A DNA stretch of 64,000 bases from a virus: positions 1 through 64,000 of IMG/VR virus record IMGVR_UViG_3300042522_000700. One strand, given 5' to 3'. The position numbers and the translations under genes were made by a program. This document shows positions 1-64,000 of this stretch, piece after piece (position 1 is the first letter of the stretch; each line of letters starts with the position of its first letter). The notes below the pieces were generated by a model. It worked only from the letters and a program-made list of their open reading frames with translations. It had not been told where the DNA came from and did not search any database.

Positions 1-315
1 ATTGCTATTGCCATGATCAATAATAATATCTCCTTCACCACAATATCGTAGTAACTCATTAATCGTCTCCTCTACTGTTTCTGCAGGCACAACCATCTGG
101 AAAATTCCTGGTTGATTACCACCATTTGTTTTTTGTTTAACTATTTTAACAAGGTTTTCGATAGTAGTCGCAACTCCATTCACATATCCTTTCTCATATG
201 CTTCACTTGCCTTCTCGTAATTTCTACGATACCCCCAAACTTCTATTCCTGCCTTCATCATACGACGAGACATGCCTTCACCCATTCTCCCTAGCCCAAT
301 CAAACCAACTTTCAT
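1..315 (-). CDS. gnd: 6-phosphogluconate dehydrogenase, N-terminal part (C-terminus outside window)
   Basis: The 105 codons present begin with the NADP-binding Rossmann motif GLGRMG near residue 6 and continue with RR and the MVVPAETVEE stretch typical of 6-phosphogluconate dehydrogenases. The enzyme makes NADPH and ribulose-5-phosphate in the oxidative pentose phosphate pathway. In cyanophages it is a known auxiliary gene next to talC and is thought to feed nucleotide synthesis. The ATG at 315 overlaps the stop of the upstream small gene. The gene runs off the left edge, so the catalytic domain is not visible. Confidence 0.9.
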   Translation of the reverse strand, partial: MKVGLIGLGRMGEGMSRRMMKAGIEVWGYRRNYEKASEAYEKGYVNGVATTIENLVKIVKQKTNGGNQPGIFQMVVPAETVEETINELLRYCGEGDIIIDHGNSN

Positions 316-518
316 TTTTCCCAATCCTCGTAAATTTTTTTAAAATGTATATCAACTTTAGTCAAACTATCCAAGTGAATATTACAAACATAATCATGAT
401 CATCACACCATTGTAGAGCAATTTCATGAAACTTTTGTTCACTCATAACTCGTTTAACTCCATAAGTTCTAGAGAATGATGACATTATAAAATGCCAACA
501 TTGGTGTTGTGGTTTCAT
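312..518 (-). CDS. Small hypothetical protein between talC and gnd
   Basis: This 68-aa protein is coupled on both sides: its ATG overlaps the talC stop (TAATG) and its stop overlaps the gnd start (ATGA). It is rich in His, Cys and aromatic residues, with no signal peptide or membrane segment. I do not recognise a family. The tight coupling with two pentose phosphate genes supports it being a real gene, and its job is unknown. Confidence 0.6.
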   Translation of the reverse strand: MKPQHQCWHFIMSSFSRTYGVKRVMSEQKFHEIALQWCDDHDYVCNIHLDSLTKVDIHFKKIYEDWEK

Positions 519-1174
519 TACTTATTATCTAAAACGGAATTCCAATCTTTCTGAAAGAGTTCGAGACCCTTATCAGTCATAATGTTCTTATACATTGCCC
601 AAAATACTACTGGAGGAATTGTGACAACATCAGCACCATGTAGAGCAGATTGTTCTACCTGTCTCACATCACGAAGAGATGCCGCAAGAATTTGTGTAGA
701 TGTTCCTGAGTAATCAAATGCCTTACGAATGTTCTTGATGAGTTCAATTCCATCAATAGAATTGTCCATCCAACGACCAACAAATGGCGAGATGAATGTT
801 GCTCCTGCCTTTGATGCAAGAATTGCCTGAGAAACTGAGAACACAAGGGTTACATTAACTTGAATTCCTTTATCAGTCAGAAACTTACATGCTTTAAGTC
901 CCTCAACTGTACAAGGAACTTTAATTGTAACTGTTGGAGCAATTGTATAATATTGTCGTGCTTCAGAAAGCATTTCTTCTGCTGTATCAGCAACAACTTC
1001 GGCAGAGATGCTTTGTAAATCTGGAAATATTTTTGAAATTTCACTAATAACTTCCAAGAGTTGCCTACCACTTCTAAGAATCAAAGTGGGATTTGTGGTA
1101 ACTCCATCCAACAGTCCAGTCTCATATGCTGGACTAATCATCGAAACATCGGCGGTATCTAAAAAGATCTTCAT
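518..1174 (-). CDS. talC: Transaldolase-like protein TalC
   Basis: This 218-aa protein starts MKIFLDTAD and carries GVTTNPTL near residue 24 and IKVPCT around residue 85, whose Lys is the Schiff-base residue of the small TalC/fructose-6-phosphate aldolase type. It would act in the non-oxidative pentose phosphate pathway, and phage copies are thought to divert host carbon away from the Calvin cycle. An in-frame ATG at 1192 adds six residues. I prefer 1174 because the family begins at MKIFLDTA. It is co-directional with gnd and psbA. Confidence 0.92.
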   Translation of the reverse strand: MKIFLDTADVSMISPAYETGLLDGVTTNPTLILRSGRQLLEVISEISKIFPDLQSISAEVVADTAEEMLSEARQYYTIAPTVTIKVPCTVEGLKACKFLTDKGIQVNVTLVFSVSQAILASKAGATFISPFVGRWMDNSIDGIELIKNIRKAFDYSGTSTQILAASLRDVRQVEQSALHGADVVTIPPVVFWAMYKNIMTDKGLELFQKDWNSVLDNK

Positions 1175-1255
1175 ATAAAAGTAAGAACTCATAAGTAATT
1201 ATACGGAGTTCTTGCTAAGGTGTCAGATTTTGTTACGAATTGAAGACATAACAAA

Positions 1256-1375
1256 TCATCCATAAATCATTCCAACAGTCAGTAAAACAAAGCAAAGTAT
1301 AGTGAATACCATAAGTCCTATCCCTGCCCAAATTACCCAATTGGGAATCTTTTCGTATTCAGTATTGTGAGACAT
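1256..1375 (-). CDS. 39-aa single-pass membrane peptide between talC and psbA
   Basis: An ATG at 1375 opens 39 codons: a polar N-terminus (MSHNTEYEKIPNW), one strongly hydrophobic helix of about 22 residues, then a short end. It sits just downstream of psbA on the same strand, so it is probably co-transcribed with the D1 gene. The size and topology are those of small photosystem subunits, but I do not recognise it as a specific Psb or Pet protein. Function is unknown. Confidence 0.55.
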   Translation of the reverse strand: MSHNTEYEKIPNWVIWAGIGLMVFTILCFVLLTVGMIYG

Positions 1376-1427
1376 AAAAAAAGAGGGTTGTTATACCCTC
1401 TTAGTTATATCAGTTATTCAGTTGTTA

Positions 1428-2507
1428 TCAACCGATAGCTGGTGCTGTAAGAGCAACAGGAGTCATATCAGCAGCAGCAAGATCAAGTGGGAAGTTGTGA
1501 GCATTACGTTCGTGCATCACTTCCATACCCAGACCACCACGATTCAGGATGTCTGCCCAAGTAGGAATCACACGGTTCTGACTATCAACAATCGACTGGT
1601 TAAAGTTGAAACCATTGAGGTTGAATGCCATAGTGCTAACACCAAGAGCAGTGAACCAGATGCCAACTACTGGCCAAGCAGCAAGGAAGAAGTGTAGTGA
1701 ACGTGAGTTATTGAAGGAAGCATATTGGAAGATAAGGCGACCAAAATAACCATGAGCAGCTACAATGTTGTAGGTTTCTTCTTCTTGTCCGAACTTGTAA
1801 CCATAGTTCTGTGATTCAGTTTCTGTCGTCTCACGTACAAGACTAGAGGTGACAAGAGATCCGTGCATAGCAGAGAAAAGAGAACCACCGAAGACACCAG
1901 CAACTCCCAACATATGGAAAGGGTGCATAAGAATGTTATGTTCTGCCTGGAAAACAAGCATGTAGTTGAAAGTTCCCGAAATCCCCAGAGGCATAGCGTC
2001 AGAGAAGGATCCTTGACCGAAGGGATAGACCAGAAACACTGCGCTAGCAGCAGCAACGGGTGCTGAGTAGGCAACACAAATCCAAGGACGCATACCCAGT
2101 CGGTAAGATAGTTCCCATTCACGACCCATATAGGCATAGATACCAATCAGAAAGTGGAATACGACCAATTGAAATGGTCCACCGTTATATAGCCATTCGT
2201 CGAGTGAATTGGCTTCCCAGATGGGATAGAAGTGAAGACCGATAGCGTTGCTAGAAGGAACAACAGCACCGGAGATGATGTTGTTTCCATACATTAGAGA
2301 ACCAGCAACTGGTTCACGGATGCCGTCGATATCGACAGGAGGGGCAGCGATAAAAGCAACAATGAAACAAATAGTAGCAGCGAGAAGTGTTGGAATCATT
2401 AGAGTTCCAAACCAACCAACGTAAAGACGATTGTTGGTAGAAGTCACCCACTCACAGAATTGTTCCCAAGTGTTGCTTCCACGCTGTTGAGCGAGGGTAG
2501 CAGTCAT
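1428..2507 (-). CDS. psbA: Photosystem II D1 protein
   Basis: This full-length 359-aa D1 begins [20 protein letters not shown]. It has the five hydrophobic helices, the conserved [14 protein letters not shown] end and a C-terminal extension that host CtpA normally removes. D1 is the fast-turnover core protein of the photosystem II reaction centre in the thylakoid. Phage copies keep photosynthesis running during infection, a well-established role. No intron or frameshift is seen. There is no clear Shine-Dalgarno sequence before the ATG. A T4-type late promoter and a hairpin lie upstream. Confidence 0.99.
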
Positions 2508-2543
2508 AGTTTTAAAAGAACGTAAAGGTTTATTAAAAAGTAT

Positions 2544-2568
2544 GTGAAGGAATGTTAAGCTCCCTCAC
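2544..2568 (-). other. Stem-loop at the predicted 5' end of psbA mRNA
   Basis: On the minus strand GTGAGGGA pairs with TCCTTCAC (8 bp, one G-T) around a 9-nt loop. The late promoter spacing puts the first transcribed base at 2568, the first base of the stem, so the mRNA would begin with this hairpin about 60 nt before the psbA ATG. Confidence 0.6.
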
Positions 2569-2573
2569 CGACT

Positions 2574-2581
2574 TATTTATA
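2574..2581 (-). promoter_or_regulatory. T4-type late promoter of psbA
   Basis: The minus strand reads TATAAATA exactly, the consensus recognised by the gp55 late sigma factor (gp55 is encoded at 41067-41600). It lies 67 nt upstream of the psbA start. Confidence 0.75.
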
Positions 2582-2677
2582 ATACAACCTTTTATTTAGG
2601 AAGTCAATGGGTATTAGTACCTACAATGGTCAGGAGGTGCTGACATTAAGATCCCTTATCGGAGGACATCACTTGGG

Positions 2678-2685
2678 CATAAATA
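2678..2685 (+). promoter_or_regulatory. Late promoter of the plus-strand tail-fibre operon
   Basis: The plus strand reads CATAAATA, one base from the T4 late consensus, 37 nt before the ATG at 2723. It is the only promoter-like site in front of the plus-strand fibre genes. Confidence 0.55.
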
Positions 2686-2722
2686 ACTTTAAGAATAAAT
2701 ACGCCCTCTCTTAGTTAGTGTA

Positions 2723-5700
2723 ATGGCAGATCGTTTTCCCCTTATAGTTAATGCTATCTCAAAAAAGATTGAAGAGTTAGTATCTGGAGACAATTTAAAT
2801 TTAACTGGTAATGGGTTGTTGACGAGTGGATCAACTGGAATTTCTGGGCAATATTTAAAAAGTACTGGAACTGGATTGGTTTGGGATAATCCCGGTAATG
2901 TATATCTCGATGCCACCCAAACATTATTAAACAAAACTTTGACCACATGTGCTATATCTGGTAGTACTAATATAATTTCAAATATTCCAAACAGTTCGTT
3001 AGTTAATTCTAACATTAATGTTAATGGCGTTTCTATTTCGCTGGGAGGAAGCGTAACAACCCCAGATAATAACACAACATATAGTATCTCTGCTGTTGAT
3101 GGATTAGCAGCATCAGAAAAGATCGTTCGTTTAACATCTGGAGGAAATGCTGGTGCTGGCGTAACTGACGATGTGACATTTGCAGCAGGAAATAATGTTA
3201 CATTAAGTAGAACTGGTGATGTCATTACAATCAACTCCAGTTATGTTGATACAAATACAGTAACACGCCTCCAGTCAGCATCGGGAGGTTCTTTAGTATC
3301 TGGAGACATTTCAATTGCTGCTGCTGGATCATCAACGGTATCTCAGTCAGGAAGCGTAATTACAATTTCATCTACCTTCACCGACACTATTACCAGATTA
3401 AGGGCTGGAACTGGTCAAACTTTAGCTTCTGGTGATTTTACTTTCCTTCAAGGTGGTGCTAGTACTGTTACTCAAAGTGGTAGTGATATCACAATTTCTT
3501 CCCAAGATACTATTACTCGTGTAAGAGGTGGCACTACAGCATCATACAATACAGGAGACATTACTATTGTTGCTGACGGAGCATCGGTAGTATCACAAAC
3601 CGATTCAACAATTACAATAACATCAACTGATACAAATACAATAACTAGATTAAGAGGAACAGCAACAGGAACCTATGTTTCTGGTGATGTTACATTCACT
3701 TCTTCTGGATCTGCTACAGTATCACAAACCGGAAACACAATTAATATCTCATCAGTAGACACAAATACAACATATACTGCTGGAGCAAATGGTGGTCTAA
3801 CATTATCATCAACTGCTTTTTCTGTTAAAAACTCAAACAACTTTACTGATTCTAAAGTTATTAAATGGGATAACTCGAACAAACAATTTACTAATAGCAT
3901 CATTACCGACGACGGATCAACAGTAACTATTGGTGGTGACTTTGTTGTTAGTGGAACAACTACGACTTTAAATACACAAACTCTAACCGTTACTGATAAC
4001 GAAATTGAATTAAGAAGAGGAAATAATCTCGTTGGTTCTGATGGTGGTATTCGTTTAAACAGAACTACTAATTCTTCTGGAGTAGCACAAACATACACAT
4101 CACTCCAGTGGTTTGAATCTGGTTCATACTGGAGTGTTTATGACGGATCTGTTCGTCGTAGATTAGTAACTGAAGCCGAAACACAAACTTTAACTAACAA
4201 AACTCTAACTTCCCCAACTCTTACTAGTCCAACTCTGGGTATTGCTACAGCAACAACCATTAATGGATTAGCAATTACAACCACAGCATCTGGCACACTC
4301 ACAATTGCCAACTCAAAAACTTTAACAGCAAGTAACACAGTAACATTTTCTGGTACTGATGGTTCTACTGTTGCTTTTAGAACTGGAGGTAGTGTTGCTT
4401 ACGTAGCAGACACATTAGCTGTTTTTGCTACCACAACATCTACTCAATTAAGAGGTATTATTTCTGATAGTACTGGTACTGGGGTTCTAGTATTCAACCA
4501 AAACCCAAGTTTTGTTGATAGTATTATCACATCAAGCACATCTTTCTCACTATTAAACTCAACAGCAACTTCAGTGAGTGCTTTTGGTGTTGCTACAGCA
4601 ATTACTTTAGGCGCCAACGGAACTGGTACTACAACAATTCGTCATGGTTTAACTGTTTCAAAGAATGTTACGTTAGGAACAATTGTTGGCGACACACTAA
4701 CAATTAATGGCACTGTTGATTTTGTAAATGCTGACGTTACTATTCGTGGAACAAGTGTTAACCCATTCCGTATTGGTAGAGGAGGCAATTCTATTGCTAC
4801 AAACACAAGAGTTGGATTTAATGCTCTTCAAAATAATTCATCTGGTAGTCAGAACACTGCCGTTGGTTATGAAGCAGGATCAACACTAAACTCCGGAGCA
4901 GCAAACACAGCATACGGTTATAGAGCACTCAGAAATGCTAACACAGGATCTTCCAACGTTGCTGTTGGTAGAGATGCTCTACTAGGTCTTTTAAATGGAG
5001 CTAAAAATATAGCAGTTGGTGTTAGTTCATTAAATGAAAACGCCAGTGGAAGTTCTAACGTTTGTATTGGTCACTTTGCTGGATATAATTGTCTTGGATC
5101 TGGTAACGTTTTAATCGGTCCAGCTGATGACGAGAACAGCACTAATGCCACATACCAACCACCTTCAGTTAGTGGAGACAGACAATTAGTTATTGGATCT
5201 GGAACAGAAACATGGATCCGAGGATCAAATGCTTTTGACGTTACTGTTCCAAGAAACTTGAATGTTGGCGAAAATCTTGTTATTAGTGGAAATCTTACAG
5301 TAAATGGATCTACAACTACAATTAATTCTTCCGTTCTTTCTGTAGACGACAAGACTATTGAAATTGGTGCTGTTGTAAACTCAACATTTGTGGCAACCAT
5401 TGTTAATGGTAGCGCAAATATTACAGGAGTTACCCCAACTGCTGGATTAATTCCTGGTATGGAAGTTAGCATCACTACTAGTGGTATTAGTGTTCCTTTC
5501 GGCACAACAATTGTTTCAATTACTGGCAACGCAGCAACACTATCCAATCCTGTTTCTGGTTCTTCTGGTGCCGCTACCTTTAATGCTGTCGGACCATCCG
5601 ATTTATCAGCTGATGGTGGTGGCATTGTTCTCAAAGGAACGACCGAAAAGAAAATTACTTGGACTGATGCTACCGATGCTTGGACAGTTACTGAACATAT

Positions 5701-6502
5701 TGACTTATCAAACACAAAACAATATAGAATTGGTAACGTTTTAATTGCTAGTAATTCTCAGATTGGTCCTTCGTCTGGTTCATTTGCTTTAGGGGGTGGT
5801 GTCACAAGTTCTAGTTTAACTTCTGTTGGTTCTCTAACAAGTCTAACTGTAAGTGGAACATCCACTTTTAATTCTGTTGGTAGTGCTTCTTCTGGTTCAG
5901 TAAACTTAACATCTACAGATCCATTCATCAGATATACTGTAAGTGGAGGAACAGCAAATCAAAGTAAATGGGATCTTCGTGCTTACAATAATAGTGGCGG
6001 TTATTTTACATTCAGAACAGTTAATGATGCTAATACTGTATTTACTGAACGATTAACTATTTCTGCTTCTACTGGTGACGTAACTATGTTTGGTGGTCTT
6101 ACTGTTGCCACTACAACGAACCTCAAACAGATCACAGAAACTTCTGTAAATAATTTCAACACCACACTTTCTCCTTCCACTGGAACACTTACAGTAGATA
6201 CATCAGTAGGAACTGTAGTTCTTGGTGACTTAAATGCTTCTGTAACTACTTGGGCATTTACTAATGTTCCAACAGCAAACAGCAAAGCAACAACAGTAAC
6301 ACTAATTATTGATGGAGATACAGCACAAACCTATGGTGATGCTTGTAGTGTAAATGGCTCTGCTGTTTCTGGTGGAGTTAAGTGGTCTGGCGGTTCTGCT
6401 CCAACAGCAACAAATAACTTCGATGTAATCACATTCACCATCGTAAGAGATGGTGCTGGAACCATCAACGTATTTGGTTCAGGCAATACAAACTTTAGCT
6501 GA
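2723..6502 (+). CDS. Long repetitive tail-fibre/structural protein
   Basis: The 1259-aa protein is dominated by Ser, Thr, Gly, Asn and Val and is built of beta-strand repeats. Residues about 185-385 hold five copies of a roughly 45-residue unit with the pattern TxTRLR...SGDxxFxxxGxSTVSQSGxxITIxS. Residues about 700-800 hold NTAVGYEAG / NVAVGRDAL units like the left-handed beta-roll of trimeric YadA-type adhesins. It has no signal peptide or membrane segment. A fibrous trimeric virion protein binding the host surface fits the repeats and the adhesin gene 8 bases downstream. The exact T4 counterpart cannot be named. Confidence 0.8.
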   Translation: MADRFPLIVNAISKKIEELVSGDNLNLTGNGLLTSGSTGISGQYLKSTGTGLVWDNPGNVYLDATQTLLNKTLTTCAISGSTNIISNIPNSSLVNSNINVNGVSISLGGSVTTPDNNTTYSISAVDGLAASEKIVRLTSGGNAGAGVTDDVTFAAGNNVTLSRTGDVITINSSYVDTNTVTRLQSASGGSLVSGDISIAAAGSSTVSQSGSVITISSTFTDTITRLRAGTGQTLASGDFTFLQGGASTVTQSGSDITISSQDTITRVRGGTTASYNTGDITIVADGASVVSQTDSTITITSTDTNTITRLRGTATGTYVSGDVTFTSSGSATVSQTGNTINISSVDTNTTYTAGANGGLTLSSTAFSVKNSNNFTDSKVIKWDNSNKQFTNSIITDDGSTVTIGGDFVVSGTTTTLNTQTLTVTDNEIELRRGNNLVGSDGGIRLNRTTNSSGVAQTYTSLQWFESGSYWSVYDGSVRRRLVTEAETQTLTNKTLTSPTLTSPTLGIATATTINGLAITTTASGTLTIANSKTLTASNTVTFSGTDGSTVAFRTGGSVAYVADTLAVFATTTSTQLRGIISDSTGTGVLVFNQNPSFVDSIITSSTSFSLLNSTATSVSAFGVATAITLGANGTGTTTIRHGLTVSKNVTLGTIVGDTLTINGTVDFVNADVTIRGTSVNPFRIGRGGNSIATNTRVGFNALQNNSSGSQNTAVGYEAGSTLNSGAANTAYGYRALRNANTGSSNVAVGRDALLGLLNGAKNIAVGVSSLNENASGSSNVCIGHFAGYNCLGSGNVLIGPADDENSTNATYQPPSVSGDRQLVIGSGTETWIRGSNAFDVTVPRNLNVGENLVISGNLTVNGSTTTINSSVLSVDDKTIEIGAVVNSTFVATIVNGSANITGVTPTAGLIPGMEVSITTSGISVPFGTTIVSITGNAATLSNPVSGSSGAATFNAVGPSDLSADGGGIVLKGTTEKKITWTDATDAWTVTEHIDLSNTKQYRIGNVLIASNSQIGPSSGSFALGGGVTSSSLTSVGSLTSLTVSGTSTFNSVGSASSGSVNLTSTDPFIRYTVSGGTANQSKWDLRAYNNSGGYFTFRTVNDANTVFTERLTISASTGDVTMFGGLTVATTTNLKQITETSVNNFNTTLSPSTGTLTVDTSVGTVVLGDLNASVTTWAFTNVPTANSKATTVTLIIDGDTAQTYGDACSVNGSAVSGGVKWSGGSAPTATNNFDVITFTIVRDGAGTINVFGSGNTNFS

Positions 6503-6510
6503 GGTCTAAC

Positions 6511-7437
6511 ATGAGCCCATTAGCATTTGGTTTAGGAAGTAGTAGAGCATTTGGTATAGCAAAATCAACAATATTACCAGCAGTTCCATTGGATTGGGAA
6601 ATGTTATTAGTTGGTGGTGGCGGAGGTTCTTATGCCCCATGGTATGGCACAGCATCTGATGATGATTTTGTTTATCCAACTTATTCTGGAGGCGGAGGTG
6701 GTGGTGGCGTAAGAACCACCAGCGGAACTACAGCAAACGGAAGTTCTTTATATCTTACTATTGGTGCTGGTGGTGCTGCTGCTGACAACTCTACTGGTAA
6801 AGGAAGTTCTACATATTATGCTTTATCTGCTGGTGGGGTTGCTGTTTTTACATCATTAGGTGGTGGTTCTGGGGGAAGTTCTGGCACAGATAAAAATGGT
6901 AGTTCTGGTGGTGGTGGTACTTCTTCTAGGGCACTTGGGTTTCCAACAGCAAGACTTACTGCAGGAACAGGAACTGCTGGTCAAGGTAATAATGGAGGTG
7001 GCGCAAATATCTTGGATTATGGTGGCGGCGGTGGTGGTGGATATGGAGGTGCTGGCACTACTACTAGCGTGGGACCTTTTGGTGGTACTGGAGGCAATGG
7101 TGGTGCCGCATATAATTTAACATCATTTTCTACTACTTCTGATAGTTATGTTGGATGGGGAGGCGGTGGAGCAGGTGAAGGTACTACTGGAACTAATGGA
7201 GATCCAAATAATTCATTCACAACAAATGCCCCAGCAAATAGTGGCGGTGGTGCTCATGGAGTAACTGCTAATTTTTCAACACCTACTTCATCTAGTGGTG
7301 GTTCTGGGGTAGTTGTAATTCGATATCCTGGCACTGTTGCTAAAGCAACTGGAGGAACCATTACATATGTTACAGTAGGTGGAACTGCTTACGTTATACA
7401 TACTTTTACAGGTTCTAATACATTTACTGTTTTATAA
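6511..7437 (+). CDS. Glycine-rich tail adhesin-like protein
   Basis: The 308-aa protein contains many GGGGG runs separated by short Tyr, Ser and Asn-containing loops, ending with VVVIRYP and then a separate strand HTFTGSNTFTVL. The pattern resembles glycine-rich adhesins such as the polyglycine-II gp38 tips of T-even phages. That comparison is by composition and motif only. It is related to the two glycine-rich proteins at 61965-64000, but its HTFTG strand lies at the C-terminus instead of before the glycine domain. It is probably the receptor-binding tip or an accessory of the fibre encoded upstream. Confidence 0.75.
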   Translation: MSPLAFGLGSSRAFGIAKSTILPAVPLDWEMLLVGGGGGSYAPWYGTASDDDFVYPTYSGGGGGGGVRTTSGTTANGSSLYLTIGAGGAAADNSTGKGSSTYYALSAGGVAVFTSLGGGSGGSSGTDKNGSSGGGGTSSRALGFPTARLTAGTGTAGQGNNGGGANILDYGGGGGGGYGGAGTTTSVGPFGGTGGNGGAAYNLTSFSTTSDSYVGWGGGGAGEGTTGTNGDPNNSFTTNAPANSGGGAHGVTANFSTPTSSSGGSGVVVIRYPGTVAKATGGTITYVTVGGTAYVIHTFTGSNTFTVL

Positions 7438-7439
7438 GC

Positions 7440-7694
7440 ATGGCACACTTTGCTAAATTAGACGAGAACAATAAAGTAATCGAAGTTATTGTTGTATCTA
7501 ACGATGATATCGTTGACGAAAATGGAGAAGAAAACGAAGAGATTGGTATTCAATTCTGCAGAAACCTTCAAGGAGAAAATACTAACTGGAAGCAAACCTC
7601 ATATAATGGAAACACTAGAGGAAGGTATGCTGGTATTGGAATGTATTACGATGAAACAATTGATGAGTTTGTTATTCTTGCTGGAGATGAATGA
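7440..7694 (+). CDS. MAHFAKLD-family small protein, short form
   Basis: This 84-aa protein begins MAHFAKLDENNKVIEVIVVS and contains NWKQTSYNGNTRGRYAGIG. It is clearly paralogous to the N-terminal half of the 146-aa protein at 61512-61952, and both follow a glycine-rich adhesin gene. This copy lacks the Trp- and Pro-rich C-terminal half. It starts 2 nt after the adhesin stop and its own stop overlaps the next start (ATGA). A virion or fibre-accessory role is inferred from position only. Confidence 0.75.
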   Translation: MAHFAKLDENNKVIEVIVVSNDDIVDENGEENEEIGIQFCRNLQGENTNWKQTSYNGNTRGRYAGIGMYYDETIDEFVILAGDE

Positions 7695-8308
7695 ATATAA
7701 AATTACTTGATAATCCATTCCCGCATGTATTAATTGAAAACTTTTATAGTGAAAAAGAGTTAGCATTAATACAAGAAGAAATTAAATTCTTATCATACCC
7801 AAACAAATTATACAAACCAGGAGTTCATCACACTAGTAATACAGAACTTACTGAAAGCAGAGCACTACACCTGGAAAAAGCATATGCTATGCCAGAGTTA
7901 TCTAATATTCTTCAAGTTACAAAGAAGACATTAGATACCCCATTCATATCAACAATTGTAAATAAATGGCCTCATTTATTACGTCTCAGATATGTTAATA
8001 CGATTATCACAAAGTTAAGATACTACCACGATGGAGAGGGATACCAACCTCATACAGATATTGGACATGAGTTTTTAACCTTCTCTTATTTTCATACCAC
8101 ACCTAAAAAGTTTAGTGGCGGTGAATTGTATTTTCCACAATACAAATATCAAGTTGAATGCTCACATAATACTTTCATCTTATTGCCTGGATATGTAGAG
8201 CACGGCGTAAAAAAAGTATCTATAAATGATGATGCTTATTGGAATGGTGATGGGAGATACTGTATATCTCAGTTTATGAGTGTAAAAAATAGTGATAATT
8301 ATGTCTGA
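7691..8308 (+). CDS. 2-oxoglutarate/Fe(II)-dependent oxygenase, prolyl-hydroxylase type
   Basis: The 205-aa protein carries the iron-binding facial triad: His and Asp in QPHTDIG (about residue 117), a distal His in EHGVKK (about 175), then an Arg in GRYCIS expected to bind 2-oxoglutarate. GGELYFP between them is typical of prolyl 4-hydroxylase-like folds. The substrate is unknown. Its place in a fibre operon suggests hydroxylation of a fibre protein or of a host surface molecule, which is inference. Translation is coupled to the preceding gene. Confidence 0.82.
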   Translation: MNIKLLDNPFPHVLIENFYSEKELALIQEEIKFLSYPNKLYKPGVHHTSNTELTESRALHLEKAYAMPELSNILQVTKKTLDTPFISTIVNKWPHLLRLRYVNTIITKLRYYHDGEGYQPHTDIGHEFLTFSYFHTTPKKFSGGELYFPQYKYQVECSHNTFILLPGYVEHGVKKVSINDDAYWNGDGRYCISQFMSVKNSDNYV

Positions 8309-9032
8309 ACAAATACATCAAATCTATCACGTAGCAAGGTGTGGTTCTACACTAATGACCTCATTGCTATCTACAGTATGTAAAGCATATGCTGAACCAT
8401 CATGGGCAAAGTCTTTATTGATTGGAATAGATCCATATAAAAACATAGAAAATTTCTATGGGTCTGTTGTTAAGTTTCCAAGCATGACTACTTGCTTTGA
8501 AACAAACTTTCCTGGCAATAAAGTATTTTTATACAGACCTTTAGCACAACATCTATGTAAAATTAAATCTGTTGATCCTATGTGGATTAAACAAAGATTA
8601 CCTAAGACAGATTATATTCTAAAAAATCATAATCACCCAGCAATTAATTGGAAACCAAAAGATGAACTTGATAAAGTAACATACGTTTGGTTGTATAGCG
8701 TATTTCGTATGTTAGATAGTTCAAATGTTTTGTGGATAACTACGAATGATTTTTTACAAGATAAAAAAGAAACTTTGAAGAAGGTATGTAATCACTTTAA
8801 CTTACCAGAAGTAACCGACTTTTCTTTCTGTGATATTGATGTGAAAAAAACAAGATTAAATGGAAGAGATGATACTGTTATTGATACGTTCAATCAAACA
8901 GAACATATAGAATATACTTTTCCTTCATATGGATTGATTGAAACTACTATGTCTTTGTATGATTTAGACATACAAAAAAGAGTTGAGAAAATAGAAAATC
9001 TATTTCCCCAACTCAAAGATTATTTGTATTAA
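8301..9032 (+). CDS. Sulfotransferase-like protein
   Basis: This 243-aa protein starts MSEQIHQIYHVARCGST. The N-terminal loop ARCGSTLMTSLL resembles the 5'-phosphosulfate-binding loop of PAPS sulfotransferases. The C-terminal stretch VLWITTNDFLQDKKETLKKV followed by HFNLPE fits the usual end of that fold. The start at 8301 overlaps the oxygenase stop by 8 nt; another in-frame ATG lies at 8292. It is last in the plus-strand fibre operon, and convergent to the hli cluster. Sulfation of a surface glycan is plausible but unproven. Confidence 0.65.
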   Translation: MSEQIHQIYHVARCGSTLMTSLLSTVCKAYAEPSWAKSLLIGIDPYKNIENFYGSVVKFPSMTTCFETNFPGNKVFLYRPLAQHLCKIKSVDPMWIKQRLPKTDYILKNHNHPAINWKPKDELDKVTYVWLYSVFRMLDSSNVLWITTNDFLQDKKETLKKVCNHFNLPEVTDFSFCDIDVKKTRLNGRDDTVIDTFNQTEHIEYTFPSYGLIETTMSLYDLDIQKRVEKIENLFPQLKDYLY

Positions 9033-9036
9033 GTTA

Positions 9037-9152
9037 TCACCAGATGCCTGGAATAATTTGTCCAGTGGTGAAGTAAGTTCCTACAGCAATTACAAATCCA
9101 AGCATTGCCAGACGAGCGTTGAGGATCTCAGCCTCAGGGGTCCATCCAAATT

Positions 9153-9156
<4 letters not shown>
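9037..9156 (-). CDS. hli: High-light-inducible protein, short form
   Basis: This 39-aa protein has the chlorophyll-binding core EILNARLAMLGFV of Hli/ELIP proteins inside a single membrane helix. Hli proteins bind chlorophyll and carotenoid in the thylakoid and protect photosystem II. Many cyanophages carry them. The ATG overlaps the stop of the upstream small gene (ATGA), the last step of a coupled cluster of four genes that includes ferredoxin. Confidence 0.9.
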
Positions 9157-9690
<534 letters not shown>

Positions 9691-9703
9691 TGTCAATCAA
9701 ATG

Positions 9704-9913
9704 TCAGAGAATGCCAAAAAACAGTTTGCCAGTGGCAACGTAGGACACGATGCCAGCAATAAATCCTAGCATAGCCCAGCGCCCGTTGGCAAGCTCTGCT
9801 CGTTCGTTGTGGGTCATCATGCCATACTTGATGGCATCCTCATCAGAAATATACATTTTTGGTTCACGAGCAAACAGATTTTGTTGTCCATGCTCATTAG
9901 TCGTTACGGTCAT
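9704..9913 (-). CDS. hli: High-light-inducible protein, long form
   Basis: This 69-aa protein has a soluble N-terminal half and then ERAELANGRWAMLGFIAG, the canonical Hli/CAB chlorophyll-binding motif, inside a membrane helix. It would act in thylakoid photoprotection. It is 13 nt upstream of the 28-aa membrane peptide and probably heads the hli-petF-hli operon. A consensus sigma-70 promoter at 9940-9968 precedes it. Confidence 0.93.
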   Translation of the reverse strand: MTVTTNEHGQQNLFAREPKMYISDEDAIKYGMMTHNERAELANGRWAMLGFIAGIVSYVATGKLFFGIL

Positions 9914-9939
9914 CTTGTTGTATTACGAATTGTTACAAT

Positions 9940-9968
9940 AGTATATATGAAAAAAGGGGGTCTGTCAA
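9940..9968 (-). promoter_or_regulatory. Sigma-70 promoter of the hli-petF operon, embedded in a terminator
   Basis: On the minus strand TTGACA (9968-9963) and TATACT (9945-9940) are 17 nt apart. The -35 box lies in the loop of the intrinsic terminator of the upstream porin-like gene. Confidence 0.75.
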
Positions 9969-9974
9969 CCCCCC
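9950..9974 (-). terminator. Intrinsic terminator of the porin-like gene
   Basis: The minus strand reads a G run, loop TTGACAGA, CCCCC and then six T, 12 nt after the stop of the porin-like gene. The loop contains the -35 box of the next promoter. Confidence 0.85.
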
Positions 9975-9986
9975 ATTGTTATAAAA

Positions 9987-10865
9987 TCAGAACTTGATAC
10001 CGAGACCAGTGGTGAACACAGGAGAATAAGTTCCGTTGGTAGCACCATAACTGTTAGTAGCGTTGGTGGTAGGGAACTTCAGATCAGCAAAACCAACCAG
10101 AGAGTTAGTGATACGACCTTCTACACCCAGAGCAAGAACAACTTGACCACGATCTCCTACAGCAGACTGGAAGTTTGCTTGAGTATCGTTAGCGAAAGGA
10201 ACTTGATAACCAACACCAGTGTAGATGTTTGCTCGGCTTACACCAGAAGCAGCACGAGAAATACTCCAGTCATATGACAGCAGAGCACCACCAGCAGTAC
10301 CGATGTTGCTGTTAGGACCAGCAACAGCATTCAGGTAAGGACGAATCGACACAGCATTCTGATTGCTGAAAGTCTTAGCAGCATAACGTGCTTGAAGAGT
10401 AGCACCAGAGATAGTACGATTGGAGGTATAACCACCACCATCAACACCTTGCTTGTTCAGAAGAACACCAAGACCAAGGTAGTTACCAACGCCTTGTGCT
10501 TTCTGAGCAGCAGCAACTTCAAGGGCGGTTACACGGGCATTAGTAGCACCAATTTCTTTGGCAAACTCAGCACGAAGAGCAGCAGCAAGAGCAGCATCAG
10601 CAGCACTTTGAAACTCACTAATACGATCCAGACAAGCATTAGTCAGAGCAGCCAGTTCGGCACGGGTAGCAGGTTGACCAGGCTGGAAGGTGCCATTGGG
10701 ATAACCAGCAACACAACCATAACGCTCAACCAGATTGGTGATCGCTTGATACGACCACTGGGTAGGTTGAACATCACTCAGTTGCTTTACACTGGTCACT
10801 TGTGCCATAGCAGGAGCAGCAGTAGCAGCAACAGCGGCGGCAGCAATAAAAGAACGAATCATCAT
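9987..10865 (-). CDS. SLH-domain outer-membrane porin-like protein
   Basis: This 292-aa protein has a Sec signal peptide (MIRSFIAAAAVAATAAPAMA), then an S-layer homology domain (LSDVQPTQWSYQAITNLVER, GYPNGTFQPGQPATRAELAA). A short Ala-rich helical linker follows, then about 150 residues of alternating strands ending GLGIKF, an outer-membrane beta-barrel signal. This is the plan of cyanobacterial SomA/SomB porins in shortened form. It looks host-derived. Its role in a phage is unknown; envelope change or superinfection exclusion is possible. An ATG at 10862 is an equally good start. Confidence 0.75.
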   Translation of the reverse strand: MMIRSFIAAAAVAATAAPAMAQVTSVKQLSDVQPTQWSYQAITNLVERYGCVAGYPNGTFQPGQPATRAELAALTNACLDRISEFQSAADAALAAALRAEFAKEIGATNARVTALEVAAAQKAQGVGNYLGLGVLLNKQGVDGGGYTSNRTISGATLQARYAAKTFSNQNAVSIRPYLNAVAGPNSNIGTAGGALLSYDWSISRAASGVSRANIYTGVGYQVPFANDTQANFQSAVGDRGQVVLALGVEGRITNSLVGFADLKFPTTNATNSYGATNGTYSPVFTTGLGIKF

Positions 10866-10891
10866 AGTATTGTATAATTAACTACAAGGTT

Positions 10892-10899
10892 TATTTAGT
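10892..10899 (-). promoter_or_regulatory. Possible late promoter of the porin-like gene
   Basis: The minus strand reads ACTAAATA, two bases from the late consensus, about 27 nt before the start codon. Confidence 0.35.
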
Positions 10900-10907
10900 A
10901 GCCCTTT

Positions 10908-10927
10908 GTAAAGTTTTACAACTTTAC
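10908..10927 (-). other. Hairpin between tRNA-Gly and the porin-like gene
   Basis: GTAAAGT and ACTTTAC form a perfect 7-bp inverted repeat with a 6-nt loop. It has no T tract, so it may be a processing or 3' end signal for the tRNA transcript. Confidence 0.5.
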
Positions 10928-10933
10928 GGGCAA

Positions 10934-11004
10934 GCGGAATAGGGGATTCGAACCCCTGACATCCTACTTGGAAGGAAGGCGCTCTACCGCTGAGCTAATT
11001 CCGC
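10934..11004 (-). tRNA. tRNA-Gly (anticodon TCC)
   Basis: A full cloverleaf is visible on the minus strand: acceptor GCGGAAT/ATTCCGC, D arm GCTCAGCGGTAGAGC, anticodon loop CTTCCAA, T arm AGGGGTTCGAATCCCCT. The 3' CCA is not encoded. Confidence 0.95.
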
Positions 11005-11155
11005 AGGGTGGGGATGGTCAATCCCCTGTGAGCAGGCTCGCCACTTGCCCTTTGACTGGAGGCAAGAAACCAGGCGGAGAAAGAATTCCCCATCCGCACC
11101 ACCAATTTTTTAGAGAAATTGGAAACTCATCGAGGGGGTTTCCCGACCAGGGTTT
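11005..11155 (-). other. Intergenic block with five successive strong hairpins
   Basis: No gene is seen here. Read on the minus strand it holds GGAAAC/GTTTCC, CCAATT/AATTGG, GCGGA/TCCGC, CTTGCC/GGCAAG and GGGGAT/ATCCCC, each able to fold locally. The block lies just upstream of tRNA-Gly in the same transcript and does not form a cloverleaf itself. It may be a non-coding RNA or the remains of tRNA genes. Confidence 0.45.
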
Positions 11156-11356
11156 TTAGAGACTCTCCATGTCTAATTGAAGAATTAAATCTTCATAAGC
11201 TGCTTCAACAGCAGCATCAAGATCCTCATAAGGACCGTGATTGACATCATTATACACGTAGTAGAATTTTTTGTCAATCTCTTTCACACTGTAATACGTA
11301 ATCACTTTGTCACCATTGTCGAGTTCTTCGACAAATCTCATATTAACTGCCAGCAT
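11156..11356 (-). CDS. Small hypothetical protein in the tRNA region
   Basis: The 66-aa protein is acidic (NDVNHGPYEDLDAAVEAAYE) with an N-terminal strand pair (ELDNGDKVITYYSVKEIDK). An in-frame ATG at 11341 would remove five residues. It has no signal peptide or membrane segment. The family is not recognised. It is one of several short genes scattered among the tRNAs and probably co-transcribed with them. Confidence 0.6.
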   Translation of the reverse strand: MLAVNMRFVEELDNGDKVITYYSVKEIDKKFYYVYNDVNHGPYEDLDAAVEAAYEDLILQLDMESL

Positions 11357-11400
11357 AATCTACAGAGGGTAAGTTGACTCCACCAGAGCAAGTTTAAAGT

Positions 11401-11640
11401 CTAGCCCAGACCAGTGAATGAAATTACATCATCGTTCATAGAACTACCATAATAACTACAAGGAATATGATTACCAATAGTAAACATATTTTTATTAGTT
11501 TCAGTAATCTGAATACTTACAAGTTTGTTATAAGCATCAAACAAATCACTGACGGCAGTTTCATTTTTATCTTGAAGTGCTGTAATGAGTGCTTTACTCA
11601 CAGCATCTTTTGCTGTTTCAATCTGTGATTTCAGGGACAT
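11401..11640 (-). CDS. Small hypothetical protein
   Basis: This 79-aa protein starts MSLKSQIETAKDAV and has two helices followed by a Ser/Asn-rich tail. The ATG at 11640 lies inside the end of the upstream antitoxin-like gene (22-nt overlap) and is preceded by a GAGAAAAA stretch. It resembles no toxin that I know, although its position after an antitoxin-like gene invites the question. Function is unknown. Confidence 0.6.
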   Translation of the reverse strand: MSLKSQIETAKDAVSKALITALQDKNETAVSDLFDAYNKLVSIQITETNKNMFTIGNHIPCSYYGSSMNDDVISFTGLG

Positions 11641-11812
11641 AATTTTTCTCAATAACGTCAGTAAATAAATCTTTTAGATCGTCTTCAACTGGAGTCATTA
11701 CAACACCACGACCATCTGGCATTCGAATTAAAAATAATTCTTTATGTTTTTCAACCCGATCCATATAAGCATCGAAGTTGTCTTCAAATTCTTGTTGTGT
11801 AATTTCAATCAT
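11618..11812 (-). CDS. Phd/YefM antitoxin-like small protein
   Basis: The 64-aa protein MIEITQQEFEDNFDAYMDRV...FLIRMPDGRGVVM has the N-terminal strand-helix-strand of Phd/YefM antitoxins, which bind DNA and neutralise a toxin through their C-terminus. The C-terminal tail is acidic and short. No RelE, Doc or other toxin follows, so it may act alone, for example as an anti-toxin against host systems. That is inference. An upstream in-frame extension to 11860 overlaps tRNA-Pro and is not used. Confidence 0.6.
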   Translation of the reverse strand: MIEITQQEFEDNFDAYMDRVEKHKELFLIRMPDGRGVVMTPVEDDLKDLFTDVIEKNYVPEITD

Positions 11813-11830
11813 AGTATGTCGTAATGACAA

Positions 11831-11904
11831 TCGGAATGACAGGATTCGAACCTGCGACATCTCGCTCCCAAAGCGAGTGCTCTACCAAACTGAGCTACAT
11901 TCCG
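11831..11904 (-). tRNA. tRNA-Pro (anticodon TGG)
   Basis: The minus strand shows acceptor CGGAATG/CATTCCG, D arm GCTCAGTTTGGTAGAGC, anticodon stem CTCGC/GCGAG with loop TTTGGGA, and T arm GCAGGTTCGAATCCTGT. The 3' CCA is not encoded. Confidence 0.95.
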
Positions 11905-11956
11905 TTAGGTTTCCGATGTATGATCATGATACCACAGATCGGGGGAATGATCAATA

Positions 11957-11990
11957 GAGAACCCATTAGCGATACTAATAGTGGGTTCTC
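11957..11990. other. Perfect 9-bp inverted repeat
   Basis: GAGAACCCA and TGGGTTCTC flank a 16-nt loop between the zinc-ribbon gene and tRNA-Pro. There is no T run, so it could be an RNA processing signal rather than a terminator. Confidence 0.5.
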
Positions 11991-12013
11991 CATCACGGTG
12001 ACAATCAAATGTC

Positions 12014-12265
12014 TCATCGTACTTCAAAATCCAATTTACGAACTTTACGCTGCTTTCGTTGTTCCTGAAACTGTAGATCCTGTTTCGTCAAAACGGAATC
12101 TGGGCGCTTGGACTTGGCCCCCGAGATTATTTCTACAAGGCTGAGATCCACTCCACTGATATTGCCACCACGGATGCTCGTAAGGTTGGGGCATTGGCAG
12201 CATCTGAGTTGGGAAGGGTGCTCCTCTAATTGCTTCCCGCAATTCTTGCATCTGACTATTAACAT
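12014..12265 (-). CDS. Small zinc-ribbon protein
   Basis: This 83-aa protein opens with RCKNCGKQL and RCCQCP, giving two CxxC knuckles 16 residues apart. It ends in a basic segment (QEQRKQRKVRKLDFEVR). The pattern matches a small conserved cyanophage protein that I know only as hypothetical. An AAAGG stretch about 11 nt before the ATG can serve as ribosome binding site. Most of its length is overlapped in another frame by the 89-aa reading frame starting at 12314. Confidence 0.7.
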   Translation of the reverse strand: MLIVRCKNCGKQLEEHPSQLRCCQCPNLTSIRGGNISGVDLSLVEIISGAKSKRPDSVLTKQDLQFQEQRKQRKVRKLDFEVR

Positions 12266-12314
12266 CTTTTAACATCCTTTTGATATCTTTCAGTTCACTT
12301 TGAATTTCTTCCAT
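12045..12314 (-). CDS. Coiled-coil reading frame overprinting the zinc-ribbon gene
   Basis: This 89-aa frame starts MEEIQSELKDIKRMLKD, continues as a heptad-like helix to about residue 30, then becomes Pro, Gln, Met and Trp rich. Only the first 16 codons are free of overlap; 221 nt are shared with the zinc-ribbon gene. The N-terminus looks protein-like. No Shine-Dalgarno sequence is seen, because an AATAAATA late-promoter-like string sits directly before the ATG. It may be a real overprinted gene or a chance open frame. Confidence 0.4.
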   Translation of the reverse strand: MEEIQSELKDIKRMLKDVNSQMQELREAIRGAPFPTQMLPMPQPYEHPWWQYQWSGSQPCRNNLGGQVQAPRFRFDETGSTVSGTTKAA

Positions 12315-12332
12315 AGTTATTTATTAGTATAA

Positions 12333-12404
12333 TGGGCGATACTGGATTCGAACCAGTGACCATCTCCGTGTAAAGGAGGTGCGCTACCGCTGCGCTAATC
12401 GCCC
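12333..12404 (-). tRNA. tRNA-Val (anticodon TAC)
   Basis: The minus strand shows acceptor GGGCGAT/ATCGCCC, D arm GCGCAGCGGTAGCGC, anticodon stem CTCC/GGAG with loop TTTACAC, and T arm ACTGGTTCGAATCCAGT. The 3' CCA is not encoded. Confidence 0.95.
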
Positions 12405-12430
12405 TTATTTAAATTGGGGTTAATCCCCAA

Positions 12431-12504
12431 CGGGTTAGGAGGGACTCGAACCCCCGACCAATTCATTAGAAGTGAATTGCTCTATCCATCTGAGCTACTA
12501 ACCC
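12431..12504 (-). tRNA. tRNA-Arg (anticodon TCT)
   Basis: The minus strand shows acceptor GGGTTAG/CTAACCC, D arm GCTCAGATGGATAGAGC, anticodon loop CTTCTAA and T arm GGGGGTTCGAGTCCCTC. It reads AGA and AGG codons, which are common in AT-rich phage genes. It is the first tRNA downstream of the promoter at 12517-12546. Confidence 0.95.
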
Positions 12505-12514
12505 AATCACTCAT

Positions 12515-12916
12515 CTAGTCTACCATACCCGATGGGCAGTTGTCAACCCATGGGGAACAGATTCGGATTTCTCCTCCGAGTGCTTGACATTCAGGAGTGT
12601 AGCACACCGAGATGTCTACTGGTTTCTCTGAGCGTCGTGGCGATGGCATTCTAACACGTCCATCGTCTCCTGTCAAGCGTTCATACTCAGCAATTGCTTT
12701 GTCAACGTCACGCTTAACTCTATTGTCTAAAAGTTTAGGATCTTTGATAATGTATTCGTTCAATTCAGTATTTGGAAAATACTTTCGTTGGATTTCGTCA
12801 AGTAGGTCATAAAGATGTTTCTCATCAATACCTGTACATTTTGAAAGAGATGCTACTATTGTTGTTAATGTAATGCCAATGATGGCAAACCTAATTGTTT
12901 TTTGTTTAAGGTTCAT
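12515..12916 (-). CDS. Membrane-anchored hypothetical protein
   Basis: This 133-aa protein starts MNLKQKTIRFAIIGITLTTI with one N-terminal membrane helix or uncleaved signal anchor. A charged helical part follows, then a Cys-bearing tail (CYTPECQ, RICSPWVDNC). It probably sits in the inner membrane facing the periplasm. It follows rlpA, so an envelope or lysis role is possible. The ATG directly follows the T run of the rlpA terminator, and its only SD-like purines are in the hairpin. A longer start at 12946 would lie inside that hairpin. Confidence 0.6.
   Translation of the reverse strand: MNLKQKTIRFAIIGITLTTIVASLSKCTGIDEKHLYDLLDEIQRKYFPNTELNEYIIKDPKLLDNRVKRDVDKAIAEYERLTGDDGRVRMPSPRRSEKPVDISVCYTPECQALGGEIRICSPWVDNCPSGMVD
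12517..12546 (-). promoter_or_regulatory. Sigma-70 promoter of the tRNA cluster
   Basis: On the minus strand TTGACA (12546-12541) and TAGACT (12522-12517) are separated by 18 nt, about 12 nt before tRNA-Arg. It overlaps the 3' end of the membrane protein gene. Confidence 0.55.
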
Positions 12917-12944
12917 AAAAAAGGGGAGGTCTGCAGCACTCCCC
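12917..12944 (-). terminator. Terminator of the rlpA-like gene
   Basis: The minus strand reads GGGGAG, a 10-nt loop, CTCCCC and TTTTTT, 16 nt after the rlpA-like stop. The next ATG follows at once. Confidence 0.85.
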
Positions 12945-12946
12945 AT

Positions 12947-12954
12947 TATTTATG
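12947..12954 (-). promoter_or_regulatory. Late promoter abutting the terminator
   Basis: The minus strand reads CATAAATA. Standard late spacing puts the start at 12941, inside the 5' arm of the hairpin, so late transcripts would lack half of that arm. Confidence 0.55.
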
Positions 12955-12960
12955 GTGTTG

Positions 12961-13323
12961 TCAGACCCGTGAATAACAGATGCTAGCTACACCTTGACTT
13001 GGAGAAGCAATTGTGGAAAATGCTCCATAAGACAAATCTAGATCTCTACCACCTACATAGGGACCACGATCATTCACACGCACAATCACTGATTTACCAT
13101 TTCGTTGATTAGTCACTCTTAACCTTGTTCCGAATGGCAACCACTTATGTGCTACCGATTTTCCATAAGCATTGTATCTTTCGCCATTGGCAGTTGTCTG
13201 CCCGTGATATCCGTCACCGATTCCATAATGAGAGGCGAGGGAACATCCGCTCGCTGCCTTTACTTGAAGGGGTGCTAGTCCTACAGCGGCAATGGCAAAA
13301 ATTGAAAGGGTTTTAAAAAGCAT
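12961..13323 (-). CDS. RlpA-like double-psi beta-barrel protein
   Basis: This 120-aa secreted protein has signal peptide MLFKTLSIFAIAAVGLAPLQ ending near VKA-A. A compact RlpA domain follows: ASHYG, NGERYN, LPFGTRLRVTN, VRVNDRGPYVGGRDLDLS. RlpA proteins are periplasmic lytic transglycosylases acting on denuded peptidoglycan. The conserved Asp in RDLDLS and the His in the domain start support activity. It could help lysis or local wall opening together with the endolysin at 13952-15132. It has its own sigma-70 promoter and a folded leader. Confidence 0.85.
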   Translation of the reverse strand: MLFKTLSIFAIAAVGLAPLQVKAASGCSLASHYGIGDGYHGQTTANGERYNAYGKSVAHKWLPFGTRLRVTNQRNGKSVIVRVNDRGPYVGGRDLDLSYGAFSTIASPSQGVASICYSRV

Positions 13324-13352
13324 TTAATTGAATAGAACTCTACATCCGTATA

Positions 13353-13389
13353 GAAAGGGGGTACACCCAACCTCTCGGAGGGCACTTTC
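13353..13389 (-). other. Folded element in the leader of the rlpA-like gene
   Basis: On the minus strand GAAAG/CTTTC encloses two small hairpins, CCTC-CGA-GAGG and GGG-TGTA-CCC, as a three-way junction about 30 nt before the rlpA start. It matches no riboswitch class that I can identify. Confidence 0.4.
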
Positions 13390-13422
13390 CACGGCTCTAA
13401 TTGTCACTCACGTTGTCATGAT

Positions 13423-13460
13423 ATGAGCTTTACAATTATTACAAACTGTAAAGCACTCAT
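13423..13460. repeat. Long inverted repeat downstream of the rlpA promoter
   Basis: ATGAG(C)TTTACA and TGTAAA(GCA)CTCAT form a 12-bp stem with a 2-nt bulge and a 12-nt loop. It begins one base after the -10 box of the minus promoter, a place for an operator or a 5' terminal hairpin. Confidence 0.6.
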
Positions 13461-13490
13461 ACTATAGCACCTATTTAGTCGTCTTGTCAA
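13461..13490 (-). promoter_or_regulatory. Sigma-70 promoter of the rlpA-like gene
   Basis: The minus strand reads TTGACA (13490-13485), 18 nt, TATAGT (13466-13461), preceded by a run of G as at 9969 and 41661. Confidence 0.65.
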
Positions 13491-13499
13491 CCCCCCCTG

Positions 13500-13507
13500 G
13501 ATAAATA
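13500..13507 (+). promoter_or_regulatory. Late promoter of the small plus-strand pair
   Basis: The plus strand reads GATAAATA, one base from the late consensus, 24 nt before the ATG at 13531. Confidence 0.55.
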
Positions 13508-13530
13508 TATTTGGTGGGGAACCCGAACGT

Positions 13531-13722
13531 ATGCCAAGAGAGTGGAACACTCCGATTAGGGAGCCATGGAATGCTCCTATACATAACACATTAAAAGCAA
13601 TTGATAATCACACTCAAGAATATTTCAAGAGTGGCGAGATTTGGCATCTACAAAAAGCAGATCAACTTAGGCAATATTTACACGAGTTGAAAACTTGGAT
13701 TCATAAACAAGAAGGAAGATGA
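13531..13722 (+). CDS. Small hypothetical protein
   Basis: This 63-aa protein MPREWNTPIREPWNAPIHNT is followed by a charged helix rich in His, Gln and Lys. It resembles a short protein conserved in cyanophages but without known function. Its stop overlaps the next start (ATGA), so the two are translated together. It is one of few plus-strand genes outside the fibre islands. Confidence 0.65.
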   Translation: MPREWNTPIREPWNAPIHNTLKAIDNHTQEYFKSGEIWHLQKADQLRQYLHELKTWIHKQEGR

Positions 13723-13955
13723 AAATACTAGACAAACTAATCATTATCATTGTTGTTTGTACTGTAGGATATGTTGGAATTACTTTTGTTAATTGTAACT
13801 ACATGGTTCCTGGATCAATTGAAAGTGCCAATGCAAAAGGCATATTAAAAAACCCCCCATCTATAAAGTGTGAGAACTCTATAGACAAAGGGTATAGTGC
13901 TTTGTTTACTATCTTTACAGCATTGCTTGGATTAAAAGCAAAGATGGAAGACTAA
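13719..13955 (+). CDS. Small protein with two membrane segments, possible holin-like
   Basis: The 78-aa protein has a hydrophobic helix at residues 3-25 (LDKLIIIIVVCTVGYVGITF) and a second, weaker one near the C-terminus (ALFTIFTALLGL). A polar, Cys-containing segment lies between them. The size and topology fit class II holins, and it is convergent with the endolysin gene (stops overlap). No family is recognised. The opposite strand means it would be expressed separately from the endolysin. Confidence 0.5.
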   Translation: MKILDKLIIIIVVCTVGYVGITFVNCNYMVPGSIESANAKGILKNPPSIKCENSIDKGYSALFTIFTALLGLKAKMED

Positions 13956-14431
13956 CTAATCCAAAGTTTACCTTCTGCTTTTCTTCTTCTTGCTAATCCT
14001 GCCTCTACATTACTACCAGGATTTCTATAAAGATAAAGAGCATCGGGTACTTTAGACCATTCTTTATTTTTTAATGTCCTTGTAATAGTATTGAAGTCAG
14101 GATGACCATAAAAATCTGCACCAAGATTGTAAGCAAAGCAAAGTAAAGCCCCCCTTTGATTGTCATTCATTTCCTCCCAGTATGGTATTTTGGCTAATTG
14201 TGGTAAAAATCTACGCTCGACATCATACATCAAATAATCATCTGCTTGCTGTTGAGTAATAAATTGTCCTAGCATAAAAGTAGATCCATCTGGTCTACGA
14301 GTACTGCCCCAACCTATAGTGATAGGAGCAGCACCTGTTTTAGGATCTGGATATGATTTTAAATGACAACCCTCAAACTCTTTAATAAGTGCTACTCCCT
14401 GTTGAGGAATAGCGGAAGCAACACTTTCTAC
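13952..14431 (-). CDS. GH24 lysozyme domain of the endolysin, in the -1 frame
   Basis: The frame open from 14431 to 13952 encodes a complete GH24 lysozyme. Near its start are KEFEGCHLKSYPDPKTG and ITIGWGS, giving the catalytic E-8aa-D and the Thr, and it ends with NQRGALLCFAYNLG and GLARRRKAE. There is no ATG, GTG or TTG before the catalytic Glu; the first ATG (14275) comes after the catalytic residues. The domain is therefore probably made only as a -1 fusion to the peptidase encoded upstream, giving 393 aa (234+159). The alternative is a frameshift mutation or a sequencing error in the A run. Confidence 0.8.
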   Translation of the reverse strand, partial: VESVASAIPQQGVALIKEFEGCHLKSYPDPKTGAAPITIGWGSTRRPDGSTFMLGQFITQQQADDYLMYDVERRFLPQLAKIPYWEEMNDNQRGALLCFAYNLGADFYGHPDFNTITRTLKNKEWSKVPDALYLYRNPGSNVEAGLARRRKAEGKLWIS

Positions 14432-14437
14432 TTTTTT
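14387..14437 (-). promoter_or_regulatory. Candidate -1 ribosomal frameshift site in the endolysin
   Basis: The minus strand reads GTA AAA AAG TAG. The heptamer A AAA AAG (14437-14431) is the slippery site known from E. coli dnaX and lies directly before the stop. After 4 nt, AAGTGTTGCT (14426-14417) pairs with AGTAGCACTT (14396-14387): 10 bp, two G-T, loop of 20 nt. Slipping back one base continues into the lysozyme frame as KK-VESVASA. Confidence 0.7.
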
Positions 14438-15132
14438 ACAGCATCAAAAACTCTACCCCACCCATCGTTACCTTTTGGACACCATCTACGAACAAGATCG
14501 CCTCGTTTGTACACAGCACCTATGCCGTTGGTCACGGGGCCAGTATATCCATCGTTAAGGCTTCCGTATGGGTCGTGAACGATGTAATCACCTGCTGGGG
14601 TCTTCCCCATCACAACTACCATATGGCCTCCTGTAGGGGCACCCAGAGACCCCCTGTGAAGGATGCCAATTACTATGGGACGTTTGGCAGAAAGTTCTCG
14701 GTCTAGGTCAGCAAATGTTAAGTTATATCTAAAAGCAGAATTAATGCCATACGACATCAATACTTTGGTTTGAACTGTGTGATCTGTAGTGTCTCCAGTA
14801 GCAAATACTTTTTGTACATAAGCATCATCACCCTTAGGTCCTTTGAGTGTGCCTGGTTTTAAATACTCTAAGCACATAGCACAGGCAGAACTATTACAAG
14901 TTCTCTGAGCATCTCTATAGTTATCTGTTTGAGGGAACCAAGGGAAATTTTCTAGAATATTAGTTGCTTGTTTTTGAGCAGATGTTCTAAATGTTTTTAC
15001 CCATTCAGAAGTATCTTCTAGTTGTTCTGGTGCTGATTTTTCTAAGGCACGTAAAAGTATTTCAGCTGCTTTTACGTGGTTGGGATTCTTCTCATCAAAA
15101 TGTTTGAAGAAGTTAAGTAAATTAATTTTCAT
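14428..15132 (-). CDS. C39-like cysteine peptidase, zero-frame part of the endolysin
   Basis: This 234-aa protein has a helical N-terminus (residues 1-55). A papain-like C39 domain follows: catalytic Cys in RTCNSSACAMC (Cys79 or Cys85), His170 in GGHMVVVMGKT and Asp187 in IVHDPYG. It would cut peptide bonds, probably in the peptidoglycan stem or cross-bridge. There is no signal peptide, as expected for a holin-dependent endolysin. The frame stops right after AAAAAAG, where the -1 frame enters the lysozyme. The ATG overlaps the stop of the upstream nuclease gene. Confidence 0.8.
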   Translation of the reverse strand: MKINLLNFFKHFDEKNPNHVKAAEILLRALEKSAPEQLEDTSEWVKTFRTSAQKQATNILENFPWFPQTDNYRDAQRTCNSSACAMCLEYLKPGTLKGPKGDDAYVQKVFATGDTTDHTVQTKVLMSYGINSAFRYNLTFADLDRELSAKRPIVIGILHRGSLGAPTGGHMVVVMGKTPAGDYIVHDPYGSLNDGYTGPVTNGIGAVYKRGDLVRRWCPKGNDGWGRVFDAVKK

Positions 15133-15467
15133 TATTTTTCTCTATGAAGTTGAATATAATACTCGGCATCTAGTACGACTAATGGTTTTTTGCCATTCTT
15201 TTTCATAACAAGAACTGGTTCATAATCACCTGAGTTTGCTTGAGCTTGCTCGTAAGCATCCCAAACATTTAACTTCTCCACATTTTTACATTCAATGCTA
15301 TGGGGAAACTTTTGTCTGGCAGCTCGTGCCATAATTAAATCTTCGCCACCAGCACCCATGGATCTACTTTCAATATCTTCAGGATGAACATCAAGCATTT
15401 CGATAAGTTTATCACGAACCCATTGTTGAAGGCGACGACCTTTCGCTTTTGCTGATTGTACTTTCAT
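15132..15467 (-). CDS. PD-(D/E)XK nuclease, resolvase-like
   Basis: The 111-aa protein shows GRRLQQWVRDKL, then SRSMGAGGEDLIM and SIECKNVEKLNVWDAYEQA. The spacing of E, D and E-x-K fits a small PD-(D/E)XK nuclease of Holliday-junction-resolvase type. Likely substrates are branched or host DNA. It is separated from nrdB by a terminator with a late promoter, and overlaps the peptidase start by one base. Confidence 0.75.
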   Translation of the reverse strand: MKVQSAKAKGRRLQQWVRDKLIEMLDVHPEDIESRSMGAGGEDLIMARAARQKFPHSIECKNVEKLNVWDAYEQAQANSGDYEPVLVMKKNGKKPLVVLDAEYYIQLHREK

Positions 15468-15470
15468 AAT

Positions 15471-15492
15471 AAAAAACCCCTATCACTAGGGG
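15471..15492 (-). terminator. Terminator of nrdB
   Basis: The minus strand reads CCCCTA, loop GTGA, TAGGGG and TTTTTT, a 6-bp perfect stem ending 3 nt before the nuclease ATG. Confidence 0.85.
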
Positions 15493-15500
15493 TATTTATC
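15493..15500 (-). promoter_or_regulatory. Late promoter of the nuclease-endolysin unit
   Basis: The minus strand reads GATAAATA. The expected start (15487) is inside the first arm of the nrdB terminator, so a late transcript could not form it. Confidence 0.6.
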
Positions 15501-15509
15501 TATTCGATT

Positions 15510-16661
15510 TTAAAGTTTAAATCCAGCAAAAGTATTTTCCTTAACGTCTTGTTTAATGCCACCAATAACATAAGATTCTACTTCTGTTTCTTGAGGAGCA
15601 ACTTGAAGACCTTTAGAAGAAAGCCAATGCTCAGTCCAAGGAAGTGGATTATTGTTTAGAGGAGCATCAAAAATTGGATTCAAACCAATTGCTTTAAGAC
15701 GACGATTAGCAACCCACTCAACATACTTCTGTAGTAGTTTAGCATTAAGACCAATCATTGAACCATCTTTAAACAAATACTCAGCCCAAAGTTTTTCTTC
15801 TTCAACACATTGCTTAAACATAGAATAAACATTTTGTTCTTCTTCTTTAGCAATAGTTACCATATCAGGATCATCCCCGTTATGCCATTTGTTAAGAATG
15901 TTTTGAGTGATGACAAGATGTTGTGATTCGTCACGAGCAATCAAACCAATAATTTTAGAGTTACCCTCCATTAATTTAAGTTCACCAAAAGCAAAGCTAC
16001 AAGCAAAACTTACATAAAAACGAATGCCCTCAAGAATATTAACATTTGTGATGGCAAGATAAAGTTTTCGTTTTAGTTCATAAAGAGTATCTTTAGCAGC
16101 ATCAACTCCTTCAAGTTGATGGCGCCATTGTTGTCCAGAAGAATAATCTTGAGCAGCTTGAATAAATTCATCATATGATTTGGTTACACTACGTGCCCGC
16201 TGAAGAATCTGTTCATCGTTAATAATAGTATCAAACACTTCGGTGGGATCAGCATATACATTTTTAATAATGTAAGTGTAAGACCGTGAGTGAACCATTT
16301 CCATAAACTCCCAAGCTTTCATACAAGCTTCAAGTTCTGGAAGAGAGCAGTATGGAGCAAATGCCATACTTGGACCACGACCCTGAACAGAGTCAAGAAG
16401 AATTTGATACTTTAGATTAGCAGTAAAAATATGCTTTTGTTCTGGGCGAAGTGATTGGAAATCAGCTCTATCTTTTTGAAGAGAAACTTCTTCTGGTCTC
16501 CAGAAATATCCAAGTTGCTGCTGAGTTAGTTTATCAAATACAGGATACTTAAACTGATCGTATCTTTGGACCCCCAAGGGGGCACCAAAGAACATCGGTT
16601 GTTTAAGTGAATTAACTTTATCAGTATTGAAAACAGTCATGCCATCAATGTGCTTAGACAT
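15510..16661 (-). CDS. nrdB: Class Ia ribonucleotide reductase, beta subunit
   Basis: This 383-aa ferritin-like protein carries the di-iron ligands in LPELEACMKAWEFMEMVHS (Glu and His) and in LIARDESQHL (Glu and His). It holds the tyrosyl radical that starts reduction of ribonucleotides to deoxyribonucleotides. The C-terminus (ENTFAGFKL) is the usual docking tail for the alpha subunit. I use the ATG at 16661 because it follows the nrdA stop by 16 nt; the in-frame start at 16703 overlaps nrdA. Confidence 0.95.
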   Translation of the reverse strand: MSKHIDGMTVFNTDKVNSLKQPMFFGAPLGVQRYDQFKYPVFDKLTQQQLGYFWRPEEVSLQKDRADFQSLRPEQKHIFTANLKYQILLDSVQGRGPSMAFAPYCSLPELEACMKAWEFMEMVHSRSYTYIIKNVYADPTEVFDTIINDEQILQRARSVTKSYDEFIQAAQDYSSGQQWRHQLEGVDAAKDTLYELKRKLYLAITNVNILEGIRFYVSFACSFAFGELKLMEGNSKIIGLIARDESQHLVITQNILNKWHNGDDPDMVTIAKEEEQNVYSMFKQCVEEEKLWAEYLFKDGSMIGLNAKLLQKYVEWVANRRLKAIGLNPIFDAPLNNNPLPWTEHWLSSKGLQVAPQETEVESYVIGGIKQDVKENTFAGFKL

Positions 16662-16677
16662 TTCGTTATTCTCTTTT

Positions 16678-18990
16678 CTAAATTTTACAACTGTCACAAT
16701 CATCCTCCTGTAAGTTTAGTAAATCATCAAGCATAGATTCTATGTCTTGTTTCTTTTGTTCGTCAATTGATTCATCTTTCTTAGCATCATATGTGTTTTG
16801 ATAGTAAGAAGTTTTCCACCCATACTTATAAGTGTTGAGGAAGTCTTGTGCCATTACCGACACAGGTACTTCATTATCGGGATAATTTTCTGGATTATAC
16901 GACCAGTTACCTGAGATTGCTTGATCAAAGAACTTCTGCATAACAGCAACAATATTGATATAACCAGTATTGTTAGGCATATCCCAAAGAAGCGTATAGT
17001 TATTTTTAAGAGATTGATAAGAGGGAACAATCTGCTTAAGTGGTCCTTTCTTTGATTTTTTAATGGACAAGTAATCTCTAGGTGGCTCGATTCCATTTGT
17101 CTCGTTTGACACAACGGAACTGCTCTCCGAAGGCATCTGTGCGGACAATGTTGAGTGCCTGAGACCGTGAGCCAAGATGGATGTCCTAAGTTCTTCCCAA
17201 TCATAATTGAGGTTGTTGGGTACGATTTCGTCTACGTCAGATTTATAAGTGTCGATTGGGAGGATACCGTCTGAATACTTTGTTCTATCGAAATAACCAC
17301 ACTTCCCTTTTTCTTTGGCGATGTCGTTTGAGGATTTGAGCAGATAGAACTGGAAAGCTTCAGTAAGGTCGTGGACGAGTTTCCATGCTCCTGGATCATC
17401 ATAGTGTTCTCCATGTTTTGCTAAGTAATGTGCTAGACCAATATATCCAATACCAAGTGAACGGCGATTCAATGTAGAAATTTCTGCTGCTTTAATTGGA
17501 TAGTTTTGATAATCAATCAATTCTTCCAAACCACGAACAGCAAGATCACAAAGTTCTTCTAGATCATCGAGGTTCTTCAGTTTACCCACATTGATAGCAG
17601 AAAGAATACACAAAGCAATCTCACCATCACCATCAATATGTTCTAGAGGATCTGTGGGAAGAGTAATTTCTTGGCACAGATTGGACATGTAAACCTTATC
17701 TTTAAAAGAAGAATGAGAGTTGCAATGATCGATATTCATAATATAGATACGCCCAGTTTCGGCACGTTCTTTAAGAAGATCGAGAATTAATCCTTGAGCA
17801 CCAATTCGCTTTTGTGGGATTGAAGAATCTGATTCGTAAGCGGTATACAAATCATCAAACTCAGTAGTGCCGAAAGCGTCATAAAGACCAGGGACATCAT
17901 GGGGAGAAAATAACGTGATGTCCTCATTTTTGATAAACCTTTCATAGAACAATTTGCTGATTTGAATTGAGTAATCAAGTTTACGAACACGGTTATCTTC
18001 TGTTCCTTTATTATTTTTAAGAACAAGAATATCTTCTATCTCTTGGTGCCAGATTGGAAAGTGGACAGTAGCACTTCCACCACGAATCCCGTTTTGTGTA
18101 CAGCATCGGACAGTTGCTTCAAACTTTTTGAGGAATGGGATAACCCCTGTATGAGCAACTTCTCCCCCTCGAATTTTGCTGTTGACACCACGGATTCTGC
18201 CAGCGTTGATGCCGATGCCCGCCCTTTGAGCAACGTAGCGACCAATAGCCATGTCACTGCTAAAGATGCTATTGAGGGTGTCATCGCTATCAATAAGAAC
18301 ACAACTAGCAAACTGTCTAAGGGGTGTTCTGACTCCCGCCATGATTGGTGTTGGGATGTTGATTTTGTGCTTGGAGATGGCATTGTAATAACGGCGAACG
18401 TAATCTAATCTCACCGACAGAGGATACTCAGCAAAGAGAGTTAGAGCAATCATCATGTACATGTACTGTGGAGTTTCAAAAATTTCTCCACTGCTTCTAT
18501 CCTGTACAAGATACTTGTCAACTACCTGACGAAGACCAGCATATGAAAACAAATAGTCACGGTCATGATCGACCCAACCATTAATTTTTGTCCAATCTTC
18601 ATCGCTATACTTATCAAGAATTTCTTCGTCGTAAACTTTCAGAACAGTAGAATTGTAAAGAGCAACATCATAGATGCTCGGCATTCCTTCTTTCCAAATG
18701 TTTTTATGAAACACTTGCTTTCTCAGCGAAAACAAAAGAAGCCTTGCTGCTACAAACTGGTAGTTTGAATTATCTAAAGAAATAAGATCACTGGCGGAAC
18801 GAATAAGAATTTCTTGAATTTCTTCCGTTGTGATGCCATTATAAAATTGTATTCCCGAATTCATTTCTACTTGTGAAGCAGAAACACCAGCAAGACCATC
18901 ACATGCTTCATCTACCATACGATGAATTTTGTCTAGGTTAAGAGGTTCTACAGAACCACTACGCTTTTTAACTTGAATCCCGTTGCTCAT
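16678..18990 (-). CDS. nrdA: Class Ia ribonucleotide reductase, alpha subunit
   Basis: This 770-aa catalytic subunit starts MSNGIQVKKRSGSVEPLNLD (ATP-cone-like N-terminus). Active-site regions are FASCVLIDSDDTLNSI, NLCQEITLPT and SLGIGYIGLAHYL, and it ends in the redox-active CDSCKI. With NrdB it supplies dNTPs for phage DNA synthesis. The ATG at 18990 overlaps the primase stop (ATGA), so it is coupled to the replication gene before it. Confidence 0.96.
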   Translation of the reverse strand: MSNGIQVKKRSGSVEPLNLDKIHRMVDEACDGLAGVSASQVEMNSGIQFYNGITTEEIQEILIRSASDLISLDNSNYQFVAARLLLFSLRKQVFHKNIWKEGMPSIYDVALYNSTVLKVYDEEILDKYSDEDWTKINGWVDHDRDYLFSYAGLRQVVDKYLVQDRSSGEIFETPQYMYMMIALTLFAEYPLSVRLDYVRRYYNAISKHKINIPTPIMAGVRTPLRQFASCVLIDSDDTLNSIFSSDMAIGRYVAQRAGIGINAGRIRGVNSKIRGGEVAHTGVIPFLKKFEATVRCCTQNGIRGGSATVHFPIWHQEIEDILVLKNNKGTEDNRVRKLDYSIQISKLFYERFIKNEDITLFSPHDVPGLYDAFGTTEFDDLYTAYESDSSIPQKRIGAQGLILDLLKERAETGRIYIMNIDHCNSHSSFKDKVYMSNLCQEITLPTDPLEHIDGDGEIALCILSAINVGKLKNLDDLEELCDLAVRGLEELIDYQNYPIKAAEISTLNRRSLGIGYIGLAHYLAKHGEHYDDPGAWKLVHDLTEAFQFYLLKSSNDIAKEKGKCGYFDRTKYSDGILPIDTYKSDVDEIVPNNLNYDWEELRTSILAHGLRHSTLSAQMPSESSSVVSNETNGIEPPRDYLSIKKSKKGPLKQIVPSYQSLKNNYTLLWDMPNNTGYINIVAVMQKFFDQAISGNWSYNPENYPDNEVPVSVMAQDFLNTYKYGWKTSYYQNTYDAKKDESIDEQKKQDIESMLDDLLNLQEDDCDSCKI

Positions 18991-19979
18991 ACTTTCTTCC
19001 ATTCGATTAATTTAAGTTTTGCTTCCAACCCTTGATAAGTGTTTTGTTTAATTAAAGTTTGGACATCATAGTTAGCCATGATCATATCGTTTATATCTTT
19101 TTCTTCTATATTAGAAGGAAAGATAACTACGGATAATCCTTTATCAATTGTATCAGATATTTTCTGAACGATCTGTTTATTTCTTGGTTCGTTATCAAAT
19201 ACATACACGAATTGATAACCGTATCCTCCAAGATTAACATCACTACCACACATAGCGATGCTATTTGGAATAAACATTGAGTCAAATGGTCCCTCCGTTA
19301 CATAAACTGCTTTGGTTTCGTCTACCCTATCAAGTCCGAATACCTTTGGTTTTGATTCGTCTAACATCACTGTGATGTAGCGAATCTTTGCTTTCGGTGC
19401 TAAGGATCTTCCTTGATATCCAAACATGTTTCCATCTTTATCCCGTAACGGTATAATAATTCTTGGACTATCTTGCTTCAGGTTTGGAAAAACAGGAAGC
19501 TGAGAGTTTGTCCATTCTTTAAATTTGGGACAGTAATAAAAATAATCGAGATCTTTAATTTTTCTGTTTTCTAAGTACACCCGTGCTGGATGTGTAATAT
19601 TTAGTTCTGAAATTTTATCTAGCTCAACTCCTGTTTTCTTTTTCTTAAATTCAGGAGATTTAAAATCAAAATCTGGATTTTTAGTTTGAGTATTTTTTCC
19701 AGTAAGACCTTCACGATAACGTTCCATCACGTATTGATTATACAGATGAACACAATTATCTTTTAGAAAATTGGTAAGCGTTCTTCCTACACCACAATTG
19801 TGACACTTAAAAACAAAGTCATTCTTGACCTTAAAAAGATACCCTCTAGTTTTGTTCTGATGTTTCTTACTGTCACCACAGTAAGGACACCGGAAGTTGT
19901 AGAGGGAATCTTTTTTCTTAGAGAATTTTTGAAGCTGGGGAGAAACTAGACCAATGTACTTGACATCAATGTAACTCAT
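18987..19979 (-). CDS. gp61: DNA primase, T4 gp61 type
   Basis: The 330-aa protein has an N-terminal zinc finger (CPYCGDSKK and CHNCGVGR, residues about 31-65). A TOPRIM domain follows around residues 170-280: IIPLRDKDGNMFGYQGR, VYVTEGPFDSMFI and VFDNEPRN. It makes RNA primers for the lagging strand in complex with the gp41 helicase encoded at 24585. It overlaps its upstream neighbour by one base. Confidence 0.93.
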   Translation of the reverse strand: MSYIDVKYIGLVSPQLQKFSKKKDSLYNFRCPYCGDSKKHQNKTRGYLFKVKNDFVFKCHNCGVGRTLTNFLKDNCVHLYNQYVMERYREGLTGKNTQTKNPDFDFKSPEFKKKKTGVELDKISELNITHPARVYLENRKIKDLDYFYYCPKFKEWTNSQLPVFPNLKQDSPRIIIPLRDKDGNMFGYQGRSLAPKAKIRYITVMLDESKPKVFGLDRVDETKAVYVTEGPFDSMFIPNSIAMCGSDVNLGGYGYQFVYVFDNEPRNKQIVQKISDTIDKGLSVVIFPSNIEEKDINDMIMANYDVQTLIKQNTYQGLEAKLKLIEWKKV

Positions 19980-20410
19980 TATTTAAGACGGGTCTGCTCG
20001 CTCCTACCATTATAGGGCATACTAAGCAGGTTGTCAACAAAGGGAACGATCATCCCCACAAGCAAAACGGCAGCACCAACAAGGGCCGCCGCCTGCCATT
20101 TAAATTTTGATAACTCGGAAATATTAGTTTCTACTGTTTCTATTCTTTTAATTACCGCTTTATGTTCTTCAGAATTTGAATGTTTTACTTCATCGATCAT
20201 TTTAATCATAAGTTCATCTGTCTTGAGACTTTGCTCAATACGTTCGTCATGCTTAGCTAAAATCGTGGCAATACGAGAATTGCCTTCCGAAATTTTATCT
20301 ACAGCATTCTCCAACTTGTCGAGCATCTCCCTTGATAGTGATTCATAGATGTTTAATTTAGATTCCAATACATCCAATTTGGCGAGGTCTTTTGAAAAAT
20401 TGTTAAACAT
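19979..20410 (-). CDS. Coiled-coil protein with C-terminal membrane helix
   Basis: This 143-aa protein has about 95 residues of coiled coil (LESKLNIYESLSREMLDKLE ... RIETVETNISEL) and then one membrane helix (WQAAALVGAAVLLVGMIVPF). It ends in a basic cytoplasmic tail. The plan resembles XhlA-type lysis accessory proteins, but without sequence identity that I can judge. It is coupled to the primase gene. Function is unknown; a membrane anchor or holin accessory are options. Confidence 0.65.
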   Translation of the reverse strand: MFNNFSKDLAKLDVLESKLNIYESLSREMLDKLENAVDKISEGNSRIATILAKHDERIEQSLKTDELMIKMIDEVKHSNSEEHKAVIKRIETVETNISELSKFKWQAAALVGAAVLLVGMIVPFVDNLLSMPYNGRSEQTRLK

Positions 20411-20425
20411 CTACTTATCTGCAAT

Positions 20426-21154
20426 TTAAATATTTCTTACGGCAAAGTCAAGAGCACTTTGATACGTAGAAGCATCTTTATTAAGCATATATCTAAATTG
20501 TGTTTGATTCTCTGGAGAAAGAGAAGCATATGTAGCAGCAATTTTCTTAGCAGAAAAATTATCTAAATTTTGTACAGATCCATCGTCAAATTTAATTTTA
20601 GCAAAATGAGTTTCTCCATGAGTTAGCTCAGAAGTAGCAACTTGTAAGGCAACATCTAAAGCATCTAATTGATTAGTCGATTCAGTCATAGTCATTCCAA
20701 CAGTAGGTTCATAAGAATTTTTTAAGGACACTTTCTTTTGTTGTTCAGATGCCCTCTTTTTAAAATCTGAAAGACGTGCTTTCATTAATGTATCCATTTC
20801 TTTTGTTTTGGTCATCATCTTAGCTTTCGCTTCGTCACGCTTCTTTTGAAGATCTTTTTGACGATTCAGTTTTTTCTGCTGACCAATTTGTTTTTGGGCT
20901 CTCTCGGTTTCGGAGGGAACCGCCTCAGAAATAAGTTGTGCTAATTCTTCTTTCATTTGTTTTCTTTTTGATATACGAGAGAGTAAATTTTTTGCTCCTT
21001 TTGTTCGTCCGTCAATATAAATTTTATTTGATTTTTTATATTTACGGTGTTGCTTTGGATTTACCAAGACAAACGAAGGAGGTAATTGAAGACCGCTACC
21101 GTCACCAGCGACATTAGCAAATTCGTTTAAATTAGATTCAGTTGCTTTAGACAT
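20426..21154 (-). CDS. Basic coiled-coil protein, probable virion-associated
   Basis: The 242-aa protein has a highly charged Lys/Arg/Gln-rich centre (residues about 60-140, for example QKQIGQQKKLNRQKDLQKKR) and a structured C-terminal domain (FAKIKFDDGSVQNLDNFSAK). It has no signal peptide or known motif. It overlaps the end of the next gene upstream by 28 nt. The neighbourhood (a 118-aa conserved protein and an Ig-like structural protein) suggests a tail or baseplate assembly role, without direct evidence. Confidence 0.65.
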   Translation of the reverse strand: MSKATESNLNEFANVAGDGSGLQLPPSFVLVNPKQHRKYKKSNKIYIDGRTKGAKNLLSRISKRKQMKEELAQLISEAVPSETERAQKQIGQQKKLNRQKDLQKKRDEAKAKMMTKTKEMDTLMKARLSDFKKRASEQQKKVSLKNSYEPTVGMTMTESTNQLDALDVALQVATSELTHGETHFAKIKFDDGSVQNLDNFSAKKIAATYASLSPENQTQFRYMLNKDASTYQSALDFAVRNI

Positions 21155-21483
21155 TCTTGATCAACTTCTTTATTAAGGGATTCTGGTAATCGGTTTAAAA
21201 AAAGCAAGAAAGCTTTTAAAATTGGCCAATACGCTGCTTCTATTTTAAAGAAAAACAACGGGGTGGCAGCGTCATCAAATACATTATAAAGTAGAATGAT
21301 ATGATTTAAAATCAGGTGAGTTTTTAATTCACCTGTCAATTCATACCGCTTAAATAATCTCTTCAAGTACTTAAACTTATTTAGATCTTCTTCAAAGTCA
21401 TCATATGTAACTGACGAAGGATTATCATAATGTTTAATAGCAAAGAGAACCCAATTGTCCTTCGTCAATTCACCAAAGTTCAT
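21127..21483 (-). CDS. Conserved helical protein of unknown function
   Basis: The 118-aa, mostly helical protein (DDFEEDLNKFKYLKRLFKRY, LILNHIILLYNVFDD) looks like a protein widely shared among marine T4-like phages. I cannot assign a function. It lies between the Ig-like structural gene and the coiled-coil gene, on the same strand with short spacing and overlap. Confidence 0.7.
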   Translation of the reverse strand: MNFGELTKDNWVLFAIKHYDNPSSVTYDDFEEDLNKFKYLKRLFKRYELTGELKTHLILNHIILLYNVFDDAATPLFFFKIEAAYWPILKAFLLFLNRLPESLNKEVDQECLKQLNLI

Positions 21484-21489
21484 ATACTA

Positions 21490-22428
21490 TCAAGCAAAAT
21501 TATTATTATCAACTGTTAGGGTTGCTGTATTAGAAATAACTTCTTCAGCACCAGCAGATGATGTAAGCTTGACACGATACTGATAACCGTTAGAAGCGGT
21601 GGTAAGTGTCGTGAGAGCTAGTGAAGAACTGGTAGCACCAGAAACATTTGTCCACTTAGCGGTGGTGCTTGTTCTACGTTGCCACTGATAAACAAGTGAT
21701 CCAGTAGAAGCAGCAGCAGTTACCGAGAAGGTAGCAGCGGCAGTGCCAACAGCAGTTACAGTGAGTACTAAATTATCAGTTACGTTAACACCACCAATTA
21801 GAGAACCAAGAATAGTAATGGTTTCGGCAGCAACAAATCCAGTGCCAACAGCAGTAATAGCAACGCTGCTTACTGCTCCACCAGCACCTCTAGTTACAGT
21901 GAATGCTGCTCCAGTTCCAGCAACCGATCCAACAAGACCAGTTAGAGTATATACTTCATTTGCTTCGCCAACAATTGTTGTGGTTGTTCCGGTTGTGTAA
22001 TTAGTAATTGAACCAGCGGGTGTGAAAGCAGTAGCGTTAGCAGGTTGACCAGAAATTGTGATAGCAGATGCTACGTCAGCAGCAACATTATCATCAAGGT
22101 CAGCGGTGTTAGCAGGAGCAGACTTGAATGATACAAGTTGCTGTGCTTTATGACGGGTCTTGCCATCGGCATCAGTATAAGTCATGTACTCCCACCAACC
22201 AGGAGAATTTAAACCACGCTCTTTATTTTCAGCAAGTGTTGCTTCGACAGCATCAATAAAAATTGATCTTCTGGCAGCAGTGGCATATCCCTGTGATCCA
22301 GGAACAGTGCTAGGACCATCATCAATAAGAGTATTATCCCAATCGTACTTATCTACAGAATTTTTTTCTGTAGTGTTTAATACTTTTAAACTTTGTGCGT
22401 TATTTTCTGAACGACTGTAGAGAGTCAT
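21490..22428 (-). CDS. Virion structural protein with Ig-like C-terminus
   Basis: This 312-aa protein has an N-terminal unit of about 100 residues. A Gly/Ala/Val-rich beta domain lies at about 155-230 (GTGAAFTVTRGAGGAVSSVA, AETITILGSLIGG). A bacterial Ig-like domain lies at about 240-312 (YQWQRRT...SNGYQYRVKLTSSAG). The beta domain closely resembles one inserted in the tail sheath protein at 50633-52876. Ig-like domains in phages usually sit on the virion surface and bind carbohydrates weakly. An exact late promoter (TATAAATA) lies upstream. Confidence 0.75.
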   Translation of the reverse strand: MTLYSRSENNAQSLKVLNTTEKNSVDKYDWDNTLIDDGPSTVPGSQGYATAARRSIFIDAVEATLAENKERGLNSPGWWEYMTYTDADGKTRHKAQQLVSFKSAPANTADLDDNVAADVASAITISGQPANATAFTPAGSITNYTTGTTTTIVGEANEVYTLTGLVGSVAGTGAAFTVTRGAGGAVSSVAITAVGTGFVAAETITILGSLIGGVNVTDNLVLTVTAVGTAAATFSVTAAASTGSLVYQWQRRTSTTAKWTNVSGATSSSLALTTLTTASNGYQYRVKLTSSAGAEEVISNTATLTVDNNNFA

Positions 22429-22463
22429 TTATTTTCCCCAGCATGAACTTTATATCTAAAACA

Positions 22464-22471
22464 TATTTATA
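22464..22471 (-). promoter_or_regulatory. Late promoter of the Ig-like structural gene
   Basis: The minus strand reads TATAAATA exactly, 36 nt before the ATG and fused to the end of the preceding terminator T run. Confidence 0.75.
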
Positions 22472-22494
22472 AAAAAAGGGGAGTTAACCTCCCC
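22471..22494 (-). terminator. Terminator after the 55-aa gene
   Basis: The minus strand reads GGGGAG-GTTAA-CTCCCC with a 7-base T run that merges into the late promoter of the next gene. Confidence 0.85.
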
Positions 22495-22524
22495 CCTAGT
22501 AAATATTTTAAATCGTTATTACTT

Positions 22525-22692
22525 TCACTCACGAAGAAGTGCTTTTCTCACCATGGCAACAATTACGTCGTCAATATCATTATCTGTATTTTTTACATAA
22601 CCTTCAAGAAGTTTAATAACAAATTGTTTAACTTCAGGGCTATTCATAAAATGCTGAACAATTTTTTCAGCTACACCTAGAAAGATTTTCAT
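22525..22692 (-). CDS. Small helical protein
   Basis: The ATG at 22692 opens 55 codons (MKIFLGVAEKIVQHFMNSPE ... MVRKALLRE) encoding two amphipathic helices. A GGAGAAA sequence just before the ATG is a good ribosome binding site. A terminator follows it. The family is not recognised. Confidence 0.6.
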   Translation of the reverse strand: MKIFLGVAEKIVQHFMNSPEVKQFVIKLLEGYVKNTDNDIDDVIVAMVRKALLRE

Positions 22693-22708
22693 AGTTTTTC
22701 TCCGAATA

Positions 22709-22861
22709 TTATCTGGGATTCCCGGTAATATTTATCTTATCTTTTTTCTGGCTACTCATCGCTTGCTTTATATATTTTTTGTTTTTCTTAGAACTTGTTT
22801 CGTCGTCAGGAGTATTAGGAATTTCTGGCATTACCTCGACAGTAGGCTCTGCCTTCACTGC
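22709..22861 (-). CDS. Open -1 frame extension of the Lys/Glu-rich protein (or separate 40-aa gene)
   Basis: After a -1 slip at AAG (22861) the frame continues for 50 codons (AVKAEPTVEVMPEIPNTPDD, then a Lys/Ser/Gln-rich tail) to a TAA at 22709. The same frame holds an ATG at 22831 with GAGG just 2 nt before it, so it could also be an independent 40-aa protein. Its composition matches the protein upstream, which favours an extension. Confidence 0.45.
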   Translation of the reverse strand, partial: AVKAEPTVEVMPEIPNTPDDETSSKKNKKYIKQAMSSQKKDKINITGNPR

Positions 22862-22868
22862 TTTTTTT
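22839..22868 (-). promoter_or_regulatory. Second candidate -1 frameshift site
   Basis: The minus strand reads GAA AAA AAG CAG TGA, with heptamer A AAA AAG one codon before the stop. CAGT-GA-AGGC-AGA-GCCT-ACTG follows at once and folds on itself; the inner AGGC/GCCT stem starts 6 nt after the heptamer. Confidence 0.45.
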
Positions 22869-23715
22869 CAGCAATAATCTCCTGCTCAAGAGCAATCATT
22901 TCATCAACTTTCTTTTTGGCAGCGATGATCTTACTAACTTTTGAACGACGACCTTTAAGGAATTTGTCTTGCTTGTCAGTCTTACCATCGTTATTTACAT
23001 CAGCATCTTCCTTACCTACTGGATCAAGACCTTCATTAGTTTTCTTTTTCTCAGGAAGACCTTTATGCTTAGTGGAAGCAAATTTGGTAGCTTCTTTATC
23101 AGTCATAGAAGCAGCAGCTTTCTTAACTTCCCCAGAACCACCTTCCATTTCGCCTTTCTTTTTGGCGTGAACCATGCCCATAAATCTTTGCTGAGACTTG
23201 CTCACAGCCTTCTCAACGATATCCTGAAGAGTTACTTGCTCCTTCATGCCAGCTTTTTTCTCTGCTTTGTCCTCAGCCTTCTCATGCTTTTCCTTAGCAG
23301 ACTTGCTCATCTTCTTTTCTTTTTCTTCTTCTGCCTTGCTTTCGTCTTCTTCCTTCACACACTTATCTTTGCCTTTTTCAGTACCAGCATACTTGTAACC
23401 TTTCCAGCAAGCTTTACCATCGGCACCTTGCTCTTTACCTTCTTTGTTCTTAGCTTCTTCTAATTCAGATTCTTCTTTCTGTACATTTTTTGCCTTCACT
23501 GTTGTGTATTCAATCTCAGCTCCATGGGATTGTTTTGTTCCAGTGCCAGCAGCAATATTAATCGCTGGATCTGCTGGAGCTGCTTTTTCTTTAGGATCTT
23601 TCTTCGAGAAATCATCTTCATTACCTTTCTTCTGTAATGAAGGAATCCCCTCTTCACCAAGATATGCTACAGCAGATGAAATCAATGCCTTTGAATATTC
23701 ATCATAATGCGCCAT
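22855..23715 (-). CDS. Lys/Glu-rich protein with EF-hand-like motif, probable virion component
   Basis: The 286-aa protein starts MAHYDEYSKALISSAVAYLG. It has a long Lys/Glu-rich low-complexity centre, with DGKACWKGYKYAGTEKGKDK around residue 105 and DADVNNDGKTDKQDKFLKGR near residue 250. The last is a Ca-binding EF-hand/dockerin-like loop seen in cyanophage structural proteins. It may be a head or prohead core component. It ends EIIAEKKQ at a slippery AAAAAAAG. An upstream start at 23742 is possible; the ATG at 23715 overlaps the previous gene by 14 nt. Confidence 0.7.
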   Translation of the reverse strand: MAHYDEYSKALISSAVAYLGEEGIPSLQKKGNEDDFSKKDPKEKAAPADPAINIAAGTGTKQSHGAEIEYTTVKAKNVQKEESELEEAKNKEGKEQGADGKACWKGYKYAGTEKGKDKCVKEEDESKAEEEKEKKMSKSAKEKHEKAEDKAEKKAGMKEQVTLQDIVEKAVSKSQQRFMGMVHAKKKGEMEGGSGEVKKAAASMTDKEATKFASTKHKGLPEKKKTNEGLDPVGKEDADVNNDGKTDKQDKFLKGRRSKVSKIIAAKKKVDEMIALEQEIIAEKKQ

Positions 23716-23995
23716 CTGTGTTGTTGCTCTCTGTCTTTCCATTTGTAAAGATACTACTATTTTTCCTTTCTTTATTTATGTTTTCGACAATATTGACTTC
23801 ACGAATATCCTTTACCCAAGCACGAAACATTTTGCCAGATTCCGTGACAGCAATCACATAGTTAACACCAGAACGAATAATCGTTCCCTTCTCTCCAGTG
23901 TTAACATTCATTACACAATCACCTTCCTGAAAAATTTCTTTTTGAATGTAACACTCTTGTGTTACTTCCTGTCTTAATTGTTTGAAACTTTTCAT
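23702..23995 (-). CDS. Small beta-rich protein of unknown function
   Basis: The 97-aa protein has a helical start (MKSFKQLRQEVTQE) and a strand-rich, KOW/SH3-like core (EGDCVMNVNTGEKGTIIRSG, then AVTESGKMFRAWVKDI). Its tail is polar. It resembles short cyanophage proteins without known function. It is the first gene after tRNA-Ser in the direction of transcription. Confidence 0.65.
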   Translation of the reverse strand: MKSFKQLRQEVTQECYIQKEIFQEGDCVMNVNTGEKGTIIRSGVNYVIAVTESGKMFRAWVKDIREVNIVENINKERKNSSIFTNGKTESNNTDGAL

Positions 23996-24014
23996 TTAAG
24001 GATTTATTTTAAAA

Positions 24015-24099
24015 GGAAGATCAGGGATTCGAACCCTGGAACGCTACTAACGTTAATAGTTTTCAAGACTATCGCCATCAACCACTCGGCCAATCTTCC
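24015..24099 (-). tRNA. tRNA-Ser (anticodon TGA)
   Basis: A class II tRNA with a long variable arm is visible on the minus strand: acceptor GGAAGAT/ATCTTCC, anticodon stem ATAGT/ACTAT with loop CTTGAAA, variable arm near TTAACGTTAGTAGCG, and T arm CAGGGTTCGAATCCCTG. The 3' CCA is not encoded. Confidence 0.95.
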
Positions 24100-24170
24100 G
24101 TATTTTTGATGGTTCAAGTGTGATATACCTCATAAGGATATAACAGGGACTTGAACTCTATCATTTCTAT

Positions 24171-24581
24171 TTAGAGATCACCTTCTGCTCTGTGCTCAGA
24201 GTAGTAGATATCAAATGCTCCACCGGGATAACGTTTCTCAAGTTTTTTTACATTACGCTCTATGACTTCATTAAAAGAAACACCAAGTGCTTGTGTTGCT
24301 TGAGCTACGTACCACATAACATCACCCAACTCAATAATAAGATGTTCTCGGTTATCGTCGTTCCAAGGCTTACCTTGAAAAACCATCTTCTTAACGATTT
24401 CCAAGAACTCGCCACCTTCAGCATTAATACCAACGCCAGCAGTAAGCAGTCGTTCAATATTGGCACCCTTACCATCAAGCTCAACAAGCCGATCAGCAAG
24501 GGAGCAAAAATCTTTAGAAGCATCGCTGGTAACGGCATCTACAAACTCTTCGTAGCGTTGAAATACAATAGTATCAGACAT
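24171..24581 (-). CDS. mazG: MazG nucleotide pyrophosphohydrolase
   Basis: This 136-aa protein has the MazG metal-binding helices: GGEFLEIVKKM and HLIIELGDVMWYVAQA, followed by VIERNVKKLEKRYPGG. MazG hydrolyses (d)NTPs to monophosphates. The phage enzyme was proposed to lower ppGpp, but work on other cyanophages favours dGTP/dCTP hydrolysis for genome recycling. It is co-directional with and 3 nt from the helicase gene. Confidence 0.93.
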   Translation of the reverse strand: MSDTIVFQRYEEFVDAVTSDASKDFCSLADRLVELDGKGANIERLLTAGVGINAEGGEFLEIVKKMVFQGKPWNDDNREHLIIELGDVMWYVAQATQALGVSFNEVIERNVKKLEKRYPGGAFDIYYSEHRAEGDL

Positions 24582-24584
24582 AAG

Positions 24585-25976
24585 TTAAATTACAAAAGTT
24601 GAAAATTTATTAAGACGAGATTGTTTATTGGAAGTATCTTCAAAGCGTTCAAAGGTTTCTTCCTCTTCGGTGTCCGTAATAGAACCGTCCGAGTCCTCTA
24701 CATTATACAGCTTCATCTTCGCTCTGTCAATACCCACAGTGAACCTCTTGTAGTAAGTCGGATCGTTGTATCGGTTCTTAAGTTGTTTAACCATGATACG
24801 CCCAGACTGTTCAAGCTCCTCAGTGGCAATAAGAGCAAACATAAAATCTGCTGTAGCAGGTAGACCAAAGGATTCAGAAGTGTCGGTAAGATCAACGTCA
24901 GAATTCCCGAAACCAGAACGAGTAGTCTGAGTAGCAGTGACAATTGGTACGTTATGCTCAACAGCAAGACCACGAAGCTCCTCAGCAATCGCTTTAACAT
25001 ACGTATATGAATTTACGATATGACCTTTATATCTAGCAGAAGCACAGATATTAAGATAGTCAATGTAAATGATGTCGGGAGCGAAATCTTTTTTCAATCG
25101 TAGATCACTGAGCAATGCTTTGAAGTGACCAACGTGAGCAGAAGCAGTAGGGTATTCTTTAATAATAAGTTTACCTTGTGTCTTCTGTCCAATCTGATGA
25201 ACTCTAGAAGTGAAGATTGATTCTGGAATAGATCCAATATCTTTAATGTTTACGTTTAGTAAGTTTGCATCAATGCGTTCAGCAATCTTCTCTTCTGCCA
25301 TCTCCATGGTAATGTAAAGAACATTCTTCCCCTGGGAAAGATTAGAAGCGGCACAGTGACACATAAAAAGAGACTTGCCCACACCAGTTCCAGCCAAAGC
25401 AACGTTAAGCGTCTTATTCGGGAGTCCCCCTTTGGTGATAAGATTGAATTTCTCAAGATCAAATGGAATCTTTGATTCATCTTTATGATAATATTCATAA
25501 CGTTGCTCTACGTTATCTACGTAGTCGTGTCCTATGTATTCATCAAACGAAACTGCCAAGGCTTCTTGAAGTATCGATGGGATTGAATCTCTTGATAACT
25601 TCGGATCTCCCCCGTCAGCAATTTTGATTGACTGGAGTAGGGCGTTATAAATGGCCCTGTCTTTACACCACTTTTCTGTTGCTGTGACGACCCAATCTTT
25701 GTCGATTGATTCATCACTATACTCTTTGATTTTTGTAAGGCTTTCTTTATAAGTGTCTTCAGTGAGATCATTTCTATCTTGTAGTGCTAAGATTAATATT
25801 TCCTTTGTAGGAACTTTATCATACTTGACGGAGAAATCGTGAATCTCTTCAAAGATAACTTTCTCAGAATACTCTTCAAAATATTCTGCTTTGAGATGAG
25901 GAACTACCTTCCGATAGTATTCCTCATTACAAATTAAGTTTCTCAGAATAGTTGCTTCAATCTTCTCCGTCATCAC
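24585..25976 (-). CDS. gp41: Replicative DNA helicase, T4 gp41 type
   Basis: The 463-aa DnaB-family helicase has an N-terminal domain to about residue 150. The RecA-like core follows: Walker [10 protein letters not shown] near residue 197, [15 protein letters not shown], Walker B-like IIYIDYLN, and TQTTR. It unwinds DNA 5'-3' on the lagging strand and binds primase gp61. It overlaps the uvsX stop by 20 nt; a second ATG at 25973 is equally possible. Confidence 0.95.
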
Positions 25977-26988
25977 TTACCCCATAAAGAAATTCAACTG
26001 ATGCTTGTTCCTGTAGCTTTGCCATTATATCATCGGTAAAATAGTCACCTGGATTTCGTAGAATTTCTTTACCATAAACTTTCTTACCGTTGACTTCATA
26101 GCGACCAGCACTGTTTTTCCAGATGCCAGCCCGCTCCCCCAATTCTAGCAGACCGTAGTGGCGTTCGAGACCACGTTCATCAAAGTACAGACGAGTCTCA
26201 ACTTTAGATCCTTCTCGTGTCAAACGGGACTTCTTCGCCTCACATTTAATAATGTTTCCGATGAGATCGGTTCCGTCTTTTTCTTTTTTCTTTGAGAGAT
26301 AAATGATTGTGCTAGCAGAATACTTAAGACCACTACCACCGCCCATCTCTTTCGTAGGAACGTAAGCGCCAACAACGTCATAGGTATGATTAGTAACTAA
26401 CATGGGAATGTTTGCTTTGCCAAGTTTCAGTGTGAGAATTCTAAACACTGATTTGGTTAGCTGTGCCTTGGTCATGTCACGAACATTCTTGTCGTTAGAA
26501 GCATCCTCAACTTCTTTATTTGTGGCAAGCATTCCAAGGGAATCGAGAACAAACATGAGGGGCTTACGCTCCTCTTTTGGTTGCTCCATGTATTTATCGA
26601 TGATTCTAACGGCCTGAGTACGAAACTCCTCAATCGTATCCACAGGGAAAATAACCATACGCTTAGAATCAATTCCCCTGCTTTCAATCATCTGTTTACT
26701 AATGGCAGACTCAGTTTCAAAGTAAATGACTCCAGCGTTAGGATCAATATTGAGGAAATTACGAACGACACTAAGACAGAAAAAAGTCTTTCCCGTGCCC
26801 GATTCTCCAGCAATAGCCGTAATTTTATTTGAGGGAATACCCCCAAACAAAGATCCAGAAACCAAGGCATTAAATATGTAACTCCCAGTATCAACAAAAG
26901 ATTCAACGTCGCCAGCAGCAATGCCATCAGCAGCAAGGGCAGCGAATTCATTTTTACTATCCTTAATTACTTGTTGTAAAAAATCCAT
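25957..26988 (-). CDS. uvsX: RecA-like recombinase UvsX
   Basis: The 343-aa protein has Walker [10 protein letters not shown] near residue 59, the Walker B region LMFVLDSLG, and the L2-type loop [14 protein letters not shown]. It coats single-stranded DNA and drives strand exchange for recombination-dependent replication, with UvsY (43632) loading it. It is located between polymerase and helicase genes, as in other cyanomyoviruses. Confidence 0.96.
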
Positions 26989-26995
26989 AATTCTC

Positions 26996-29491
26996 CTAAC
27001 TAAAAAAACTCATGAGCGAAATCTTTCGCTCGGCATCCCAACCAATACATTCTAGCACATTTCTGAGCGGATCGTAAAACGACTTTTCAAATTGTGTCCT
27101 ATAGTCCACGTACTTATCCAAATTAAATTCTTCTGGCAACCTACCAAAAAACGAAATTACATTTTCTTGGATTGGGTTTGGCATCTTGAGGTAGAGAAAC
27201 TTGATCTTCTCTCCTTCTTGGATAAGAGGGTACTTATGAGTAAGATTATTACTTCGTACATAGTGATTATACAATAATGCACCTCTGACTTGAATAGGAG
27301 TCCTCTCCTTATAAATTGTTGAACGACTGGAATATTTTTGTAAACCATTACAACCTCGTGGGAAAGAAATGTCAAGATAATTTTGTTTACGAGTATCTTC
27401 TTTTATCTGTTCAATAAAATTAATAATGTCATCATTGGTTTGATTGATGATGATCGTGTATGCTTTATACAACTTGTCTCGAAAGTATGCTGGGGTGGAA
27501 GACCTAGCGGTTTCCATACCACAGATTTTCATCTTGGGTTCTTTGTATCGAACACCTTCACTATCCCATACGTTAAGAACATAACGTTTCTTGGCAGTCC
27601 AGAATCCACGGTTAGCAATGTTCTCCCGCTTCATTACCATTTTTTGGTCATAAGCATTTACATAGTCGGCCAATTCTTGGTAAGAACTTTTAATAAATTT
27701 CTCAAGTTCCATTTTACAGATCTTATCAAGGAATGAGACAACGCTTTCATTAGTTTTCTCTCTTCCCTTGTATATAGTTTCCACCAAAGGACCCAGATTA
27801 AGGTACATAGAATCAGTATCACAAGCAATAACATAATCAACTTCAGTAGTTTTGAGAATTTTATTTAAGTACTGATTCATCTTTCGCTCAATCCATCGAA
27901 TAGAAAGTTGACCAGAAAGAGTGATTGCCTCAGCGATTTCCAGTTTGTAGTAACGGAAGTGCTCGTTGCCGATGGCGCCATAGGCAGAGTTAAGTTGAAT
28001 CTTACGTGCCATCTGAATGTTATTACAACGAGAAATCTCTTTCTTCAATTCAACCGTTGGATTGTTTTCATACTCCTGCTTGGCAGCCAACATTTTCTTT
28101 TTGTAGATAGTACGTTCCTCATAGATTTTTTCCATGAGCTTTGGCAGGAATCCTTGATACTCAGTTGTATAAAAAGTGCCATTAGCACAGAGAGTTTTTC
28201 CTGACAAGTCACCTAAATTTATCTCCCGATTCAGCAATCTATCTACGTTAGCGTATGGATGCCTTTCCCCTAGAAGTGTTTCTGGAGAAAGATTATATTG
28301 CATGATCAAGTGAGGGTATAGACTATTAAGGTCAAAACTCACAACCCAATCATACAATCCAGGAACAGGTTCTTTTACAAATGCTCCAGCATACTTATTA
28401 TCTTTGCTACTTTCTTTCTTAGGAGGAATAGCAATTTTTTGTTTGGCGAGATAAACATAAATGATGTTATCCCACATACGTACTTGAGAATATACATCCT
28501 CAAAATTTACCTTGGCATCATATGCCATAGTAAAAGCAAGTTCAAGAAGTTTCATCTTGTCGTCTAGTTTGTCAACCAGTCGAACGTCAATGATGTTGTA
28601 CTTAACAAATTTATCCCAATCTTTAGTGTAGAACTCCTTAAAAGTATCGAACTCAGAGTGATCGAGTTTCTTTTCATCCAGTTCTACAAAAGCAATATGA
28701 TCAAGACGATATGATTCTTGATTAGTATAAGTAAATTTCTTATACAGTTCAAGATAATCTAGTGTAGCAATACCCATCAAATCATAAGCAAAGTTCTTAC
28801 GACCTTTGATAAAAATTTCCCTGGACATTGTATTTTTCCAAGGAGAAAGAAGACGAGCTTCTGCTTCTCCCACCATACGCTCAATCCTACGATAGATGTA
28901 CGGAATGTCGAACAACTGGACATTCCATCCAGTAATCACATCTGGATAATTTTCCATCCACCAGTGAAGGAAACCTTTCAACAAACCAATTTCAGAATCG
29001 AAGTGAAGGTAGTTAACTTCTTTATCGTCGTTATGATATGGACGAGAACCAAAAACAGTAATACGACCCATCTCACTGTCCTTGATGCTGATCAAAAGAA
29101 TCTCTTGATCGGCAGATTCAATATCAGGAAATCCGTTTTCTGCTCCTGTCTCGATGTCGAGAGTAAAGACACGAATCTTACTAGTGTCATATTTCATTTC
29201 ATCTTCAGGATACTCTTGAAAAATATACTGATTCAGAAACCGTGTCTGACCATAGATTTGAAAGTCATCAATATCTTTATGATCTTCAATAAACTGTTTG
29301 GCATCACGGATACTCCCCTGCATTACTGGGCGAACATTCTTTCCGTCAAGAGTTTTCCATTCCTCCTGCTTGGCAGAAGGAAGGAACAATGTTGGATTGA
29401 ATTGAACTTTGTCTTGAAATTTTCTACCATTTTCATAACCACGAACGAGAATAGAATTCCCGGATTGTTCAACACTGGTGTAAAATTTCAT
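26996..29491 (-). CDS. gp43: Family B DNA polymerase, T4 gp43 type
   Basis: This 831-aa polymerase has the exonuclease motif FTLDIETG (about residue 110) and polymerase motif [18 protein letters not shown]. Motif [15 protein letters not shown] and motif [10 protein letters not shown] follow in that order. It is slightly shorter than T4 gp43 (898 aa). It replicates the genome with clamp gp45 and loader gp44/62. The gene is intact, with no intron or split in motif C. Its start overlaps the stop of the gene upstream (ATGA). Confidence 0.98.
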
Positions 29492-29775
29492 TCTTCAGGT
29501 TCTTCGTCAATAGGTACAGGTTTTTCAATATCGACCGAAGCACGATACTGATTGTAAATAAAATTGGATGGGTCCGCAATTAAACTGATTTCAGATGATC
29601 TGACAATAAATTCACGGTCTTTAGCGTGGGGAGGGAAGGCTCCTAGGCAGGAACCCTCCACCTCATACGGGTATTTTAGCACACAATCAGGATCCCCAAA
29701 CTCCACATCAGGAATTTCTTCAATTTCTGAAACAATCCAGATGCCAGCAAACCTGATTAATTTAACATCATTCAT
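29488..29775 (-). CDS. Conserved hypothetical protein upstream of DNA polymerase
   Basis: This 95-aa, acidic, beta-rich protein (MNDVKLIRFAGIWIVSEIEE) ends in a Pro/Glu tail ([10 protein letters not shown]). It is coupled to gp43 by ATGA and overlaps the Sm-like gene upstream by 8 nt. It resembles a short protein found near polymerase in related phages, without assigned function. A role in replication is suggested only by position. Confidence 0.65.
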   Translation of the reverse strand: MNDVKLIRFAGIWIVSEIEEIPDVEFGDPDCVLKYPYEVEGSCLGAFPPHAKDREFIVRSSEISLIADPSNFIYNQYRASVDIEKPVPIDEEPEE

Positions 29776-30166
29776 TTGGCATCACTTCAGGATTAATAAC
29801 TTTTCTAATTTCTTCTTGTTGAAGACGAGCATTTTCATTTTCTTCAATTATTTTTTCCGCTTGCTCAATTTTGGATTGATAAGCTACCGATAATCCTGGA
29901 TCTGGTTGTCCTATAGCAAGAACTCCATCGTAGGGAATTTTATATTGAACATCAGTAGAATAAGGACACCACTTACTAAATTTAACTTGTAAATCTTGTT
30001 CTGGATTATCTGTATTTTTTACTTCCACAAGTGAAAGGGTATATGGGTGAGTAAAAACTAAACAAATGCCCTTTTTATCTTCCCCGTCTCCCTCAAAAGC
30101 TTCTTGAAGAAGAGTGATTATTTTTTCTCCAGTTTTTAAAATTACGATTGCTGGTGATTTATTCAT
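29768..30166 (-). CDS. Sm-like fold candidate, paralog 1
   Basis: This 132-aa protein has strands (AIVILKTGEKIITLLQEAF, CLVFTHPYTLSLVEV, VKFSKWCPYSTDVQYKIPYD), then GQPDPGLSVAYQ and a helical tail. It aligns by eye with the next protein (30159-30509) and more weakly with 41753-42172. The strand order, with a GEKI hairpin and a central W-x-P-x-S, suggests an Sm-like barrel. RNA binding is possible but unproven. Confidence 0.6.
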   Translation of the reverse strand: MNKSPAIVILKTGEKIITLLQEAFEGDGEDKKGICLVFTHPYTLSLVEVKNTDNPEQDLQVKFSKWCPYSTDVQYKIPYDGVLAIGQPDPGLSVAYQSKIEQAEKIIEENENARLQQEEIRKVINPEVMPNE

Positions 30167-30509
30167 TTTCTTTTACCTCATTAAAAATTTCTTGGTTGTC
30201 AATTACACTGTAATATGGTTGTACAGTTTCAATATATTTTTCTAAAATTTGATCTTTCGGTTCTCCTATACTAACAACATAATCAAAAGGAATTCTAAAT
30301 TGTAAGCTTTTAGAGAATGGTGACCATTGCTGAAAAATAATTCTTACTTCATTTTCATCAGGTGTGTCTTTTGGAAATGTGTAAGAAATTACCATAGGAA
30401 CTTCAATCAAGAAGCACAAAGGATCTTCAGTTTCTTCAACCATTAACTCAGTTAATTTACATATGATATGCTGTTTATTTTTCAGCATAACAATTTTAAT
30501 GTCTTCCAT
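30159..30509 (-). CDS. Sm-like fold candidate, paralog 2
   Basis: The 116-aa protein shares with its downstream neighbour the order IVMLKNKQHIICKLTELM, FLIEVPMVISYTF, IIFQQWSPFSKSLQFRIPFD and SIGEPKDQILEKY. The pair is a tandem duplication whose members have diverged. The genes overlap by 8 nt. Function is unknown; the upstream edge lies at the hsp20 terminator. Confidence 0.6.
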   Translation of the reverse strand: MEDIKIVMLKNKQHIICKLTELMVEETEDPLCFLIEVPMVISYTFPKDTPDENEVRIIFQQWSPFSKSLQFRIPFDYVVSIGEPKDQILEKYIETVQPYYSVIDNQEIFNEVKENE

Positions 30510-30553
30510 AAATTTAATTTTTCAATACTTTAATTATACCACAAAAAGAAACG

Positions 30554-30586
30554 GGGGTCAAGGTTGGATTTTGCCAACCAGACCCC
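30554..30586 (-). terminator. Terminator of hsp20
   Basis: The minus strand reads GGGGTC-TGGTTGG-loop-CCAACC-TT-GACCCC followed by CGTTTCTTTTT: a long two-part stem about 40 nt after the hsp20 stop. Confidence 0.85.
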
Positions 30587-30625
30587 AAGCGACGACGATA
30601 TTTGGGTAACCCCGTCAGTATTTAT

Positions 30626-31090
30626 TTAATTGTGGTTGGAATTTGTATCCTCTGTCAAAAATTGAGAAGTTTTAATAGATCTACCAATATTATAAGTTGT
30701 TTTCTTTTGATGTTCAGGAATAATTTTTTCCAAAGAGATTGTCAACAAACCATCTTCAAAATCAACAGAAGAAACTTTTACATCCTCAGATAGTTGCCAC
30801 GAATTATTAAAGGAACGTTTGGACAAGCCTTTGTGTAAGTAATTTCTTTCAGTATCTCGTTTCTCAACTTTAGAGGTAACTCTGAGAATGTTCTGTTCTG
30901 TAGTGACTTCAATCTCATTTGCTTTAAATCCAGCAAGAGCGATTTCAATTTCGTAATTAGCGTTATCATGTTTGATAAGATTGTACGGAGGATAGTTGGT
31001 ATTGTGACCAGACATAGCATCTAAACGATTAAAAATGTCATCCAATCCTACGTTAAATGGTTGATAAACTTGCCAAGATAAATTAGTCAT
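30626..31090 (-). CDS. hsp20: Small heat-shock protein (alpha-crystallin family)
   Basis: The 154-aa protein has an alpha-crystallin domain at about residues 38-130: NYEIEIALAGFKANEIEV, RNYLHKGLSKRSFNNSWQL, FEDGLLTISLE. It also has the short N- and C-terminal arms used for oligomer formation. It is a holdase that keeps unfolded proteins soluble. It is a core cyanomyovirus gene that may protect virion assembly or photosystem proteins. It stands as its own unit between two terminators. Confidence 0.95.
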   Translation of the reverse strand: MTNLSWQVYQPFNVGLDDIFNRLDAMSGHNTNYPPYNLIKHDNANYEIEIALAGFKANEIEVTTEQNILRVTSKVEKRDTERNYLHKGLSKRSFNNSWQLSEDVKVSSVDFEDGLLTISLEKIIPEHQKKTTYNIGRSIKTSQFLTEDTNSNHN

Positions 31091-31164
31091 TTGGTTTTCT
31101 CCTTAAATAAGCGAGTGTTATATAAGACCCCGAAGGCATCTCATAATAATTTATTACAAAACAA

Positions 31165-31194
31165 CAAAAAATGGTAGGAGGATTCCCCTACCAT
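31165..31194 (-). terminator. Terminator after the regA unit
   Basis: The minus strand reads ATGGTAGG, 8-nt loop, CCTACCAT and six T, directly after the stop of the 42-aa gene. It separates the clamp-loader/regA operon from hsp20. Confidence 0.85.
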
Positions 31195-31322
31195 TATTGT
31201 TCGGTCATCAGTATTGTATAACCACGTTTACGATACCAATCCAAATGAGCTTTACCCCAAGGTATTGTTATCCACACTATAGTTTTTTCTGGTGTGAGAA
31301 ACTGAACCTTGACTGTTCTCAT
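31194..31322 (-). CDS. 42-aa protein downstream of regA
   Basis: The ATG at 31322 overlaps the regA stop (ATGA) and opens 42 codons (MRTVKVQFLTPEKTIVWITI ... RKRGYTILMTEQ). The protein is small, basic and strand-rich. The stop is followed at once by the operon terminator. The family is not recognised; the coupling supports it being translated. Confidence 0.6.
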   Translation of the reverse strand: MRTVKVQFLTPEKTIVWITIPWGKAHLDWYRKRGYTILMTEQ

Positions 31323-31738
31323 TCAGGTTTTTTTCTACCGATATTATACTTGCTTTCTAAAGTCCATTCGTCCTTTTCTTTAAAGGCAAGAACTTTAATT
31401 TGATTGAGTGGAGCAACATCCTCAATTTTTTCAGGAGTTACTACGGTAATAAGTCCCCAATCAGAAAGCAATTGAATGATACGATTCCTACGCTGAACGT
31501 CATTCAACGAAAGATTGGTATGCTTACCGTCCAAAGCAAATAGTTCTTTGAAATGAACGATGTAATATCTACCTTGCTTATGAAGAATATGGCAAGATTG
31601 GTAAATTTTCTTTTCTTTTCTAGAAGCAACACCAATCCTCGTAAGGGTTTCACGAACTTTCAAAAAGTCATCTGGCTCAGCCAGAGAAACCTCCACCATA
31701 TCAGATTGTTGCCACTGAATTACAATATCATCTGTCAT
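31319..31738 (-). CDS. regA: Translational repressor RegA
   Basis: The 139-aa protein has the RegA pattern VSLAEPDDFLKVRETLTRIG, KIYQSCHILHKQGRYYIVHF, NDVQRRNRIIQLLSDWGL. RegA binds the start regions of early phage mRNAs and represses their own translation. The order gp45-gp44-gp62-regA is the same as in T4. The gene overlaps the gp62 stop by 4 nt. Confidence 0.95.
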   Translation of the reverse strand: MTDDIVIQWQQSDMVEVSLAEPDDFLKVRETLTRIGVASRKEKKIYQSCHILHKQGRYYIVHFKELFALDGKHTNLSLNDVQRRNRIIQLLSDWGLITVVTPEKIEDVAPLNQIKVLAFKEKDEWTLESKYNIGRKKPE

Positions 31739-32121
31739 TTTGTTCCACCCTTATTCAATGCTTTTTTTATAATTTCAAGTTGATCTGTTGTAAGAATCTG
31801 TAATGCTTCGAGAGCTTTGTTATGACTATAGCCATAATACTCTTTCACCAATTCAAGATGCTCAAGCGTTTGCTTTTTGACCCAAGGACTATAACGTTTT
31901 CTTGGTTTCAAAGTATTTATAAAAAAATCAAATTGAAGTTTCTTGTCCAGATGAGCATTCTTGTTCATCTCATTGACGTACAGAATAGTATCTGTAAATG
32001 AAGACAAGCATTTGTTAACAATAAAAGGTGGATACCCTTTCACTGCTTCTTGATCATCATCAAGAAGTTTCTTTTTTGTTTGATTGATAGCGTTAAGATA
32101 ATCTTTCAACTCATATTTCAT
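31735..32121 (-). CDS. gp62: Clamp loader small subunit, T4 gp62 type
   Basis: The 128-aa protein resembles the T4 clamp-loader small subunit: YLNAINQTKKKLLDDD, YPPFIVNKCLSSFTDTILYV and LDKKLQFDFFINTLKPRKRY. With four gp44 subunits it forms the ATPase that opens and loads the gp45 clamp. It is shorter than T4 gp62 (187 aa), as is usual in cyanophages. Confidence 0.93.
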   Translation of the reverse strand: MKYELKDYLNAINQTKKKLLDDDQEAVKGYPPFIVNKCLSSFTDTILYVNEMNKNAHLDKKLQFDFFINTLKPRKRYSPWVKKQTLEHLELVKEYYGYSHNKALEALQILTTDQLEIIKKALNKGGTK

Positions 32122-32255
32122 ACAGCAGTCACACCAACTACTTTAGCGTTTGGATTACGAGCAAGAGCAACTTCCTTTGCTTCCTGGTAATTACGAGCTT
32201 CAACCTCTTCGTTGAAAACTTTACCAGCGACATAGAGTTGAACACGGCAGCGCAT
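32118..32255 (-). CDS. 45-aa protein between gp44 and gp62
   Basis: The ATG at 32255 starts MRCRVQLYVAGKVFNEEVEA, followed by RNYQEAKEVALARNPNAKVV. It is a beta-beta-alpha mini-protein. The stop overlaps the gp62 start (ATGA). The pattern is familiar from other cyanophages as a short conserved protein. Function is unknown; it is co-translated with the clamp loader. Confidence 0.65.
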   Translation of the reverse strand: MRCRVQLYVAGKVFNEEVEARNYQEAKEVALARNPNAKVVGVTAV

Positions 32256-32257
32256 AA

Positions 32258-32497
32258 TTAAAATCCTCCTTGGGTTTCATCAATTATAAAAGGATACTGG
32301 GCACCGTGATTCAGGGTAGTGCCAGTTCCTGTAGTGGCATAGTCAGATGGATTGTATTTAAGAAATTCTCGAAAAGTCATTTTCATTTCTTTCATGGTCA
32401 TCCCACAATGTTCGGCAGCAAAAGGCAAATTCATTGTGGCACGAAACAATCCCTCATTAGCTTCACGAACATTTTCAGGAGTAGTTTTTACTTTCAT
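32258..32497 (-). CDS. Conserved hypothetical protein in the clamp-loader operon
   Basis: The 79-aa protein MKVKTTPENVREANEGLFRA contains FAAEHCGMTMKEMKMTFREF, a helix-turn-helix-like helical pair, and a disordered C-terminus. The ATG overlaps the gp44 stop (ATGA). It is conserved in cyanomyoviruses as far as I recall, without assigned role. DNA binding is only a guess. Confidence 0.6.
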   Translation of the reverse strand: MKVKTTPENVREANEGLFRATMNLPFAAEHCGMTMKEMKMTFREFLKYNPSDYATTGTGTTLNHGAQYPFIIDETQGGF

Positions 32498-33438
32498 TTA
32501 AATTCACATCCCATCATAATTTCAGTTAAACAAGCAAGAAGATTAATCTCTTGGTCAGCAACAATATTGATATCCCTCATGTACTTGGCAATAATAAGAA
32601 CTGCCTCTGGGATAGACGGACCCTTGAGAGTATCATAAAGAGCATCGTAAATCTTCCTCATAACCAAGGCAGGATCATTGTCGATGTTATCTACGACCCA
32701 CTTTTTGACTGTAGTGAATTCCTTGTTCTTTAACGCCCGTACCAGATCATCCAGATTAATGTCGGCAATGTCAACAAGAATAGAATTAGAAATGCTTCCG
32801 CTGGCACTGTGTCTCTGTGCTTCATTGATTAACCTTCTCCAATCTGGATAATATCGTTTAATTAATTTTATTAGAATCTTATCTTCATATTCAATACTAT
32901 TCTCGTCTAGAATATTTTTAAGACGAACATAAAACTTTGCCTGTAGTTTGTCAACTTCATCGTTCTTGATTTTGAAATCAATTACCGTACAGCGGGAGTG
33001 TAGAGGGTCAATGATTTTGTTTGGGAAGTTACAGGTGAAGATGAAACGGCAGTTGCCATGAAACTCCTCCACAGCAGTCCTGAGCGAGAGCTGGACATCG
33101 CTAGTGGTGTTATCTGCCTCGTCGATAATGACGACTTTGTGGGCGGCTCCAGAGGTCAATGAGACAGTTGTGGCGAATTGCCTGACCTTGTTCCGAACCG
33201 TATCCAGAAAGCGCCCCTCATCTGATCCATTGATCACGATGTAGGAAGCGCCAATTTCATCACATACTGCTTTAGCAACAGTTGTCTTACCCACTCCAGC
33301 AGAACCACAGAGCAGAAGGTTCGGAATTTCCTTCTGCTCAATAAAACCCTTAAAAGAATTTTTGATATTGGTAGGAAGAATACAATCGTCAAGAGTATGA
33401 GGACGATATTCTTCTACCCAGAGAAACTTTTTATTCAT
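32494..33438 (-). CDS. gp44: Clamp loader large subunit, T4 gp44 type
   Basis: The 314-aa AAA+ ATPase starts MNKKFLWVEEYRPHTLDDCI. It has Walker A GSAGVGKTT, Walker B VVIIDEADN, a sensor FTCNFPNKII and the SRC arginine finger LHSRC. It loads the sliding clamp at primer ends. The ATG at 33438 overlaps the gp45 stop (ATGA), so the in-frame extension to 33459 is not needed. Confidence 0.96.
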   Translation of the reverse strand: MNKKFLWVEEYRPHTLDDCILPTNIKNSFKGFIEQKEIPNLLLCGSAGVGKTTVAKAVCDEIGASYIVINGSDEGRFLDTVRNKVRQFATTVSLTSGAAHKVVIIDEADNTTSDVQLSLRTAVEEFHGNCRFIFTCNFPNKIIDPLHSRCTVIDFKIKNDEVDKLQAKFYVRLKNILDENSIEYEDKILIKLIKRYYPDWRRLINEAQRHSASGSISNSILVDIADINLDDLVRALKNKEFTTVKKWVVDNIDNDPALVMRKIYDALYDTLKGPSIPEAVLIIAKYMRDINIVADQEINLLACLTEIMMGCEFK

Positions 33439-34106
33439 TGAGGTTCGAGAGCAATCCAATAGGTCAGGTTAAGAGATTTATGTTTCCACTGAGTAATCAG
33501 TTTACTGGAAATTTTTACTTCATATTCTCCAGGAAGAAGACGAATATTTTCCATCTTCATTGCCAGTTCATACTCACCAGTATTGTCACCAAGAATTTCT
33601 TGGGTGTATACATTACTAGTTTCATTTTCACGATCACAAAGATTCAATTCTACTGTGCCGCCTCCATGTGATTTAAATACCAGATCTGGAATCGAATAAA
33701 CATCAGATGCCTTACGAAGATTTTCCAAATCTTTCTCTTGAATAGTGAATTCAATATCAGCACCAGGAAAGTTAACATTACGATCTGGTGCTGTCTTCAA
33801 AGTAATCTCAGGATCCGAGAAATAATACTTGGCGCTTCTACCGTTTCCTTTGATTGTCAGATATTCTTCATTACCGAATACCAAAGAAGGAGAATCAAAA
33901 ATAGACATGCCAGCAAGAAACTGATTAAGATCATAGATGGCAAATGTTTGAGGAAATGTTTCCCCACATTCATATTGAGCAATCAGGTTCTCACCAACAT
34001 TAATAGTTTTGAGAGTAGATCCTTCACGAATGACAATGGAACCATTAATGGTTGAAAAGTTTTTTAGTACAGAAAGAGTAGGTTTAGAAAAATTAACAAT
34101 GCTCAT
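33435..34106 (-). CDS. gp45: Sliding clamp, T4 gp45 type
   Basis: The 223-aa beta-clamp-like protein starts MSIVNFSKPTLSVLKNFSTI and contains IYDLNQFLAGMSIFDSP, then IPDLVFKSHGGG and YWIALEPQ at the end. It is a trimeric ring holding polymerase on DNA. In T4 it is also the mobile enhancer of late transcription through gp33 and gp55, so it links replication to the late promoters listed here. Confidence 0.96.
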   Translation of the reverse strand: MSIVNFSKPTLSVLKNFSTINGSIVIREGSTLKTINVGENLIAQYECGETFPQTFAIYDLNQFLAGMSIFDSPSLVFGNEEYLTIKGNGRSAKYYFSDPEITLKTAPDRNVNFPGADIEFTIQEKDLENLRKASDVYSIPDLVFKSHGGGTVELNLCDRENETSNVYTQEILGDNTGEYELAMKMENIRLLPGEYEVKISSKLITQWKHKSLNLTYWIALEPQ

Positions 34107-34417
34107 TTGAACTCCTGGAGACCGTTTTGAGTGCGGGTGTAGTGACTATCAAAGTGAAGTAGCAACATAGCATAATGAATCACTTTCATCAAATCCCGCT
34201 TGTTACGACCATCTTTATCACCATAGCGTGACCCATACTTAAGGATATTTGCTTGACAGAATCCAGCGGCAAGTTTCTTTGCTGCCATCAGATCAATTGT
34301 TTGAATGTCAGCGTATCCATCTTCGTCACCACAATAGTGGCCATGGTAAGTGCTGACTACATAATCCTCGACATCCTTGAGGATCTTATCCTCATTGTAC
34401 TTCCATTGCATTTTCAT
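34103..34417 (-). CDS. DUF3310-like protein
   Basis: The 104-aa protein contains YADIQTIDLMAAKKLAAGFC and NILKYGSRYGDKDGRNKRDL, then VIHYAMLLLHF. This matches the IxAxxLxFxxGNxIKYxxRxGxKD plan of the DUF3310 family found in many phages. No biochemical role is established. It is coupled to gp45 by ATGA. An alternative start two codons in is possible. Confidence 0.7.
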   Translation of the reverse strand: MKMQWKYNEDKILKDVEDYVVSTYHGHYCGDEDGYADIQTIDLMAAKKLAAGFCQANILKYGSRYGDKDGRNKRDLMKVIHYAMLLLHFDSHYTRTQNGLQEFK

Positions 34418-34581
34418 TCCTCCGTTACATACTGTAGATCTTCATGATAGCACTCTTTGATTGTTCCGTCAAGTGTCTTCACAAAAAGTTTTGAATTATG
34501 TCCGCCAAGAATCTTGACGGAACTGCCGTCCCGAAGGACGGCAATGTTACCAACGTAACCGTGAAACTCAGGCTTCTTCAT
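34414..34581 (-). CDS. 55-aa beta-rich protein
   Basis: The ATG at 34581 starts MKKPEFHGYVGNIAVLRDGS, followed by SVKILGGHNSKLFVKTLDGT. It is a small strand-rich barrel-like protein. The start lies inside the end of the MoxR gene (14-nt overlap), and the stop overlaps the next gene (ATGA). The family is not recognised. Confidence 0.6.
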   Translation of the reverse strand: MKKPEFHGYVGNIAVLRDGSSVKILGGHNSKLFVKTLDGTIKECYHEDLQYVTEE

Positions 34582-35701
34582 TTACCTCAGTTTCAGTTTG
34601 AGTATCAGCATCAGCACCAATGCTAGCATCGATCTTGTCATACAGCTCCATGAAGCTGGACTTGGTTTCGTCATCGAAACGATTCACACAAACTTGAATC
34701 GCTTTCATACGCTTGCCGAAGATGCTGTAAGCACGAATGATGTGAGACAGGCGACGAGTGCTGATCACTTCATCAACACCACCATCCTTGAAAGTCTTAC
34801 GAATGATGTCTGCCCAGGAAGCAAGCTTCTCACAGAACTCTTCATCCAAGCAGCCAAGTTTGGCAGAAAGCTTCTGAAGGATCTTCTGCTCAGTCTTAGG
34901 AGCAGGATAGTCTTGCTCAAAGGTGAGAGCAAATCGCTCAAGAAATGCTTCGTTCAGAACGTTGGTGCCGATGAAACGACCGTCATCACTGCCCTTACCT
35001 TTGGTGTTAGCAGTGGCAACGATAGTGAAACCAGCGGTGGGTTTGACATAACGACCAGTCTTCTTCAGGAACACACCCTTACCTTCAAGGATGGACTGGA
35101 GACACAGGATCTTGTTAGAAGCAAGGTCGATTTCGTCAAGCAGCAGAACAGCACCACGCTCAAGTGCTTCGATCACAGGACCGTTATGCCACACAGTTTC
35201 GCCATTGATCAGACGGAAGCCACCGATCAGATCGTCTTCATCAGTCTCGATGGTGATGTTGACACGAATCAGTTCACGCTTCAGTTGAGCACAAGCTTGC
35301 TCCACACCGAAAGTTTTGCCGTTACCAGACATACCAGTGATGAACACAGGATAGAAAATCCCAGAAGAAATAATTTTCTTAACATCACTAAAGTTACCAA
35401 AGCTGACGAAGTTAGCATCTTTATCAGGAATCAGGTTTTCACGGTGGATCACAACATGCTCAACTGCTTGCTCGACAGGTTCGGCAGCAGGAGCGTTGTA
35501 AGTGTTTTCAATATCTTGGGCAGTCAGGTTCCAACGACCATGACCAGTCTTGTATTGCTCAAGACGCTTGGCAATGGTGGGATAAGAACTACCGAATTCA
35601 TCGGCAGCAGCAATTACAGCGTTGCTGCCGAAGTCTTCGCCAAAGTGGGTGGAAATGTAAGCGACGAGAGCTTCTTGTTCAATGTTTGCTTTACGAGCCA
35701 T
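34568..35701 (-). CDS. cobS: MoxR/CobS-like AAA+ ATPase
   Basis: The 377-aa protein has Walker A GMSGNGKT (residues 123-130), Walker B VLLLDEIDLA (DEID at about 189-192), sensor TIVATANTKGKG and a C-terminal helical domain (STRRLSHIIRAYSIFGKRMK). It is usually named CobS in cyanophages after the cobaltochelatase subunit. MoxR ATPases work with a VWA-domain partner, and one is encoded directly upstream. Either cobalt insertion or remodelling of another complex is possible. The start MARKANIEQ at 35701 is chosen; the frame upstream is low-complexity Arg/Leu/Pro. Confidence 0.88.
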   Translation of the reverse strand: MARKANIEQEALVAYISTHFGEDFGSNAVIAAADEFGSSYPTIAKRLEQYKTGHGRWNLTAQDIENTYNAPAAEPVEQAVEHVVIHRENLIPDKDANFVSFGNFSDVKKIISSGIFYPVFITGMSGNGKTFGVEQACAQLKRELIRVNITIETDEDDLIGGFRLINGETVWHNGPVIEALERGAVLLLDEIDLASNKILCLQSILEGKGVFLKKTGRYVKPTAGFTIVATANTKGKGSDDGRFIGTNVLNEAFLERFALTFEQDYPAPKTEQKILQKLSAKLGCLDEEFCEKLASWADIIRKTFKDGGVDEVISTRRLSHIIRAYSIFGKRMKAIQVCVNRFDDETKSSFMELYDKIDASIGADADTQTETEVNEEA

Positions 35702-35747
35702 GATGAGTAATCTCCGTTGTGGATGAGGTAATTGTAGCAGGTGGATT

Positions 35748-35765
35748 GGGGGCGTTGCCACCCCC
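35748..35765 (-). other. Hairpin between VWA and MoxR genes
   Basis: GGGGG and CCCCC flank an 8-nt loop. There is no T run on the minus strand, so it may adjust relative expression or mRNA decay rather than terminate. Confidence 0.45.
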
Positions 35766-35786
35766 AGTGGACAGATTGAGAATTGG

Positions 35787-37970
35787 TCAGGCGACCAGAG
35801 TGGCGAAGGACGACAGAAGCTTTTTGTTCGTCGTCTTCTTCTTAAGCATAGTACGGAATGCCTTGCCAATGTCAGCAGCAGTGGCCTCTTCCTCAACTGT
35901 CAGCGTGGTGTCTACTGACAGATCACTGGAAGAAATCATGTACAGAGCATCATAGCCCATGCCATTGATTTCATAGGTCTTTTCTTTACGCCACACTTTC
36001 ATAGCTTCATCTGGTTCAACACCACCAATAGATTTGTAAAGGGAACGATAAAGATACGAGAAAGAATTTCCACTAGCAATTCGGAATCCAATTAGATTGA
36101 CTTCAGGGAAGTTGTCTTTCAGATTCTCAAGCAGAATAGCAGTGAGGTTGCTATTCACGTTATCCATTTCGAAGTTACGATACACGTAACCAATTTTACG
36201 ATCTCGTAGGGCATTGTTAGCACTAATGTAATTTTGGCCCAAATAATTGGAAGACCCATTTTGACGACTGATATTCAAATTAAAATTCAAATGGTTACCT
36301 TCACCATCAGTCAGAATCACGACGTTAACTTTTTGAAGTTTGTTACGAGTTTTAAACTGGGGGATGATTTGATGAAGAGCAATGATGGATTCGTTGAGAG
36401 GAGTTCCGCTCAAATCCAAACCATTAGGTACGGCATAATCGTGATAGGTAGCCCCAGCGTAATTAGAATCCTCTCGGGCAGCAAGACGCCACAGATTCAA
36501 AATACAATTGTCAAGCACCTTATTGTTGGCACGGGAACTCAGAAAATTCAAAAGTCGAAACCGATTATGAACTTCAATAGATCCATCCTGTTTTTTGTAC
36601 AGATTTTTTGGGGCACTGTAATTAGGATTAGCATAAGCGTTGCTCCACTCATAGGTGAAAGCATACACCTCAAAAGGAATCTGAACCTTCTTACAGAACC
36701 ACACAAGGTTCAGCAGTTGCTTCACAGTATCCAGAAGATAATCATTCATGGAACCAGACCAGTCCAGTACAAACACTAGACCGTGATTCTTGCCGTCAGG
36801 AATCACAGAAACCTTACGGAAGATATCTTCATTGTACTTGTAAGTGTGAAGTTTGGTGGTGTCTAGAGTGCCAGTACGAGCAGTAGACATACGCTGGTAA
36901 GCATCTGCCGACTTCTTCATCTCAAACTCTTTGACCAGATAGTTCACTTCCTTCTGTGCTTCTGTACGATATTTCCGATAATCTTTATCGACTTTATCAA
37001 AAGCATTCGTGGAATAACGACCACAAGTGAGAACTTCACCAAAAGAATTGTTGATGTAATCGTTCAGCATTTTGTAATCAGCAATTACCTCATCAATTTT
37101 TAGTTGAGGACACTCAATATAAGTAGTTTCACTCGTGTGATGATTGGTCAGTTTTTCTGTTTGCTGATCAAATGCTTGCTGGGTTTTGGAAATTTCTTCG
37201 TTTTGTTCGTCATTAGGACCGCCACCACCAGAACCAATAGGAGCATCTGGAGCTTCAGTAGCACCGCCACCACTAGTTTGTTCCTGCTGAGCATCGCCAC
37301 CAGGATTAGTCATACCCTGCCCGTCACTGGTCATTTGCTGATCGGATTGACCATTAGAATTGCCCGAACCAGCTTCACCAGAATCACTAGATGGCATGGA
37401 AAGTGACAGTTCTTCCTGTGCTTTTTCTTTTACATACTTGTGAATCAGTTCACAGATGGTCAGCACCTGTTGAAAAGTTTCAGCACCTTCAATCATCTCA
37501 ACAAACTGCTGTTCAAACTCGTTGAACGGCATCTGAGCATAGGCACCAATCTTGAAGTGAAGATTGATACGATCAATGAGAGTAAGTTTATTAAGATCTT
37601 CATCAGCAATACTGAAGAAGTCATCACGATTCAGTTCGCTGTACCCATTGTAGAAGGTACGAGCGAGACCAGGAAACTTACGCTTCATCAGTTTCTCAAT
37701 ACGAGCATCTTCAACAACGTTCACATAGTCTTTAGGAACGTCAGCAATACTACGCCAGTCTTCATTGGGTGTGTAGATAGCATGTCCTACCTCATGCCCC
37801 ACCAGAAGGTCGTATACGACCCCAGAAGCCCTGTCCCAAATCGGCAGGGTCAGGACACGGCGCTGGACATCAAAACATGCTGTAGGCACCTTCTTGTGCT
37901 CAATGATGAGGTTCTCCGTTGCCAGCAGTTTGGCAAGAGTACCTTTGACTTCGTGGTTAACGGCGGACAT
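35787..37970 (-). CDS. VWA-domain protein with HExxH metallopeptidase-like motif (MoxR partner)
   Basis: The 727-aa protein has an N-terminal domain with zinc-peptidase-like HEVGH (59-63) and a likely third ligand in VEDARIE (Glu87). A disordered Gln/Gly/Ser linker follows (about 195-260). A VWA domain with MIDAS motif DWSGSMND lies near residue 400, with a second metal-site Thr in LSGTPLNES and VVILTDGEG. The plan recalls CobT and other VWA partners of MoxR ATPases. The peptidase motif suggests proteolysis or metal handling; the target is unknown. It has its own sigma-70 promoter. Confidence 0.85.
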   Translation of the reverse strand: MSAVNHEVKGTLAKLLATENLIIEHKKVPTACFDVQRRVLTLPIWDRASGVVYDLLVGHEVGHAIYTPNEDWRSIADVPKDYVNVVEDARIEKLMKRKFPGLARTFYNGYSELNRDDFFSIADEDLNKLTLIDRINLHFKIGAYAQMPFNEFEQQFVEMIEGAETFQQVLTICELIHKYVKEKAQEELSLSMPSSDSGEAGSGNSNGQSDQQMTSDGQGMTNPGGDAQQEQTSGGGATEAPDAPIGSGGGGPNDEQNEEISKTQQAFDQQTEKLTNHHTSETTYIECPQLKIDEVIADYKMLNDYINNSFGEVLTCGRYSTNAFDKVDKDYRKYRTEAQKEVNYLVKEFEMKKSADAYQRMSTARTGTLDTTKLHTYKYNEDIFRKVSVIPDGKNHGLVFVLDWSGSMNDYLLDTVKQLLNLVWFCKKVQIPFEVYAFTYEWSNAYANPNYSAPKNLYKKQDGSIEVHNRFRLLNFLSSRANNKVLDNCILNLWRLAAREDSNYAGATYHDYAVPNGLDLSGTPLNESIIALHQIIPQFKTRNKLQKVNVVILTDGEGNHLNFNLNISRQNGSSNYLGQNYISANNALRDRKIGYVYRNFEMDNVNSNLTAILLENLKDNFPEVNLIGFRIASGNSFSYLYRSLYKSIGGVEPDEAMKVWRKEKTYEINGMGYDALYMISSSDLSVDTTLTVEEEATAADIGKAFRTMLKKKTTNKKLLSSFATLVA

Positions 37971-37992
37971 TGGTTTCGTTTCAACTGAGGTC

Positions 37993-38022
37993 AGTATAGA
38001 CCATAAAAAAGGAGGGTGTCAC
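37993..38022 (-). promoter_or_regulatory. Sigma-70 promoter of the VWA gene, embedded in a terminator
   Basis: On the minus strand GTGACA (38022-38017) is 18 nt from TATACT (37998-37993). GTGACA is exactly the loop of the gp46 terminator. The context ATGGTCTATACTGA is shared with the gp55 promoter. Confidence 0.65.
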
Positions 38023-38028
38023 CCCTCC
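38005..38028 (-). terminator. Terminator of gp46
   Basis: The minus strand reads GGAGGG, loop GTGACA, CCCTCC and TTTTTT. The gp46 stop codon lies within the hairpin. Confidence 0.85.
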
Positions 38029-39758
38029 TGTGCCACTTCATTAACTGTCTCTCGGACGACGCTGAAGTTTTTAATTTTCTCACACTTCCAAGTTTTGTCG
38101 AACTTGTCTTCCATGTTCTCACGGTGGGAAATGACAAACACATTAGTATTGTCATCGAAATTTTTAAGTATCCACCCTAGCTCACTGCTACCGTTTGTGT
38201 CAAGTGATCCATCAAAGATCTCGTCAAGAATTAGGAGGTTAGTATCCACGCTATTCTTAAGCTTAGCAACAGCTCTCCAAGTAAGCAGCAGAGCGATATC
38301 AATACGAGCTTTTTCTCCTTCACTAAACGATTCATACGAGAATGAATCTCTGTATCTGGATTTAATAGTTTCTTCAAAGTTTTCATCCAATGTAAAGTTT
38401 ACATAGAAGTCCATGTTTTGAAGATACTTATTGATGAGATCATTCATCACAGGTAAGTATCTTTTGATGATACGGGTTTTGATTCCGTTGTCCTTCAAAA
38501 GCATAGCAGCTGCCCTAAGGCATTCTTGTTCTTCCTTAATAGTTGTTAACTGATTTTTAGACTCCTCCAGTTTCGTTTGAAGAGCAACAAGTTTAGCAGA
38601 CTCTTCGTTATGACTAAAGTTATTATTCTGAAGATCAGAAATTTCTTTCTGAAGATCTTGAATTTGTGATTGATAGGAACTAACCTGAAATTGATGAATC
38701 TGAATATTGTTAAAAAGGCTAGTCCATTTTTCACTCAACTCAGTAAACTTAGTTTCTCTTTCCTCCTCTAAAGCAATAGCTTGCTCCATTTCTTCCATAC
38801 CTTGCTGAAGCTCTTTAATCGAATTCATGATCTCAGAAACTTTAGTATCACGAAGGTCTTCATCGATATGCTGAGTACAAGTAGGACAAGTAGTATTTTC
38901 TGTAAAAAATTGATGTTCCTTTTTATGAGTGGAAAATTTCTGTTGGATCTTACCACGAAGGTTTCCGAGCTTTTTAAGTTTAGTAGTAGCATTTTCAAAA
39001 TTGCTCATCTCTTTATTGAGAGCATTTCTTTCTTCGCCAAGTTGTTTAATTGTAATATTAACTTCCTTTTCGAGAGAAGTAAGATTAGAAATTTTATTAC
39101 TCTTTTCTTCTATATCATTCTTGTTTTGAAGTTCAAGATTAGCAATAAAATTTTTCTGCATTGAGATTTTTTCTTCTAGCAGATCAATCTCATAATCTTT
39201 CTCTTTCAACTCATCACCAGAAGTTTTAATTTTTTCCTTCAAGTTCAGATTCATGATGGAGAAAATTTGAATATCAAGAATGTCTTCGATAATTTCTCTA
39301 CGAGATGCTACAGGCAGTCTCATGAAAGGAACAAAAGTTGATGATCCAAGAACCACAATCTGTGTGAATGATTTGTAATTCATCTTGAGAATAGTTTGCT
39401 CAAGATATTTTTGATAATCTGTGGTGGAAGATGATTGATCTAAAAGAACTCCGTTTTGCCAGATCTCAAACACGCCAGGTTTAATACCACGAACAATCTT
39501 AAATTGATTCTTACCAGATTCAAATTCAATTTCGGTAACAAGATCAGCACCATTAATGCTGTTCATGAGCATTGGTTTGTTGATCTTTCTGAATGGTTTT
39601 CCAAACAAAGAAAAAGTAAGAGCATCCAGAATAGTGCTTTTGCCTGCTCCGTTTGCTCCCACGATTAAATTTGTTTTGGCACCATTTAAATTAAACTCAG
39701 TGAATGTATTTCCAGTACTCAAAAAGTTTTTCCATTTTAATGTCTTGAATACAATCAT
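38019..39758 (-). CDS. gp46: Recombination endonuclease subunit, gp46 (Rad50/SbcC-like)
   Basis: The 579-aa SMC-like ATPase has Walker A GANGAGKSTILDAL (about 34-47), two coiled-coil arms and a zinc hook TTCPTCTQH (about 290). The signature FSEGEKARIDIAL and Walker B LLILDEIFDGSLD follow. With gp47 it resects DNA ends for recombination and host DNA breakdown. The stop is inside the terminator hairpin, and the start overlaps the DUF3110 gene stop (ATGT-type 4-nt overlap). Confidence 0.95.
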   Translation of the reverse strand: MIVFKTLKWKNFLSTGNTFTEFNLNGAKTNLIVGANGAGKSTILDALTFSLFGKPFRKINKPMLMNSINGADLVTEIEFESGKNQFKIVRGIKPGVFEIWQNGVLLDQSSSTTDYQKYLEQTILKMNYKSFTQIVVLGSSTFVPFMRLPVASRREIIEDILDIQIFSIMNLNLKEKIKTSGDELKEKDYEIDLLEEKISMQKNFIANLELQNKNDIEEKSNKISNLTSLEKEVNITIKQLGEERNALNKEMSNFENATTKLKKLGNLRGKIQQKFSTHKKEHQFFTENTTCPTCTQHIDEDLRDTKVSEIMNSIKELQQGMEEMEQAIALEEERETKFTELSEKWTSLFNNIQIHQFQVSSYQSQIQDLQKEISDLQNNNFSHNEESAKLVALQTKLEESKNQLTTIKEEQECLRAAAMLLKDNGIKTRIIKRYLPVMNDLINKYLQNMDFYVNFTLDENFEETIKSRYRDSFSYESFSEGEKARIDIALLLTWRAVAKLKNSVDTNLLILDEIFDGSLDTNGSSELGWILKNFDDNTNVFVISHRENMEDKFDKTWKCEKIKNFSVVRETVNEVAQEG

Positions 39759-40021
39759 GTTATACCGTCTGGTGGAATAATAAAATCATCGATGGTTATT
39801 ATAGCATATTTTTGATCACGTTCTTCACAAGCAGTGATAATTGCTTCTTCAGGTATTTCAACAACCTGTAGTTTGTATTTGCTTGCTCTAACTTCTAATT
39901 GTTCTTGGTATCGTTCAGCATCATCTTCACACTCAAATATGGGAATAATTTGTTCATTATTATCTGGATCAATTACAGAAAAAACACCTTCCGAATTTCC
40001 TTTGAGCGTGAGAATATACAT
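39755..40021 (-). CDS. DUF3110 family protein
   Basis: The 88-aa protein MYILTLKGNSEGVFSVIDPD ... IPIFECEDDAERYQEQLEVR matches DUF3110, a small family otherwise known mainly from cyanobacteria. It is probably host-derived. Function is unknown. It lies between gp46 and gp47, sharing single-base or 4-nt overlaps with both, so all three are translated together. Confidence 0.8.
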   Translation of the reverse strand: MYILTLKGNSEGVFSVIDPDNNEQIIPIFECEDDAERYQEQLEVRASKYKLQVVEIPEEAIITACEERDQKYAIITIDDFIIPPDGIT

Positions 40022-41070
40022 TAGATTACTTCACAACTTTCAATATATAGAGATCTCATAACTTGTTTGAGATTATTTTTATTTACGGTCATCTCAACTT
40101 CGTCAATATATTCATTTAAAAGTGAGAGAGTATCTTTAATTTCAAGATCAGTATCTTTGTGTTTTACTGTATCTTTTTCAACCAAGTTTTCAATTACTTT
40201 TAAATCATGTACACCAGCTTCATAAAGATTTTCAATTAACTTTTCAAATTTAAAAAAGTCATTCTTGTTCTCTACGACAACCTTAACAAAAGTGTTTGAA
40301 TACTCACTGGGATCGACGCCGAAATTAGGATCAGCATCATCATAATAAATCTTTTGGAAAATTTCGTATGGGTTTTTGACGAAACGTAACTTATTGGATG
40401 ACGGTTCATAAAGGTGAAATCCTCTGGGATCTTTGTAATCATTCCAGAACATCTGGTAGGGGTTGCCCAAGTATGTGATATTACCACGACTTGACTTGTG
40501 ATGAAAGTGTCCCGAAAATACTTGTTTAAATTTAAAGAACACATCTGGGTCCATGCCACCTTCGTGAGGCATACCAGGAGAAACCTCAAACCCATTCAGT
40601 TCAAGATGTCCCATCACAATCTTTGCCGAAGTTTGCTTTAAGTGCTGATGTGTCTCTGCTTCATTTTCAGAATTGATCCAAGGCAGCATACAGATAGAAA
40701 CACCTTCAATAGTTGTGGTGGTGGGTTTTGAGTAGACGATGATGTTTTCATAGTCGGAAAGAAGAAGCTCTGGAGAATTTATGTCATTTGTATTTTTGTA
40801 ATACACATCATGATTCCCCGTAATCATATGAAGAGTAATGCCAAGCTCACGGATACGGTCAAAGTAATGACGGCGAATACGATTCCAAACATTAAAATCA
40901 ATGCCCTTACGATTATCGAACGTATCTCCGAGGTCGATAATGGTAGATATTCCCTGTTCCTCCAATGTTGGAAAAAACACATTGTCATAAAACTCCTTAA
41001 AGTATTCCCAAAAAATAACACTACCTTTACGTCCATCCAAATGCTGGTCGGTGATCAATGCTACTGTCAT
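40021..41070 (-). CDS. gp47: Recombination endonuclease subunit, gp47 (Mre11/SbcD-like)
   Basis: The 349-aa calcineurin-like phosphoesterase has metal-binding motifs DQHLD, GDTFDNRKG, GNHD (ITGNHDVYY), MGHLE and SGHFHHKS in order. It is the nuclease partner of gp46. The start overlaps the gp55 stop (ATGA). Confidence 0.95.
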   Translation of the reverse strand: MTVALITDQHLDGRKGSVIFWEYFKEFYDNVFFPTLEEQGISTIIDLGDTFDNRKGIDFNVWNRIRRHYFDRIRELGITLHMITGNHDVYYKNTNDINSPELLLSDYENIIVYSKPTTTTIEGVSICMLPWINSENEAETHQHLKQTSAKIVMGHLELNGFEVSPGMPHEGGMDPDVFFKFKQVFSGHFHHKSSRGNITYLGNPYQMFWNDYKDPRGFHLYEPSSNKLRFVKNPYEIFQKIYYDDADPNFGVDPSEYSNTFVKVVVENKNDFFKFEKLIENLYEAGVHDLKVIENLVEKDTVKHKDTDLEIKDTLSLLNEYIDEVEMTVNKNNLKQVMRSLYIESCEVI

Positions 41071-41600
41071 CGTTTGTTCTTAATTTCAAGTGTTTCTTTG
41101 ATTCCAGACATGTCGGAATAACTTTGATTAAGTCCTGCCATCTCACCCTCGAAATTTTCTGTATACATTACATGCTCATACCCAGTTCTTTCGAGAATCT
41201 TTGTCTTAATTTCCAATTGCTTTTTCTCTTTAGCAATACGCCTTAAGAACGCAAAGTAAATTACCTGAGTAAAATAAGCAAATGGATTCTTTGATTTTTC
41301 TGGATCAAAGTTGTGAATATACTGTAAACAGTTTTCTATGCCGTCAGAGATCATTTCTTCTCTGAACATATAATTTACAAAGTTTGGTTTGTATGATAAG
41401 TGTGTGGCAATCTTAAGAAAACAGTCGCCAAGATAATTTGGGATACGAGGTTTTCCTTCCCAATTCTTAGATCTTTCGGGTTGAGTTATGGTTCTACCGT
41501 GATGTTTAAAAAAACTTGCTTCAACTTTATTTCGGTGAACAGTAATTGCCTCCAAGAAATCTTTATTATTGACGTAATTTTCTGTCTTCTTTTTTGCCAT
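41067..41600 (-). CDS. gp55: Late sigma factor gp55
   Basis: The 177-aa protein contains EEMISDGIENCLQYIHNFDP, then KSKNPFAYFTQVIYFAFLRR, the region-2 core of sigma-70 that recognises the -10 element, and lacks region 4. In T4 this factor directs RNA polymerase to TATAAATA. The many such sites in this window fit. A strong sigma-70 promoter stands 32 nt upstream, so the late switch itself is turned on by host polymerase. Confidence 0.93.
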   Translation of the reverse strand: MAKKKTENYVNNKDFLEAITVHRNKVEASFFKHHGRTITQPERSKNWEGKPRIPNYLGDCFLKIATHLSYKPNFVNYMFREEMISDGIENCLQYIHNFDPEKSKNPFAYFTQVIYFAFLRRIAKEKKQLEIKTKILERTGYEHVMYTENFEGEMAGLNQSYSDMSGIKETLEIKNKR

Positions 41601-41778
41601 GAGTCATGTCTCTATCCAGTATGTTGGTATCAGTATAGACCATTTTAATAGGTTTGTCAAGGGGGGTTGACAAAACCTCAGAAACCCAGTACAATAACTC
41701 TGTCAGGGGTTCATGATTACTGTCTTTAAGTTCTTTAGATACTTTAAATACATCAAGATTTTTTATAGATGTCTTCAA
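41566..41778 (-). CDS. Uncertain short frame overlapping the gp55 promoter
   Basis: The 70-codon frame (VFKVSKELKDSNHEPLTELL ...) has protein-like composition but only a TTG start and no clear ribosome binding site. It overlaps both neighbours, and the gp55 promoter lies inside it. It is in the +1 frame relative to the upstream gene, whose stop it crosses (TCT TGA TGT). It may be a decayed C-terminal extension of that gene, a small gene, or chance. Confidence 0.3.
   Translation of the reverse strand: MKTSIKNLDVFKVSKELKDSNHEPLTELLYWVSEVLSTPLDKPIKMVYTDTNILDRDMTHGKKEDRKLRQ
41632..41660 (-). promoter_or_regulatory. Sigma-70 promoter of gp55
   Basis: The minus strand reads TTGACA (41660-41655), 17 nt, TATACT (41637-41632): a near-consensus early or middle promoter, 32 nt before the gp55 ATG. 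Confidence 0.75.
41667..41695 (+). promoter_or_regulatory. Possible divergent plus-strand promoter
   Basis: TTGACA (41667-41672), 17 nt, TACAAT (41690-41695). Its -35 and that of the gp55 promoter form an inverted repeat (TTTGTCAA, six G, TTGACAAA). Transcription from it would be antisense to 41753-44108. Confidence 0.4.
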
Positions 41779-42172
41779 GAAACTTCTTAGTTTCCTTAAC
41801 TGAACCTAAGTAACCCATCTGTTTACTAAAGTTATTTGGTTTTACTTTATTAGAATCTTCATTAGAGCCGTAAGATTCTTCTACATTATCATCAATATTA
41901 TCTAGATAGAACTTTTCAATTTTTTTATCTAATTCAGTCATAGTAATTACTTGTTCCATTTTTATTACAAATAAAGAATCATAAGTGGCATGTATCCAAT
42001 TTTTTAATACAAACCCATCAAAAGGTTTGCCATTTCTTTTTTGTGATAATTTTTCTACTAACATAGGATTCTCTACCAATAAAGAATCTTCATCAGGTAA
42101 ATAACATACCTTAGCTACGATTTCTTCACCTGATGATAACTTTATTGTAGAGAAGAATTCTTCTTCCATCAT
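41753..42172 (-). CDS. Sm-like fold candidate, paralog 3
   Basis: The 139-aa protein FFSTIKLSSGEEIVAKVCYL, VENPMLVEKL, VLKNWIHATYDSLFVIKMEQ, ITMTELDKKIEKFYLD has the strand order of the tandem pair at 29768-30509 (GEEI hairpin, W in the middle, helix at the end). It also has a polar C-terminal tail. The ATG overlaps the UvsW stop. Function is unknown; an RNA-binding or assembly role is a structural guess. Confidence 0.65.
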   Translation of the reverse strand: MMEEEFFSTIKLSSGEEIVAKVCYLPDEDSLLVENPMLVEKLSQKRNGKPFDGFVLKNWIHATYDSLFVIKMEQVITMTELDKKIEKFYLDNIDDNVEESYGSNEDSNKVKPNNFSKQMGYLGSVKETKKFLEDIYKKS

Positions 42173-43632
42173 TTTAGATTTACCTTTATTATTTCGTATT
42201 TAAAATTCTCTTCTTGATAAATTTTAATTCTTTCTTGAAGATGTCTTAAAGTATAATTTTGTCTATTGTCACTAGAGATATCATCAGCAATATCATACAG
42301 AGTAGCTATCTCTTTGCCCTCTCCTTTTCTAAGTACTCTACCAATACTTTGGAGATTCCTGATACGAGATTTAGATGGTGAAGCAAATATAATGTTGTGA
42401 AGACGTTTAATGTTAATACCAGTGCTAAACGTTCCGTAGGAAGCAATAATAACAGCATTATTTTCTTGTTCAGTAATTTTCCTTACTTCTTCTCGTTCAT
42501 CAGTGTCCACTGAACCATGAACAAAAAATACCTTACGTGTATTTTCTGTACTGTTATTTATTAATTCGTATAATGGCTCACCATGCTTTTCAACATAATT
42601 AAACAAAACTAATGTATTACCTTCAAGATCAGCTACTAAATTTTTAATAAGATTATTTCTTTTATTGTTTGTGACAATAAATTCCATCTCTTGATGATAA
42701 TCTTCAAAGTATTGATACTCGTGCTTACACAGAAGAATCTTAATACGAAGATTGGATAGATGACCTTTCTTGATAAGATCATCAGTCTTAGTTACTTTTT
42801 CACAAGCACCAAAGAGACCTTCAAGAACCCACTTGTGTGTTTTAGTTCCGTCAAGTGTTCCAGTAAAACCAAAACGATACTTGGCATTATGAAGCTTTTC
42901 CATAATACCAGTAAGTGATTTGGATTTAAACAAGTGTGCTTCGTCACCGATTACACAATCAATGTCATCAAAATATCTTTTAGGGAATTTATAAATGGAT
43001 TGCCATGTTGTAACAATAATAGGCTTATCAGAATTTTTTTCTTTACCTGAATAAATTTTGTGTATATGTTCGTCAGCATTCCATCCATAATCAGTAAAAT
43101 CTTTTACCATCTGTTCTACCAATGATGTGGTAGGAACAATGATAAGAATTTTTTTATCGGTAGCATGATAATATCTAACAAGAGAATAAATCATTAAAGA
43201 TTTACCAGAGCCTGTTGGGGAAAGAAATAATCCCCTGTGATATTTGAGAGCGAGGTAAACCGTGTAGTATTGATAATCTCTGGCTTTAATATTAGAAATT
43301 TTATCAACCAAATCTTTTACACCACCAGGAGATACAAAATGATTCGTATCTGTAATATCGCCATACCAATCATTCTTGACTGACTCTACAGAATAACCTC
43401 TTTCTTTTGACCACGCCATAAGATGGTTATACAATCCAGCATACAGTTCTCCTGTGCCAGGTGAATACAAACGAATGGTTCCGTCCCAATATTTAAACTT
43501 GGGGTTTCTTTTTAAAAATTTTGCTTCCGGTACTTCGAACGTGAAATAATCAGATAATTCTTGATGTACGTATGGTTCTGCTTGGATCTGTAAAAATACT
43601 TCGTTCTTTTTTCTAATAATTAATCTAGACAT
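42169..43632 (-). CDS. uvsW: RNA-DNA and DNA helicase UvsW
   Basis: The 487-aa superfamily 2 helicase has an N-terminal DNA-binding domain, Walker A SPTGSGKSLM (about 138), GDEAH, FTGTLDGT, and motif VI SIGRVLRKGEG. In T4 it unwinds R-loops and branched DNA and ends origin-dependent replication. It is one base from UvsY and probably co-expressed with it. Confidence 0.95.
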   Translation of the reverse strand: MSRLIIRKKNEVFLQIQAEPYVHQELSDYFTFEVPEAKFLKRNPKFKYWDGTIRLYSPGTGELYAGLYNHLMAWSKERGYSVESVKNDWYGDITDTNHFVSPGGVKDLVDKISNIKARDYQYYTVYLALKYHRGLFLSPTGSGKSLMIYSLVRYYHATDKKILIIVPTTSLVEQMVKDFTDYGWNADEHIHKIYSGKEKNSDKPIIVTTWQSIYKFPKRYFDDIDCVIGDEAHLFKSKSLTGIMEKLHNAKYRFGFTGTLDGTKTHKWVLEGLFGACEKVTKTDDLIKKGHLSNLRIKILLCKHEYQYFEDYHQEMEFIVTNNKRNNLIKNLVADLEGNTLVLFNYVEKHGEPLYELINNSTENTRKVFFVHGSVDTDEREEVRKITEQENNAVIIASYGTFSTGINIKRLHNIIFASPSKSRIRNLQSIGRVLRKGEGKEIATLYDIADDISSDNRQNYTLRHLQERIKIYQEENFKYEIIKVNLK

Positions 43633-44108
43633 TAAGTAGTACCATTAATAAATTTTTCCCAGTCAATAGCCGATTTGATTTGAAATCCACGATTGGAAAT
43701 CATTTTCATTACACTGTCCAGGAAATAAAGTGCCTGTTCAACGTATTTAATTTTTGCTTCGATGTTAATGATGTCCTCATCTGATTCCAGATAGGTTCTC
43801 ATTTTTTCTGCTGTTTTAATACTTGTGCCGAAAGGTTTTTCGGCATACACTTTGGCGTCTGCTTCGCCAGAATAATATTCTCTTTTTTCTTTTACTACAC
43901 GCCTGTATTCAAACTCCAGTGAAGTTTTAACTTGGCTAAGATCTGTGTAGTAGTTTAAGTATTTATTGTGTTGAAAAGGGATCTCTAATGCTAACTTACC
44001 GAGATCTTCTGTATACTGTTTGTTTTTAAATTGGAAATCAATATGACTGTCAATTGACCATTCTTCTTTAATTGTTTCAAATAATTTAACGATGTTTTCA
44101 AATTTCAT
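43632..44108 (-). CDS. uvsY: Recombination mediator UvsY
   Basis: The 158-aa protein is mostly helical and charged. It contains HIDFQFKNKQYTEDLGKLAL and YYTDLSQVKTSLEFEYRRVV, which match UvsY of T4-like phages. It loads UvsX on gp32-coated single-stranded DNA. It is slightly longer than T4 UvsY (137 aa). The start overlaps the tail gene upstream (4 nt). Confidence 0.92.
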   Translation of the reverse strand: MKFENIVKLFETIKEEWSIDSHIDFQFKNKQYTEDLGKLALEIPFQHNKYLNYYTDLSQVKTSLEFEYRRVVKEKREYYSGEADAKVYAEKPFGTSIKTAEKMRTYLESDEDIINIEAKIKYVEQALYFLDSVMKMISNRGFQIKSAIDWEKFINGTT

Positions 44109-44617
44109 AAGGTTTTAAAATTTTTATCACGAAGAGTAAAGTTAGTATACTTGAATGTTACCTGTGCTGTAAAATATTCAATATCATCTACAGTAGCATC
44201 AAAATCAATTGACGTTAAACTGACTGGAAATAATCTCTCGTAATCAACAAAAAATGATGGATTAAAATTTGATGTTACTACCATTAATTGACCATTTGAA
44301 TATTCAACTTCGTCTGGCGAATGCTGATCAGCTCCACCATTTTTACGAATCCATTGTAGTACGGAATTGTAATTAATTAAATTTTCGTCAACAATAAAAG
44401 TTAAATTTAAATCGTCATAAGAAACTCCGCCACCAGGAACAATAGGAAAATTTCTAAACCGTGTAGAAACTTCTGTGAATGGCATATTAACACCAGGCAA
44501 ATTTGCTTGCTGGCAGAAAAAATCAACGCCCTCAAACAATTCCAATTTCATTTTAAAACCAATTGGAGAAAGAAAATTTCTATTTTGTGGTTGCTCCTTA
44601 TACCATTCAGCAGTCAT
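44105..44617 (-). CDS. Tail tube/baseplate-associated protein (gp19/gp54-like; possibly gp3)
   Basis: The 170-aa protein contains FFCQQANLPGVNMPFTEVST, then DLNLTFIVDENLINYNSVLQ, and VSLTSIDFDATVDDIEYFTA, a pattern shared by the tail-tube superfamily of T4-like phages. Its position between gp23 and uvsY is where several cyanophages carry a gene named gp3 (tail completion); the fold signature also fits a tube initiator. I choose the ATG at 44617, which has an SD-like GGGAAG; the frame to 44701 runs into the gp23 terminator. Confidence 0.65.
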   Translation of the reverse strand: MTAEWYKEQPQNRNFLSPIGFKMKLELFEGVDFFCQQANLPGVNMPFTEVSTRFRNFPIVPGGGVSYDDLNLTFIVDENLINYNSVLQWIRKNGGADQHSPDEVEYSNGQLMVVTSNFNPSFFVDYERLFPVSLTSIDFDATVDDIEYFTAQVTFKYTNFTLRDKNFKTL

Positions 44618-44639
44618 GTCAACTTCCCAAGCTATAATA

Positions 44640-44647
44640 TATTTATT
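44640..44647 (-). promoter_or_regulatory. Late promoter after gp23
   Basis: The minus strand reads AATAAATA, directly downstream of the gp23 terminator and 23 nt before the tail gene start. Confidence 0.5.
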
Positions 44648-44652
44648 TCCAT

Positions 44653-44678
44653 AAAAAAAGAGCCCCCGAAGGGACTCT
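44653..44678 (-). terminator. Terminator of gp23
   Basis: The minus strand reads AGAG-T-CCC, TTCG loop, GGG-G-CTCT and seven T, about 20 nt after the gp23 stop. Confidence 0.9.
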
Positions 44679-44697
44679 TGGAAAATGTGAGAAAGAC

Positions 44698-46119
44698 TCA
44701 CATGAGGTTTTGAATACGAACACGTCTGTAGTACATGTTCTTCGAAGCGGTGAGAGCTTCAGCATCGGGTACAGGAACGCCATCACCATCAACACCGTTG
44801 AATACGAATGGGTTAGCAACCATACCGTAACGGGTCTTGAAGCCAATCTTAGGCTGGAAGGTGTTAGGATCAATGCTACGTAGCATCTGGAGGGGAACGT
44901 ATGGGCAATAGAAGAGACCAGCATCATAAGGATTAGTACCCTTATAACCCATGACATAATAATGATCGCTAGATACGTTAGCCGAATAAGGATCAACGAA
45001 GACCTTGATACGACCGTTGATGGTGCCAACCATGAGGTTGCCGGTGTCATCAACTTGACCGATGGAAGGACCACCAGCGCCAGTTAGACCAGAGGTGTAA
45101 TCAAGTACACCAGCCATAGCTAGAGCTGAAGCTACGTCAGCTGAGCAGATGAGGAAGTTACCTTTGCCTCTACGAGTTTCCTGAGCGATAGCATTAGCAT
45201 CACGCTCAACTTGGAATAGAAGACCTTTGAACTTCTCAACTGACCAACGACCGTTTGAATCAACGTCAAGGTCAAATACGCCAGCACGAGCAACGTTGTT
45301 CTGAGCACCAGGCTTAGCGATGGTGTATACAGTACGAACGACTTCACGGTTGATCTCAGCGAGGATCTCGCTTGAGAGAATGTTGGCTAGCTCTTGCTCA
45401 GCGTCAAGACCGTGAACAGCCTTAAGATCCTGAGCTAGCTCTAGAGTGTACTCTGAACGGAGGGCTCTGGTTCTGGCGGTTACAGCAGTCTTCTCGATGC
45501 TGAAGCTCATTTCGTTGAACAGGGTTGTGCCTGAACCTAGAACTTCGGCAGTCTCACGGGCAATAGGACGAACGCCACGCTCGTAAGTACCAGCGCCAGC
45601 GCCAGCGTCGTTAAGAAGACCTGGATTTGAAGCAGCGTAAGCAGGATCGTTAGCAACACCGATGGGAACAACTGGATCGTTGTAAGCAGCAGGACCCTGA
45701 GTGTTAGCGGAGAAGTTAACATCAGGCTCGTTGAATAGAGCTTCACGACCCTTACGTAGACCAGCGGAACCATTATGCTGATAGTGAGCCTTCATGGCGA
45801 AGATAAGTCCAGTAGGACCGCTCATTGGCTGAACACCACAGATGTCGTATGCCATTAGGTTAGGCATGGCACGACGAACTAGGCTGATCATGATAGGATC
45901 GAAACCAGCTAGTCCACCAGTTTTGGTGTCAAGACCTGAACCTGATAGAGCGTTACCACCAATCGCACCGACAGTATTGCTGTCTTCACGAAGGGCTCTT
46001 TCTTGGTTTTCGAGAATTACGGCGGTTACAGCTTGTCTATGCTTATCCGTAATAGCAGGAGCTTCGGAAGCATTGAGAACTGGTGCCCACTTCTCTGTTA
46101 GATGGGAAGCGTTAAACAT
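44698..46119 (-). CDS. gp23: Major capsid protein gp23
   Basis: The 473-aa protein starts MFNASHLTEKWAPVLNASEA and contains GFDPIMISLVRRAMPNLMAY, and PMSGPTGLIFAMKAHY, hallmarks of T4-like gp23. The protein assembles into hexamers of the head. Its N-terminal about 60 residues are normally removed by the gp21 protease. The gene is flanked by a late promoter and a strong terminator, fitting very high late expression. Confidence 0.98.
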   Translation of the reverse strand: MFNASHLTEKWAPVLNASEAPAITDKHRQAVTAVILENQERALREDSNTVGAIGGNALSGSGLDTKTGGLAGFDPIMISLVRRAMPNLMAYDICGVQPMSGPTGLIFAMKAHYQHNGSAGLRKGREALFNEPDVNFSANTQGPAAYNDPVVPIGVANDPAYAASNPGLLNDAGAGAGTYERGVRPIARETAEVLGSGTTLFNEMSFSIEKTAVTARTRALRSEYTLELAQDLKAVHGLDAEQELANILSSEILAEINREVVRTVYTIAKPGAQNNVARAGVFDLDVDSNGRWSVEKFKGLLFQVERDANAIAQETRRGKGNFLICSADVASALAMAGVLDYTSGLTGAGGPSIGQVDDTGNLMVGTINGRIKVFVDPYSANVSSDHYYVMGYKGTNPYDAGLFYCPYVPLQMLRSIDPNTFQPKIGFKTRYGMVANPFVFNGVDGDGVPVPDAEALTASKNMYYRRVRIQNLM

Positions 46120-46155
46120 TTTTACCTCTTTTGAACGTATGTTATCGTTTGATAA

Positions 46156-46163
46156 TATTTATT
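46156..46163 (-). promoter_or_regulatory. Late promoter of gp23
   Basis: The minus strand reads AATAAATA, 37 nt before the gp23 ATG, in the gap after gp22. Confidence 0.55.
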
Positions 46164-46170
46164 ATTTAGA

Positions 46171-47325
46171 TCACTTCCAGCGTTGTAAAGCTTGAAGATA
46201 TGATGCCATTACTGGCGATACATCTTCGCTTAACGCTACTGGGGTATCATCACCTACTTCTGATTTGATTACTGATTCTGGGAAATATGATTTACGGAGA
46301 GTTTTTACTGATTCAGTAAATTGATCTGCCGTTTCAAATGTTACCCCTTCAGATAGGGAAGCAAGCTTTTCTTTTTGAGTGTCAGCGAGTCCTTCCGAAA
46401 CTTGGTTTAGGATTACAACTTTGCTTGACTCAGCAAGACGATTATTTAATTCCACGTTACGCTCAATTTGTTCATTGAGGCGATCTTCCATCTCACGAAG
46501 CTCGTCAGCCATTTCCTCGACAACGTTTGCTTTTTCGTCGGGGATATTGATATAATGCTCAGCAAAGAGATTTCTTAGACCAGCAATGAAGTCTTCGGTA
46601 ATCTCGTTGCGGATGCCACGATCAATAGCAACTTGGTTTTCTTCGATCCAGCGTTGAATACCATATGCTACCATTCCTTTTACTTCCTCAGAAAGTTCTT
46701 CCTTTACAGTTTCTACTTTCTCGGCAAGTTTTGTTTCAAACTGCTCTTCGAGTCTAGCGTACTCTTCGGTAAGCTTTGCTCTTACGGCAGCTTCGAAAAT
46801 TGTTTTTGCTTTATCCTTATACTCTTCTGAGAGTTCTTCTCCTTCGGTTAGAGCGGCGACATCCGAAGAAAGATCAAGTTCTTCAAACGAAGGCTTGATT
46901 GGATAAGTTACAGCAGGACCAGTAGAAGTACCATAAGCAACTTCAGTACCTACAGTTGGAGTGGTTGCCATATCACCAGGACTCTTTTGATGAGCCTGTT
47001 GAGCGTCACCCGAAATTTGAGAAATTGGGGCGGCAGCTTTTGCTCCTGGATTCTCTTCGCCTTCATCATCATGTTCGTTGGGGGTAGTTGATGTACCACC
47101 TAAATCAGTAGCAGGCTTTTGGCCAATAGCAACTGAAGGGGGAACTGATGGTTGGGGATCTTTACCTCCAGCACCTGAAGTTTGAACATCGGAAATTTGT
47201 GAAGGCTCTTTTCCAGTGCCAGGAATTACCGAAGCTGAAACTGTAGGCATTGGATCGCCAGATTCAAGGACAACTTTTTGTTCTTGAACAAGCTCCCCAA
47301 ATTTTTCGTTTAGCATATCTGACAT
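46171..47325 (-). CDS. gp22: Prohead core scaffold protein gp22
   Basis: The 384-aa protein has a low-complexity first half (Pro/Gly/Ser rich, about 20-140). A very acidic coiled-coil second half follows (LTEEYARLEEQFETKLAEKV, DELREMEDRLNEQIERNVEL). This is typical of the scaffold that fills the prohead and is degraded by gp21. It lies between gp21 and gp23 as in T4, and is longer than T4 gp22 (269 aa), as in other cyanophages. Confidence 0.92.
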   Translation of the reverse strand: MSDMLNEKFGELVQEQKVVLESGDPMPTVSASVIPGTGKEPSQISDVQTSGAGGKDPQPSVPPSVAIGQKPATDLGGTSTTPNEHDDEGEENPGAKAAAPISQISGDAQQAHQKSPGDMATTPTVGTEVAYGTSTGPAVTYPIKPSFEELDLSSDVAALTEGEELSEEYKDKAKTIFEAAVRAKLTEEYARLEEQFETKLAEKVETVKEELSEEVKGMVAYGIQRWIEENQVAIDRGIRNEITEDFIAGLRNLFAEHYINIPDEKANVVEEMADELREMEDRLNEQIERNVELNNRLAESSKVVILNQVSEGLADTQKEKLASLSEGVTFETADQFTESVKTLRKSYFPESVIKSEVGDDTPVALSEDVSPVMASYLQALQRWK

Positions 47326-47362
47326 TTGAGTTTCCTCGTACTTCTAACAATTATTCTAAGAT

Positions 47363-47370
47363 TATTTATG
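47363..47370 (-). promoter_or_regulatory. Late promoter of gp22
   Basis: The minus strand reads CATAAATA, 38 nt before the gp22 ATG. Confidence 0.6.
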
Positions 47371-47373
47371 AAA

Positions 47374-48018
47374 TTATAGATTTGAAAGGAAGTGCTCAAA
47401 GGATTTGAGCTTCCTTTCTTCAATATTTCGCCTGGTAGATTCCGAAATATATCTGTGATATTTAGCTACTTGATGTTCACGTAGAATACCATTTTCCCAA
47501 ATCCACTCTTTGCCTTCCATGATTCCATTAACAAAAGCATCTGGTGCGGAAGGATCTGCTACGATATCGGCAGCAGTGGCAAGCATAAAATCATCACGAA
47601 CATAGTTCGCTCCGTTACGCTCTTCAAGTGAACCCATACCACGGGAAGAAACTCCGAGTCGTACACCTTCTTCTAAAAGTGATTTGGCAATTTTGCCCAT
47701 AGGAGTATCGAGAACTTGTGCTTTACCAATAAAATTACTTCCTTCTGATTTGAGCGAAATAATTTTATGTGATACTCTATCTAAATTAACAGTGGGACCA
47801 TCAGGATGTCCAAGTTCTCCTAAAGCACGACCAGATTTTACATACTGTTCGTTATACCTTTGTACTTCTCTGTTTAATACTTCGTAAGGATATACACGTC
47901 CGTTGCGGTTTTTAATTTCGGATTGTAGAAAAATTCCTTCAATGTAAAGATGTTTCTTTCCGTTATTTTCTTCAACGAGGACGTTAATCTCTTCGATATT
48001 TTCCGTGATTAGTTTCAT
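47374..48018 (-). CDS. gp21: Prohead protease gp21
   Basis: The 214-aa U9/S78-like serine protease has a catalytic His in GELGHPD (about residue 69) and Ser in LGVSSRGMGS (about 121). LYIEGIFLQSEIKNRNGRVY is its typical N-terminal strand. It cleaves the scaffold and capsid proteins during head maturation. The start overlaps the gp67-like gene stop (ATGA). Confidence 0.95.
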   Translation of the reverse strand: MKLITENIEEINVLVEENNGKKHLYIEGIFLQSEIKNRNGRVYPYEVLNREVQRYNEQYVKSGRALGELGHPDGPTVNLDRVSHKIISLKSEGSNFIGKAQVLDTPMGKIAKSLLEEGVRLGVSSRGMGSLEERNGANYVRDDFMLATAADIVADPSAPDAFVNGIMEGKEWIWENGILREHQVAKYHRYISESTRRNIEERKLKSFEHFLSNL

Positions 48019-48191
48019 TGTTCTGTTTCTAGTGGTTCTACTGGCTCATTAAAATAAGTAGAAGCGACAGCTTTTTTATACAGACCAATTGCTTCAGCAG
48101 CACTTGACTGCATCAGATCTTCAATTGAGTCTAAAGCTTCTGCTTTTTTGTTATCGGCAATCGAACTCACAATGTTCAAAATATTAGACAT
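48015..48191 (-). CDS. gp67: Prohead core protein, gp67-like
   Basis: The ATG at 48191 opens 58 codons (MSNILNIVSSIADNKKAEAL ... AAEAIGLYKKAVASTYF), a small helical, acidic-tailed protein. T4 has gp67 and gp68 in exactly this place between portal gp20 and protease gp21, and the sequence has the gp67-type profile. The assignment rests on position and composition. Confidence 0.7.
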   Translation of the reverse strand: MSNILNIVSSIADNKKAEALDSIEDLMQSSAAEAIGLYKKAVASTYFNEPVEPLETEQ

Positions 48192-48218
48192 ATAAATAAA
48201 CCTTAATTTAATATAGAA

Positions 48219-49919
48219 TTATTTAGCAGAACCTTTATTTGAGGCTGGTTTTGCTGGCGTTTTGGGTGCTAACTTTGCCTTTTCTTTTTCTAAATCCAGT
48301 TGTCTTTGGGCATCATCTTGTGCTTGAGCATCTTGAATTTCTGGAGCAAAAGCATCATTTTGTCTTGCCATAGTATCCAATGACATAGAATCTGCTGCAC
48401 TAATAGCAACTCCAGATTTGATATCTTTCTTCATCTGGCGATCCATTTCCTTGTATTCAACTTCAGTTTGCATCAATACTTGGCGACGAATATATTCAGT
48501 AGAAAAATATTTTCCGACAAAAGGATCCATATCAATTGTTAAAGCAATTCTTTCTTTCATTAATTCTGTTTGCTTTAACTCATTAAAATGATTATCAAAT
48601 AGGAAGTCATATTGAATATGCTCTTCCATATCCTCCCAATCTTCCGGAGTGATGATACCCTTAAGAATTAATTGTGTCTTAAGAATATCGTGGAATAGTT
48701 CACTAAATCTTTTACGAAGACGACCAATAAACTTAGCAAATTTAAGTTCGTCTCTGAGAATTTCTGTTGTTTTACCAAGATTAAAAGCTTTGTTGTCGTC
48801 AGTTAATCTTGATGGTGGAAGGTTAAGAGAATTGTAAAGTTTCTTTTTAAAATACTCTACGTCCTTAAGTTCTCCAAGATTCTGACCACCTGGGAGTGTT
48901 GTGATTTCTGTGCCACGACCACCTTCACGACGAGGTAGCCAAAAATCTTCAAGCATACTCATATGCTTTTTGTCATCACGAATTTCTCCTGTGGCAGAAT
49001 CGTATACTAACTTGTTACGATATCTTGCCATAACATCACGGAGGTATTGTTCCGCTTTTACTTTGGGAAGATTGCCTACATCAATATAAAAAATTCTACG
49101 TTCTGGGGCACGAGACAATCTATAGATAACAAGTGAGTCCTCAATCATTCTTAGCTGGTTGAGTGACTTGATTGATTTGTGAAGAAAACTAATAGTCATC
49201 TTCTTATTAGTATCTTTCAAACCAGAATCACAATAAGCGATTGAGTCAGCTGCAATTTTAATTCCTTGACTGTTGGCATAGTTATATGTACCTGTCGTAG
49301 TAGGAACATTGGCTACACCAAATCCTTGTGGATTATACAGATAGTATTCGATATAATCTCCCCAATCAAATTCTAAAGCAGAGCCTCTTTCGATATGCTT
49401 TTCCGCTTCTCTTTTTTCAAATTTTTGTCTAACTTTTTTAATTTTTAAAGCATCAATATATCTTAATTCTAAAATACCTTTCTTTGGATTATCTAAATCA
49501 ACTACTTTATGATAATGTAATCTACCATCAATATACCAATTACGAATAATTTGGTGAGAGTGCTTATCAAATTTAAGCATTCTAAGAATTGTATTAAATT
49601 CTTGTCTAATTTTTGCTTTAATATTTTCGCCTAAATTTAAATTAGACAACTCAATTTCTACTGGCGTATCGTCGGCATCAGAAACAACAAACTCATTCAC
49701 AATTTCGTCAATAGCAGTATCACACTCAGGGTGAAGTGCCATGCTACGATATCGTTGAATGAGTTCGTACTCGTTTCTTGATATGCCTTCAACGTCAACA
49801 TACGTGCCAAAATAGCCACCTGCTACGGTGGCTACGGCATCTTCTTGATTGGGAGGAATTGGGGATTGACCCTTCAATCCCTCCTTCTTGTTAATTTTAA
49901 ATCCAAACAGTTGACTCAT
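48219..49919 (-). CDS. gp20: Portal vertex protein gp20
   Basis: The 566-aa protein MSQLFGFKINKKEG contains EYELIQRYRSMALHPECDTA, and IDEIVNEFVVSD, LELRYIDALKIKKVR and LNLPPSRLTDD, diagnostic of T4-like portals. A dodecamer forms the DNA entry vertex and binds terminase and neck proteins. It has a Lys/Ala-rich C-terminal tail. Confidence 0.97.
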   Translation of the reverse strand: MSQLFGFKINKKEGLKGQSPIPPNQEDAVATVAGGYFGTYVDVEGISRNEYELIQRYRSMALHPECDTAIDEIVNEFVVSDADDTPVEIELSNLNLGENIKAKIRQEFNTILRMLKFDKHSHQIIRNWYIDGRLHYHKVVDLDNPKKGILELRYIDALKIKKVRQKFEKREAEKHIERGSALEFDWGDYIEYYLYNPQGFGVANVPTTTGTYNYANSQGIKIAADSIAYCDSGLKDTNKKMTISFLHKSIKSLNQLRMIEDSLVIYRLSRAPERRIFYIDVGNLPKVKAEQYLRDVMARYRNKLVYDSATGEIRDDKKHMSMLEDFWLPRREGGRGTEITTLPGGQNLGELKDVEYFKKKLYNSLNLPPSRLTDDNKAFNLGKTTEILRDELKFAKFIGRLRKRFSELFHDILKTQLILKGIITPEDWEDMEEHIQYDFLFDNHFNELKQTELMKERIALTIDMDPFVGKYFSTEYIRRQVLMQTEVEYKEMDRQMKKDIKSGVAISAADSMSLDTMARQNDAFAPEIQDAQAQDDAQRQLDLEKEKAKLAPKTPAKPASNKGSAK

Positions 49920-49944
49920 ATTAAATTAAATAGATTCGATGATC

Positions 49945-49952
49945 TATTTATT
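49945..49952 (-). promoter_or_regulatory. Late promoter of gp20
   Basis: The minus strand reads AATAAATA, 26 nt before the portal ATG. Confidence 0.5.
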
Positions 49953-49957
49953 TAAGT

Positions 49958-50599
49958 TTATTTGTTGACTCTTTTCTCTACACCAGCGATGCCAGTAGCA
50001 GCGCCATCGGTAATGGCGGTAGCTGTAGGCGTTTCGACTGTCCAGTATGAATATTGGAATTCTACAGAGAACTCAGAAATTTGATCATTGCTATCATAAC
50101 CAAGATCAATTTGTGATACATTGGTTGGGAAAGCATGATGTAAAGTATATTCTCTGAGGATAGTTCCTCTTTCGCTATTATTTTTTTCGAGTTGTTTTAC
50201 TCTAACTGCTGCTGCCATATAACCTTGATCACCTGTTTGTGAAGGTCTGAATTTGGGAGCATTGTTGCCATTGTGAGTATTAATAGCTTCAAGCCATTGC
50301 TCAAAATAGGCACGAATTTTCATGTCCTTATCATTGAAGAAGGTTGGGGACCATGTATCAAAAGTTCTATCGCCAGCAATTTTGACTGTTCTACCTCTAA
50401 AAGGAACTTCAATAACACCTATTTGGGAAGCAGGAAGAGCAGCAGACTTACAAAGAAGATCTACTAAATTTTTGTCATCTCCAGTAGCAGATGGATTGCC
50501 TGCTCCCAAATCACTTGGCCATACAATATCGATGGCGAACATGTTAGGCTTAGTACCTTGACCAATCCTTGAAATAAAATCGTTAATTTTTGTTGCCAT
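49958..50599 (-). CDS. gp19: Tail tube protein gp19
   Basis: The 213-aa protein contains NMFAIDIVWPSDLGAG, IGVIEVPFRGRTVKIAGDRT, and FNDKDMKIRAYFEQWLEAIN, the gp19 signature. Hexamers stack to form the inner tube through which DNA is injected. It follows gp18 on the same strand with a 33-nt gap. Confidence 0.95.
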   Translation of the reverse strand: MATKINDFISRIGQGTKPNMFAIDIVWPSDLGAGNPSATGDDKNLVDLLCKSAALPASQIGVIEVPFRGRTVKIAGDRTFDTWSPTFFNDKDMKIRAYFEQWLEAINTHNGNNAPKFRPSQTGDQGYMAAAVRVKQLEKNNSERGTILREYTLHHAFPTNVSQIDLGYDSNDQISEFSVEFQYSYWTVETPTATAITDGAATGIAGVEKRVNK

Positions 50600-50632
50600 T
50601 GTTTTTTACCTCGTTGTTTTGTTTGTGATTAA

Positions 50633-52876
50633 TCAGCGACCAACTACTTCAGCAAACGAAACACCAGTCTTAGTAGCCGTTAAGGTTACAGTGATATAGT
50701 TGATAGAACGGGTTGGTTTAATATAAATTTCAGCAACAAATTCGTTACGATCAATTACATCTGGAGTATTGTTTGAATCATCACAAACAACCAGGAAGTC
50801 GGTTACACCTCTTCTTGCCTGAACTTCACCCATATAGGAATTTAGAGCACTAGCAAAAGATGCTCTAGTTGTTTCATCATTCTGTTCGAATAGAACTTGC
50901 TTGGCAAGTCCTTCTGCTCTCTTTTGAACATTGAGGAATAAACGACGAACGTTAATTCTGTCAAAAGCACTTGGTGAAGCAAGAGCAGTTTTATCACCAA
51001 ATAGAGTTACACCTGAGCCAGGGAAAGAAACAATAGGATTGATTCTTGCCTGATAAAGCTCATCTCTATCAGCTTTGTTTGGATTGTAAGCTAATTTAAC
51101 AGCGTTACGTAGTGAACCTCTGTTTACCCCAGCAGGCGAATACCAATCATCTAAAGTTGCTGAAGTAGCTACACATAAACCAGCGATATCTCCGTTACAT
51201 GGAATATAACGATACTTATCATTGAAACGGTCATAGAAATACTTATAACCACTATCAAATATTCCATAAGATGTTGATGCTAAACCATTAAAGAAATTAA
51301 TAGTATTAATTTTTTGCTGTGAAGTAGTTAAAGCACCACTAGAACCTACTTGGTTTCCTTTATGTGGTGATACAAAAGCAATACAATCTTTTCTTGAAGC
51401 AGCAATTGAAAGAACTTTTGCCGCTTTTGCTTTAGTGTCTGATTCTAATGCCATAGATCCACCCATTAGTACAAAATCTACGACAGTAGCTTCAGTATCT
51501 AAGAAAAGATCATAAGCTAAGCCAATCTCGGCTGAGTTATATTCGTAATCATCTGTGCCACCATAAAGAGTATTTGGTGATACTAAAGCTAGATTAAATT
51601 TATCTCCAGCTTCTAGATCGGTTGACTCTAGACCCCAAGCATAGTAAGAATAACCTCCACCAGCGTTGTAATTAGTAGAAGGATGAGCGCCAGTAAATAC
51701 GTAAGATGATTGCTCGTTAATTACAGTTCTGTAATAAGTGTTAGCACTTTCGGTGCTTCTTCCATCGGCAAGTTTTGAAAGATAAGTAAATCTTTCTATG
51801 ACATTATTTGCTGAACCAGAGATAGCACCAGTTAAATCAATAACAGCTACGTGTACTTCGTCCCATTCAATTCCTCTAGAAGAAGCATAGTCAGAAGTTC
51901 CTGGGCGAGGACCAACAGCAGATAACTTAATGCCAGTAGTTTGACCCATGCCGTAGGTAATTTCTGTGTTAGTGTACCAATCAGAAACGGCAGTTACAGC
52001 AATTGCTGTGTTATTTACTGAAGCTACTTGGAAAGTGACATCAGGACCAGTTGTGCCAATTAAAGCAGCAGCAACAGTAATTGTATTTCCTACAATATAT
52101 CCAGCGCCACCATTGACTACAGTAACATTAACTGTTCCGCCAGCTCCACCACCAGCATCGGCAATGGTTACAGTGACAGTTAATCCGGCGCCAGTTCCCC
52201 CAGTAGTAGCAACACCAGTATAAGTTCCAGGAGTTCTGGTAGCAGAAATAGGACTTATCGAATTGATGGTTGAAACTACACCAGTATCTGGAGTATCTAA
52301 AGTATCTGAAGTTGTAATTAACTCTGAACCGCCAGTTAATAAAACTGTAGCTACGTTTGTTTGAGAATTCCAGTAAATTACTTCGGCAGTTTTTCCACCA
52401 GTAAATGTTAGGATAGTACCCTGCTGAACATCTGCTGGATCCTGATTCAAGGTTACGTATTGATCGGCACCTCTATCAATTACAGCAACTAGAAGTGAAT
52501 TACCCCAGGTTCCGGCAGTTCTAGCAACAAAAGGTTCCGAAATAGAACCACCAGAAATCCAATCCTGATCGTTCTTAACTAAGTAACCACCATCGGTAGT
52601 AGCATTTTCTACGTTGGTAGCCGAACGAACTACAGCTAATCTACCACCGTAGTTTAAAAATTCGGAAGCAACATACCAATCTTCGGCGTTAGCATCTGAA
52701 GGTTTGCCAAATACATCGATAAGTTGTTTCTGTGAACTTACATTCACAATTTCATCAATAGGTCCTTTTTGAAATGTAGAAGCAAATGCGGCAGTAATCT
52801 GTTGAGCACCAGTGATTACAGCATTTGATAAATCACGCTCCTTAATTACAATTCCAGGCGAGACTTGACTTGCCAT
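50633..52876 (-). CDS. gp18: Contractile tail sheath protein gp18
   Basis: The 747-aa protein starts MASQVSPGIVIKERDLSNAV and ends with INYITVTLTATKTGVSFAEV, the conserved ends of T4 sheath protein. Residues about 215-290 are a Gly/Thr/Val-rich beta insertion (GTGAGLTVTVTIADAGGGAG, GYIVGNTITVAAALIG) resembling one in the Ig-like protein at 21490-22428. Sheath subunits contract to drive the tube through the envelope. A CATAAATA late promoter precedes it. Confidence 0.97.
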   Translation of the reverse strand: MASQVSPGIVIKERDLSNAVITGAQQITAAFASTFQKGPIDEIVNVSSQKQLIDVFGKPSDANAEDWYVASEFLNYGGRLAVVRSATNVENATTDGGYLVKNDQDWISGGSISEPFVARTAGTWGNSLLVAVIDRGADQYVTLNQDPADVQQGTILTFTGGKTAEVIYWNSQTNVATVLLTGGSELITTSDTLDTPDTGVVSTINSISPISATRTPGTYTGVATTGGTGAGLTVTVTIADAGGGAGGTVNVTVVNGGAGYIVGNTITVAAALIGTTGPDVTFQVASVNNTAIAVTAVSDWYTNTEITYGMGQTTGIKLSAVGPRPGTSDYASSRGIEWDEVHVAVIDLTGAISGSANNVIERFTYLSKLADGRSTESANTYYRTVINEQSSYVFTGAHPSTNYNAGGGYSYYAWGLESTDLEAGDKFNLALVSPNTLYGGTDDYEYNSAEIGLAYDLFLDTEATVVDFVLMGGSMALESDTKAKAAKVLSIAASRKDCIAFVSPHKGNQVGSSGALTTSQQKINTINFFNGLASTSYGIFDSGYKYFYDRFNDKYRYIPCNGDIAGLCVATSATLDDWYSPAGVNRGSLRNAVKLAYNPNKADRDELYQARINPIVSFPGSGVTLFGDKTALASPSAFDRINVRRLFLNVQKRAEGLAKQVLFEQNDETTRASFASALNSYMGEVQARRGVTDFLVVCDDSNNTPDVIDRNEFVAEIYIKPTRSINYITVTLTATKTGVSFAEVVGR

Positions 52877-52915
52877 TTTATTCTCCTCTCGGTTTTATCC
52901 ATTTAAATCTAAAAT

Positions 52916-52923
52916 TATTTATG
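52916..52923 (-). promoter_or_regulatory. Late promoter of gp18
   Basis: The minus strand reads CATAAATA, 40 nt before the sheath ATG, just before the gp17 stop. Confidence 0.6.
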
Positions 52924-52927
52924 AAAA

Positions 52928-54574
52928 TCAGTTGTTCCACATATACGATACATCTTCTTGTGTATCTCCATACCAAACAATACCATCTTCAACAAATCCT
53001 TCGTCTCCTTCTAGACCAGTTACGATGAAACCAAACGGAGACATGTCTTGTTCTATCTGATTTTTTTGCTCTTCATAAATTCTTTTACGAACATCATTGT
53101 CCGTCATTTCTTTAAAATAATCTTGAACTGCCAACCATCCAAAAATTACTAAGCACATTACAAGATCATCGTGGAATCCGTCGTCCGCCTCAAAAGATTG
53201 CTTTTTCTGTATGAATGTCGTAAGCTCAGATATAATTTCGTAATCTCTAAACAATAATTTGTCGTCTTCAATTAATTGTTTAATATTTTGACATCCAACT
53301 TTTTTCACGGTGATGGACATTTTAATTCCTAGTTGTGTCTTGTTGCCAGAGAATCCTTGACCAACAATCTGACCAGCTCTACCTCTCATAGAACACATTA
53401 ATACATTAGGGTACTCTAAATCATAGTTGAGAATAGATGCTACCTGATCGCCAACATCATTTACTTCACATAAAACATAGGCATTGTTGTATGCTCTAGC
53501 AACGTCATTGATGACGTTTGGAAAAAGCATCGGTTTTATTTCGTTGTTTCTGTATTTTGCTACAACTTTATATGGTACAGTAGTAATATCAAACACAATA
53601 AACGCCGAATAGTCTCCACCAATACCTCTCGCTACGTCAGCAGTCATAATATATTCACGCTTTTCATCCGGCGTTTCGTACACATCCAATCCTTTATTTG
53701 AACTAATTGGAGTATCAAATACAAGTGATCTCAATTTAGAAGCGGCAATAAGTGTATCAACCGATCCTAAGAATTCACACTCAAATTCCTGAGTGAACTG
53801 CCGTTCAGAAGTGTTCTTAATCGTTTCTTCTTTCCACTTAGCATCACGACCAGGAACTTCTGACCAGTGAACCTCAGTCCAAATATAATTGTTTCTTTGG
53901 TTTTGAGCATCTACCCACAACTTATAGAAGTGGTTCATACCATATGGGGTAGAAATAATAATAACTTTAGTTCTTTGACCAGATGAAATAGTGGGATATA
54001 CAGACGAGAAGAAGTCGTCAGCAATATGGTTTGGTACGAAAGCAAATTCGTCCAAGAAGATAATGTTGAATGACATTCCTCGAACGGCAGATGCTGAGGT
54101 TGACGCTGCCATAATCTTGGAACCATTCTCAAGTTCCATCGAACCTTTGTTCCATGAGAGAACACCCTGCTGTAACCACTTTGGAAGATTTTCGTATGCC
54201 GTCTGTAATCTTCCTAGTAGGTCACGAGCAGTAGATGCTTTGTTTGCTAGAATGCCGATGTTAGAGCTATCGTTAAACAACGCATAGTGAAGCAGATAGG
54301 AAACAACAACAGTTGATTTTCCAGTCTGCCTTGGGAGCTTAGCAATGTTAAATCTGTTTTCGTGAAATTTTTTGACTAACTCTTTCTGAAAGTCATACAT
54401 TCTAAAGGGTATTAAACCCTCATCAACCTGAACAATTTTAACGTAGTTTAGGGCGAAATATACTGGATCTTCTTTACATTTTAAATATTCTTTAATTTCT
54501 GCTTTTGTCCAATTGTGGGGAACGTTTGCTTTTTTTAAAAGCGGATTCCCCAAATAAATTTGATCACTACTCAT
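52928..54574 (-). CDS. gp17: Terminase large subunit gp17
   Basis: The 548-aa packaging motor has Walker A RQTGKSTV (about 84), Walker B IIFLDEFAF, and coupling motif IISTPYG. RNase H-like nuclease acids follow in MTADVARGIGGDY, CEVNDVGD and GFHDDLVM. It cuts concatemers and pumps DNA into the head by a headful mechanism. It overlaps the zinc-ribbon gene by 8 nt. Confidence 0.97.
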   Translation of the reverse strand: MSSDQIYLGNPLLKKANVPHNWTKAEIKEYLKCKEDPVYFALNYVKIVQVDEGLIPFRMYDFQKELVKKFHENRFNIAKLPRQTGKSTVVVSYLLHYALFNDSSNIGILANKASTARDLLGRLQTAYENLPKWLQQGVLSWNKGSMELENGSKIMAASTSASAVRGMSFNIIFLDEFAFVPNHIADDFFSSVYPTISSGQRTKVIIISTPYGMNHFYKLWVDAQNQRNNYIWTEVHWSEVPGRDAKWKEETIKNTSERQFTQEFECEFLGSVDTLIAASKLRSLVFDTPISSNKGLDVYETPDEKREYIMTADVARGIGGDYSAFIVFDITTVPYKVVAKYRNNEIKPMLFPNVINDVARAYNNAYVLCEVNDVGDQVASILNYDLEYPNVLMCSMRGRAGQIVGQGFSGNKTQLGIKMSITVKKVGCQNIKQLIEDDKLLFRDYEIISELTTFIQKKQSFEADDGFHDDLVMCLVIFGWLAVQDYFKEMTDNDVRKRIYEEQKNQIEQDMSPFGFIVTGLEGDEGFVEDGIVWYGDTQEDVSYMWNN

Positions 54575-54803
54575 CTAATGCCCTCTTTAAATCTTTATCA
54601 ACAGCATCCATATTATTTAATCTATTCTCCCACCCCTTGCCATCGGTGGTTCCCTTACAAGGATTGATACATGTATTATCTCCAAATTTGTCACAAACTA
54701 AAGAAGCAAGTTCTGATTCATCGCCTTTCTTGTTTGTGCCAGTCCAAAAATGCTGGTTGTCAATCCATTGAGCACCACACTTTGGACATGTTTTGGTATT
54801 CAT
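54567..54803 (-). CDS. Small zinc-ribbon protein upstream of gp17
   Basis: The 78-aa protein starts MNTKTCPKCGAQWIDNQHFW and has a second Cys pair (LVCDKFGDNTCINPC). This gives a likely zinc site. The pattern is known from other cyanophages as a short conserved protein next to terminase. Function is unknown. I use the ATG at 54803; one at 54812 is three codons earlier. Confidence 0.7.
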   Translation of the reverse strand: MNTKTCPKCGAQWIDNQHFWTGTNKKGDESELASLVCDKFGDNTCINPCKGTTDGKGWENRLNNMDAVDKDLKRALDE

Positions 54804-54890
54804 AGTTCTCACCTGTATAAGGTTAATATTATATTTAGAATACGATGTTTGTGGTGTTACAATAGTTACCGAAGTTTTGTTAAGGAATCC

Positions 54891-55373
54891 TCACCCTTCG
54901 TGCTTATTGTCCATGTACTTAGCAGCAGAATCAATGTAGTCAGCAGCAAGAGTTACTTTGGACTGAACCCAACCAGGAACCTGCATTGTTGGTGATTTGA
55001 TCGATGACATTAGACGATCACAGCAGTGCTTAATTTCTTCGAGTTGGTTAAGGATCATTGCTCCTTCATCATCAAGTTCTCTGCCCATGGCGACATCAAT
55101 ATGATTTTCTACCATACCAAGAGATTCTTTTATTTGTTTAAAAGATTTTTTCTTTTTGTATTCTGCTTTCATTTTCTTTTCCATTGCTAGTAAGTGTTTG
55201 TAGTAATCTGGAAATTCATCTAAATGCTGTAGAGCAATTTCGTAAGCAGCTTTGTGGTCAGTAACATGCTCACGCTCTACAGTAGAACCAACTTCGGCTT
55301 GACGTATAACATATTTAACAGAGACGCCATGTTTTCTGGCTATTTCTCTTTCGGAAGGAACTCTTTTTTTCAT
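54891..55373 (-). CDS. Helical conserved protein with HTH-like start
   Basis: The 160-aa protein begins MKKRVPSEREIARKHGVSVK, a helix-turn-helix-like segment, then a charged helix (KMKAEYKKKKSFKQIKESLG). The C-terminal module VPGWVQSKVTLAADYIDSAA is common in cyanophage structural genes. It might bind DNA or the virion. The ATG shares a base with the stop upstream (TAATG). Confidence 0.65.
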   Translation of the reverse strand: MKKRVPSEREIARKHGVSVKYVIRQAEVGSTVEREHVTDHKAAYEIALQHLDEFPDYYKHLLAMEKKMKAEYKKKKSFKQIKESLGMVENHIDVAMGRELDDEGAMILNQLEEIKHCCDRLMSSIKSPTMQVPGWVQSKVTLAADYIDSAAKYMDNKHEG

Positions 55374-56737
55374 TAGTAAATCTCCCTCCATTGAAGACCA
55401 GCTCGGATTGTTGCTGAGTTGTTATTTAAATTTGTGACTATAATTGCATAGACTTCTGATGATGTTGAATCAAAATTTTGAACGATAATATTTTTCTTGG
55501 CAGAAGAAATTGAACCAGTTGATGCAGCAGATAAAGAGTTCTGTGATGCCCCAGCAGTCACATAACCACCAAACAAAGTATCTCCATCAGCAACAGTATA
55601 TCCAGTAGCTCCTACAGAATACTGAACACCACTATCAGCATCTACATCCGTCCAAGAAAGTGTGCCTGCTAAACTTGCTTCACTTGGAAGCTTGACAATC
55701 CTAAATGCCATGGATTCGCCAAGTGGATACAAAGCAATATTGTTTAGTTTTACCGAAATTCTATTTGGGTAATTATTGAAAGTATTTTTGAGACGAATTG
55801 CTAATACTGGTAGCGAAGCACCAGCTCCCACTGTTCTGGCAGTAGTCATTAACTGCATGAAATCAATACCACTTTCTGTGTATCCACCTTCTGACATTAC
55901 GGTGGAACAAATCTGATCCATGGAACCACCAGAAGTTGTGCCTGTGTTTAGGATCTCACATCTTACTGGGAGGTTTGGATTAGACATATAAACTTCTGAT
56001 AGCACATTCGAGCAGTAATATTCGTGTGCTAAAATGATCTGTCCATTGTGAACAAATCCACAACGAATTCTACCAACACCAAGCCACTGAAAGTCAATAT
56101 AAACCAGTTGAGTTTTTGATGTGTTGATATTAAACTTGGAAGGACCAGTTCCATCACAAGGATCAATACTCCATTCTGATTGAGGAACTCTTCTCTTGTA
56201 ATCTCCTACTGTCTCTTCGCTAGCACTACCACCAGCATATGAACGAACTACAAAATTGAGTGTGCCGTTGGTTGTGCCGTCAGAAGTTCCATTACCAACT
56301 TGCTCAAAGTAAATGCCATCTCTATCATCAAAGTATCCAGTTCTTTTGGTTACATTCTGTTGGGCGTAACCAAAACATACCGAACTAAAGATAACTTGAG
56401 ATTTACCTGGCTGGTAATGATGATAGAACTTTGTTTGGTGAGAAGCACTAGAAGCAACATTAGATGTTGTTGTCATCGTAGCACATGCTTTATTCACGTT
56501 ATATTGAATGTTTCCGCCATTCAATTTTTTATCGTTGAAGTTAGGGTCAATAGCATAAAGGTGCTTATAGTCACCAAGAGTGAATGTCTCAGCAACTCTC
56601 AAACGACCAAAGGCATCAACCGCAGTCGCACCAGTTCCAGCAGTAAGATTACCGAAGTTATCGGCAATCATAACTACTTCAAAGTTTGTTTTTTCCTGTG
56701 GTAGGAAATCTTCGTAATGTTTACTATACTGTGCCAT
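55373..56737 (-). CDS. Virion structural protein
   Basis: The 454-aa beta-rich protein MAQYSKHYEDFLPQEKTNFE contains VDAFGRLRVAETFTLGDYKH, a start shared by conserved cyanophage structural proteins in the neck/terminase region. Most of the rest is strands with Gly/Ser/Asn loops. It is co-directional and single-base coupled with neighbours on both sides. Its exact place on the particle is unknown. Confidence 0.75.
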   Translation of the reverse strand: MAQYSKHYEDFLPQEKTNFEVVMIADNFGNLTAGTGATAVDAFGRLRVAETFTLGDYKHLYAIDPNFNDKKLNGGNIQYNVNKACATMTTTSNVASSASHQTKFYHHYQPGKSQVIFSSVCFGYAQQNVTKRTGYFDDRDGIYFEQVGNGTSDGTTNGTLNFVVRSYAGGSASEETVGDYKRRVPQSEWSIDPCDGTGPSKFNINTSKTQLVYIDFQWLGVGRIRCGFVHNGQIILAHEYYCSNVLSEVYMSNPNLPVRCEILNTGTTSGGSMDQICSTVMSEGGYTESGIDFMQLMTTARTVGAGASLPVLAIRLKNTFNNYPNRISVKLNNIALYPLGESMAFRIVKLPSEASLAGTLSWTDVDADSGVQYSVGATGYTVADGDTLFGGYVTAGASQNSLSAASTGSISSAKKNIIVQNFDSTSSEVYAIIVTNLNNNSATIRAGLQWREIY

Positions 56738-57000
56738 CAGTTTGCAAAGGCGATTTTAGTTACTTTGACATTAGAACCACCCGCTGATGAGGCTAGCAGT
56801 TGATCACCAGTTTTTTGAATATATACAACCTCATATTCTTTCATGGTAAAAGAACCAAGAATATCGGTATCAGTAGAATCTTTTACTAACAATGCTGACA
56901 TAGCATTCTGATTATTGAATACTCTAACCAGAGTAGCACTACCAACACTACTTGAAGCAGTCAAACTAGTCTCTTGATTTAATAATTTAAGAACTTGCAT
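56737..57000 (-). CDS. Small beta-rich structural protein
   Basis: The 87-aa protein (ASSSVGSATLVRVFNNQNAM, KEYEVVYIQKTGDQLLASSA) has the length and strand pattern of a compact beta sandwich, possibly a head or neck decoration protein. The family is not recognised. It is single-base coupled to the 454-aa structural gene. An AATAAATA late-promoter-like site lies 21 nt upstream. Confidence 0.65.
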   Translation of the reverse strand: MQVLKLLNQETSLTASSSVGSATLVRVFNNQNAMSALLVKDSTDTDILGSFTMKEYEVVYIQKTGDQLLASSAGGSNVKVTKIAFAN

Positions 57001-57020
57001 TTTATTTGTGGTTTATTTTA

Positions 57021-57028
57021 TATTTATT
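57021..57028 (-). promoter_or_regulatory. Late promoter-like site before the 87-aa structural gene
   Basis: The minus strand reads AATAAATA, overlapping the gp16 stop region and 21 nt before the ATG at 57000. Confidence 0.45.
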
Positions 57029-57443
57029 CCTCTCCAATTTTTCCCATCTCTTTGATCATTTTTTGAAGATCGGCAGTGCTGCCGACAAACATTGTATTGT
57101 TAACTGTGGTAGGTCCTTTGCCTTTGACGGGAGCATCAAGATCCTTCATCTTCTTCTGAAGATCAATTAATTTATCGGTCATGTCTGAGACCTGCTTCAT
57201 AGCGTTCACAGCGACTTCAAATGCTCGGGGGTGCCCAGACTCCTGAGCGACCTCTAAGGCGCCTTGTACGGCCTCCTGGCCCTTCTCTATGAGGTCGTAG
57301 AGCTGACCCCTGGTATATTCGTAATCTTTTTCTGGATCTTCTTTCTTAACTGGGGCAGCTGGCTTTTCTTGTATAATTTCTGTTTCTTCTGATGTAACTT
57401 CAATGTCAAATATTTGTTCCATATTCTTTTCAAAATCATTCAT
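57024..57443 (-). CDS. gp16: Terminase small subunit gp16
   Basis: The 139-aa protein has an acidic N-terminus. The gp16 core follows: YEYTRGQLYDLIEKGQEAVQ, VAQESGHPRAFEVAVNAMKQ, DKLIDLQKKMKDLD, a coiled-coil oligomer that regulates gp17 ATPase and selects DNA. The start overlaps the gp15 stop (ATGA). Confidence 0.9.
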   Translation of the reverse strand: MNDFEKNMEQIFDIEVTSEETEIIQEKPAAPVKKEDPEKDYEYTRGQLYDLIEKGQEAVQGALEVAQESGHPRAFEVAVNAMKQVSDMTDKLIDLQKKMKDLDAPVKGKGPTTVNNTMFVGSTADLQKMIKEMGKIGEE

Positions 57444-58252
57444 AGTAGATCAATCTCTCCATTAAATCCAAAGTCATCATCTGCTGTCAATAAAGCATCA
57501 TCTAAAGCATTGATAACACCGTCATCATTTTTATCTTCAAGTGCTTTTGGTGTGTATGTAAATCTAGCATTACGCCTGTTTTGATCTAAATCACCAACAG
57601 TTTCGTAAATAATTGCCTTACGAATGATATCGGCTTGATTGAAGGGACCGTAGATATATGACTTAGCAGTGAACTGAAAAGTCCAAATAATTTGTCTTCT
57701 GCCTTTAAAATCATCATCCCAAGAATCATCAAGATCAACACTATTTAATACAATGGCAACGTCTTTCTTTTCATCCATTTCAGGAATAAAATTGATGGTG
57801 ACGTTAAAATTTGGTTGAAAGTATGGTAAAATTTGTTCTACAATCTGTAGTCCATCATCCTGTGACTTAACCAAAACACCGAGTTCAAAGCTAATGTTGT
57901 ATGGTACTGGAACATACTGTACTTTTACTTCGTTACCATTATCAGCAATAATGCTACGATATTTTTGAACTGGACTTACTTTACGACCACCATCGTAATT
58001 AATGCCAGTCATTTCAAAATAGATACGAGGGATTCTCATGTACTCGTAAGGAGCACCTGGAGTAGGATCAATGTTCTCCTCAATTCTACGAACAAATTTA
58101 TCCTTTGGACCATATCCAATAGGAACTTTTTGAACTTCTAGCATCTCCCCCGTCTGGGGATCTTTACGTTGAACTTCTAAATTATTAAAAAGAGTTCCGA
58201 ATCCGACAACTGTTTTTTTAATTGCCTCGTTATAAAAATGTGTACCTAACAT
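57440..58252 (-). CDS. gp15: Tail terminator/sheath stabiliser gp15
   Basis: The 270-aa protein MLGTHFYNEAIKKTVVGFGT contains VPIGYGPKDKFVRRIEENID, and PRIYFEMTGINYDGGRK, typical of T4 gp15, which caps the tail and joins it to the neck. The C-terminus carries a DKNDDGVINALDDALL segment that looks like a Ca-binding EF-hand loop. It shares one base with gp14. Confidence 0.94.
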   Translation of the reverse strand: MLGTHFYNEAIKKTVVGFGTLFNNLEVQRKDPQTGEMLEVQKVPIGYGPKDKFVRRIEENIDPTPGAPYEYMRIPRIYFEMTGINYDGGRKVSPVQKYRSIIADNGNEVKVQYVPVPYNISFELGVLVKSQDDGLQIVEQILPYFQPNFNVTINFIPEMDEKKDVAIVLNSVDLDDSWDDDFKGRRQIIWTFQFTAKSYIYGPFNQADIIRKAIIYETVGDLDQNRRNARFTYTPKALEDKNDDGVINALDDALLTADDDFGFNGEIDLL

Positions 58253-59124
58253 TAGAAGCTATCCATAAAATTACCATACTCACCGAAAGGATTACCCTCA
58301 GAAAAATCTAAAAGATTATCGGCAGTGTCTTCAATGTATTTATTTTCTTCGTAATTGTTATTTGGATCTTCTAATGTAGAGAAAGATTCAACTGTCCACG
58401 AAGCTTCACTATCTTCTCCAACAATATTTTCTTCTTCGACAAATGTTCCTGTTCTGGTGATAACAGTAAGTATTCTTGTTTCTGGATCCCATTTCGAAAC
58501 TTTTGCCGTAACGTCTGATACAGATCCAGTTACAATTTCACCAACGATATAATCTTCCGTACCACTATCTTCTAGCATAACAATGTCTATAGCTGGAGAT
58601 AGAATGCTTTCAATCAGATCTATATCGGCAACTCCAGTATTAATGGATTCGTTGCCCATTTCATAAATTTCGGCAGTAATAGAATAGAATGGCAATTGAC
58701 CAAATTGGAAAAATACTTCTTCTACTTGAACAAATTTAATTTCATACAAGTCTTTGGTTAGTGGGAAGAATAAAAGATCACCTTCTAATGGTCTTTTGTC
58801 CAAACCAAAAGCAGTACCCTCTTGTACCCATCTTCGAGAAGAAACATTAAATCTAATTTCTTGTGTTATTTTAAGACCAAATTTACTAATAAATTCAGAC
58901 TCACCAAAACCACCTACATTCTGTAAAAGCATTTCAATTTGAAATTGCTCTTCAAATTTAGAGTAAATTAAATCATCTAAAGTGTTTTCTTTAAGAAGAG
59001 TTCTTGGTAGATAATAGATATCCGAACCGAACAGCTTAATCTGCTCGTCAACAAGATCCTGAACTAGGTCTTGTTCACCTTGGTAACCATCGTAGTAGCT
59101 TGGAAAATAAGGACTAGTAGGCAT
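58252..59124 (-). CDS. gp14: Neck protein gp14
   Basis: The 290-aa protein starts MPTSPYFPSYYDGYQGEQDL and contains DEQIKLFGSDIYYLPRTLLK, and NVSSRRWVQEGT, matching T4-like gp14 of the head-tail connector. A beta-rich Val/Asp domain at about 180-260 (DYIVGEIVTGSVSDVTAKVS) is a cyanophage addition. It is one nt from gp13. Confidence 0.94.
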   Translation of the reverse strand: MPTSPYFPSYYDGYQGEQDLVQDLVDEQIKLFGSDIYYLPRTLLKENTLDDLIYSKFEEQFQIEMLLQNVGGFGESEFISKFGLKITQEIRFNVSSRRWVQEGTAFGLDKRPLEGDLLFFPLTKDLYEIKFVQVEEVFFQFGQLPFYSITAEIYEMGNESINTGVADIDLIESILSPAIDIVMLEDSGTEDYIVGEIVTGSVSDVTAKVSKWDPETRILTVITRTGTFVEEENIVGEDSEASWTVESFSTLEDPNNNYEENKYIEDTADNLLDFSEGNPFGEYGNFMDSF

Positions 59125-59125
59125 C

Positions 59126-59956
59126 TTATCCGATCATATCCATTGGTGGTAGGGAGTAATCTGTGAGCATTCTTGCTTCTAAATCTTTAACTTCGGCATC
59201 GCCATCCTCCCAGATCTGACGACCGTTTAATGTAATGCCACCAGGCAATTGGACGTTGTTATACTTAATCAGGTTTTGACCCCACTGGCGCTTCATCAAA
59301 GCAGTGGCATAACGCTTCACAAAGCTATCATTCCAAATTTGATTCCATGCTTGAGGGTCTAACGCTCGATAACATTCAATAACTAAATATCTACCTTCTA
59401 TAATTCTTTGTTTATCAATATCAAGATATAATCTATCTTGGCGTTTGTTGAAACGGTATTGTACTAATCCACCAACGTTAACCACCATGTCAAGAGTTTC
59501 AAAATACTGCTTGATCATATAGTAGTATGACATGTCAAAGTTACCAAAAGTATAACCAGATGAGAAAGAAAAGATATCAAGTAGGAAATACTGGTTACTT
59601 AATCCCCACATTTCATTGGAAGAAAGATTAGAAGTAACTCCAAATACTCTTTCTATACCAATTACGTGATCAGGAACTTCTATAAAGTTTTTTCTATTTT
59701 CCCACACAGATCCATCTGGATCATCTGTAGAAGTAATTTCGTCGGTCTCATTAAATCTTACTACATCTTCAGCAGTAAATTCATGCTTTAGATACATCTT
59801 CTCAATACCATCGTAATGGTATTCTTGATAATACTGTATAGCTGTATCGATGATATCATCAACCTGAGTATCGGCAATATTGATCTGTAACACTGGAGCA
59901 CCCAGCTGTCTTTTACAATAATCAATAAGTTGCTGTCTTGATGATGGCTGTGCCAT
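59126..59956 (-). CDS. gp13: Neck protein gp13
   Basis: The 276-aa protein contains LIDYCKRQLGAPVLQINIAD and VPDHVIGIERVFGV, then FDMSYYYMIKQYFETLDMVV, the gp13 connector signature. It forms the neck together with gp14. Its late promoter lies in the loop of the preceding terminator. Confidence 0.94.
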   Translation of the reverse strand: MAQPSSRQQLIDYCKRQLGAPVLQINIADTQVDDIIDTAIQYYQEYHYDGIEKMYLKHEFTAEDVVRFNETDEITSTDDPDGSVWENRKNFIEVPDHVIGIERVFGVTSNLSSNEMWGLSNQYFLLDIFSFSSGYTFGNFDMSYYYMIKQYFETLDMVVNVGGLVQYRFNKRQDRLYLDIDKQRIIEGRYLVIECYRALDPQAWNQIWNDSFVKRYATALMKRQWGQNLIKYNNVQLPGGITLNGRQIWEDGDAEVKDLEARMLTDYSLPPMDMIG

Positions 59957-59969
59957 TTAGATAGATACA

Positions 59970-60000
59970 AAAAATCCCTTCTTGTATTTATCAAGAAGGG
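59970..60000 (-). terminator. Terminator of the 60-aa gene with a late promoter in its loop
   Basis: The minus strand reads CCCTTCTTG, loop containing GATAAATA, CAAGAAGGG and then ATTTTTT. The 9-bp stem is perfect. GATAAATA (59992-59985) is the gp13 late promoter. Confidence 0.8.
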
Positions 60001-60008
60001 ACTTAAGG

Positions 60009-60191
60009 TTATTCTTCTGAAGCTTCTTCTGCTTCTTCTGGGGGATTGAGAAGAGCTAAGGTTTCGAGACCACCTTGAAGTTTAAGGCGATACTCTTTTG
60101 CTTTTTCGAGATTTGCTTCAAGATCAATAATCTGCTTTTCGGCAGTAGCAAGTTGCTCTTCAAAGTTCTTTTTGAGTTGTTCAGTGTCCAT
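60009..60191 (-). CDS. Small coiled-coil protein
   Basis: The 60-aa protein MDTEQLKKNFEEQLATAEKQ, IIDLEANLEKAKEYRLKLQG is a continuous heptad helix with an acidic Glu/Ala tail. It probably forms a homo-oligomeric coiled coil. It is known as a short conserved protein in related phages, without function. It forms its own unit with the terminator downstream. Confidence 0.7.
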   Translation of the reverse strand: MDTEQLKKNFEEQLATAEKQIIDLEANLEKAKEYRLKLQGGLETLALLNPPEEAEEASEE

Positions 60192-60230
60192 GTGTTTATA
60201 TAAAATGATGTGACTTTTTTATTTATTTAA

Positions 60231-60848
60231 TTAATTGATATGGATATTTAAAGAAGAATCGCAATAACCGAATATGCCATTAGGAATTAAATTAAATGCT
60301 AGTGAATATCTTGGGGTATTTGATTTATGTAATCCAACTCTATGATTTAAATAACTTGGAAAGAATAAAATATTATTTTTTGCTGGGTAAATACTCCAAG
60401 TGCTACAATTATAATTATTAAAATTTGATGGTTTATTAACCATAAAAGATTGTGGTTTTAAATTATCATCAGAAAATTCTATAGGAGCACAATTTTCGAG
60501 ATCATCAAAATATAATACCCCACTATACAAACAATTTTTGTGATTATGAAAATGAGAAATGGAATTTGATCCTACTTTAGTTATCCAACTAGTTGTTATT
60601 TCAAAAGAAGTTGAATGATAATTTAATATTTCGTTTTTAAAAAAATTAAAAACATTTAAAATATCAGACTTTAATTCTATGTGATCATTTAGAACATTAA
60701 ATTTTTTACTACTATAACAATTTTTACTAGTAACGTGCTCTTCAAATTCTGTAGTTAATTTTAAATTTTCAAATAATGTTTCATAGTTATTTTCCAATTT
60801 AGACTGGAAAACTACAGATGGAAATAGTGGAATAATATTATGCTTCAT
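60231..60848 (-). CDS. 2-oxoglutarate/Fe(II) oxygenase-like protein
   Basis: The 205-aa protein has SISHFHNHKNCLYSGVLYFD (HxH region, iron site), then FFPSYLNHRVGLHKSNTPRY, giving a distal His and an Arg for 2-oxoglutarate. This is the pattern of the cyanophage 2OG-Fe(II) oxygenase group that recognises small substrates or protein side chains. The substrate is unknown. It is driven by a consensus sigma-70 promoter and is divergent from another oxygenase gene. Very AT-rich codon use sets it apart from the neck genes, suggesting transfer. Confidence 0.72.
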   Translation of the reverse strand: MKHNIIPLFPSVVFQSKLENNYETLFENLKLTTEFEEHVTSKNCYSSKKFNVLNDHIELKSDILNVFNFFKNEILNYHSTSFEITTSWITKVGSNSISHFHNHKNCLYSGVLYFDDLENCAPIEFSDDNLKPQSFMVNKPSNFNNYNCSTWSIYPAKNNILFFPSYLNHRVGLHKSNTPRYSLAFNLIPNGIFGYCDSSLNIHIN

Positions 60849-60862
60849 TCAAAATAAAGTAG

Positions 60863-60891
60863 TTGTTCCTGCTTTGATTATATGCTATAAT
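60863..60891 (+). promoter_or_regulatory. Sigma-70 promoter of the plus-strand oxygenase gene
   Basis: TTGTTC (60863-60868), 17 nt, TATAAT (60886-60891), about 25 nt before the ATG at 60916. Confidence 0.5.
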
Positions 60892-60905
60892 TAAATTATT
60901 GTCAA
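60877..60905 (-). promoter_or_regulatory. Consensus sigma-70 promoter of the minus-strand oxygenase gene
   Basis: The minus strand reads TTGACA (60905-60900), 17 nt, TATAAT (60882-60877): both boxes and spacing are the exact consensus. Confidence 0.8.
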
Positions 60906-60915
60906 TAGAAAACAG

Positions 60916-61515
60916 ATGAAAGATAATCTACCACAAATTCCTAGGATTGAAACGTGGTTCCCAAAATGTATCTACATTGTGGATAATGTTTGTGTAAATC
61001 TTTTAGATGATTTAAAAACAAAAATAAAAAATAATGATATTCAAACTAAACGAAGTCAAACTTTAAATGTAGATTCTACTCATTTAGTTAATAATGTATT
61101 ACATAAAACAGAAGTATTTTGTGATTTGAAAAATACTATAGAATATCATGCTAGATTATTTTTAGAATATATGGGATATAATTCCGAATATATTTCAAAA
61201 TGTGTTGTTGTGAATATGTGGTATAACATCAGCAACAAAAATGATTTCCTATTTCCTCATACACATCCAGGATCAATATTGGCTGGAGCATATTATGTTG
61301 AATCTGTTGAAGAAAATAATATTATATTTTACGATGATATGACATCATCATATGAGCCACCAACTACCATAACAAACCTTTCAATGACCACATGTAACTA
61401 TCCTTGTATTCCTGGTAGATTAATGTTGTTTAGAAGTAACCTACTTCACGGAACACCAAAACAAATTAATGATGGACAAAAAATAGTTATATCCTTCAAT
61501 ATTAATAAACTTTAA
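60916..61515 (+). CDS. 2-oxoglutarate/Fe(II) oxygenase-like protein, plus strand
   Basis: The 199-aa protein has FPHTHPGSILAGAYYVES (iron ligands H and H/D region), NIIFYDD, and PGRLMLFRSNLLHGTPKQIN (distal His), followed by KIVISFNIN. It is the third such oxygenase in the window and differs strongly from the other two. The only gene on the plus strand in this region, it is divergent from one oxygenase and convergent to the MAHFAKLD gene (stops overlap by 4 nt). Substrate unknown. Confidence 0.72.
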   Translation: MKDNLPQIPRIETWFPKCIYIVDNVCVNLLDDLKTKIKNNDIQTKRSQTLNVDSTHLVNNVLHKTEVFCDLKNTIEYHARLFLEYMGYNSEYISKCVVVNMWYNISNKNDFLFPHTHPGSILAGAYYVESVEENNIIFYDDMTSSYEPPTTITNLSMTTCNYPCIPGRLMLFRSNLLHGTPKQINDGQKIVISFNINKL

Positions 61516-61952
61516 TTATTTTGAATTAAATCTTCTGGATTTGGTTTATTTTCTTCAATGGTTTTTATTTCTTCCATAATCATCTGCTCAAACTTATCTT
61601 CAATCCATGATTGAGTTTCTTCTGACCAAATATATGGAGTTTCTCCTTCTGGTTTTGGAATGGGTGGTTCCCATCTTGCCAAGTCCTTATTAAGAACCCA
61701 TGATGGAAATGGTTTTTCCTGAATAAAAATATCTAATTCTGGATTGTAATAATCACCAATGCCAGCATAATTTCCACGAAAATTTCCATTATATGATGTT
61801 TGCTTCCAATTTGAATATCCGTGAATATTTGCCAAATATTGAATACCAACATGCTCGGATTCAATTCCATTCTCATCCAATAAATTTTCGTTATCTACAA
61901 CAGAGATATGAATAACTTTATTATTAGAATCTAATTTAGCGAAGTGTGCCAT
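61512..61952 (-). CDS. MAHFAKLD-family protein, long form
   Basis: The 146-aa protein begins MAHFAKLDSNNKVIHISVVD and contains NWKQTSYNGNFRGNYAGIGD, as in the 84-aa protein at 7440. It then adds FIQEKPFPSWVLNKDLARWE and PYIWSEETQSWIED, a Trp/Pro-rich module common in cyanophage tail genes. It follows the glycine-rich adhesin on the same strand and has its own exact late promoter, so a virion role is likely. Confidence 0.8.
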   Translation of the reverse strand: MAHFAKLDSNNKVIHISVVDNENLLDENGIESEHVGIQYLANIHGYSNWKQTSYNGNFRGNYAGIGDYYNPELDIFIQEKPFPSWVLNKDLARWEPPIPKPEGETPYIWSEETQSWIEDKFEQMIMEEIKTIEENKPNPEDLIQNN

Positions 61953-61964
61953 AATTTTTTATTT

Positions 61965-63062
61965 TTATTTATAGAGATATCTGATCACAACAATACCTGA
62001 ACCGCCTTCACCACCTTTGTTGTTGGCATTGTAGTGAGATCCGCCACCACCGCCGCCGCCAGTATTAGCGCCGCCATTGCCACCAGGAGTTTGCGCCCAT
62101 GTGTTGATACCACCACCGCCTCCTGGAGATCCAGGATTTAATCCATCACCTCCTACAGTAAAACCAACGGCTCCTCCGCCGCCACCACCGTTACCGCCAC
62201 TACCGCCATTGTATGCGGAATAAGCAGCGCCTCCGCCGCCTCCTCCCCAGTAAAGACTGGTTCCTAAAATATCACATTCTTTTCCTATTCCTCCATTTGG
62301 TGGATATGTTGAATCATATCCTTTACCGCCAGCTCCGCCGCCACCACCGGAATAATATTGTCCTCCACCTTGACCACCATTGTATCCCTGTCCAACAGTT
62401 CCTGCTCCACCTTGTCTAGTACCTCCATCGCTATACCCAGAAGCACCACCACCAGATCCACCAGCACTACCAGCAGCACCTGGAGAATATTGAAAATAAG
62501 AACTTCCTCCAGCTCCACCACCAATAGCAGTAAGACCAAAAACTGAAGAATTTGTTCCATTAGTTGCTGGTACTGTAAATTGATGTCCTCCTGGTTGAGG
62601 ACCAACACCATCAGTTCTAATTCCTCCACTACCAGCAGGGGCACCATATCCGCCTCGTCCAACAACGACAGGATATGTTCCAGCAGTACCAGCGACACGA
62701 CCAAATAATACACCACCGCCACCGCCACCGCCACCCATATCCATTCCACCGCCCCCACCACCAGCAACAATCAAATACTCAAAGATACCAATACCCGAAG
62801 TTACACTGAATGTAAATGATCCAACTGTTTTGAAACTGTGTATTTTATAATTTCCATAATATGAAATCTCTCCTCCAGTAGCAGTGAAAGCGGTACTTCC
62901 AGAAACTTCCCATATGGTTCCATTCCACTTTTCAAAATTGGATATTGTTGTATTAAAAATAATTGAATTTACTTCTGGAGAAACTGGTCTAGTTCCAGTA
63001 GTTACGGTTGGTAGTATTAGTCCTTCCGAGAGAACCAGTTTTCCTACATTTAATTTAGACAT
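61965..63062 (-). CDS. Glycine-rich tail adhesin with fibre-type N-terminus
   Basis: The 365-aa protein has an N-terminal module (MSKLNVGKLVLSEGLILPTV, FEKWNGTIWEVSGST) typical of cyanophage fibre proteins. A strand YKIHSFKTVGSFTFSV follows, then about 270 residues of GGGGGG runs with short loops, ending GIVVIRYLYK. It is likely the receptor-binding part of a tail fibre. It shares its glycine domain with the proteins at 6511 and 63098. Confidence 0.78.
   Translation of the reverse strand: MSKLNVGKLVLSEGLILPTVTTGTRPVSPEVNSIIFNTTISNFEKWNGTIWEVSGSTAFTATGGEISYYGNYKIHSFKTVGSFTFSVTSGIGIFEYLIVAGGGGGGMDMGGGGGGGGVLFGRVAGTAGTYPVVVGRGGYGAPAGSGGIRTDGVGPQPGGHQFTVPATNGTNSSVFGLTAIGGGAGGSSYFQYSPGAAGSAGGSGGGASGYSDGGTRQGGAGTVGQGYNGGQGGGQYYSGGGGGAGGKGYDSTYPPNGGIGKECDILGTSLYWGGGGGGAAYSAYNGGSGGNGGGGGGAVGFTVGGDGLNPGSPGGGGGINTWAQTPGGNGGANTGGGGGGGSHYNANNKGGEGGSGIVVIRYLYK
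61966..61973 (-). promoter_or_regulatory. Late promoter of the MAHFAKLD gene
   Basis: The minus strand reads TATAAATA exactly, overlapping the last codons of the adhesin gene, 14 nt before the ATG at 61952. Confidence 0.65.
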
Positions 63063-63097
63063 AGTAATAATTTTTTGAGAAGATATTTTTTAATTAT

Positions 63098-64000
63098 TTA
63101 AGCTAGATAACGAACTACAACGATACCAGAACCACCAGAACCGCCTGGACCTTGGTGGGCGCCACCACCACCACCGCTACCAGTATTAGCTCCTCCTGCT
63201 CCGCCTCCAGAAGCTGGAGATGCTCCGCCGTTTCCTCCAACGTTTAATCCTCCAGTGCCGCCAGCAGCGGCGCCACCGCCGCCACCATCCCATCTACCGC
63301 CACCGCCACCACCACCTAATCCACCTCGACCAGCGCCAGCACCAGTATAAGCACCGCCACCACCGCCACCAGCCCAATAAAGATTAGTTCCAGTAATTCC
63401 TAGGAAAGTTCCTGGACCACCTATTCCTGGTCTTAAACCATTAAATTTATTTACTTGACCATTACCACCAGAACCACCGCCCCCACCAGCATAATAATTA
63501 CTATCTACCCACGAACCAAACCCGCCACCAGTACCTTGCCCAAATAATCCTCTTCCTGGAGGTCTTCCTCCGCCATAATCTGGTCTAAAACTACGATACG
63601 CAGCACTTCCTCCTCCACCAGACCCTCCATTTTGTGCTTGTGGTCCAGCAATTCCTGGCCATTCTCCTGGATCATAATAATGTCCACTACTTCCACCACC
63701 ACCACCATAAGCAATTAATGAACCAAAAACGGTATTTCCACCCTGTCCACCAGCTCTAGGGGAACTGCCGTAATCAGGATAACCAGGACCACCACCACCA
63801 ATAGTCACTCCATAAGTTCCTGCCGTTATTGGATATGCTGGATTGTAAATTAAACCACCAGCACCACCTCCGCCTCCCATGTCGGACCCACCGCCTGCTC
63901 CACCAGCAACCATCAAAATTTCTATAGTTGCTCCGGCACTTGCTGAAGAAACTGTAAAAGTTCCGTCGCCAGTAAACGTGTGTATTCTAAACACTCCACT
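63098..64000 (-). CDS. Glycine-rich tail adhesin (5' end outside window)
   Basis: The frame is open to the right edge. Visible residues begin SGVFRIHTFTGDGTFTV, then IEILMVAGGAGGGSDMGGG, many glycine-run repeats and a final GIVVVRYLA. A GTG at 63994 is in frame, but the reading frame continues past the edge and the fibre N-terminal module is missing. The real start therefore probably lies outside. It is a tandem relative of the adhesin 35 nt downstream. Confidence 0.78.
   Translation of the reverse strand, partial: SGVFRIHTFTGDGTFTVSSASAGATIEILMVAGGAGGGSDMGGGGGAGGLIYNPAYPITAGTYGVTIGGGGPGYPDYGSSPRAGGQGGNTVFGSLIAYGGGGGSSGHYYDPGEWPGIAGPQAQNGGSGGGGSAAYRSFRPDYGGGRPPGRGLFGQGTGGGFGSWVDSNYYAGGGGGSGGNGQVNKFNGLRPGIGGPGTFLGITGTNLYWAGGGGGGAYTGAGAGRGGLGGGGGGGRWDGGGGGAAAGGTGGLNVGGNGGASPASGGGAGGANTGSGGGGGAHQGPGGSGGSGIVVVRYLA

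Follow-up and report, generated by a model that had tools for sequence, protein, structure and literature searches.

Ribosomal frameshifting to the -1 frame at A AAA AAG is known from the Escherichia coli dnaX gene (tau/gamma), and frameshifting in phages is known from tail genes. To our knowledge, phage frameshift cassettes have been recognized almost solely in tail genes. In phage tail-assembly chaperones, such as lambda gpG/gpGT, a minority of ribosomes shift by -1, adding a C-terminal domain (Xu, Hendrix and Duda 2004, as cited in PMC3483164). Another related group is formed by two-polypeptide endolysins that arise by internal starts, described for CTP1L (PMC4777826), LysIME-EF1 (PMC7098653), and phi2638A (PMC12203907) and surveyed in PMC9430671. 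The word "frameshift" is absent from this survey, and no description of endolysin frameshifting was found in the literature searched, which yielded tail-gene matches only. Since subscription journals were mostly outside the coverage, this absence is weak evidence of novelty.

In the locus analyzed here, a cyanomyovirus endolysin gene very probably contains a programmed -1 ribosomal frameshift cassette, an assignment made without protein, ribosome-profile, or reporter data. Like E. coli dnaX, it has A AAA AAG followed by a hairpin of the same kind, and would yield two proteins with a common N-terminus. Unlike dnaX, the shift lengthens the product in this locus and in most relatives, the products are wall hydrolases, and an upstream Shine-Dalgarno element resembling that of dnaX has not been demonstrated. 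Tail-assembly chaperones are similar in that a -1 shift in a phage gene adds a C-terminal domain, with several of them using A AAA AAG, but the endolysin cassette would serve lysis rather than tail assembly, and the two systems are non-homologous. As in internal-start endolysins, a single lysin gene would give a long and a short protein; in those, an in-frame internal start leaves a shared C-terminus, whereas the frameshift endolysin has a shared N-terminus. Finally, in S-CREM1, the plain in-frame relatives, S-N03, and PSS2, this C39-like peptidase is joined to a glycosidase, usually with the same N-terminal module. The glycosidase partner in such cyanophage bifunctional endolysins is a GH24, GH19-like, or glucosaminidase-like domain; unlike the locus described here, each of them is one uninterrupted frame with one product.

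Peptidase and lysozyme frames

The window, a 64-kb stretch of an 88,015-base viral record, contains the endolysin locus on the minus strand. The 0-frame ORF (15132..14428) encodes a protein of 234 aa in which a small helical module at the N-terminus (about residues 1-50) precedes a C39-like cysteine peptidase (Pfam PF13529, E 2e-10, 41.8 bits against a cut-off of 24), with C79, H170, D187, and Q68 invariant in nine homologues. The ORF ends GTA AAA AAG TAG, so that the slippery heptamer A AAA AAG (14437..14431) is read in the 0 frame and adjoins the stop codon (14430..14428). The -1 frame (GTA GAA AGT ...) has 159 open codons (14431..13952, with the stop at 13952) that encode a complete GH24 lysozyme (PF00959, E 2e-21, 76.8 bits against a cut-off of 22.3). 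Alignment to solved GH24 lysozymes places its catalytic Glu, in the FEG motif, at 14374..14372. Between the heptamer and this codon, the -1 frame of the window locus contains no ATG, GTG, or TTG, and its earliest ATG (ORF 14275..13952) lies beyond both the catalytic Glu and Asp. The GH24 extension is reachable by frameshift only, as part of a 393-aa fusion, and the scheme of internal-start endolysins does not fit it. The sequence-only reading had proposed the same junction, the same start-less lysozyme frame, and products of 234 and 393 aa, all of which hold at the level of reading frames and domain matches.

A stem-loop starts 4 nt behind the heptamer. Its 5' arm (AAGTGTTGCTTCC, 14426..14414) pairs with a 3' arm (GGGAGTAGCACTT, 14399..14387) situated within the conserved coding stretch for GVALIKEFEG, forming 13 pairs (3 of them G-U) around a 14-nt loop, with a folding energy of -18 kcal/mol and a z-score of -4.1 against dinucleotide shuffles. 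The spacing agrees with what had been read from the letters alone, but the stem is longer than the 10 bp given there. The locus has these features of a -1 cassette: X XXY YYZ in the 0 frame, structured downstream RNA, and a conserved -1 coding region. Nowhere else in the 64 kb does a long open frame lead into a classical heptamer that is followed by a frame-0 stop no more than 15 codons away and by 60 or more open codons in -1; in-frame A AAA AAG as such occurs four times in the 17,228 codons of long ORFs in the window.

The role of the protein as an endolysin, acting in host lysis at the end of infection, is inferred by homology only, from PHROG lysis families. The match of phrog_10457, a PHROG family of 95-aa "endolysins", is confined to the C-terminal half of the window lysozyme (13952-14437, minus strand); this family may represent lysins whose gene models were cut short at frameshift loci. 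An RlpA-like double-psi beta-barrel lytic transglycosylase (12961-13323, minus strand; PF03330, E 7e-22), encoded about 600 nt past the lysozyme, is a third likely wall enzyme. In S-SZBM1, an RlpA gene is located near the same peptidase, and no lysozyme adjoins the latter. The plus-strand gene at 13719-13955 is convergent with the lysozyme end and slightly overlaps it; it encodes a 78-aa protein with a hydrophobic N-terminus and no match in Pfam or PHROG. A holin-like function for this protein is a guess.

Conservation of the heptamer and the hairpin

IMG/VR scans with the peptidase and the lysozyme, supplemented by GenBank cyanophages, gave 167 distinct junctions. The peptidase and lysozyme frames directly overlap in 85 of them, each time in the -1 register, and no +1 overlap occurs among the 167. 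The heptamer at the direct overlaps is A AAA AAG, as in the window, in 77 cases, T TTT TTT in five cases within the S-CAM7 clade, and A AAA AAA in one; two overlaps are heptamer-free. In the A AAA AAA overlap and both heptamer-free ones, ATG or GTG is present at the stop. Direct overlaps without a nearby ATG or GTG have an in-frame slippery heptamer in 69 of 69 cases (64 A AAA AAG and 5 T TTT TTT), or 56 of 56 after clustering at 90% nucleotide identity; 33 clusters are left at 80% identity. As the junctions are related, these counts do not represent independent events. A natural control is provided by 58 loci classed as having separate genes: the heptamer is absent in 57, and the peptidases mostly end in FD before the stop, without the AKK/VKK tail. 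The only exception (L303) is frameshift-like; its linker is longer, and it has a hairpin of its own. The distant phages S-N03, S-B68, S-CREM2, PSS2, S-CBS1, and S-CRES2, considered as further candidates, have in-frame or separate domains and no comparable junction.

The hairpin was evaluated by scoring stems that start 3-11 nt behind the heptamer, with synonymous codons redrawn from the usage of the same phages. The mean stem score is 10.0 versus 5.8 in the shuffles, and 49 of 67 clusters have a stem at p<=0.05. The spacer is mostly 3-8 nt. Folding energies agree: in 29 clusters at 80% identity, the mean z-score is -2.5 (Stouffer -13.5), compared to -0.7 and -0.3 in windows of the same loci displaced by +90 and +180 nt. 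A folding control on plain in-frame fusions gave z -1.3, but it drew its codons from other phages, which makes it unreliable. Three stem families can be distinguished by their 5' arms and by the codons at the beginning of the lysozyme (GVEL, CGVD, LVGI) with which these arms pair. Pairing is kept while the sequences change, with compensatory changes: in two of the families, both sides have changed in 6 of 12 and 6 of 13 pairs, and 93-96% of cells are paired versus 30-47% in a slid register. Sorting into families by the best stem biases these pair counts upward; the codon-shuffle test is independent of the sorting. Weak hairpins are found in a few loci (L004, L021, L087, and L257). Upstream Shine-Dalgarno-like stimulators are common in bacterial -1 frameshifting and are not obligatory. 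We observed no clear one here, the anti-Shine-Dalgarno pairing being -6.2 kcal/mol at frameshift loci versus -5.7 kcal/mol at separate loci.

Isolated phages provide several examples of the same organization. In Synechococcus phage S-PM2, the peptidase ends GCA AAA AAG TAA, and the lysozyme then follows in -1; the stem (AGCTCTACTTC/GGAGTAGAGCT) differs from that of the window, and the two genome records compared agree. In the S-PM2 annotation, this locus comprises a hypothetical protein and, from an internal start codon, a 72-codon "putative lysin". In S-CAM7, the sequence GTT TTT TTT CCA CAG TAG contains the T TTT TTT heptamer, followed by a bulged stem of 13 pairs (8+5; GTAGAACCaCCTAA/TTAGGGGTTCTAC); the heptamer and stem show no differences among three isolates, and here also the lysin is truncated in the annotation, next to a hypothetical protein. 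The S-CAM7 clade with its T-type heptamer is nested among plain in-frame fusions in the peptidase tree (99% branch), making a second origin of the split likely. S-SRM01 combines the heptamer with an ATGA-coupled lysozyme start.

Other phages organize the same domains differently. ACG-2014f has a single 405-aa frame, S-CREM1 has the domains fused in the opposite order, and DSL-LC02/LC03 encode the peptidase and lysozyme as separate genes. A locus of cyanophage type with 95% protein identity to DSL-LC02 was found in a contig filed under a Euryarchaeota MAG (L352), which is probably misbinned. Peptidases about 55% identical to that of the window occur in Oscillatoriales and Pseudanabaena contigs (L353, L354), as a prophage or host gene. 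In S-CREM2, S-N03, and S-B68 (L263, L266, and L267, respectively), the same kind of peptidase and module is accompanied by a GH19-like domain replacing GH24, in varying order. In S-CBP4 (L264, 1001-2460), an unannotated C39 peptidase-glucosaminidase-like lysin has a frame break inside the peptidase and an HNH-like ORF upstream.

Six in-frame fusions (ACG-2014f and its relatives, L137, and L161) retain A AAA AAG and the hairpin (z -1.7 to -3.0). Between them lies TCTGA or CCTGA, so a -1 slip would terminate after KKV or KKA. As read from the frames, this is the layout of dnaX, in which the default product is long and the shift shortens it; the same two products would arise from the opposite default frame. 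The relatives of ACG-2014f differ in the codons leading up to the heptamer (KVTA, KVVA, KVIA) but share the heptamer, TCTGA, and stem. A -1 TGA behind TCT is not sufficient evidence when taken alone, because it is also common in heptamer-free plain fusions, where it results from Ser-Glu/Asp codons; only the joint presence of the heptamer, hairpin, and stop counts. The heptamer-keeping fusions, though from two lineages only, offer the best support for both products being wanted. Some phages manage without two products, as the 16 plain in-frame fusions show. Uninterrupted relatives lacking the slippery site had been named in advance as a possible refutation of frameshifting; they do exist, but a split without a start codon is always accompanied by the heptamer. 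Heptamer and stem are conserved together with the frame break, the hairpin being present in most loci, and the 167 junctions strongly support the initial interpretation as programmed -1 frameshifting.

Alternative explanations

The same two products could result from transcriptional slippage, if RNA polymerase lengthened or shortened the homopolymer by an A (or U), leaving part of the mRNA in-frame. The sites are indeed homopolymers (A6, T8), and two of the 167 junctions (L243 and L262) have A7 instead of A6 in the DNA and are in-frame. However, A6G is a short run for polymerase slippage, ribosomal frameshifting predicts a hairpin of this kind, located 3-8 nt downstream and showing compensatory changes, and the in-frame relatives are arranged so that a -1 ribosome terminates immediately. 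We regard polymerase slippage as very unlikely. Still less credible is termination-reinitiation, where the lysozyme would have a separate start near the peptidase stop and no fusion would be made. In 13 heptamer loci and three others, the peptidase stop has an ATG or GTG close by, and reinitiation is usable in S-SRM01, L028, and L077, where the heptamer occurs together with an ATGA or GTGA start. Nevertheless, no start codon is hidden before the catalytic Glu in the window, nor is ATG, GTG, or TTG found there in 33 of 67 cluster representatives. Reinitiation leaves the heptamer and hairpin unexplained, and loss of A AAA AAG or T TTT TTT (L031, L036, and L048) is observed only in junctions with a nearby start.

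The remaining possibility, that the true gene is an in-frame fusion split by a sequencing or assembly error, or that the lysozyme is decaying, has been refuted in practice. Relatives with in-frame fusions exist, and the in-frame A7 junction of L262 is otherwise near-identical to the A6 frameshift junction of L325, a difference that reflects either an indel polymorphism or an assembly error. Error is ruled out by the recurrence of the same break in many independent contigs and isolates, including the S-PM2 and S-CAM7 records compared above. Seven A residues in place of six would have disproved the frameshift; contig L011, which comes from a different metagenome and is 99% identical, has A6 as well, as do both S-PM2 records. 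A pseudogene is excluded by the retained catalytic residues and by dN/dS of about 0.08-0.28 between related split loci, well below 1, values from which the lysozyme frame at frameshift loci is judged to be under purifying selection.

Two proposed products and their shared module

Programmed ribosomal frameshifting thus remains the preferred explanation. Comparison of the loci demonstrates the frameshift organization, its conservation, and selection on it, at the level of sequence; the occurrence and efficiency of slippage, as well as the dosing role proposed below, are inferred. Most ribosomes would reach peptidase-Lys-Lys-stop and release the 234-aa module-peptidase. The hairpin 4 nt downstream would hold the ribosome at A AAA AAG, and a fraction of ribosomes would slip one base back and translate the GH24 frame, producing the 393-aa module-peptidase-muramidase. 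In the predicted structure of an in-frame IMG/VR relative (mean pLDDT 72.6), the junction corresponds to a low-confidence interdomain linker, residues 234-239. The cassette may serve to set the dose of muramidase, always tethered to a module-bearing peptidase, with free peptidase in excess. The fixed ratio and tuning of lysis suggested by the sequence-only reading are likewise inferences.

C39-like peptidase and GH24 domains cleave different peptidoglycan bonds. In the frameshift and in-frame architectures and in most of the separate ones, the lysozyme is attached to the N-terminal module or to one resembling it: in DSL-LC02/LC03 it has its own copy of the module, and in the L098 group a related one. 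This suggests that both enzymes need the module, and that frameshifting spares the phage a second gene for supplying it to the lysozyme. By inference, the module is perhaps wall-binding. We lean, without strong conviction, toward the view that in many cyanomyoviruses, forming a large group, selection holds peptidase and peptidase-muramidase at a set ratio through -1 frameshifting. When the default frame flips from short to long, both products would be maintained through the slippery site, the hairpin, and a new -1 stop, with possible control of dose or timing.

In summary, the frameshift endolysin is well supported by the comparative data and unproven at the protein level. It would place a frameshift cassette in a lysis enzyme conserved in many cyanomyoviruses, including the model phage S-PM2, and many gene models would be corrected, among them the S-PM2 lysin annotated as a 72-aa fragment. 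The related loci form a natural series of solutions: frameshift, its dnaX-like inverse, in-frame fusion, coupled start, and separate gene with its own module. The importance of the ratio of two wall hydrolases for lysis becomes testable in cultured phages. If the proposed role is true, cyanomyoviruses would control the dose or timing of wall lysis at the level of translation, in a way undescribed for endolysins.
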